Source: Pseudomonadota bacterium
Lineage (GTDB): Bacteria > Pseudomonadota > Gammaproteobacteria > JAADHS01
Direction of reading: 5' to 3'
Length of the DNA: 33,124 nt
Assembly: GCA_021821045.1 (NCBI GenBank)
Contig: JAKACW010000052.1
Location: forward strand, 1-33,124
A program made the position numbers and the translations under genes. How positions within the stretch are numbered: the stretch's first letter is position 1; each line of letters begins with the position of its first letter. Below are positions 1 through 33,124 of this stretch, piece after piece. The notes under the pieces were generated by a model. That model did not search any database, was not told the DNA's origin, and was given only the letters and a program-made list of their open reading frames with translations.

Positions 1-25
1 CGATTCCCAATGCTTTAAGCTTCAT
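1..25 (-). CDS. 5' end of an unidentified gene (partial)
   Basis: An ATG read on the minus strand at 25-23 is followed by eight codons (MKLKALGI) before the window ends. It is preceded by a strong AGGAGG ribosome binding site at about 33-38, with normal spacing. The start of a real gene downstream of adk is therefore likely, but eight residues are too few to name a family. The first residues would suit a signal peptide, which is only a guess. The 130 bases between this gene and the adk stop show no clear terminator. Confidence 0.5.
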
Positions 26-156
26 CGCGGACCCTCCTTACTCTGTTTCAGATGAAATTCACATTCTCATCTTGGCCCAATTTTAGAGGCCGTTTAAGAG
101 AAGGACGGGTCCATTTCATTTCCTACAATGCCTTTTCGCCGTAGGAGCGGCTCGGT

Positions 157-1341
157 TTACTTGTGTTTTTTCTTAGCCGACGACTTTTTCTTGGTCGCCG
201 ATGCCTTCTTGGTCGCTGGCTTGGCGGCCTTCTTTTTCGGCACAGGTTTCTTCGCGACAACCTTCTTAGTCGCGGGTTTCTTTACCGTCGCCTTCTTGGC
301 TGCCGCTTTTTTCCCACTGACTGGCTTCTTGGCGGCTGCCGCTTTCTTCGCTGTGACCTTCTTCGCCGTAACCTTCTTCGCTGTCACCTTTGCCGTGGCC
401 TTCTTGGCCGTTACCTTCGCCGCCGCGACTTTCTTCGTAACAACTTTCGCCGGCGCTTTTACGGCGGGTTTCTTCGCGGTTGCTTTCGCCGTGCCGGCCT
501 TGGCTTGCTTGGCGGCCGCCTTCGCCGCTTTTGCTTCGTCCGCAGCTTTCCTTTCCCGGGCCGTCCTCACCGCAGACAATACCTTGGCCTGCAAATCCTC
601 GACGGTAATCGATCGCCTCTTGGTGGTCGCGGCTTTGGGTTTCGCGGGCTTGGGCTCAACGATGGTCGTGACATCCACGGGCCGCTGCGATGCAACCATC
701 TCGTTGATCGCCTTGTCGATTGCGGCAAATATGTCGGGAATCTCGCCAACGCCTTGGATCACTCGCAATTTACCCTGTGTCTTGTAGTAGGCGATGACCG
801 GTTCGGTTTGCGCTTCGTACACCTTCAGCCTGTTGGCGATCGTCTCTTCATTGTCGTCGGCGCGATGGCGCAGATTGCCGCCGCACTTGTCGCAACGCTC
901 ATCCATCTTTGATGGCGAAGTATAAATATTGAATACCGCGCCGCAGGACTCGCAGGTCCGGCGACCAGTCAGGCGCTGCATGAGTTGGTCGAAGTCCACT
1001 TCCACCAACAACGCCATGTCCAAAGGTTGGTGCATCTTCTCCAACATGCGGTCGAGGGCTTCACCTTGGGGAATATTGCGCGGAAAACCGTCGAGAATAA
1101 ATCCGTTCTTGGTATCCGGTTGGGAGAGGCGCTCTTTGATCATCGCCAGAACCAACTCGTCCGAAACAAGCTGGCCAGCCTCCATCGCGGCCTTGGCCTG
1201 CATTCCCAAGGGCGAACCGGCTGCCACCGCGGCTCGAAGCAAATCACCCGTCGAGATTTGTGGGAACTGATACTTTTCGACCAACAATTGGGCTTGGGTA
1301 CCTTTTCCCGAGCCGGGGGCGCCTAACAGTACGATTCTCAT
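157..1341 (-). CDS. adk: Adenylate kinase with C-terminal histone H1-like tail
   Basis: Adenylate kinase interconverts ATP + AMP and 2 ADP in the cytoplasm. Residues 1-217 form a complete long-type Adk: P-loop GAPGSGKGT at 7-15, DGFPR at 84-88, and a zinc-type LID with C130/C133 and C150/C153. Normal bacterial Adk ends at about 215-220 residues, but this frame continues to 394. Residues 218-280 are a basic, partly helical linker. Residues 281-394 are built from AKK/TAKK/VTAKK repeats with 43 lysines and no acidic residue, like bacterial histone H1-like, AlgP or PhaF tails. There is no stop or frame change between the parts. The ATG at 1341 has a GAGGAG ribosome binding site 12 bases upstream. 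The kinase is certain. Nucleic-acid or nucleoid binding by the tail is inferred from composition. Confidence 0.95.
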   Translation of the reverse strand: MRIVLLGAPGSGKGTQAQLLVEKYQFPQISTGDLLRAAVAAGSPLGMQAKAAMEAGQLVSDELVLAMIKERLSQPDTKNGFILDGFPRNIPQGEALDRMLEKMHQPLDMALLVEVDFDQLMQRLTGRRTCESCGAVFNIYTSPSKMDERCDKCGGNLRHRADDNEETIANRLKVYEAQTEPVIAYYKTQGKLRVIQGVGEIPDIFAAIDKAINEMVASQRPVDVTTIVEPKPAKPKAATTKRRSITVEDLQAKVLSAVRTARERKAADEAKAAKAAAKQAKAGTAKATAKKPAVKAPAKVVTKKVAAAKVTAKKATAKVTAKKVTAKKVTAKKAAAAKKPVSGKKAAAKKATVKKPATKKVVAKKPVPKKKAAKPATKKASATKKKSSAKKKHK

Positions 1342-1650
1342 GGTGTTATTCCGCTCCTCGAAACCGTCAATAAAAACCAGCCTATGAGAAAAACTCCGTT
1401 GAGTCAGTGAGTTAACGCCTGGCTGCCCCGTCCTTGCTCGCTCGCGTCGCAGCCGCGCTAAATAACCGTGCTTAACCTACCCCTTGCGACGCGCTAAGTC
1501 AATGAACCTGAATAAATTAATCGACAACGTGACAGGTTCGCTAATGTAATTTCGTTGTCAGTAGGCGCGGCCAACCATTTGTGCCATGCTTACCGGGCTC
1601 AAATTCTAAGTCGGCAGAATAATACGGATTAGCCGACAACCACCAGGCGA
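1342..1650. promoter_or_regulatory. Divergent intergenic region between adk and pfp
   Basis: This gap of about 310 bases separates divergent adk and pfp, so it should hold both promoters. No convincing -35/-10 pair was found. A 6-bp inverted repeat, GTCGGC (1610-1615) and GCCGAC (1632-1637), lies 26 bases before the pfp start and could be an operator or a leader hairpin. No gene or structured RNA was recognised in the rest. Confidence 0.3.
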
Positions 1651-1662
1651 ATGGAGGGACCC

Positions 1663-2925
1663 ATGGCCAAAGCAAATGCGTTCTATGCCCAGTCGGGCGG
1701 CGTGACGGCGGTGATCAATGCCACGGCATGCGGCGTGATCGAAACCGCGCGCAAACATAAGGACAAGATCGGCAAGCTTTACGCCGGCCGCGACGGCATC
1801 ATCGGCGCGCTAACGGAAGATCTGATCGATACAAGCAAGGAACCGGCGTCGGCGATCGCCAAGTTGCGCCACACCCCGGGCGGTGCGTTCGGGTCCTGCC
1901 GCTACAAACTCAAGAGTATCGAGGACAACCGCGCCCAGTATGAACGGCTGATCGAAGTTTTCCGCGCCCACAATATTCGTTACTTTTTTTACAACGGCGG
2001 CGGCGACTCGCAGGACACCTCGCACAAGGTGTCCCAGATCGCCGACGCCTTGGGCTACCCTATCGTCTGCGTGGGCGTACCGAAGACAGTCGACAACGAT
2101 TTGCCCATCACCGATGCCTGCCCCGGCTTCGGCTCGGTGGCGAAGTACGTCGCCGTGTCGACCAAGGAAGCGGCCTTAGACGTGCGCTCCATGGCGCGGA
2201 CTTCGACCAAAGTCTTCATTCTCGAAGTGATGGGCCGCCACGCCGGCTGGATCGCCGCCGCCGGGGGCCTTGCCGGCGATCAGCCTGGCGACGCGCCGCA
2301 TGTCATTTTGTTTCCGGAGATCGCATTCGACAAAGCCGCCTTCCTGAAGAAAGTCTCGGACTCAGTAAAAAAATCCGGCTTCTGCGTGATCGTCGCTTCC
2401 GAGGGCGTGCGCGACGCGAGCGGGCAATTTCTTGCCGAAAGCGGGCTCAAGGACGCCTTCGGTCATGCTCAACTCGGCGGCGTCGCCCCGCGCCTGGCGG
2501 AGATGGTCAAAGGCGAGCTGGGTTTGAAATATCACTGGGCGGTGGCGGATTACCTGCAGCGCGCGGCGCGCCACATCGCGTCCAAAATGGACGTGCAGCA
2601 AGCGTACGCCTTGGGCAAGGCCGCGGTGGAATTGGCCTTGAAAGGCCACAATGCCGTCATGCCCGTGATCGTGCGCAAATCAGACAAACCCTACAAGTGG
2701 ACGATTGGTCACGCCAAGCTGAGCGATGTGGCGAACGTCGAGAAAAAAGTCCCGCGCAACTACATCACTAAAGACGGCTTTGGCATCACGGAAACGTGCC
2801 GCAAATATTTGCAGCCACTCATTCAAGGCGAAGACTACCCGCCATACAAAAACGGCGTGCCGGTTTATGTGACATTGAAAAATGTCGCCGTACCGAAGAA
2901 ACTCAAAACTAAATTCGACATTTAG
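1663..2925 (+). CDS. pfp: Pyrophosphate-dependent 6-phosphofructokinase
   Basis: This enzyme phosphorylates fructose 6-phosphate with PPi instead of ATP, reversibly, in glycolysis and gluconeogenesis. The 420-residue protein has the phosphofructokinase fold. The nucleotide/PPi loop GGGDS at 112-116 puts Asp115 where ATP enzymes have Gly. PKTVDND at 140-146 carries the Lys typical of PPi users (Lys141) plus the catalytic Asp. MGRHAGW at 190-196 is the sugar-phosphate site. These two residues are the known discriminators between PPi and ATP enzymes, so PPi use is well supported. I chose the ATG at 1663 because GGAGGG at 1653-1658 is its ribosome binding site. An in-frame ATG at 1651 would contain that site. 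The gene is followed by a haem-protein gene on the same strand, about 120 bases downstream. Confidence 0.92.
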   Translation: MAKANAFYAQSGGVTAVINATACGVIETARKHKDKIGKLYAGRDGIIGALTEDLIDTSKEPASAIAKLRHTPGGAFGSCRYKLKSIEDNRAQYERLIEVFRAHNIRYFFYNGGGDSQDTSHKVSQIADALGYPIVCVGVPKTVDNDLPITDACPGFGSVAKYVAVSTKEAALDVRSMARTSTKVFILEVMGRHAGWIAAAGGLAGDQPGDAPHVILFPEIAFDKAAFLKKVSDSVKKSGFCVIVASEGVRDASGQFLAESGLKDAFGHAQLGGVAPRLAEMVKGELGLKYHWAVADYLQRAARHIASKMDVQQAYALGKAAVELALKGHNAVMPVIVRKSDKPYKWTIGHAKLSDVANVEKKVPRNYITKDGFGITETCRKYLQPLIQGEDYPPYKNGVPVYVTLKNVAVPKKLKTKFDI

Positions 2926-3046
2926 GGCGCGACAAAGCTCTCGGCCGGAACAAAGTCGACAGTCAATCTCCGATGCGGGCGTTTCAATGGGCGTCGAATT
3001 CGTTATTATCGACGCCCAGCGAAACGCCGTCATCAAGGAGGAACCT

Positions 3047-3610
3047 ATGCGTGGAATCGCTCTAGTCGTGCTCGCGGGCATCACTCTTTCCGGCCCAGTT
3101 CAAGCCGAAGACCTGGGCCCGCGCTTGGCGGCAAGCCGCGCCGCCGTTAAAGACTTTTCCGAAACGCTGCGCAATGCTCTGCAGGGCGCAATCAAGGAAG
3201 GCGGGCCTATCAACGCCATCTCGGTGTGCAACAAGCAGGCGCCCGGCATCGCGGCGACGATCTCCAAATACCAAGGCCTCAGCATCGGCCGCACCTCCCT
3301 CAAGATCCGCAACCCCAACAACGCGCCCGACGAGTGGGAATTGGCGGTGCTCAAGTCGTTCGAGGAACAAAAAGCCGCAGGCATAGACCCGGCGACCTTG
3401 GAACACCACGAGGTAGTTGAACGGGACGGCGTGCGTTTGCTGCGGTACATGAAAGCCATTCCAACGCAAAGCGTCTGCCTCAACTGCCACGGCTCCAAAC
3501 TGGCGCCGGACGTGGCGGAGAAAATCAAGGCACTGTATCCGGATGACAAGGCCACGGGGTTCAGCGAAGGCGACTTGCGCGGGGCGTTCACGATTTCTCA
3601 GCGGCTGTAG
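3047..3610 (+). CDS. Periplasmic DUF3365 (Tll0287-like) haem-binding protein
   Basis: This 187-residue secreted protein has a signal peptide (residues 1-20, cleavage after VQA). The mature part matches the DUF3365/Tll0287-like family, small PAS-like haem sensors or c-type cytochromes. A single CxxCH haem motif is seen at C144-H148 (CLNCH), with another Cys at 61 (SVCNKQAPG). The family occurs alone or as the sensor part of signalling proteins. Here it is free-standing, so it may be a redox or gas sensor or an electron carrier. The ATG at 3047 has an AAGGAGG site at 3035-3041. It lies about 120 bases after pfp on the same strand, so co-transcription is possible but not shown. Function beyond haem binding is not known. 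Confidence 0.82.
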   Translation: MRGIALVVLAGITLSGPVQAEDLGPRLAASRAAVKDFSETLRNALQGAIKEGGPINAISVCNKQAPGIAATISKYQGLSIGRTSLKIRNPNNAPDEWELAVLKSFEEQKAAGIDPATLEHHEVVERDGVRLLRYMKAIPTQSVCLNCHGSKLAPDVAEKIKALYPDDKATGFSEGDLRGAFTISQRL

Positions 3611-3618
3611 TCGCCCGG

Positions 3619-3636
3619 GAAAAAACCGCGTTTTTC
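3619..3636. terminator. A/T-rich hairpin between convergent genes
   Basis: GAAAAAAC (3619-3626) pairs with GTTTTTC (3630-3636) across a 3-base loop. It lies between the ends of the convergent DUF3365 and GGDEF-EAL genes. The A and T runs could give a U-tract on either strand. The stem is weak. Confidence 0.35.
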
Positions 3637-3644
3637 ACGAGCGC

Positions 3645-6083
3645 CTAGTGCTTGCGATTGCGCTGACGTATGAATTCCACCAGAGCCTCCGCAGCGAGAG
3701 GTTTTGCATATAGGAAACCCTGGGCTTCATCGCAGGCACGCGCGCGCAACAATTCTTCTTGTTCCACCGTTTCCACCCCTTCGGCGATAACCTTCAAATT
3801 CAGACGATGAGCCAAACCGATGATCGCATCGGTTATGGCAGCGTCGTTTGTGTCTGCCTGCATCTCGCGCACGAATGCTCTGTCGATCTTCAAGCGATTG
3901 ATCGGCAGAAACTTAAGCGAGCTTAGACACGAGTAGCCCGTGCCAAAGTCGTCGACCGCCAGGGACACACCCATTTTCTTAAGCCTCTGCAAAGCGCTCA
4001 AACAATTACTACCGCTTTGCAACGTGCTCTCGGTGACTTCGATCTCCAACTGCCCGGCTGGCAGCGAGTATTGGTGCATCGCACGTTGCACGGCGTCGAC
4101 AAACCGATGATCGCGCATTTGCCGCGGCGAGACATTAACCGCCACGCGCAGGAAAGGGAGTCCCGCCTCGTTCCATTGGCGCGTCTGGTCGCAAACCGCG
4201 CGCAACACCCATTCCCCGATATCCACGATCAAGCCGTTGTCCTCGGCAATGGAAATGATCTCAGTCGCGCCCAGCAGTCCCTTGGTCGGATGCTGCCAGC
4301 GAACCAAGGCCTCCACGCCAACCATTTCGCCGGTGCGCATGGAAAATTGCGGTTGATAGTGAAGAACGAACTCTTCCCTCTGAAGCGCCCGGCGCACCTC
4401 TTGATCCAATGCAAGAGAGCGCGCGGTTTCAACCGTCATCTCCGCCGTGTAGAAAGCGTAACGATTGCAACCATGTTCCTTCGCCGCATACATTGCCGCA
4501 TCGGCCGCCCTGATTAGATCATCGAGATCGCCGCAGTTTTCCGGAAACAAGCTGATGCCGATACTCGGGGAAACGGACAAGCTGCAGCTTCCCAGATCGA
4601 TTTGCTGGTTAAGCGTACTGATGATCTTCCTCGCGACGATGACGACATCATCAACGTCATCGACATGGTCAAGAATCACCATGAATTCGTCGCCGCCTAG
4701 ACGGGCCACCGTATCTTCGCTGCGAACGCAGCCCTGCATGCGCAGCGCTATGGTGCGCAATAGCTCATCCCCAACGCTATGGCCAAGCGTATCGTTTACC
4801 CGTTTGAAGTAGTCCAAATCAATAAACAGCACCGCGACTTGGGAGTGGACACGCTTGGCCCGCTCCAGGGATCGCTCGAGCCGCTCACGCGCGAGAAGCC
4901 GGTTTGGGAGTCCCGTTAGTGCGTCGTGATGGGCTAAATAAAACAATTTCTGCTCCGCACTGCGCACCGGACTGAGATCGGAGAACACGCCGACATAGTG
5001 GGTCGCGCCACCGCTTTCGTCCCGCACCTCGACCAGCTTGGCGAGTAATTGATACTCGCCGCCGCCTTTTCGCCCCGCGACAACCTCGCCGCTCCATTGG
5101 CCGGACTTTCGCAGCGAACGGTCGATCTCTCGCAGTTTCGTCGGTTGCACGACTTCCTCTCGCATCAGATCGGTCTTGTTGCCGGCAATCTGGTCCAACG
5201 GCAAATCCACCAACTCGCAATACCGGGGATTCGCCGTGACGATGCGGAATTCTTGATCCAGCACCGCAATTCCATCCGGGCTGACTTCGAATACTGTTGC
5301 GGCCTGTCGCAAGTGCTGGTCCGCGAGCTTGCGCTCGCTGATATCCTGGATTACTCCGATGACTCGGCTAACACCCGTGTCTCGACGCGGCGGAAACACC
5401 TTGCCTTGCACCTTTAACCAGCGCAGATCACCGTTGACTTTTCGACTGCGAAATTCCGCCTGGAAGAGCGTGCCGTCGCCCACAGACCGGTCAAGTGCTT
5501 GGGATACCATTGCGCGATCGTCCGAATGAACGCGACTTAGAAAGTCGTCCCACGTGGCGGTGAACACTTGCTGCGTCGACCCAAGCACACTATCCGCGGG
5601 TCCGATTCGCAACAGTCTGCGCGATGACAAGTCCAATTCCCAGGAACCCATCTCCGCGGCTTCCATTGCAAGCCGTAGGCGCTCCTCATTTTCCTTTAGC
5701 GCGATGTCAGTGTGGCGGCGCTCCAAGGCCATTTGAATGGTCGCATGCAACGCACGCTCGGAAAACGGTTTGACCAAGTAGCCGTAGGGCCGCGTATCTC
5801 TTGCACGCTCCAGCGTGGCGTCTTCCGAATAAGCCGTAAGATAGATAACAGGTATGTCAAGCTCGGCCGGGATGTTCTTTGCCGTTTCGATGCCGTCCAT
5901 TGACCCTTCGATGTTGATATCCATGAGCACAAGATCCGGCTGCAGGTCCCGCACTTTCTCCAACGCTTGTTCGCCCGATGCGACAATCGCCGGCACCTGG
6001 TATCCAAGCTTTTTGAGTCGCTGCTGGAGATTCAAAGCGACAATCCGTTCATCCTCCACGACAAGCACTTTACAACTCAGCAT
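3645..6083 (-). CDS. Response regulator REC-PAS-PAS-GGDEF-EAL (c-di-GMP turnover)
   Basis: This 812-residue cytoplasmic regulator has five domains. REC (1-120) has phospho-acceptor Asp55, YLTAYS and LVKPF. Two PAS/PAC domains follow at about 135-255 and 260-378. GGDEF is intact at 463-467, with an RxxD inhibitory site at 454-457. EAL is complete: E591, N650, E685, D711/D712, K732, E768 and Q788. Both c-di-GMP synthase and phosphodiesterase activities are therefore possible, and many such hybrids favour one. The ATG at 6083 (MLSCKVLVVEDE) starts exactly at the REC domain and follows a GAGG site. It overlaps the end of the upstream kinase gene by 14 bases, so the two are translationally coupled and the kinase is the likely partner. 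Output is probably motility or biofilm control, which is inferred from the family. Confidence 0.93.
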   Translation of the reverse strand: MLSCKVLVVEDERIVALNLQQRLKKLGYQVPAIVASGEQALEKVRDLQPDLVLMDINIEGSMDGIETAKNIPAELDIPVIYLTAYSEDATLERARDTRPYGYLVKPFSERALHATIQMALERRHTDIALKENEERLRLAMEAAEMGSWELDLSSRRLLRIGPADSVLGSTQQVFTATWDDFLSRVHSDDRAMVSQALDRSVGDGTLFQAEFRSRKVNGDLRWLKVQGKVFPPRRDTGVSRVIGVIQDISERKLADQHLRQAATVFEVSPDGIAVLDQEFRIVTANPRYCELVDLPLDQIAGNKTDLMREEVVQPTKLREIDRSLRKSGQWSGEVVAGRKGGGEYQLLAKLVEVRDESGGATHYVGVFSDLSPVRSAEQKLFYLAHHDALTGLPNRLLARERLERSLERAKRVHSQVAVLFIDLDYFKRVNDTLGHSVGDELLRTIALRMQGCVRSEDTVARLGGDEFMVILDHVDDVDDVVIVARKIISTLNQQIDLGSCSLSVSPSIGISLFPENCGDLDDLIRAADAAMYAAKEHGCNRYAFYTAEMTVETARSLALDQEVRRALQREEFVLHYQPQFSMRTGEMVGVEALVRWQHPTKGLLGATEIISIAEDNGLIVDIGEWVLRAVCDQTRQWNEAGLPFLRVAVNVSPRQMRDHRFVDAVQRAMHQYSLPAGQLEIEVTESTLQSGSNCLSALQRLKKMGVSLAVDDFGTGYSCLSSLKFLPINRLKIDRAFVREMQADTNDAAITDAIIGLAHRLNLKVIAEGVETVEQEELLRARACDEAQGFLYAKPLAAEALVEFIRQRNRKH

Positions 6084-7545
6084 GCTGGGCCTCGTACTTT
6101 CCAGGTTTGAGATGTTCACTCGACAGAAGAAAGCGCAATACAAACTGCGTTGGATTGGATCGGTTAACCGTCAGATCGCCTTCCACCTGCTGGGCGAGGA
6201 GCGTTACCAACTTAAGACCAAGACTGGTGGTATTTTCGAAATCAACGGTTTCGGGAATGCCAATGCCGTCGTCACTGATCACAAGGCACACATAATCGGC
6301 GCTGTCCTTCTCGAGCCGGATGCGAACCTCGCCGCAGCGGTCATGGGGAAACGCATGCTTGAGCGAATTGGTAACCAGCTCGTTAACAAACAGTCCGCAC
6401 GGTATCGCGACGTTGAGGGGGAGCAGCACATCGACCGTGTCGATCGACAGAGCAATTCTGTTCTGATCGATGCCATAGGAAGCGGAAAGTATCGGCGCGA
6501 GGTTGTCGAGAAAATGCCCGAAGTCGACGCCGGAGAAGTCTCTGGATTGGTACAGGGTCTGGTGGATAAGCGCCATGGACTGAATTCGATTTTGGGTTTC
6601 CCGCATCATTTCCAGAACGGTCGGATCATCTATCCGCGTGGATTGAAGGTCGAGGAGGCTGTGTACAATCTGCAAATTGTTCTTGACCCGGTGGTGAATC
6701 TCGGCAAGGAGCACATCCTTTTCCCGCAGGGCAGCCTGAATGCGATCTTCCTTGATCTTGCGATCGGATATGTCGACGATCGCGGAAAGAACCATCGTTC
6801 CATCCTCTGTTTCGATCGGATTCAGGCCGATCTCCACCGCAAACTCGCTGCCGTCCTTGCGCAATGCAAACAAGTCACGACCCGCGCCCATCGGGCGTGA
6901 CAGTGGCTCGGAAAAAAAGTGGCGGCGGAGTCCCGGGTGGTGCTTCCTGAAACGCTCCGGCACCAAGATCTCCACCGGCTGGCCCAATAGCTCCGAGCGC
7001 GCATAGCCAAACGTGCGCTCGGCTTGCAGATTGACCATGGCGATGCAACCCGCAGCATTGATCATAACCATGGCGCTCGGCGCCGCTTCGACGACTCGCC
7101 TGAAGCGCTCTTCCAGTTGCTCCCGTACCGAAAAATCGCGGAGAACCTGTCCGTATCCGCGCACTGAGCCGTCGTCGGTCCGCAACGCGGTAAGGATTGA
7201 CCGCGCGAGAAATCTCGACCCGTCCCGCCGAACGCGCCAGCCCTCGGATTCATGCGTCCCGTCAGCCGTGGCGGCCGTTAAATCGCGCTGGGGCAGACCG
7301 TGGGCAACGTCATCCTCGGTATAGAACACTGCGAAATGGCGTCCAATGACTTCCTCGGAGCCGTACCCGACGATGCGTTCAGCGCCGATGTTCCAGGAAC
7401 TTATCCGGCCCTCTTTATCGAGTGGGATGAGCGCGTAGTCCTCGACATTGGTAACCAGAAGGCGGTAGGTTTCTTCGCATTCCCGCAGCGAGACGCGCAT
7501 GCGCTGAAGAAGGCTTTCTGCGGATGAACCGACAATTTTGTTCAT
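6070..7545 (-). CDS. Soluble PAS-PAS HisKA_2 sensor histidine kinase
   Basis: This 491-residue kinase has no membrane segment. It has two PAS domains (about 22-140 and 145-265), then a HisKA_2 dimerisation domain with the motif HHRVKNN at 284-290 (phospho-His probably 285). A HATPase_c domain follows, with N-box NELVTN at 388-393 and G1 box DDGIGI at 425-430. HisKA_2 kinases of this type usually phosphorylate REC domains of the class found in the next gene, which overlaps its 3' end by 14 bases. The signal is presumably cytoplasmic (redox, light or a small molecule through PAS). No cofactor residue could be assigned. The ATG at 7545 has only a weak upstream GGGAAG, and no better start was seen. 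Confidence 0.9.
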   Translation of the reverse strand: MNKIVGSSAESLLQRMRVSLRECEETYRLLVTNVEDYALIPLDKEGRISSWNIGAERIVGYGSEEVIGRHFAVFYTEDDVAHGLPQRDLTAATADGTHESEGWRVRRDGSRFLARSILTALRTDDGSVRGYGQVLRDFSVREQLEERFRRVVEAAPSAMVMINAAGCIAMVNLQAERTFGYARSELLGQPVEILVPERFRKHHPGLRRHFFSEPLSRPMGAGRDLFALRKDGSEFAVEIGLNPIETEDGTMVLSAIVDISDRKIKEDRIQAALREKDVLLAEIHHRVKNNLQIVHSLLDLQSTRIDDPTVLEMMRETQNRIQSMALIHQTLYQSRDFSGVDFGHFLDNLAPILSASYGIDQNRIALSIDTVDVLLPLNVAIPCGLFVNELVTNSLKHAFPHDRCGEVRIRLEKDSADYVCLVISDDGIGIPETVDFENTTSLGLKLVTLLAQQVEGDLTVNRSNPTQFVLRFLLSSEHLKPGKYEAQHAEL

Positions 7546-7738
7546 AACGCTCGGGCTTCCCGTTGGATCTCATTGGCACCGAAAAAAGTGCGCGCTCGCA
7601 AGGCCGGGCCAGCGTCGCTGACGTTCGAAAGAGGACACAACGGTAACTCTAGTACACATTTTTGGATCGGCATAGCCGCCAGTGCGTCCTCGGGCCATCC
7701 GAAAATCCGGCAAAAAACTACAACTGTCGGCGGGATGG

Positions 7739-7785
7739 AACGCCCGCGCGCCCCTGCACCAGATGCACAAGGGCGCGCAGGCGTT
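7739..7785 (-). terminator. Long hairpin after the EF-hand gene
   Basis: Two 15-base arms, 7739-7753 and 7771-7785, pair with a single G-U wobble. A TGCA/TGCA inner pair sits in the 17-base loop. The hairpin lies 20 bases past the stop of the EF-hand gene, read on the minus strand. There is no immediate T-tract, and six Ts occur only some 25 bases beyond. It is probably a transcript 3' end or a stabilising structure. Confidence 0.55.
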
Positions 7786-7805
7786 ATCGGTTTACGTCTT
7801 ATCGG

Positions 7806-8264
7806 TTAGTCTTTATCCGTCAGCGGTGAACGCAAAGGCTGATCGGGCGTTTCAGGCTCACCGGAAAGATTGCCTCTCGGCGCGTTCCGTTCCTGGTTTA
7901 GAATGGTGTCGCTGTTGGCTTCCGCGAACTGGGCATACTCCTCCATGTTCACTTTCTGATCGCCGTTTACATCGACTCTTTTGAAGTCCGCAATCAACTG
8001 GATCTGGCCTCTCGCCTCTGACATGGAAATGGTTCCGTCATCGTCGGCATCCAGACGTTTGAAGCCCATGCGAATCGTTTCCGTGTCCTTACCGCTTTCT
8101 GAAGAGGCGGCGTCCCCCGGCGACAACTGTTGCTCCTGCAATTGATTGACCGACGAGCCCTCGCTTGATCCCGCTGGTGCGCCTGTCTCGGCAAGTGCGG
8201 TGGCTGAAAACAAAGACAGGACAATCGCGCCTGACAGTGCGGTTAACGTGTTTTTGGCGTACAT
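7806..8264 (-). CDS. Secreted EF-hand calcium-binding protein
   Basis: This 152-residue protein has a signal peptide (1-25, cleavage after ALA) and a low-complexity Ser/Gly/Gln stretch (26-60). Two EF-hand loops follow. Loop 1 at 72-83 (DADDDGTISMSE) is canonical. Loop 2 at 98-109 (DVNGDQKVNMEE) has Gln in place of the usual Gly at position 6. It should bind Ca2+ in the periplasm, as a buffer or sensor. The ATG at 8264 was chosen because AAGGAG lies 9 bases upstream and the signal peptide starts there. The frame stays open upstream but without hydrophobic character. A perfect sigma-54 promoter lies 111 bases upstream, next to a sigma-54 activator gene, so it is very likely a target of that regulator. 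The physiological role is unknown. Confidence 0.88.
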   Translation of the reverse strand: MYAKNTLTALSGAIVLSLFSATALAETGAPAGSSEGSSVNQLQEQQLSPGDAASSESGKDTETIRMGFKRLDADDDGTISMSEARGQIQLIADFKRVDVNGDQKVNMEEYAQFAEANSDTILNQERNAPRGNLSGEPETPDQPLRSPLTDKD

Positions 8265-8374
8265 AAAATCACTCCTTCGTGTATGACGGGTCGATTGTGT
8301 TCGATCCTCACTCCCGCGAGCGGAGCTGCTCTTCAGAGATGAACAACGCATCTCGCGGGTCCTAAACACGACGT

Positions 8375-8390
8375 TGCAATTGCAGTGCCA
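8375..8390 (-). promoter_or_regulatory. Sigma-54 (-24/-12) promoter of the EF-hand gene
   Basis: Read on the minus strand this is TGGCACTGCAATTGCA, a perfect match to TGGCAC-N5-TTGCA. The start point would be near 8363, giving a leader of about 100 bases before the ATG at 8264. A weaker copy (TGGCACAGTTCGCGCA) lies at 8583-8568. It also forms a GGCAC/GTGCC inverted repeat and could instead be an activator site. Confidence 0.85.
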
Positions 8391-8599
8391 ATTGAATTAT
8401 GTCTTAGACGACAATCACATAGAGATCGTCCGAGGGAAAATGTCGAATCAAATGGTTGCAGACACGCGACAGGGACGACGATTTCCACCATTGCTGACTG
8501 AACCGACCCTCAGATCGAGCACACTGACATCACGTATCAGCTTCGCTGCGGCAAGGCACGCGGCACTTGCGCGAACTGTGCCAAGGAACGGCCGAGTCC

Positions 8600-10000
8600 T
8601 CAAACTGCGGCCGCATCGGGGCCAAGGCGATACTTCTTGATGCGGTAGCGTATGGTTTCCCGTGTGGTTCGCAGGGCGGCAGCGGTCGCCGCGACATTAC
8701 CCTTCTTGCGCTTGAGCATCTCCGCGATGATATGCCGCTCGACGTCCTCCAGCCCCATGGAGCCATCAAGCGGTATCAACATTGAATCGTCATTGATCCT
8801 GGCAGCGCTCGGCGTGTCGTTGTTCGCGGGTCTGAGTTGCAGCCATTTCGTCGACACCGCACCGTTGTCGGAGAACAGCAACATGCGCTCCAACACGTTG
8901 CGAAGTTCGCGCACATTTCCCGGCCAGTCGTAACTTTGGAGCTGAGCCCAGACATCCGATGGAATGTCGGCGACAATTATTCCAGTCTGTTTGGCCAACC
9001 CCGCCAAGATGTCGGTGACGAGCGGCTTCAAATCGTCTACGCGGGTGCGCAAGGGAGGCAAAGCCAGGTTAAACACATTCAAGCGATGATACAGATCTTC
9101 CCTAAACTCACCGGCCTCGATCGCTTTGACCAAGTCTCGATTCGTCGCCGCAACGATCTGAACGTCGACCTTGACTTCCTTCTCGCCACCCAAGCGACGG
9201 ATACTTCGATCCTCCAGAGCCTTGAGCAGCTTTGCTTGCAGACCGACGGGCATTTCCCCGATTTCATCCAGGAACAGCGTTCCTCCGTTCGCCTGCTCGA
9301 TCAATCCGCGGCGGCGCCCCTTCGCGTCCGTGAAGGCGCCCGCTTCGTGTCCGAAAAGTTCCGATTCCAATAAGTCCTTGGGTAAAGCGGCACAGTTCAA
9401 TTCGATCAACGGGCCTTCGCTGCGAGGCCCGCTGTAGTGAAGGATGCGGGTGACCAACCCCTTGCCCGTCCCGCTTTCGCCGCTAATGATGAGCGCGCTC
9501 AAGGGGATGTCCGCCAAACGCGACAGCGTCTCGCGAACTTGGGTTGCCGCTTCGCTCCGTCCGACAAACGCCTCGATTCGGTATTTGACCGCTTCGGTGC
9601 GCGACTGGTCCGAAAGTGTACGCTGAGCTAAGGCACTGCGTCGTGCGCTCGTGACAATGACATCGAGGCGCTCCCGCTCGCAAGGTTTCTCGAGAAAGTC
9701 ATAGGCTCCCAACTGAATGGCGCGAACGGACTCGGGCACGCCGCCATAGCCGGTTAGAAAGATCCACTCTCCGTGAATCTTCCGTTTGCGCACGGCTTCC
9801 AACAGATCAAGACTGTTGCCGTCCGGCAGGTTCATATCCGCGATAACAACCAGAGGCGCGAGCCCGTCCTCGAACAGCAGCTTGCGCGCGGACGCCAGGT
9901 CCGACGAAACCGTCACGTCCCATTCCTGCCGGCTGAAGTGACGTTTCAGTTCATTTCCGAACAACGGCTCGTCTTCAATTATCAGCATCGATTCATTCAT
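8600..10000 (-). CDS. Sigma-54-dependent response regulator (NtrC family)
   Basis: This 466-residue activator drives sigma-54 promoters. REC (1-120) has Asp55 as phospho-acceptor and LEKP at 103-106. The AAA+ domain (about 144-375) has Walker A GESGTGKG at 174-181, Walker B GGTLFLDEIGEMP at 239-251, the sigma-54 contact loop GAFTDA at 221-226 (a known variant of GAFTGA), and WPGNVREL at 359-366. A Fis-type helix-turn-helix closes the protein at about 432-457. The ATG at 10000 overlaps the kinase stop by 8 bases (ATGAATGA), so the pair is translationally coupled. The layout resembles GlrR/QseF- and ZraR-type regulators, but orthology cannot be assigned. Several nearby -24/-12 promoters are its probable targets. 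Confidence 0.93.
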   Translation of the reverse strand: MNESMLIIEDEPLFGNELKRHFSRQEWDVTVSSDLASARKLLFEDGLAPLVVIADMNLPDGNSLDLLEAVRKRKIHGEWIFLTGYGGVPESVRAIQLGAYDFLEKPCERERLDVIVTSARRSALAQRTLSDQSRTEAVKYRIEAFVGRSEAATQVRETLSRLADIPLSALIISGESGTGKGLVTRILHYSGPRSEGPLIELNCAALPKDLLESELFGHEAGAFTDAKGRRRGLIEQANGGTLFLDEIGEMPVGLQAKLLKALEDRSIRRLGGEKEVKVDVQIVAATNRDLVKAIEAGEFREDLYHRLNVFNLALPPLRTRVDDLKPLVTDILAGLAKQTGIIVADIPSDVWAQLQSYDWPGNVRELRNVLERMLLFSDNGAVSTKWLQLRPANNDTPSAARINDDSMLIPLDGSMGLEDVERHIIAEMLKRKKGNVAATAAALRTTRETIRYRIKKYRLGPDAAAV

Positions 10001-11444
10001 GACCCGTACACTTCTCCGTTGGAAAGATGATCGTCACGATTCCACCGCCGTGTTCGCCATTAGCCAGCCTCACCGTCCCGTCCTGACTCTGCGCAAAGCG
10101 TCGCACCGTGGCGAGGCCTAAACCCGTACCATCACCACGCTGGCTATTGTACGGTCTGATACCGTTGCGCAACAGATCTTCCGGAAACCCCGGTCCGGAG
10201 TCGTGAACGGAAATGGACAGTGCGCTGTCGTCGCAGCGCGCGTCAACAACGATTTCGCCGGGCTTTCTTCCGATCGCACCGGCGGAATTGAGCAGCAAAT
10301 TTAAAATTGCCTGGCGAAGTCCTGACTCGGGCAAGCGCGCTGTGATATGGTCTGCAATGTCGACACGTATGACGATGTCCTCGGGGATCTGGTAACGCGC
10401 CAACTGAACAAGGGACTCGATACAGGTTCTCAACTTCACAAGCGCGATCTTCTCTGGCCTCATTTTCGCGTCAGCCAAAAAGTTATTCAGCAGACGCTTG
10501 ACCCGATCAAGCTCATTGACTACCAACTCGACGCGCTCGATCAGCTCGGGCTCTTTCAGATCGTCCCTGAGCGACGCCAGGGCCATGGCCATCCCCGCCA
10601 ACGGATTGCGAATCTCGTGCGCGATGCTCGCGCTCAGCTCACCCGCCGCGGCTTGCTGCTGCGCGCGAGACAGTTCAATGTGTTGCTCCAGCAGCGCCCG
10701 GCTGGCGCTGCGCACTTCCGAAGCCAGGGCGTTTTGACGGCTTCGATTGACAGCCTCGTGTTCGGCAAGGCTGCTGACCATCGCATTATATTGGGTAACC
10801 AGCGGCTGCAGCAGGGTGTCCACGGAATCGTCCGAGAACGATGCGTATTCTCTGCGTTCGATTTTTTGCAAAAACTCGCGAAGGCTTTTCAGGGGGCGAA
10901 GGATGCGCCCTTTCAACAACCACACAAGGGAGGCTACCGCGATGGCGAGGCAGATCACGAGCACAACAGACACGCGAAACAGCCAGGCAGACCTATCCTG
11001 AAGCTCTTTTAGTAACTTTGTACGAAAGACAATCTCGGCTTCAAGCGCGCGCCGCAAGTGAAGCACGCCTTCCTCGATGACCGCCTCGCTTATTTCGCCC
11101 TCGCGTTGCGCTAGAGAAAGTTTCCATTGGGCAACCCAAAAAAGACTGTCCGCATCCGGCGTGATACCGAAGTCCTCTTTCCGTTGGGTGAGGTCATTGA
11201 CCGCGGCGATCAAATCTTCCAAAGGTTGCCGTATGTCGCGCAAGGTTGCGGGCGTCTCATCGCCGACCATGCGTTCGTCTAACGTATCGATTGCTTTATC
11301 AACCGCGGAGGAACTGGCGAGATAGCCGTGAATCGGTGTGAGCGCCGCCGCCAAATACCACGCAATGACAACCAACGCGACCGTCGCCACGCTGGCGGCA
11401 ACGATCAATGCGACGCTGATTTTGATCCAGGATCGGAATATCAA
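9993..11444 (-). CDS. Membrane sensor histidine kinase, partner of the sigma-54 regulator
   Basis: This protein has about 483 residues. TM1 is at about 10-35 and a largely helical periplasmic sensor at 36-154. TM2 is at about 155-177, then HAMP, then a HisKA domain with SIAHEIRNPLAG (His276). HATPase_c has an N-box (LNLLLNSAGA), DSGPGF and GTGLGLA. I chose the TTG at 11444 because GAGGG lies about 9 bases upstream and TM1 follows at once. The same frame is open to a TTG at 11510, but that stretch has no ribosome binding site and contains a sigma-54 promoter, whose transcript would begin downstream of that TTG. The kinase stop overlaps the regulator start. The periplasmic signal is unknown, and envelope stress is a reasonable guess. 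Confidence 0.88.
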   Translation of the reverse strand: MIFRSWIKISVALIVAASVATVALVVIAWYLAAALTPIHGYLASSSAVDKAIDTLDERMVGDETPATLRDIRQPLEDLIAAVNDLTQRKEDFGITPDADSLFWVAQWKLSLAQREGEISEAVIEEGVLHLRRALEAEIVFRTKLLKELQDRSAWLFRVSVVLVICLAIAVASLVWLLKGRILRPLKSLREFLQKIERREYASFSDDSVDTLLQPLVTQYNAMVSSLAEHEAVNRSRQNALASEVRSASRALLEQHIELSRAQQQAAAGELSASIAHEIRNPLAGMAMALASLRDDLKEPELIERVELVVNELDRVKRLLNNFLADAKMRPEKIALVKLRTCIESLVQLARYQIPEDIVIRVDIADHITARLPESGLRQAILNLLLNSAGAIGRKPGEIVVDARCDDSALSISVHDSGPGFPEDLLRNGIRPYNSQRGDGTGLGLATVRRFAQSQDGTVRLANGEHGGGIVTIIFPTEKCTGHE

Positions 11445-11493
11445 AGTCTTGCTGCCCTCTTCAGTAGTCGAACGCCAGTGCGTTACAACCAGA

Positions 11494-11509
11494 AGCGAGT
11501 ATTGTGCCA
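11494..11509 (-). promoter_or_regulatory. Sigma-54 promoter of the kinase-regulator operon
   Basis: Minus strand TGGCACAATACTCGCT: a full -24 TGGCAC, correct 10-base GG-to-GC spacing, and a single mismatch in the -12 element (TCGCT for TTGCT). The start point near 11482 gives a leader of about 40 bases to the TTG at 11444. Sigma-54 control of an operon that encodes a sigma-54 activator implies positive autoregulation. Confidence 0.7.
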
Positions 11510-11560
11510 AAAAGAAAAGTTGTTGATTGTTTTAAATAAAGGATGTTCACTAAAAAGAAA

Positions 11561-11600
11561 GTGGGTGTTTTGCCCCACTGGGACGCGCATTTTCACCCAC
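11561..11600. promoter_or_regulatory. Nested inverted repeats upstream of the kinase promoter
   Basis: GTGGG (11561-11565) pairs with CCCAC (11574-11578), and GTGGGTG (11561-11567) also pairs with CACCCAC (11594-11600). The region lies about 50-90 bases upstream of the -24 element of the kinase operon, where activator sites normally sit. It is a candidate enhancer. The rest of the 11511-11769 gap shows no gene. Confidence 0.3.
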
Positions 11601-11694
11601 ACGACGGCGCAACAACCACGCTTTTGACGGCGCGCAAACCGATAGGGTATTTCACATGGCGAAGAATTCGGGCGGGCGCATGGCGTCTCGAAGG

Positions 11695-11725
11695 GCCGGG
11701 AGAAGTCGGCGAGACATCTCCCGGC
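11695..11725 (-). terminator. Hairpin downstream of the DUF2892 gene
   Basis: GCCGGGAGA (11695-11703) and TCTCCCGGC (11717-11725) form a perfect 9-bp stem with a 13-base loop, 45 bases past the DUF2892 stop on the minus strand. No T-tract follows. It may be a terminator or part of a transcribed leader or small RNA. Confidence 0.4.
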
Positions 11726-11769
11726 GTTTAAACGTTCAACTCCGTCGCCGGTTTCGCGCGGGCGGGTTC

Positions 11770-12144
11770 CTATGCGAAACCCGGCTGGGCGACCGCGTGA
11801 TAACGCCGCTCTTCGCGGCGTAGCGCATCGCGCAGCTGAGCGTATTGGTCGGCCGCCATCGGATTGGTATCGATATCGAACAGATCATAGAGCGGTTCCC
11901 AGCCGAGAAAGGCCGTCATTGTGGGATAGATCCCCAGTAACGGCACCACCGACCACCACTCGAGCGGTCCTCCCAGGGTCACGCTTTCCGGGCTGACGAA
12001 GTAGGCGGAAATAATCATCGCCAGACCTGCGACGAGGCGGATAACCCTATCGAGGTAGCCCACATTTCGATACGAATCGATTTTCAGCAGCGCCTCATGC
12101 GTGACGATAGCGTCGAGTGTCTTGGATGTCATGTGTTCTGTCAT
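11770..12144 (-). CDS. DUF2892 inner-membrane protein
   Basis: This 124-residue protein contains the DUF2892 (YgaP membrane-domain) signature. NVGYLDRVIRLVAG leads into TM1 (about 34-51). TM2 (about 64-81) ends in the typical GW-PLYDLF turn. A short charged tail faces the cytoplasm. Family members are small two-helix membrane proteins, often next to rhodaneses. Their function is poorly defined, and the usual Cys of the GWCPLY motif is Glu here (GWEPLY). The ATG at 12144 has an AAAGGAG site. A sigma-54 promoter lies 56-71 bases upstream, which places the gene in the local RpoN group together with the 29-residue peptide gene just upstream on the same strand. Confidence 0.85.
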   Translation of the reverse strand: MTEHMTSKTLDAIVTHEALLKIDSYRNVGYLDRVIRLVAGLAMIISAYFVSPESVTLGGPLEWWSVVPLLGIYPTMTAFLGWEPLYDLFDIDTNPMAADQYAQLRDALRREERRYHAVAQPGFA

Positions 12145-12199
12145 AACTTCTCCTTTCGCATTTTCGAGTGTGATTGACTCTTTGCTTGGTAACGCTGTT

Positions 12200-12215
12200 T
12201 GCATTAAACGTACCA
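12200..12215 (-). promoter_or_regulatory. Sigma-54 promoter of the DUF2892 gene
   Basis: Minus strand TGGTACGTTTAATGCA, with GG and GC ten bases apart and two departures from TGGCACG-N4-TTGCA. The start point near 12189 gives a leader of about 45 bases. It sits between the 29-residue peptide gene and the DUF2892 gene. Confidence 0.65.
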
Positions 12216-12235
12216 GGCGCCGCATTCACCTCGCG

Positions 12236-12325
12236 TCAAAGAACCAGGAAGAACAAAACACCGTAGAGCAACGCCAGAAGCGTTACATCATCCCAAATTG
12301 TTCTCTTGATCTCGTTGGTCTTCAT
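12236..12325 (-). CDS. 29-residue single-helix membrane peptide
   Basis: A short frame of 29 codons encodes MKTNEIKRTIWDD followed by a hydrophobic helix (residues about 14-29, rich in Leu, Val and Phe) and a TGA stop. The basic N-terminus and Leu/Phe-rich end suit a single-pass inner-membrane peptide with its N-terminus inside. An AAGGAG ribosome binding site lies 8 bases before the ATG at 12325. A sigma-54-like element lies about 50 bases upstream. It is too short for most gene callers. No family was recognised. Its place between sigma-54 promoters and beside a DUF2892 gene suggests an envelope-stress peptide, which is inference. Confidence 0.6.
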   Translation of the reverse strand: MKTNEIKRTIWDDVTLLALLYGVLFFLVL

Positions 12326-12371
12326 CGCACGACTCCTTCTTCTGTTCAACCTCGCCACCTAGCGTTCGCGT

Positions 12372-12387
12372 TGCAAAACCAAGGCCT
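12372..12387 (-). promoter_or_regulatory. Possible sigma-54 promoter of the 29-residue peptide gene
   Basis: Minus strand AGGCCTTGGTTTTGCA: a perfect -12 TTGCA and correct spacing, but a weaker -24 element (AGGCCT). The start point near 12362 gives a leader of about 37 bases to the ATG at 12325. It is the weakest of the five but is correctly placed. Confidence 0.45.
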
Positions 12388-12563
12388 GCCTCGAAAACAG
12401 CATTCATCACAGAATGTTATTGACGTTCGAGCTGAAGCGTCGACGAGACTCTGGGGATATTTCACACACCGATGGTTCGCAGGGCACGTTGCCGCGGCGC
12501 GCCGGCGCCGATGAAAGCACCACACCGCATCGACGATATGAAAACAAGCAATGCACGAATGGG

Positions 12564-12579
12564 AACCACCGTGGTGGTT
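12564..12579. promoter_or_regulatory. 16-bp palindrome, candidate shared activator site
   Basis: AACCACC-GT-GGTGGTT is a palindrome with 7-base arms and a 2-base centre. It stands 105 bases before the sigma-54 promoter of the PRC-barrel gene (plus strand) and 177 bases before the one of the 29-residue peptide (minus strand). Both distances are typical for NtrC-type enhancers, so one site could serve both directions. No other feature was recognised in the 12388-12684 gap. Confidence 0.4.
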
Positions 12580-12684
12580 GTTTTCCACAACTCACCGGTC
12601 CGGGGATGTGTGGCACTCGCCCAATAGACGCCTCCGTTTGCAGATTTGGTTCCGTGCAGCAGCAAATCGCGTTCGTCGACGTCT

Positions 12685-12700
12685 TGGCATGAGACCTGCA
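12685..12700 (+). promoter_or_regulatory. Sigma-54 promoter of the PRC-barrel gene
   Basis: TGGCATGAGACCTGCA: GG and GC are ten bases apart, with single departures in each element (TGGCAT, CTGCA). The start point near 12711 gives a leader of about 60 bases to the ATG at 12773. Confidence 0.65.
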
Positions 12701-12772
12701 ACGGATCACCGTGACGTTCAGCGCAACGCAAAAGCGCGAAACTGGAAATCACAATCACCGAGGAGAGTAACG

Positions 12773-13414
12773 ATGAACACGATCACTAAGCGAGTAGATG
12801 TATCGACGGTCGCTCTTTTTGCGAGCGCTTTGGCGTTAGCCAATCCGACTCTCGCGGCCGAGCAGGACACGCCGACTGCGAGCGATACGATTACATTGTC
12901 TGCAGGACCCGCGGGCAGCGCTGATCCCACGACCCGTACCGACAACGCGCCGCAAGCGCCAAACTTGAACGCGCCCGGCGAAGCTGCGTCCGGATTCGAG
13001 AATCAAACGCCAAACCCGGATGATCCGCAACGCCCGGGCATGGCCGCGACAAAGCCAATGGCGGTGGACTCCAATCAGCTGGTTTCCTCCTACCAACAGC
13101 TCAAGACCGGCGGCGCTCTGCGCGGAGGCGCCATCATTGGCAAGAAGATTGTCGGCGCAAACGGAGAGGACATCGGCAAGGTCGCAGAGATCGCGGTTTC
13201 GCCGGACGGAGGCATCTCCAATGTCGTCGTATCGGTCGGCGGTTTTATGGGCGTAGGCGACCGCTTGGTAGTGCTCCCATGGGAAGCGTTGGAAATTTCC
13301 CCCTCCAATGACACCATCAAGGCCTACGTAACCAAGTCGGAAATCGCCCAAGCACCGTTGTTCGACGAGATTTCCGATAGCGGAATGCAGCTTGAACTGG
13401 AGGAGCCGAAGTAA
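12773..13414 (+). CDS. Secreted PRC-barrel domain protein
   Basis: This 213-residue protein has a signal peptide (1-29, cleavage near TLAA-E) and a disordered Pro/Asn/Thr-rich linker (30-100). A PRC-barrel domain follows at about 117-195 (GKKIVGANGEDIGKVAEIAV, then VLPWEAL). PRC barrels bind other proteins or RNA in many settings. Secreted versions are common in stress-induced envelope proteins of Proteobacteria but have no defined activity. The ATG at 12773 has a GAGGAGAG site at 12760-12767. A sigma-54 promoter lies 73-88 bases upstream, and the gene is divergent from the 29-residue peptide and DUF2892 genes. It probably belongs to the same RpoN response. A strong hairpin follows the stop. 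Confidence 0.88.
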   Translation: MNTITKRVDVSTVALFASALALANPTLAAEQDTPTASDTITLSAGPAGSADPTTRTDNAPQAPNLNAPGEAASGFENQTPNPDDPQRPGMAATKPMAVDSNQLVSSYQQLKTGGALRGGAIIGKKIVGANGEDIGKVAEIAVSPDGGISNVVVSVGGFMGVGDRLVVLPWEALEISPSNDTIKAYVTKSEIAQAPLFDEISDSGMQLELEEPK

Positions 13415-13468
13415 CAATCGATGCCGGCACTTGGTCGCGCATACCGCACTCATGCCCGGCGATTCAAT

Positions 13469-13493
13469 GCGGCCCCTCAATTCGAGGGGCCGC
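13469..13493. terminator. Hairpin between convergent PRC-barrel and peptidase genes
   Basis: GCGGCCCCTC (13469-13478) and GAGGGGCCGC (13484-13493) form a perfect 10-bp GC-rich stem with loop AATTC. It lies between two convergent genes and is likely to stop both, although no T-tract follows on either strand. Confidence 0.6.
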
Positions 13494-13518
13494 CGATCCC
13501 GTGATCACGGCACTGATC

Positions 13519-16500
13519 TCATCGCTCCAGCACCTGCAATTCCACTTCCCGCCTCTGACCGTCACGGTTGAACGACAACGCCACGGTCGCCCCTGGCATC
13601 AAATCACGCAGCAGCCGCGCATAACCCGCCAGGTCGTCAATAGCTTCCCGATTGATTGCGACAATGATGTCGCCGCCTCTTAGACCGGCGCGCGCGGCGG
13701 GCGAATCGACCACGACATCGGTGATGCGAACGCCGGGCCCGCCGTAGGCGAAATCGGGCACAGTCCCGACGCTGACGCGGCGACCTTGAACCTGCCTTTG
13801 CCCGTTGCCCGATTGAGCGACCTTTGCGGCGTCGTTCGATATAGTCGCGCTCAGCGGCTCGGGGCGCGAACTCAAATATTCCGCGGCCTCCTTGAGCACC
13901 GCGGCGACTTTCACCAGTCCTGCGCTATCGACTTTGTCCGCCGTGTCACGGGGCGAATGAAAATCGCCGTGCACGCTGCCGAACAATTGGACCGACGGCA
14001 CGCCGGCCTGAATGAAGCTGGTTTGATCGCCGGAGCCGAAATCGTCGGCGACGGCGTTGACGTTGACGCCCGTAACGAACTGCGCGCCGCGAAAAATGTG
14101 CACCCATTCGCGGGCGGTACCCGTCCCGAAAATGGTCACCGGCGCGCTGCCCAGGCGGCCCACTGTGTCCAGGTTAAACAACGCGATGGCTTTTGCGGCG
14201 GGATAGGCGTCATAGTTTTTTACGTAGTATTGCGATCCCAACTTGCCGGCCTCCTCGCCGGTGAAGGCCACGAACACCAGCGTACGTTCCGGCTTCCACT
14301 CGCTTGCCGCCATTCGCGCCAGCTCCAACATCACCGCCAGACCGCTGGCGTTGTCGTCGGCGCCATGGTGAATTGCGCCTTCGTTGCCGGCGCGCACGTC
14401 GGGCCAGCCGCGGCCCAAATGATCATAGTGGGCGCCGATGACAACGCTCTCCCGCGCCAATTTCGGATCGGCGCCGGGTACAACGCCGATGATGTTTTTC
14501 ATGGTCACGTCCCGGTCCAATCCTTCCACATGTTGCGTCCACTCTTGAATGTAGCTGTCGCTGTCGGCAAAGCCCGGCGCGAGCCCCGCATCGCGAAACG
14601 CACCCGCCAGATAACTTGCCGCCTTTTCCAACCCTTCACTGCCTAGGCCGCGTCCGTCCATCTCATCCGCCGTCAAGGCGCGCACATGGTTCATCATGCG
14701 TGCTTCATCGAACACGGGGGGCAACTGAGCAAGCGGCGTGCGCGGAGCAAGGCGGCCGACGATGACGTTGACCTGCGCGTTGTCTTTCTGCGTCACCGCC
14801 ATTTGCATGGGCGAACGATCCACCGGCCATTGACCCTTGGCGGTGTTGGTCGGTTCGTCGCCGGTGAAAGCGAGGTAGCTGTATTTTCGATAATGCGGCA
14901 ATTTGCGGCCAAGACCCGCAATTGCATTGACGTTGTCGGTGGCGACCCAGGCGATCGCATGCTGCGGATTGCCGGGATTGGGCGCCGTCACGACCACCGC
15001 ATGCTGCGCTCGCAAGAATGTATCGCTGGCGATGACGAGCGCATCTGAGCTCACAGTGGCGTTGTAACGCCCGAGGGCGTCGTTCACACCAGGCAGAAAA
15101 CGATTGGTCCACCCAAACAGCCATACTGCACGATCGTCCGGCAAGCTTGCGATCTCGTTGTCCAGCTTGACCTCCACGCCGCTTTCCTGCGTGTTCTGCC
15201 ATTCATCAGCCAATTCGCGATAGCCCTTGATGAGACTTGCATCGGCATTGGCGGGCAGCACCAACAATGCCTGATCCGCGCCGAATGCCCGCGACAGTGC
15301 GGCCGGAATTTCATCGCGGTCGAGGCGGCGAAACAAGTCAAACTGAGGATCGACCGCCAAGTGCACCGGACGTTTGGCGACATCGAGAGTGAGCGCAAGG
15401 CGCTTGTCACGCATCGCGACAGTCGTTTCCAGCGCCATCTCCTCGCCTTCAAGGGAGATGGCCACGGGCACGTCGAGCACGTAGGCGGCGCCGTCTTGAA
15501 TTTGCTCGATCTCGGCGGTCAGGCGAAAACCCTGATCGATCGGTTCGGCGCTGGCCGCTCGCAGTACCAACTGCGGCGACCCAGTGCGTTTGACCCATTG
15601 GTCGAACATGCCGTTAAAGTCGATTTCCGCGACACGGCTGAACACGCGCTGCAGATCGTCGAAGCCCGCCGTTTTGAATTTGTACTGCATGAAAAACTGA
15701 TGCAGCGCTTTCTCGAACAACTGATCGCCCATTTGCCGGCGCAGCATGTGGAACAGCATTTGGGTTTTGCCGTAGCCCACCACTTCGGTTACCGAACTGT
15801 GGCGCGAGCGAAAATCGGTCAGTGGGAAATCCTTGTTGGCGTCGACAAAGTCCGCGTAGTGTTGCAGCAGTTGCCGGCGATGCTGGTCGCCCAAACCGCG
15901 CTGCTCTTGAATCAGATGATCCGCCAAGTACGCGGTAAGCCCCTCGGCCCAGTTGCCGGTGGCATAGTCGACGTAAACGCCGTTGCCCCAATAGTTGTGG
16001 AGAATCTCGTGGGGATAGGAGCTGTGAATAATAAACGGCAAGCGCAGCACCTTCGACCCGAGCAACGTAAATGACGGCATGCCGTATCCCGTCTCCCAGA
16101 AATTCTCCACCAGCGCGAACTTAGCGTAGGGATAGGGGCCGATGAGTTGCCGGTACATTTCCAGATACTGGGCCGTCGCTTCGAGGTATTTGCGAGCCAA
16201 AGCCTCATCCTGGTCGCGCAGATAAACCATGGCCTGTGCCGCACCCGCGGCCTGGGTGTACACATGGAATGGCGCGGCGATCAAATAGATCTCTTCCTGG
16301 GGCGTGGATTCCGTCCACCGGATGCGATTCTGCGCCCCGGTTGGTTGTTCCACGAGACGTTGCCCCTGACTGACCGATTCCCAGTTCGGCGGCAAGCGGG
16401 TTTCGAGATCGAAGGTGACGGGTTGATCTTCGATATAGGGATACCAAAAGGATGTTTGAGCGAGAAACACGCCGTCACTGCTGATGGTACCCGGTGTCTC

Positions 16501-16875
16501 GCCGAAGCTTCGCGCGTATTCTTCGCCAAACTCGGCGACCGGATGGTGAATCGTACCGTGGTAGCGCACAGTAAAGCCGCGCTGACCCTCGGCGAGCATC
16601 ACATGATACTGGCTCAACGGCACCGCAACGCCAGCATTCACGTTAGGGCCGGCCTCCACGCGCGCGTCGGGCGACTCCACCCGCAGGTTGGCGTGGAGAA
16701 TGAACTCGACCTTCGTGGCGGGCGCATCAAGTTCGATGCGGTCTTCTACCTCCAAAGTGTGATTGGCGGGGTCAAGCGACACTACCATTTTGTGCTTGAC
16801 CGCCCCCTGGGCGGGAATGGCGACAAGCAGCATGCCTAATATGATCGCCGGGAAAATTCCGCGAAGTAGTAACAC
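13519..16875 (-). CDS. Secreted M1-M28-PDZ peptidase fusion
   Basis: This 1118-residue exported protein has three parts after a signal peptide (1-24). Residues about 25-510 are an M1-type (gluzincin) aminopeptidase module with HEILH at 289-293 and the third zinc ligand Glu311 in NWAEGL. The usual GxMEN loop reads GYGMPSF at 263-269. Residues about 511-720 are a linker domain with no recognised motif. Residues about 720-1000 are an M28 aminopeptidase with all five metal ligands: H816, D840, E875, D903 and H973, plus catalytic E874. A PDZ domain closes the protein (about 1035-1115). Both catalytic sites look intact. A GTG start at 16875 follows an AGGA site by 7 bases. It is last in a probable operon with a methyltransferase and an acetyltransferase. 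Periplasmic peptide degradation is the likely role. Confidence 0.9.
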   Translation of the reverse strand: MLLLRGIFPAIILGMLLVAIPAQGAVKHKMVVSLDPANHTLEVEDRIELDAPATKVEFILHANLRVESPDARVEAGPNVNAGVAVPLSQYHVMLAEGQRGFTVRYHGTIHHPVAEFGEEYARSFGETPGTISSDGVFLAQTSFWYPYIEDQPVTFDLETRLPPNWESVSQGQRLVEQPTGAQNRIRWTESTPQEEIYLIAAPFHVYTQAAGAAQAMVYLRDQDEALARKYLEATAQYLEMYRQLIGPYPYAKFALVENFWETGYGMPSFTLLGSKVLRLPFIIHSSYPHEILHNYWGNGVYVDYATGNWAEGLTAYLADHLIQEQRGLGDQHRRQLLQHYADFVDANKDFPLTDFRSRHSSVTEVVGYGKTQMLFHMLRRQMGDQLFEKALHQFFMQYKFKTAGFDDLQRVFSRVAEIDFNGMFDQWVKRTGSPQLVLRAASAEPIDQGFRLTAEIEQIQDGAAYVLDVPVAISLEGEEMALETTVAMRDKRLALTLDVAKRPVHLAVDPQFDLFRRLDRDEIPAALSRAFGADQALLVLPANADASLIKGYRELADEWQNTQESGVEVKLDNEIASLPDDRAVWLFGWTNRFLPGVNDALGRYNATVSSDALVIASDTFLRAQHAVVVTAPNPGNPQHAIAWVATDNVNAIAGLGRKLPHYRKYSYLAFTGDEPTNTAKGQWPVDRSPMQMAVTQKDNAQVNVIVGRLAPRTPLAQLPPVFDEARMMNHVRALTADEMDGRGLGSEGLEKAASYLAGAFRDAGLAPGFADSDSYIQEWTQHVEGLDRDVTMKNIIGVVPGADPKLARESVVIGAHYDHLGRGWPDVRAGNEGAIHHGADDNASGLAVMLELARMAASEWKPERTLVFVAFTGEEAGKLGSQYYVKNYDAYPAAKAIALFNLDTVGRLGSAPVTIFGTGTAREWVHIFRGAQFVTGVNVNAVADDFGSGDQTSFIQAGVPSVQLFGSVHGDFHSPRDTADKVDSAGLVKVAAVLKEAAEYLSSRPEPLSATISNDAAKVAQSGNGQRQVQGRRVSVGTVPDFAYGGPGVRITDVVVDSPAARAGLRGGDIIVAINREAIDDLAGYARLLRDLMPGATVALSFNRDGQRREVELQVLER

Positions 16876-16908
16876 GACAAGATCCTCGTTATTGATTGAC
16901 GCGCGCCG

Positions 16909-17394
16909 TTACAGTGACGTTTTCAACTTGCGACCGCCGGTAATGGCAAACCCTTCCCGCTCGTAAAACGCCAATGTCTTGTCAAACTGCGGCAGCGGCG
17001 GCGTGGTCACTTCCAAGCGCGTCCAGCCGCGCGACGCGCCGAACGCCTTGACGTGAGCGAGCAATCGACCGCCGACCCCCGAAGAACGAAAGGCCGGACG
17101 CACGTAGAATTCCGCAATGGTTCCGAAGGCCCCTTCCGCGTACAAGGCGTAACTTTCATAGAGCGTCGCGAACCCGATCGGCCCCTCTTCTTTGTCACTC
17201 GCCACAAAGACAAAGTATTTGTCACAATCAAGAAAGTCGCCGAGCCGTGACGCCGTTTCGTCCAGACTGAAATTGAACGCCTTAACGCCCACGGTACCCA
17301 TGATCTCATTCAGCAATTCGCCCACCATCTCGGCCACGTACTTCGAATCACCGCGCGACGCTCTTTCTATTTCCACTTGTTTAGCTACGAACAC
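16909..17394 (-). CDS. GNAT-family N-acetyltransferase
   Basis: This protein of about 161 residues has a GNAT fold. Its motif A FYVRPAFRSSGVGGRLL carries the RxxGxG acetyl-CoA loop, and its C-terminal motif is FYEREGF. The substrate is unknown. The start is uncertain. I chose the GTG at 17394, 8 bases past the methyltransferase stop, but a GTG at 17376 is equally possible and neither has a strong ribosome binding site. A longer frame reaching back to 17571 would lie inside the methyltransferase gene and lacks GNAT character, so it was not used. The gene stands 33 bases before the M1-M28 peptidase and probably shares its transcript. Confidence 0.8.
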   Translation of the reverse strand: MFVAKQVEIERASRGDSKYVAEMVGELLNEIMGTVGVKAFNFSLDETASRLGDFLDCDKYFVFVASDKEEGPIGFATLYESYALYAEGAFGTIAEFYVRPAFRSSGVGGRLLAHVKAFGASRGWTRLEVTTPPLPQFDKTLAFYEREGFAITGGRKLKTSL

Positions 17395-17401
17395 CTTCGT
17401 C

Positions 17402-18010
17402 TCATTTCGATTCGACGCGCTGAGCGATGATATAGACGTGGAGCTCGGGATATTGGTCATACTCGAGATGGCGGCAGGCGCATTTCGCGTCATGAAGGGC
17501 GTCGAGCACAGCGGGAATGCCGATAGCCGCATGATACATCGGCTGGCCCAGACACGGATTCGTCTTTTCACCTGCGCTTTCGACGCCGCCGGTCGTAAAA
17601 ATCAAGACTCCACTCGGTTTGAGCGCCGCGCAGAGTTTTTGAATGACCAATCGTTGCTGCGAAAGAGGAACGTGCCAGATGCTATCCCATGCCGATATAA
17701 AGTCGTATTTCCTGGGGAACCCCCAAGTACAAATATCTGCGTGGTAAAACTGCACGTCCGGATGGCGTCGCTTGGCGAGCCGCAACATTTCATCGGATAG
17801 GTCCAATCCCTCTACTTCGAGCCCCCTGCGGCGAAGAAGTTCGATGAAACGGCCACTGCCGCCGCAACCCACGTCAAGGGCGATGCCAGGACCCGTTCGA
17901 AATCGCAGTGCCCGCTCATGTTGGGCGATGCCGTTTTCTCGATTGAACTGCGGACCGTCCCAATGGGACGCAATCCGGTCATAGCTGCCTGCAACATCTT
18001 CGGGATTCAT
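17402..18010 (-). CDS. Class I SAM-dependent methyltransferase
   Basis: This 202-residue cytoplasmic enzyme has a Rossmann methyltransferase fold. Motif I is [12 protein letters not shown], followed by an acidic end of strand 2 ([10 protein letters not shown]), the motif FYHADI, and the post-motif strand [13 protein letters not shown]. The family (Methyltransf_11/25 type) methylates varied small molecules or proteins, and the substrate cannot be told. The ATG at 18010 has a weak site (TTAGAG). It is the first gene of a probable three-gene unit with the GNAT and M1-M28 genes. Confidence 0.85.
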
Positions 18011-18035
18011 GGCGCAACTCTAACTCGGCCGTACG

Positions 18036-18067
18036 GCACCGGCCCCTCACCTGCGCGGGACCGGTGC
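18036..18067. terminator. Hairpin between hppA end and methyltransferase start
   Basis: GCACCGGCCCC (18036-18046) and GGGACCGGTGC (18057-18067) pair over 11 positions with one G-U wobble. It lies 15 bases past the hppA stop on the minus strand and is likely to end the hppA transcript. No T-tract follows. Confidence 0.5.
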
Positions 18068-18081
18068 TTGTTGACAACAAA

Positions 18082-20103
18082 TTATCCCAACAACGGCGCG
18101 ATGACGAGACTCACAATCGCCATGACGTTAATCAGAATGTTCATGCTGGGACCGGAGGTATCTTTGAAGGGATCACCGACAGTGTCGCCGACTACCGCGG
18201 CTTTGTGAACCGCCGAACCTTTGCCACCGAGATTGCCTTTCTCGATGTACTTCTTGGCGTTGTCCCACGCGCCGCCGGCGTTGGCCATCATCAGGGCCAT
18301 GAGCACGCAACCGAGCAACGCGCCGCCGAGCATGCCGCCCAACGATTCGGGGCCGAGACCGAAGCCCACCACCACCGGCGCGGCAACGGCCAACACGCCG
18401 GGCAATACCATCTTGCGCAGTGCCGCTTGGGTCGCGATATCGACGCATTTGGCGGTATCCGGCGTCCCGGTGCCTTCCATTAGACCGGGGATTTCGCGGA
18501 ACTGACGGCGGATTTCATGAATCATGTCGAAGGCGGCGTCACCTACGGCGGTCATGGTGATGGCAGAGACGAGCAGGGGGAAAATCCCGCCCAAGAACAT
18601 ACCGGCCAAGACCATCGGATTGTTGAGCTTCAGCTCGAAATCCGGCACGTGGACATGCACCGTTTCCACAAACGCGGCAATAATGGCCAGGGCCGCCAGG
18701 GCCGCCGCACCAATGGCAAAGCCCTTGCCGATGGCTGCGGTGGTATTACCCAACTCATCCAACGAGTCGGTGATCTTGCGCGTCTCCGGACCGAGCCCGG
18801 CCATCTCGGCGATGCCGCCGGCGTTGTCCGCTACCGGACCGTAGGCGTCGATGGCCATGGTGATGCCGACCGTCGACAACATACCCACCGCCGCGATGGC
18901 CACGCCGTAAAGACCGGCGAAGTAACTCGCGATGATGATAATGAAAGCGATGGCGACAAGCGGGATGGCTACAGACTGCATGCCCACGGCAAGGCCGCGA
19001 ATCATGACCGTCGCCGGCCCGGTTTCACCCGCTTGTGCAATGCTGCGGACGGGTTTTCCTCCGGTGTAATATTCGGTCACCAGGCCAATGATGATGCCAC
19101 CCGCGGCACCCACCAACACCGGTATCCAGACTTTCATCTTCACGCTCACCAGCGCGATCAATACAAACGATGCGACCATGAATATCAACGAGGCGCCGAC
19201 GGTACCGATGCGCAGCGCGACTTCCGGCGATTTGGCGCTGTATTTGCGCACGAGCTGTATGCCCGCTATTGAACACAACAACCCCACCGACGACAAGGCG
19301 AGCGGCAGAAACATGAGATGGGCCCGGCCTGTTTCGACGTTGGTGACGATGTCGGTCACCTCGATCATGGCCAAGGTGGAGGCGATGGCGATGGAAGCGA
19401 TCATGGCGCCGCAGTAGGATTCGAAGATGTCGGAGCCCATGCCGGCCACGTCGCCGACATTATCCCCGACGTTGTCGGCGATCACCCCCGGGTTGCGCGG
19501 ATCGTCCTCGGGAATGCCCGCTTCGATCTTGCCGACGAGGTCGGAGCCGACGTCCGCGCTCTTGGTGAAGATCCCACCGCCGACACGGGAAAACAGCGCC
19601 ACCGACGAAGCCCCCATGCCGAAGCCGTGAATCACATGAGCGGTTTCCGGATCCCCGCCGAAAAGCAGATAAAGAAACCCAAGCCCCAGCAAACCGATGC
19701 TCGCCACGCACAGTCCCATGATGGAACCGCCAAAAAACGCCACTGTCAGTGCCGCGGCAGCGCCGTCCTTATGCGCGGCGACGGTCGTGCGGCTGTTGGC
19801 CTGGGTGGCCGTATACATTCCGATGTATCCGGCCGTGGCGGAAGCAAACGCGCCGGTAAGAAACGCGAAAGTGGTCGCAAACCCCAATGACATCCACAAC
19901 AAAACACCAACGACCGCGACAAAGATCCCCAGAATTTGGTACTCGCGGCGAAGAAAGACCATCGCGCCGAGATGGATCTGCTCGGCGATCGCGGCGACTT
20001 TGCCTTCGCCACCGGGGTATTCTTTGACTTTTCCGTAGACTCTATATGCCGCGTACATGCCGACCCCGCCCAAGGCGAGCGGAATAATCCCTGCAAAGCT
20101 CAT
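18082..20103 (-). CDS. hppA: Membrane ion-translocating pyrophosphatase (K+-dependent type)
   Basis: This 673-residue, many-helix membrane protein couples PPi hydrolysis to H+ (or Na+) pumping. The family catalytic motifs are present: DVGSDLVGK at 184-192 and DNVGDNVGD at 210-218, plus a conserved ESY after them. The K+ determinant region reads [10 protein letters not shown] at 452-461. Ala and Gly at positions 456 and 459, in place of Lys and Thr, mark the K+-dependent subfamily. Whether H+ or Na+ is pumped cannot be decided from motifs alone. The ATG at 20103 has a GGGAGGG site. An open frame further upstream adds no hydrophobic segment. It is divergent from the soluble pyrophosphatase, and PPi-PFK lies 15 kb away. 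Confidence 0.95.
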
Positions 20104-20258
20104 GTTTCCCTCCCTGATGCCTCTTGAAACTGAACCCACTGGACTGCCAGCCGCGCGGACCCTCATCGCTGCAAAATAATAGGCTTTTTCGAAACCGCTT
20201 TAGCATAAACGATTAGCTGCCGAACACAACCGCAACGGGCAAGGCTAATCCCGCCCTA

Positions 20259-20287
20259 TGGACCCGGAATTTGGCCGCGGCTATAAT
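20259..20287 (+). promoter_or_regulatory. Sigma-70 promoter of ppa
   Basis: A consensus -10 TATAAT lies at 20282-20287, and a fair -35 TGGACC at 20259-20264 is 17 bases upstream. The start point would be near 20294, giving a leader of about 30 bases to the ATG at 20324. Confidence 0.65.
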
Positions 20288-20323
20288 GCGCGCTTTTTAG
20301 AAGAACGTTAAAGGCTTATCCCC

Positions 20324-20872
20324 ATGAATCTAGATCGTGTCACCAGTGGCAAGGACGTCCCAAACGACGTCAATGTCATTATCGAAATCCCGGCTCACAG
20401 CGACCCCGTGAAATACGAAGTAGATAAGGATACGGGCGCGATGTTCGTCGACCGTTTTATGGCGACCGCCATGTTTTACCCCTGCAACTACGGCTACATC
20501 CCGCACACGTTATCCGAAGACGGCGATCCCGTAGACGTGCTGGTGGTTGCACCGGTCGCACTGATCAGCGGTTCGGTGATTCGCTGCCGCCCAGTCGGCA
20601 TGCTGAATATGGAAGACGAGTCCGGCCGGGATCAGAAAGTTCTCGCCGTTCCGGTGAACAAGCTGTCACCGACCTACGCCAACGTCAAAGGCCCGCAGGA
20701 CGTGCCGGAGCAACTGCTCCGCCAGATCTCACACTTTTTCGAGCATTACAAAGATCTGGAAAACGGCAAATGGGTCAAAGTCGAAGGTTGGGTTGGCGCC
20801 GAAGAGGCCAAGACCGAGATCCTGGCCGCTGTGAAACGATTCAACAAAGCGCCTGAGAAGCCCTTTTTCTAA
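20324..20872 (+). CDS. ppa: Soluble inorganic pyrophosphatase (family I)
   Basis: This 182-residue cytoplasmic enzyme hydrolyses PPi to two phosphates. The family I signature DGDPVDVLV (66-74) carries the three metal-binding Asp residues (66, 68, 71), with K30 and E32 (VKYEV) at the active site. Length and sequence match hexameric bacterial Ppa. The ATG at 20324 has AAAGG about 10 bases upstream. It is transcribed away from hppA, so two PPi-consuming enzymes share one intergenic region. A textbook terminator follows. Confidence 0.96.
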
Positions 20873-20900
20873 TCTCGCCGCAATCGTCAGTTGTTCACAG

Positions 20901-20932
20901 GAGCGCTCGCATTGTCGAGCGCTCTTTTTTTT
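20901..20932 (+). terminator. Rho-independent terminator of ppa
   Basis: GAGCGCTCG (20901-20909) and CGAGCGCTC (20916-20924) form a perfect 9-bp stem with a 6-base loop, followed by eight Ts (20925-20932). Confidence 0.95.
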
Positions 20933-20933
20933 G

Positions 20934-21332
20934 TCAGAGTCGAGGCGTCACGCCGTGGGGCGCCACCCGCTCGTAACGGTCTTGACACCCCAGGCAGCGT
21001 ATCGCTGTGGGCTGGGTCGACAAACGCGCTGCCTCGATGCGTTCCCCACAGGTATCACAATAGCCGTAACCTCCCTGCGACATGCGGCGCAGCGCTTCCT
21101 CGATGTGCCGCAGCTCGCTGATATGACGATGAACAATGGCCGTATCGACATCGACCAAGAGGTCGGCGACGGACTCATCGCCGGCATCGTGCACCCGTCC
21201 GGCCAAGTCGGCGAATCGGCTTTCATCGGACCGAATCAGTTCCTGACGAATGTCCTCGAGCAGTACGGCACGGCGCTCGGTGAGTTTCGCTTTCAGTGGC
21301 CTGATTTCGTTATCTGGGAGATTATTGACCAT
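20934..21332 (-). CDS. DksA/TraR-family C4 zinc-finger protein
   Basis: This 132-residue protein has an N-terminal helical region and a C-terminal four-Cys zinc finger, C92-x2-C95 and C113-x2-C116 (CDTCGE...IRCLGC), as in DksA and TraR. It lacks the conserved DxxDxA-like coiled-coil tip of true DksA as far as can be seen, so it is probably a DksA-like or TraR-like paralogue acting on RNA polymerase. The ATG at 21332 was chosen for its GGAGG site 6 bases upstream. An in-frame GTG two codons earlier is less well placed. A TATTAT -10-like element lies about 25 bases upstream. It is convergent with ppa. Confidence 0.85.
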   Translation of the reverse strand: MVNNLPDNEIRPLKAKLTERRAVLLEDIRQELIRSDESRFADLAGRVHDAGDESVADLLVDVDTAIVHRHISELRHIEEALRRMSQGGYGYCDTCGERIEAARLSTQPTAIRCLGCQDRYERVAPHGVTPRL

Positions 21333-21485
21333 ACACACCCTCCTTGCGTCTAAATTTATAATACGCCGCGTACTACTGTGAGGGAACCTTTTAGTGCCGC
21401 TGAGTCAGTCACCCGGAAATTGGCTACCGTCGCACCGGCGATGGCGCGGCTGCCGTAGAATACCCTGGAGCGGGTAACGATTCAT

Positions 21486-22412
21486 ATGAGCCTGCATCAC
21501 CACAACGAACATGGGCACAGTCACGATCACGGCCACGATCATTCCAGCCGCAATCGACTGCTGTGGGCGCTGGCCGTCACGCTGGGATTCGCCGCGGTGG
21601 AAGCAATCGCGGGCTGGTGGTCAGGATCTTTGGCGTTGCTGGGCGACGCGGGTCATATGGTGTCCGATGCCACGGCGCTGGGGCTGGCGGCCTTCGCCGC
21701 GATACTGATCAACAAACCGCCGACCACCCGCCTCTCTTACGGCATGGGGCGCGCCGAAGTTTTAGCCGCACTGGTCAACGCCGGCCTCATGCTGGCCATC
21801 GTCACCGGCATCGTAATCACCGCCATCGGGCGGTTCAGCGCACCGCAGCCCGTAGCGGCGCCCGTCGTTATTCTTGTTGCCCTCATCGGTTTGGTGATCA
21901 ACATTGTCCTGGCGGTCATTCTCAGCCGTGGCGAGCAAACGCTTAACATTCGCGGCGCGCTGCTGCACGTCATAGGCGATCTGCTGGGCTCCGTCGCGGC
22001 ACTCATCGCCGGGATCGTGATCTATTACACCGGATGGACACCCATCGATCCGATTCTGTCGCTGCTGATTTGCCTGCTCATTCTTGCATCGGCACTGCGG
22101 CTATTGCGGGAAACGCTGCACGTCATCATGGAAGGCGTGCCCGCCCACTTAAATCTGCGCGACGTCGGCCTGGCCATGGCGGGATCACCCAATGTGCGCT
22201 CGGTCCACGATCTGCACATCTGGACGGTCTCGTCGGGCCACGTTGCGCTGTCGGCCCATGTGGTCATCGACGAACTCGGCCTGTGGCCGAGGATCCTCGA
22301 CAACCTCAATCAGTTATTAAAGGAACGGTTCGACATCAGCCACTCGACACTGCAGCCGGAATGCAACACGTTTGTTTTGCACCGCATTCCCGAGCGCAGT
22401 GCACCGCCATAG
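21486..22412 (+). CDS. Cation diffusion facilitator (Zn2+/Cd2+ efflux type)
   Basis: This 308-residue inner-membrane antiporter has a His-rich N-terminus ([16 protein letters not shown]), six predicted helices, and the transport-site motifs HMVSD (57-61) and HVIGD (161-165). His at the first position of each HxxxD is typical of the zinc-selective ZitB/CzcD group. The C-terminal cytoplasmic domain holds [12 protein letters not shown]. It exports Zn2+ (perhaps Cd2+ or Co2+) from the cytoplasm in exchange for protons. The ATG at 21486 has GGAGCGGG rather far upstream (about 14 bases). dapF follows 46 bases later on the same strand. Confidence 0.93.
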
Positions 22413-22458
22413 TGCCCATGCTACACTCGGGCGTCATGGGGAGCCCTTAGGGATTGGC

Positions 22459-23289
22459 ATGCGGTTAAGCTTCACCAAGATGCACGGCCTTGGCAACGAT
22501 TTTGTGGTGATCGACGCGACCTCCCAAAACGTCCAACTCTCGCCCGAGCAAATCCGCTTTCTGGCCGACCGGCATTTTGGCGTCGGCTGCGATCAAGTAC
22601 TGCTCGTGGAAAAAGCAACGACTCAGGGCGTGGATTTTCGCTACCGGATCTTCAACGCCGACGGCGGCGAAGTGCAGCAGTGCGGCAATGGCGCGCGCTG
22701 CTTCGCCCAATTCGTGCTGCGCCGCGGCCTGACGACCAAGCGCAGCATCGCGGTGGAAACCGCCGGCGGCATCATTCATCCGCGGATCGAGCCCGACGGA
22801 TTGGTCACGGTCAACATGGGGATCCCGCGGCTGGAGCCGGCCGAGGTGCCGTTCATCGCCGACAAGCGGGCCAACAGCTATGAGCTTGAAGCGGGCAACC
22901 AAGTATTTGATGTCGGCGTCGTCTCCATGGGCAACCCGCACGTCGTGTTACGCGTGGACGACGTCGATGAAGCGTTGGTTGAGCCGCTGGGCGCATTGAT
23001 CGAGCATCATCCGCGCTTCCCCGAGCGGGTGAATGTCGGCTTCATGCAAATCATATCCGGCGACTCCATTCGTCTGCGGGTGTTCGAACGCGGCGCCGGC
23101 GAAACCTTGGCCTGCGGCACCGGCGCCTGCGCCGCGGTGGTTGTGGGACGCCTGCAAGGTTTGCTACAAAGCCGGGTGTCGGTTGCATTGCCAGGGGGGG
23201 AACTCGCCATATGCTGGGACGGCGAGGGAGAACCCGTGTGGATGAGCGGTCCAGCGACATTCGTATTCGAAGGGACGATAGACATATGA
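22459..23289 (+). CDS. dapF: Diaminopimelate epimerase
   Basis: This enzyme converts LL- to meso-diaminopimelate for lysine and peptidoglycan synthesis. The 276-residue protein has both catalytic cysteines in their signatures, C75 in QQCGNGARC and C219 in [10 protein letters not shown]. The start [15 protein letters not shown] is the usual one for the family, and AGGGA lies 8 bases upstream. The stop overlaps the start of the DUF484 gene (ATGA), which begins the conserved dapF-DUF484-xerC run. Confidence 0.97.
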
Positions 23290-24020
23290 GCACGCAAAAG
23301 GAACAGGACAAGCCCGTCGTTTCCGGCGACGAACAACGCATCGCCGACTATTTGGCTAGCCATGCCGACTTTTTTAACCGCCATCCCGACCTCGTGGAGT
23401 CCATAAAGGTCCCGCACCGCTCGGGCAACGCCATTTCGCTGATCGAACGCCAGCTCAACGCATTGCGCGAAAAAAACAGCCAGTTGAAACGCCAGCTTCA
23501 CGACTTGATCAACAATGCCCGCGAAAACGACCGGCTCGGCGAGATGCTGCAAAAGCTGACGCTGCTGCTGCTTAAGACGAAGAATCTGGACGCCAGCCTG
23601 CTGGTCATCGCCAAGCATCTGTCCACGCAGTTCCCCAACGACGCGACGTGCGCCGTGCTCTATGAAGAAATATTGCCGGAATCCACCGTCCGCACACTAA
23701 CCGCGCCGGTGAGGGCCGTTTCCCGCCACGATGTTGGCTGGCAAGAGCTTCGGCTGGTCTTGGATAGAGGCACGCCGCTGTGCGGTCGATTCAAGAACGG
23801 CCAGCTCGGCTTTCTGTTTGGCGCCCGCGCGGATTCCCTGCAATCGGCAGCCCTCATCCCGCTGCACCGACTGGACAAAGCCGGCCAGTCGCCCTTTGGC
23901 ATCATCACTGTGGCCAACGCCGATCCCGCCCGCTTCCAAGCGAACATGGGCACGGTCTTTTTAACCCACATGGGCCAAACCATCAGTTGTGCTTTGGAGC
24001 GCTATTTGCCCAACGGCTAA
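23286..24020 (+). CDS. DUF484 family protein (GAF-like)
   Basis: This 244-residue protein is of the DUF484 family, found in many Proteobacteria between dapF and xerC. The N-terminal region reads [18 protein letters not shown], the family's hallmark. A coiled coil follows (about 50-85), then a GAF-like domain. Biochemical function is not known, and its constant link with xerC suggests a role around chromosome or cell-wall maintenance. The ATG at 23286 overlaps the dapF stop by four bases. xerC starts five bases after its stop. Confidence 0.92.
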
Positions 24021-24024
24021 GCCA

Positions 24025-24933
24025 ATGGACGCCGCGGGTAAAGAATGGATCGCGCGTTATTGCGCCTATCTCGCGAGCGTGCGCCGGTACTCCCCTCATA
24101 CCTTGAACGGCTACCAACGGGACCTCGGCGCGTTGGCCGCATTCTGCGAACATTCCGCAATTGTGCGCTGGCAGGACGTCACCAGCCACCACATCAGGCA
24201 GTTTACCGCCAAGTGTCACGGCAATGGCCTGCAAGGCCGTAGCTTGCAGCGCAGACTGTCAGCCACCAGATCATTCTTTCGCTTTCTCATCAAAAACGGC
24301 GCGGCAAAGAGCAATCCGGCGAATGGAATACGCGCGCCGAAAACCCCGCGACGGCTTCCCGCTACCCTGGACGTGGATCAAACGGCCCAACTGCTGGCGA
24401 GTGACAATCAAAGCGATGTTGGCCTGCGGGATCTCGCTCTGATGGAGCTGATTTACTCCTCAGGTTTGCGCCTCAGCGAGGCGGTCGGTCTCAACCTCGC
24501 CGATATGGACGCTGGCTCAGGCACAGTAACCGTAGTCGGAAAGGGCAAGAAGACCCGGATCGTGCCCGTTGGCGCCAAAGCGCAAGAGGCGATCAAACGC
24601 TGGTTATCGGTGCGCGCCAGCTGGCCGGGCTCGCGAAGCGACGCCGTGTTCATCAGCCGACGCGGCAAGCGCATCAGTCCGCGCACTGTTCAATCCCGCC
24701 TCAAGCTGTGGGCAATCAAGCAGGGTCTGGCGGTTAACCTCCACCCCCACATGCTGCGCCACTCTTTCGCCAGTCACATTCTTGAATCAAGCGGGGATCT
24801 TCGAGCCGTGCAAGAACTGCTTGGCCACGCCAATCTTTCCACCACCCAAATCTATACTCACCTGGATTTTCAGCACCTTGCGGACGTCTACGACAAAGCG
24901 CACCCGCGCGCGCGCAAGAAAAAAACGCCTTAA
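24025..24933 (+). CDS. xerC: Tyrosine recombinase XerC
   Basis: This 302-residue site-specific recombinase resolves chromosome dimers at dif with XerD. The N-terminal SAM-like DNA-binding domain is at 1-90. The catalytic domain shows the full set: R149 (GLRLSE), K173 (VGKGKK), H242 and R245 (HMLRHSFA), H268 (LLGHAN) and the nucleophile Y277 (IYTHLD). The ATG at 24025 was chosen because it follows the DUF484 stop and gives family length. It is the last gene of the dapF run, and no clear terminator was seen in the 143 bases after it. Confidence 0.95.
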   Translation: MDAAGKEWIARYCAYLASVRRYSPHTLNGYQRDLGALAAFCEHSAIVRWQDVTSHHIRQFTAKCHGNGLQGRSLQRRLSATRSFFRFLIKNGAAKSNPANGIRAPKTPRRLPATLDVDQTAQLLASDNQSDVGLRDLALMELIYSSGLRLSEAVGLNLADMDAGSGTVTVVGKGKKTRIVPVGAKAQEAIKRWLSVRASWPGSRSDAVFISRRGKRISPRTVQSRLKLWAIKQGLAVNLHPHMLRHSFASHILESSGDLRAVQELLGHANLSTTQIYTHLDFQHLADVYDKAHPRARKKKTP

Positions 24934-25076
24934 GCAACCGCGGCAAACACACTCTGCCGACGCTATATCCGCACTCCAACCGCCCTTAATATTCCCCTGG
25001 GACGCTCGATACCAATTCCGCAATCACGACTTTGATCGTTGATTTGTAACTAATAATTTCACACTGGAGAAGTCAC

Positions 25077-25514
25077 ATGCTTACGTCGATCACCCGCCTC
25101 GTCGGCGCAACACTGTTCAGTCTCGTATTCGGCACGGCCACAGCACTGGCCGAAGGAAAGGAAGCGCCAGAAAGCATCCCGGGCACCAACAAGGTCACTG
25201 CGGAACAGGCCGTAGACCTCATCATGAATACCCCCGACCTGGTGGTTATCGATTCCCGCAAGTCCAGCGATCGGGAGGCCTCCGGCTGGATCGAAGGTTC
25301 CGTTGCCCTGCCGGACTACGACACAAGTCCTGAATCGTTGGCCAAGCACCTCAAGAGCAAGGACACGCCGGTGCTGTTCTACTGCAACGGCGTTAAGTGC
25401 GGCCGCAGCGTAACGGCATCCAACGTCGCTGTTGCCGCTGGATATTCCAAGATCTACTGGTTCCGCGGCGGCTGGGAAGAATGGACCGGTAAAGGCATGC
25501 CCGTTGCCAAATAA
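25077..25514 (+). CDS. Periplasmic rhodanese-domain protein
   Basis: This 145-residue protein has a signal peptide (1-25, cleavage after ALA) and one rhodanese domain. The active-site loop is FYCNGVKCGRS, with probable catalytic Cys103 and a second Cys at 108 that could form a disulfide with it in the oxidising periplasm. Such proteins move sulfane sulfur or act on periplasmic thiols, and the exact substrate is unknown. The ATG at 25077 has GGAG nearby (25068-25071). A chemoreceptor gene follows 52 bases later on the same strand. Confidence 0.9.
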   Translation: MLTSITRLVGATLFSLVFGTATALAEGKEAPESIPGTNKVTAEQAVDLIMNTPDLVVIDSRKSSDREASGWIEGSVALPDYDTSPESLAKHLKSKDTPVLFYCNGVKCGRSVTASNVAVAAGYSKIYWFRGGWEEWTGKGMPVAK

Positions 25515-25566
25515 CAAACACGCGCCCGCGGGCTGACTTCGCGGGTACAACAAGGGATGTTGACGC

Positions 25567-27450
25567 ATGTTCGCCATTGAACGACTGTCGATCAAAGCTC
25601 TTACCACGCTTATTCTGTCGACGATCGGCGCAGCGGCGATCACCTTATCGGTGGTCGCCGTTGTGCATTTTCGCGGCGCGGCCCTGGAATCGCAGACGCG
25701 GACACTCACGCGCGTCATCGAAGTCGCGACCGCCGACACCGTCGGTCAGCTCGGGACGCTAGCGGTCGACCTCGGCGACTACACCAAGCGCTCCGAAGGC
25801 TTCAATACCGCGGCGAACAACCTCATTTCAGACCCTGCCTCAGGCGAGGCCCGCAGTGAAGTGGCACGGATACTCGACGACCAGTTCCGTCAGCGCTACG
25901 TGACAAGCAACATTCTCGACCTTGGCAAGCTACGCGTATATGACATTAACTTCAGCCTGCTGGCGGAAAGCAACGAAGGCGAGCGCGGTCTGCCGCGCAC
26001 CCTGCCAAACTTTTTGTTGGACGATGCCCGTCACCGCCAAGGCGCCGATCGGTTGAAAGTTCTCAGCGGACTGGGGGTGAGCGAAAGTGGAAATGCCTAC
26101 TTCCATGCTCTCATGCCCGTCGGCGGTCTGCGCCTCATAGGCTACTTGGAAGTGGTGCTCAGGCCGGCTCACAACATGCAGGCCATCTCCGGCAAATTGC
26201 GCCTGCCGCTGACGATCAGCGCCGACAGCGGAAAAGTTCTGTTTCAGAGCGAAGATTGGGAAAAGAAGGTTCGCCAAACAAGCCTACCCATCGAGTTTGT
26301 CCTGCACGATCGAAACGATCAACCCGCGCTGCATTTCAAGGTGCTCGAAGACATGGCGGATCTCTACGCCAGCATGCAAAAGACCCAGCTGGCGATCATT
26401 TCGGCGTTCGTCGTCCTCATGATTGTCGGCATGGCCATTGCTCTGGTTCTGCTCAACCGCTACTTGTTCGAGCCGGCGCGGGGACTAGTCGAGGCCATGG
26501 AGCGTTGCGCCAACGGCGACCTTACGGTCAAGATTCAGAAGCACGGGCTGAAAGAACTCAACATGCTTGGGACCGGACTCGATGCGTTGGTCAACGCGCT
26601 GCGAGCGCAGGTGCGGGAGATCACCTCCGACGCCGATAAGTTGGCGGCCTCAGCGGGAACCTTGTCTTCAACGACCCAGGAAACGCGCGAGGCGGTACTG
26701 CGCCAGCAATCCGAAACCGATCAAATGGCCAGTGCGATCAACGAAATGACAGCCAGCGCTGTCGAAGTCGCGCGCAACGCCGAGGGCGCCGCAGCCGCCG
26801 CCGTCAAGGCCAAGTCCGAGGCCGACAACGGGCGCCGCGTGGTATCCCACACCATCGACGCGATCAACAGTTTGGCCGAAGAAGTGGACCGGGCGTCGAC
26901 GGTTATCCAGTCATTGGACAAAGACAGCGAAAGCATCGGCGTCGTGCTCGATGTGATCAAAAGCATTGCCGATCAGACCAATCTGCTGGCATTGAACGCA
27001 GCCATCGAAGCCGCTCGCGCGGGCGAGCAGGGCCGAGGGTTCGCGGTGGTGGCCGATGAAGTGCGCACGCTTGCGGGGCGCACTCAGGTGTCCGCCAAGG
27101 AAATCGAGCAAATGATCGTGAAATTCCGCGCCGGCGCCACGGAAGCCGTGGGCGTTATGCAGACCGGCCGCGAGCGGGCGCGAGCCAGTGTGGACCAAGC
27201 CGCCAATGCGGGCGCGTCGTTGGATACCATCACCGACGCGGTGTCGCAGATTTCCGATATGAACAACAGCATCGCGACCGCGGCGGAGCAGCAAAGCGCC
27301 GTCGCCGAGGACATCAACCGCAGCGTGAGCAACATCAAGGCACTGGCCGACAGCACGGCCGAACGGGCGGACCAGACGACGCAAAACAGCGAAGACTTGT
27401 CAGGCTTGGCGACGGAACTAAAAACGCTCGTGCAGCGATTTAAGGTCTAG
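25567..27450 (+). CDS. Methyl-accepting chemotaxis protein
   Basis: This 627-residue receptor spans the inner membrane twice (TM1 about 13-34, TM2 about 275-297). A 240-residue periplasmic sensor of Cache-like style lies between, with no assigned ligand. A HAMP domain (298-350) leads into the signalling coiled coil. Its conserved hairpin tip [20 protein letters not shown] is at 481-500 and contacts CheA and CheW. There is no C-terminal CheR-binding pentapeptide. The ATG at 25567 has AAGGGA upstream. The gene follows a periplasmic rhodanese gene and may share its promoter, so sensing of a sulfur or redox signal is possible but unproven. Confidence 0.95.
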
Positions 27451-27580
27451 CCCAGAACATCCTGAACGCCGCGCTCGTAGGAGCAGATTTATCCGCCATA
27501 CGAATCGGCGACGTCAATCCTTTGGGCGGCGCATCGCGGTTAGTACCGCTGCTGTCGCATGCGGATCGATCAGGGTTTAG

Positions 27581-28945
27581 CTACCCTATCCAGATCGTCT
27601 TCAAATTCAAAAACTCGTGCATGCCATAGAATGAAAGCTCTCGGCCATAGCCCGAGGCTTTGATGCCGCCGAAAGGCAGTCGCGGATCGCTCTTCACCAT
27701 GCCGTTGACGAATACCGCCCCCGCCTGAATTTGCCGCGCGACATTTTCTCCGCGCGCAACGTCCCGCGTCCACACACTGCCGCCCAACCCGTAGCGCGAC
27801 CGGTTAGCCAATGCCACGGCGTGCGCATCATCTTTGGCCGCAATAATAGCGGCGACCGGGCCGAACATTTCTTCCTCGAACGCGGTGCATCCCGGCGCGA
27901 CATCATCCAGAATCGTCGGTCGATAAAAGAAACCAGGTCGATCGACCTTCGACCCGCCGCTCACGAGGCGCGCTCCTTGGTTCACGCTCGCACAGACTTG
28001 GCGATGTATCTCGTCACGCAGATCGTCACGGGCCATGGGCGCAAGGGTTGTCGCGGCGTCCGTCGGATCGCCGGGGCGCAGCGCTTCGATCGCCGTCTTG
28101 AGCGCGGACAAGAAATCATCGCGCACCGACTGAACGACAATGAATCGCTTGGCGGCGATGCAACTCTGGCCGGCATTCAAGAAACGCGAGGCCATAGCAT
28201 TCTTCACGGCGTGATCGAGATCGGCATCTTCCAACACCACGAAGGCATCGGACCCACCCAACTCCAAGACGGTTTTTTTGAGATGCGCGCCGGCAGCGGC
28301 GGCGACTTTGCGGCCGGCGTTCTCGCTGCCGGTCAGCGTCACGCCATGAATTCGATCATCGGCGATGACTTTCTCGACGTGTCCCGCATTGATCAACAGC
28401 GTTCGGAACACATCGCGAGGAAAACCCGCTTCGACGAACACCTTCTCGATGGCCAGCGCGCACTGGGGCACATTCGATGCGTGCTTCAACACTGCGCTAT
28501 TGCCCGCAACAAGCGCCGGCGCGGCAAAGCGAAACACCTGCCAGAGCGGAAAATTCCATGGCATGATGGCGAGAATAATGCCCAACGGTTGGTGGGCGAC
28601 GAAACTGCGCGAGGCGTCGGAAGGCAAAGCCCGGTCAAGCAAAAAACGCGGACCGTGCTCGGCATAGTAACGGCACGCCAAGGCGCACTTATCGACCTCC
28701 GCCAACGCTTCCGCGCGCAGTTTTCCCATTTCCAGGGTAATCAACCCTGCAAGCTGTTCCCGCTGCGCACCGAGTACTTCGCCAGCGCTCTCGAGGAGAC
28801 GGCAACGCTCCGCCAATGGTCGACGACGCCACGCCGCTGACGCGTCATCAACGGCCGCCAACGCCGATTCCAATTCATTGTCCTGCCAATCCGCGATCGA
28901 ACTGACGCGCTCGCCCGTCGCGGGATTTACTGTGGAATATGCCAT
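27581..28945 (-). CDS. NAD(P)-dependent aldehyde dehydrogenase (succinate-semialdehyde type)
   Basis: This 454-residue cytoplasmic enzyme oxidises an aldehyde to the acid. The catalytic Cys262 lies in [12 protein letters not shown], the general base Glu228 in LELGGSDAF, and the oxyanion Asn131 in MPWNFPLW. Overall sequence and the short N-terminus resemble the Sad/YneI and GabD-like succinate-semialdehyde dehydrogenases, but substrate is not certain. The ATG at 28945 has a GGAGGA site. The gene is divergent from the NDUFA9-like epimerase. A TATAAT promoter and a leader hairpin precede it. Confidence 0.92.
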
Positions 28946-28959
28946 GGTTCCTCCACTCT

Positions 28960-28978
28960 GACCGCCCTCAGCGCGGTC
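28960..28978 (-). promoter_or_regulatory. Leader hairpin before the aldehyde dehydrogenase gene
   Basis: GACCGC (28960-28965) and GCGGTC (28973-28978) form a 6-bp stem with a 7-base loop, just upstream of the ribosome binding site. It may affect translation or mRNA stability. Confidence 0.35.
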
Positions 28979-28982
28979 TGCT

Positions 28983-29012
28983 ATTATATGGGTTTTCCGC
29001 TATTCGTTTGAA
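28983..29012 (-). promoter_or_regulatory. Sigma-70 promoter of the aldehyde dehydrogenase gene
   Basis: On the minus strand a consensus -10 TATAAT lies at 28988-28983, with a moderate -35 TTCAAA at 29012-29007 and an 18-base spacer. The start point is near 28976, so transcription begins at the edge of the leader hairpin. Confidence 0.5.
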
Positions 29013-29044
29013 AAAGTATCACGGATCTGGGACTAAGCATCTAT

Positions 29045-30010
29045 ATGACAATACCAACAATTTGTGTTCTTGGCGGCTCGGGTTTTGTCGGCTATCACTT
29101 GGCGAATCATCTCACCCGGGCCGGCTACCGGGTGCGCATTCCGACACGCCGTCGCGAGCGACATCGCGAATTCCTCGTCATGCCCACGGTCGACGTCATT
29201 AACGCGAATATCCATGACCCCGCTCAACTGAATCAACTCGTCGCGGAGTGCGACGCAGTGATCAACCTTACCGGGATCCTAAACGAATCAAAACGAGGCG
29301 ATTTCGACAACGTCCACGTCAAGCTTGTCGAGAAAGTCATCGCCGCATGTCGCGCGCGCGGCGTGAAACGCTTGCTCCACATGAGCGCGCTCAATGCGGA
29401 TGCGGCACGCGGCACCAGCCGCTACCTGCGCACCAAAGGCCAGGGCGAAGACCTCGTGCACGCGGCAACCGACCTTGCGGTGACAAGCTTTCGCCCCTCG
29501 GTCATCTTTGGACCCGGCGACAGTTTTTTCAATCGCTTCGCCCGATTGCTGCGCGCGTCGCCGCTAGTTTTTCCGCTGGCCTGCGCCGGCGCCCGCTTCG
29601 CCCCCGTGTATGTTGAAGACGTCGCGAAAGTGATGATTGACGCAATTAGAAATCCATCTGCGGTCGGCCGACGCATCGAGCTGTGCGGACCCCAAGCTTA
29701 TACGTTGCTGCAGCTGGTGGAGTACGTCAACAAGACCAGCGGCCTGAACCGCACCATCGTCCCGCTTGGCGACGGCGCGTCGGCCCTCCTCGCCCGCGTC
29801 ATGGGCGTCATGCCCGGCAAACCGCTCACGACGGACAACTTTCTGTCGACCAAAACGGACAGTGTTTGCACCTCTCGGACCCTCATACTCGGCCAGCCCG
29901 CAACCGCGGTGGAAGCAGTCGTTCCGCTCTATCTTGGCAGGCGCGGACAACGGGAGCACTACGATACGCATCGCGGCGCGGCGCGACGCGACGACGGAGC
30001 AACGAGTTGA
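29045..30010 (+). CDS. NDUFA9-like NAD(P)-binding epimerase/dehydratase family protein
   Basis: This 321-residue protein is an atypical short-chain dehydrogenase related to the NDUFA9 (39 kDa) subunit of complex I. The nucleotide-binding loop GGSGFVG is at 10-16, MSALNAD is at 113-119, and Tyr127-x3-Lys131 could serve as the catalytic pair. Bacterial members occur widely in Proteobacteria without a defined reaction. Roles in quinone or complex I assembly have been suggested. No ribosome binding site of note precedes the ATG at 29045. The stop overlaps the TTG start of cca by three bases, so the two are translationally linked. Confidence 0.88.
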   Translation: MTIPTICVLGGSGFVGYHLANHLTRAGYRVRIPTRRRERHREFLVMPTVDVINANIHDPAQLNQLVAECDAVINLTGILNESKRGDFDNVHVKLVEKVIAACRARGVKRLLHMSALNADAARGTSRYLRTKGQGEDLVHAATDLAVTSFRPSVIFGPGDSFFNRFARLLRASPLVFPLACAGARFAPVYVEDVAKVMIDAIRNPSAVGRRIELCGPQAYTLLQLVEYVNKTSGLNRTIVPLGDGASALLARVMGVMPGKPLTTDNFLSTKTDSVCTSRTLILGQPATAVEAVVPLYLGRRGQREHYDTHRGAARRDDGATS

Positions 30011-31254
30011 AGGTCTATCGCGTCGGCGGCGCGGTTAGGGACAGACTACTCGGAATTCCTCATGCCGACAGCGATTGGGTCGTTGTCGGCGCCACCCCGC
30101 AGCAACTTGTCGCTCTCGGTTACAGAGCGGTGGGAAAAGATTTCCCCGTATTCCTGCACCCGCAGACCCACGAGGAATATGCCTTAGCCCGCACCGAACG
30201 CAAGGTCGCGCCAGGATATAAGGGTTTTACATTCCACGCGGCGCCCGACGTCACACTGGAAGACGATTTGCGTCGGCGCGACCTGACCATCAACGCCATT
30301 GCCGAAGCGGAAGATGGCACGATCATCGATCCCTTCGGCGGTCGACGCGACCTGGAGCAACGACTACTACGCCATGTCTCCACGGCATTCAGTGAGGACC
30401 CGGTGAGAATACTCCGCGTCGCGCGCTTCGCCGCGCGCTTTCATAAACTCGGATTTCGCGTCGCGCCCGAAACAGAATCGCTGATGCGGGAAATGGTTCA
30501 AGCGGGCGAAGTCGATGCGCTCGTGCCCGAACGCGTCTGGCAAGAAACCGTGCGCGCCCTCGGAGAAGAAACTCCCTCTATTTTTTTTACCTCGCTTCGC
30601 CCAAGCGGGGCATTGGCAAAACTGTTTCCCGAAATCGAGCGACTCTTTGGCGTGCCGCAGCGCCCCGAGTATCATCCCGAAATCGATTGCGGCGTACATA
30701 CCATGATGGTTGTCGATCGGGCGGCTCAAATCAGCGCCGACACGCGCGTTCGATTCGCCGCACTGGTTCACGATTTAGGCAAGGGAACCACACCGCAGGA
30801 GCTGCTGCCCCGTCACCATGGTCACGAGCATCGAAGCGTCGATCTGGTGGAAGACCTCTGCCGGCGAATACGCATACCGAACGAGTACCGCGAGTTGGCC
30901 GCGATGGTCGCGCGCTATCACGGCGCTTGCCACACCTTTTTCGAACTCAAGGCATCGACGGTGGTGAAGACGCTGCGGCACTTGGATGCGTTTCGCCGCC
31001 CCGAACGACTCGGGCAGTTTCTGCTCGCCTGTCAGGCCGATGCACAAGGTCGACTCAACAAGACCAACGAACCCTATCCGCAAGCGCCGGCGTTCGAACA
31101 ATGTTTTCAAGCGGCGCGTGCCGTCGATGTTAAAGCACTCGTCGCCCAGGGGTTGCGCGGCGCCGCACTGGGGCAAAAACTGCATCGCGCGCGAATTGCG
31201 GCCGTTGCCGGCGTGTTGTCGGCAATAAAATCCCGCGCTTCATCTACCGCCTAA
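30007..31254 (+). CDS. cca: CCA tRNA nucleotidyltransferase with HD domain
   Basis: This 415-residue enzyme adds and repairs the 3' CCA of tRNAs. It closely resembles E. coli Cca: VGGAVRD at 6-12, metal ligands in DSD (21-23), RRDLTINA at 90-97, and a C-terminal HD phosphohydrolase domain (HDLGKG, H255 D256) typical of gammaproteobacterial and betaproteobacterial enzymes. The start is TTG at 30007, since family proteins begin MKxYxVGGAVRD and no other start fits. The TTGA overlap with the upstream stop supports coupled translation. Confidence 0.96.
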   Translation: MKVYRVGGAVRDRLLGIPHADSDWVVVGATPQQLVALGYRAVGKDFPVFLHPQTHEEYALARTERKVAPGYKGFTFHAAPDVTLEDDLRRRDLTINAIAEAEDGTIIDPFGGRRDLEQRLLRHVSTAFSEDPVRILRVARFAARFHKLGFRVAPETESLMREMVQAGEVDALVPERVWQETVRALGEETPSIFFTSLRPSGALAKLFPEIERLFGVPQRPEYHPEIDCGVHTMMVVDRAAQISADTRVRFAALVHDLGKGTTPQELLPRHHGHEHRSVDLVEDLCRRIRIPNEYRELAAMVARYHGACHTFFELKASTVVKTLRHLDAFRRPERLGQFLLACQADAQGRLNKTNEPYPQAPAFEQCFQAARAVDVKALVAQGLRGAALGQKLHRARIAAVAGVLSAIKSRASSTA

Positions 31255-31624
31255 AATCATAACGCTTCAGCCTGTTTGGTTTTTGCGGCCCCCGAGTTTT
31301 TACGTACAAATACTCGAGTAATGCCCTGCGTTGACGAAGCGCGAATCCCGTGCCATTCTTCAAAAACAAAATGCACCGCTCAATACGCTGAACAGCAAGA
31401 GCAGCAACAACAGCACGATACGACCCAGTTGCAAAGACGCACAGGCATCGTGCAATAGATCGAAGCGGGCATAGCCAAAATTTCAAACGATCATAGCAAG
31501 CAGCCGCTGTACCGCGGCCACGACGGATGCGCTGTCTTTACTGATCCGCTGGAGGAGGAAAATTCGGTCCGTTCATTTCTTGATACTTTCTGAAACAACG
31601 AGTGCTAATCCATGGAGGTACCCC
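31255..31624 (+). other. Intergenic region before the YdcH-like gene
   Basis: No convincing gene lies in these 370 bases. A strong GGAGGAGG at 31551-31558 has no ATG at working distance. It precedes a TTG at 31580 that is in frame with the YdcH-like gene, but that gene has its own better site at 31625. On the minus strand a 31-codon TTG frame (31455-31360) encodes a seven-Leu hydrophobic stretch without a ribosome binding site. No clear promoter or RNA gene was recognised. Confidence 0.4.
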
Positions 31625-31882
31625 ATGTTCGGTGTGCGTCACAATCTAGCAGAAGAGTTTTCGGAGTTCTCGCGTGAAATGAATTATCTCAAGGACAACG
31701 ACAACACGTTCGCGGAGCTACTCGACTCCTATTACCGAGCCGATAAAAAAATTTACGGCTACGAACGCAAACAGCGACCGGTCGACGATACCTACATGGG
31801 AACGTTGAAGAAGTGGCGCGTTAGGTTAAAGGACGACATATACAGACGACTGCAACAAACCGCCGTCGCATCGGCAACGTAA
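31625..31882 (+). CDS. YdcH-like DUF465 protein
   Basis: This 85-residue, charged, mostly helical protein matches DUF465 (YdcH family). It starts MFGVRHNLAEEF, the usual opening, with a middle LLDSYYRADKKI and a final LKDDIYRRL helix. These small cytoplasmic coiled-coil proteins have no known biochemical role. The ATG at 31625 has GGAGG seven bases upstream. A strong terminator follows the stop. Confidence 0.85.
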   Translation: MFGVRHNLAEEFSEFSREMNYLKDNDNTFAELLDSYYRADKKIYGYERKQRPVDDTYMGTLKKWRVRLKDDIYRRLQQTAVASAT

Positions 31883-31922
31883 ACATTTTTCCGTCAACTC
31901 TACTAACAATGGAGGCGGGAAA

Positions 31923-31946
31923 GGGGCACGGCACGTGCCCCTTTTT
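31923..31946 (+). terminator. Rho-independent terminator of the YdcH-like gene
   Basis: GGGGCAC (31923-31929) and GTGCCCC (31935-31941) form a 7-bp stem with a 5-base loop, followed by five Ts. Confidence 0.9.
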
Positions 31947-31965
31947 CGATTGCGGTTTGGGCAAA

Positions 31966-33124
<1,159 letters not shown>

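Follow-up and report, generated by a model that had tools for sequence, protein, structure and literature searches.

A candidate single-helix membrane peptide gene beside a YgaP-like gene in a sigma-54-associated cluster

The window analyzed here, a stretch of DNA of 33,124 nucleotides, contains a group of envelope genes near a sigma-54 activator (Table 1). On the minus strand a frame of 29 codons is followed, in order, by genes for a protein with a YgaP-like transmembrane domain (YgaP-TM; the next gene on that strand, 91 bases after the small frame), a histidine kinase, a sigma-54-activating response regulator and an EF-hand protein, and a PRC-barrel protein gene is transcribed divergently. 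The first-pass annotation had placed the small frame in an RpoN cluster, and its position near the activator and histidine kinase pair agrees with this. Our literature search did not find sigma54, PRC-barrel, EF-hand and histidine kinase proteins described together; one publication reportedly mentions DUF2892 together with RpoN. Elsewhere in the window, a minus-strand frame of 394 aa (157-1341) ends in a long Lys/Ala-rich tail that is histone H1-like, and its start is one that we take to resemble adenylate kinase.

Table 1. Coordinates of the small frame, its neighbours and the associated signals in the window.
Feature	Coordinates	Strand	Basis or remark
29-codon frame, single-helix membrane peptide candidate	12236..12325	minus	translation, hydropathy, structure model; TGA included
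Ribosome-binding site AAGGAG	12333..12338	minus	7 bases ahead of peptide ATG
Good sigma-54-like site TGGTACGTTTAATGCA	12200..12215	minus	rank 4; between peptide stop and YgaP-TM
Weak sigma-54-like site AGGCCTTGGTTTTGCA	12372..12387	minus	rank 46, score 7.7; rough matrix
YgaP-like transmembrane-domain protein (YgaP-TM), 124 aa	11770..12144	minus	PF11127, E 6.3e-14; AAGGAG before start
Histidine kinase	9993..11444	minus	start TTG 11444 inferred; sigma-54-like site 11509-11494
Sigma-54-activating response regulator	8600..10000	minus	domain searches
EF-hand protein	7806..8264	minus	consensus sigma-54 site 8390-8375
PRC-barrel protein, divergent from peptide	12773..13414	plus	sigma-54-like site 12685-12700

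The 90 bases of the small frame, read on the minus strand from 12325 to 12236, consist of an ATG, 28 codons and a TGA, and translate to MKTNEIKRTIWDDVTLLALLYGVLFFLVL. Both the short frame and the good AAGGAG site reported for it are real. A GTG at 12358 gives an alternative reading of 40 aa that encloses the frame, but the scan found no strong ribosome site for it, and the ATG at 12325 is therefore the likely start. The peptide begins with the head MKTNEIKR, continues through W-D-D, and ends in 16 uncharged residues that run to the C-terminus. The basic head attributed to it holds for MKTNEIKR itself, where K2, E5, K7 and R8 give a net +2, and not for the peptide as a whole, in which D12 and D13 come next and the side-chain charges sum to about zero. 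The single hydrophobic helix was recovered, with a best 15-residue Kyte-Doolittle mean of 2.69; AlphaFold2, run on the single sequence of the enclosing 40-residue frame, likewise predicts one helix at a mean pLDDT of 84.3, with block means of 93 and 96 for the last two ten-residue blocks, which are the peptide's final 20 residues. At 29 codons the peptide lies within the size of small membrane proteins (about 50 residues or fewer), and hydropathy and the structure model together predict a single membrane helix that leaves few residues outside.

The pairing of ribosome site and helix is rare by chance. The pattern sought was an ATG frame of 20-60 aa that combines a strong ribosome site with a hydropathy mean of at least 2.5. 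Among 3000 first-order Markov simulations of the 628-base intergenic region none contains it (1.9% have the ribosome site alone and 0.5% the helix alone), and neither does any of 60 Markov simulations of the full window, although these rates flatter the peptide because the thresholds were set after the frame had been seen and the frame had itself been picked out by the first-pass annotation. The peptide is the sole such frame in the real window, even with ATG, GTG and TTG starts and a threshold of 2.0. A comparison set of 133 other loci (641,007 bases, with some overlap and many loci mostly coding) has 28 small frames with a ribosome site, one of which reaches 2.0 (at 2.15) and none 2.5.

Exact AAGGAG motifs 5-8 bases before an ATG occur six times in the window, four of them ahead of frames of 124-187 aa, one ahead of a frame that runs off the edge after 8 codons, and one ahead of the peptide. 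Across the genome to which the window belongs AAGGAG-N7-ATG is found 59 times, compared with 16 in a reversed control. Thirty of the 59 loci were taken, and 21 of these start frames of at least 62 aa and nine shorter ones; the motif alone has false positives, since seven of the nine short frames are not hydrophobic or are very short. The remaining two of the nine are hydrophobic like the peptide, one of 37 aa (2.70; L142, 1514 on the plus strand) and one of 41 aa (2.53; L158, 1514 of the minus-strand reading). Neither has a Pfam match, and each may be a small membrane gene or a chance frame. Subject to these two similar frames, the ribosome site and helix of the peptide together exceed chance.

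The transcription signals are less favorable to what had been claimed, namely a sigma-54-like element upstream and stress induction through RpoN. A scan of about 66,000 window positions, using an approximate matrix, places its four best sites at 8390 and 11509 (both minus), 12685 (plus) and 12215 (minus). They precede the starts of the EF-hand protein, the kinase (start inferred), the PRC protein and YgaP-TM by 126, 65, 88 and 71 bases, respectively. These sites speak by their placing and not by their number, because a looser pattern is found no more often than in shuffles (18 versus 17.6 expected) and the consensus pattern is no commoner in the genome than in a reversed control (6 matches versus 7); within 350 bases of each of the six genomic matches there is a frame of 133-408 aa that has a ribosome site. 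Since it is located between the peptide stop and YgaP-TM, the site at 12215 would serve YgaP-TM and not the peptide. The good nearby element is thus downstream of the peptide, and upstream there are only weak ones, AGGCCTTGGTTTTGCA (rank 46) and a second at 12654 (score 7.9, rank 42), 329 bases from the ATG. The former, 62 bases before the ATG at the usual spacing, is the one candidate promoter in a suitable position that the scan gave for the peptide, and the chance of a site as good within a 75-base stretch is about 0.05. Upstream of the peptide the search gave no sigma-70-like promoter; the one such site between 11400 and 12900 is at 12132-12104 on the minus strand. Nor was a terminator-like site found between the peptide and YgaP-TM. 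With these signals, induction of the peptide by RpoN is no more than possible; the regulation as claimed, in its strong form, is not borne out, the neighbours having good sigma-54 sites and the peptide none.

The position of the 12215 site also bears on the chief rival explanation, that there is no gene here and that the frame has arisen by chance in regulatory DNA upstream of the YgaP-TM promoter. Sigma-54 activators usually bind 80-200 bases upstream of a promoter, and as the site at 12215-12200 faces YgaP-TM the frame overlaps just this enhancer position. A chance frame would also fit the lack of any homologue found in the 143, 369 and 398 overlapping genomes searched, as well as a synonymous codon score of -0.8, which separates poorly (6.6% of 289 real-gene pieces score lower and 12% of nulls higher). 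It does not readily account for the rare conjunction of ribosome site and helix, and a comparison of the four promoter-upstream regions, made without a significance test, gave no convincing shared motif. We consider a chance frame unlikely, and the other two alternatives less likely still.

One of these is that the frame is a leader that tunes YgaP-TM expression rather than making a working peptide. It is on the same strand 91 bases ahead of YgaP-TM with no terminator-like site between, which speaks for a leader; but the good sigma-54 promoter would start YgaP-TM transcripts after the frame, and because of that position such transcripts would not contain it. The hydrophobic run moreover exceeds what a leader needs, and we think a leader improbable.

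The second alternative is a toxin like those of type I systems, which are short and hydrophobic, depolarize the membrane and are kept silent by an antisense RNA. Toxic small proteins of the inner membrane are known, reportedly including TimP, and the candidate would resemble them as a short hydrophobic peptide of that membrane, its length and one helix being about right for a toxin. It differs from them in that neither an antisense RNA nor a promoter for one is evident here: with E up to 1, Rfam matches neither strand of 11500-12800, and the only sigma-70-like site in the 11400-12900 interval is not antisense over the frame, although an RNA of an undescribed kind may exist. The near-neutral charge and the single copy in the genome also argue against a toxin, to which we give little credence.

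The peptide occurs as a single copy in its own genome, namely itself. A search against relatives had been proposed as a check on the gene, and it returned no convincing match in three overlapping sets: seven weak others among 143 relatives at E<=1 (best E 0.086), 20 among 369 genomes of the class at E<=0.5 (best E 0.086), and three among 398 genomes of the phylum at E<=0.2 (best E 0.054). The weak matches are mostly inside longer frames, and those at L006, L038, L040, L043, L044, L047 and L052, aligned and compared by eye, were rejected as chance, as they come without the peptide's neighbours or start region. There was also no match in the same-family genomes G001 and G002 (E<=1), in plasmids and phages (E<=10), or in Pfam, NCBIfam, PHROGs and PDB sequences. 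Within these searches the peptide is found in this genome only. Ribosome site, helix and the rarity of the two together support the proposal of a small membrane peptide gene without proving it, as the searches yielded no homologue on which selection on the frame could be tested.

Relatives of some neighbouring genes are more widespread. YgaP-TM relatives are present in 19 of 143 genomes (its own included) at E<=1e-5, and none of four YgaP-TM paralogues taken from the peptide's own genome has a similar small frame beside it. Among 37 loci a single foreign frame, in L034, exceeded a score of 40 against the peptide; it scored 43, had no ribosome site in the scan and was set aside as chance. The PRC protein has no match in G001 or G002 at E<=1e-5, and a kinase scan of genome contigs gave only three distant matches of 22-25% identity. 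Response-regulator relatives at E<=1e-90 occur in 34 of 340 class genomes, and in 15 of the 340 (own genome excluded) the match is of 54-63% identity. G002 has a kinase and regulator pair at 30% and 56% identity, respectively, with no EF-hand, YgaP-TM or PRC gene nearby. The response-regulator relative in G002 (G002:C283:6567-7730; L108, L078), a genome of the same family, contains one in-frame TAG.

Sixteen regulator neighbourhoods were examined (15 and in addition that of G002), and a kinase match is present in 14 of them, while EF-hand, YgaP-TM and PRC proteins are present in none. Small peptide-like frames were absent from these neighbourhoods under the stricter criteria; looser criteria gave three (L126, L078 and L129), of which those at L126 and L078 are inside longer frames. 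In this sampling the peptide-bearing cluster is known from one genome only. Several sigma-54-like sites were seen in passing. L128 (-9070) and L139 (-2411) have one about 90 bases before the kinase frame, which suggests self-regulation as in the window. Others precede frames in the relatives' regulator neighbourhoods L131 (+1531), L133 (+1300) and L127 (+3188), and one in the peptide's own genome (L090) similarly lies ahead of a frame; these four frames resemble cytochrome bd subunits.

The reading that we prefer, with a probability of about 0.5 for the whole, is that of a genuine small gene for a single-helix membrane peptide acting on a larger membrane protein. Translation from the ATG at 12325 by way of the AAGGAG site is likely, and would give a 29-residue product whose short polar head leads into a hydrophobic helix at the C-terminus, ending at the last residue. 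If made, the peptide very probably inserts into the inner membrane, probably with its head inside. As the helix is C-terminal and of such a size, with no catalytic part, the peptide would most likely pack against a larger membrane protein and alter its stability or activity, and the likeliest partner, albeit a tentative one, is YgaP-TM, encoded next on the same strand. The two may share a transcript that begins at an upstream promoter, in which case the internal sigma-54 promoter would raise YgaP-TM expression under stress; alternatively, the peptide may have its own weak sigma-54 promoter. A bolder and rather unlikely version is that of a lineage-specific micro-protein that arose in a sigma-54 envelope-stress cluster as a one-helix subunit or regulator of YgaP-TM or the nearby histidine kinase, in which one weak sigma-54 promoter for the peptide and a second behind it would shift the ratio of peptide to partner when the activator fires.

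Single-helix proteins of fewer than 50 residues are easily missed, and few have been linked to a regulatory circuit. Should the peptide be made and act on YgaP-TM, it would provide a function for a membrane protein family named only by its domain, and would itself exemplify a young small gene within a sigma-54 cluster; if untranslated, it would show that an enhancer region can resemble a small gene.

Two kinds of known small proteins invite comparison. CydX, CydY and CydZ, small subunits whose genes accompany those of cytochrome bd oxidase, are single-helix proteins of poorly conserved sequence encoded next to the membrane protein that they serve (PMC4325964). The candidate is like them in its size, its predicted single helix and its place beside a membrane protein gene; it is unlike them in that its same-strand neighbour is YgaP-TM and that it matches no Pfam family, and the scan of five neighbours revealed no cydAB domains. 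Packing against a second membrane protein is described as a mode of action for CydX and its analogues (PMC4325964) and for small membrane proteins generally (PMC12719787). Escherichia coli YohP, which is widely conserved in gammaproteobacteria, has 27 aa, is oriented mainly N-out/C-in and dimerizes through a glycine motif (PMC12719787). The peptide differs from YohP in its polar N-terminal head and in the lack of any relative in the searches, and resembles it in general features, namely length, one hydrophobic helix and little sequence predicted to lie outside the membrane. As a candidate it is well formed, yet it stands alone; nothing in it lies outside the known kinds, and it is probably a small membrane protein of this general type.
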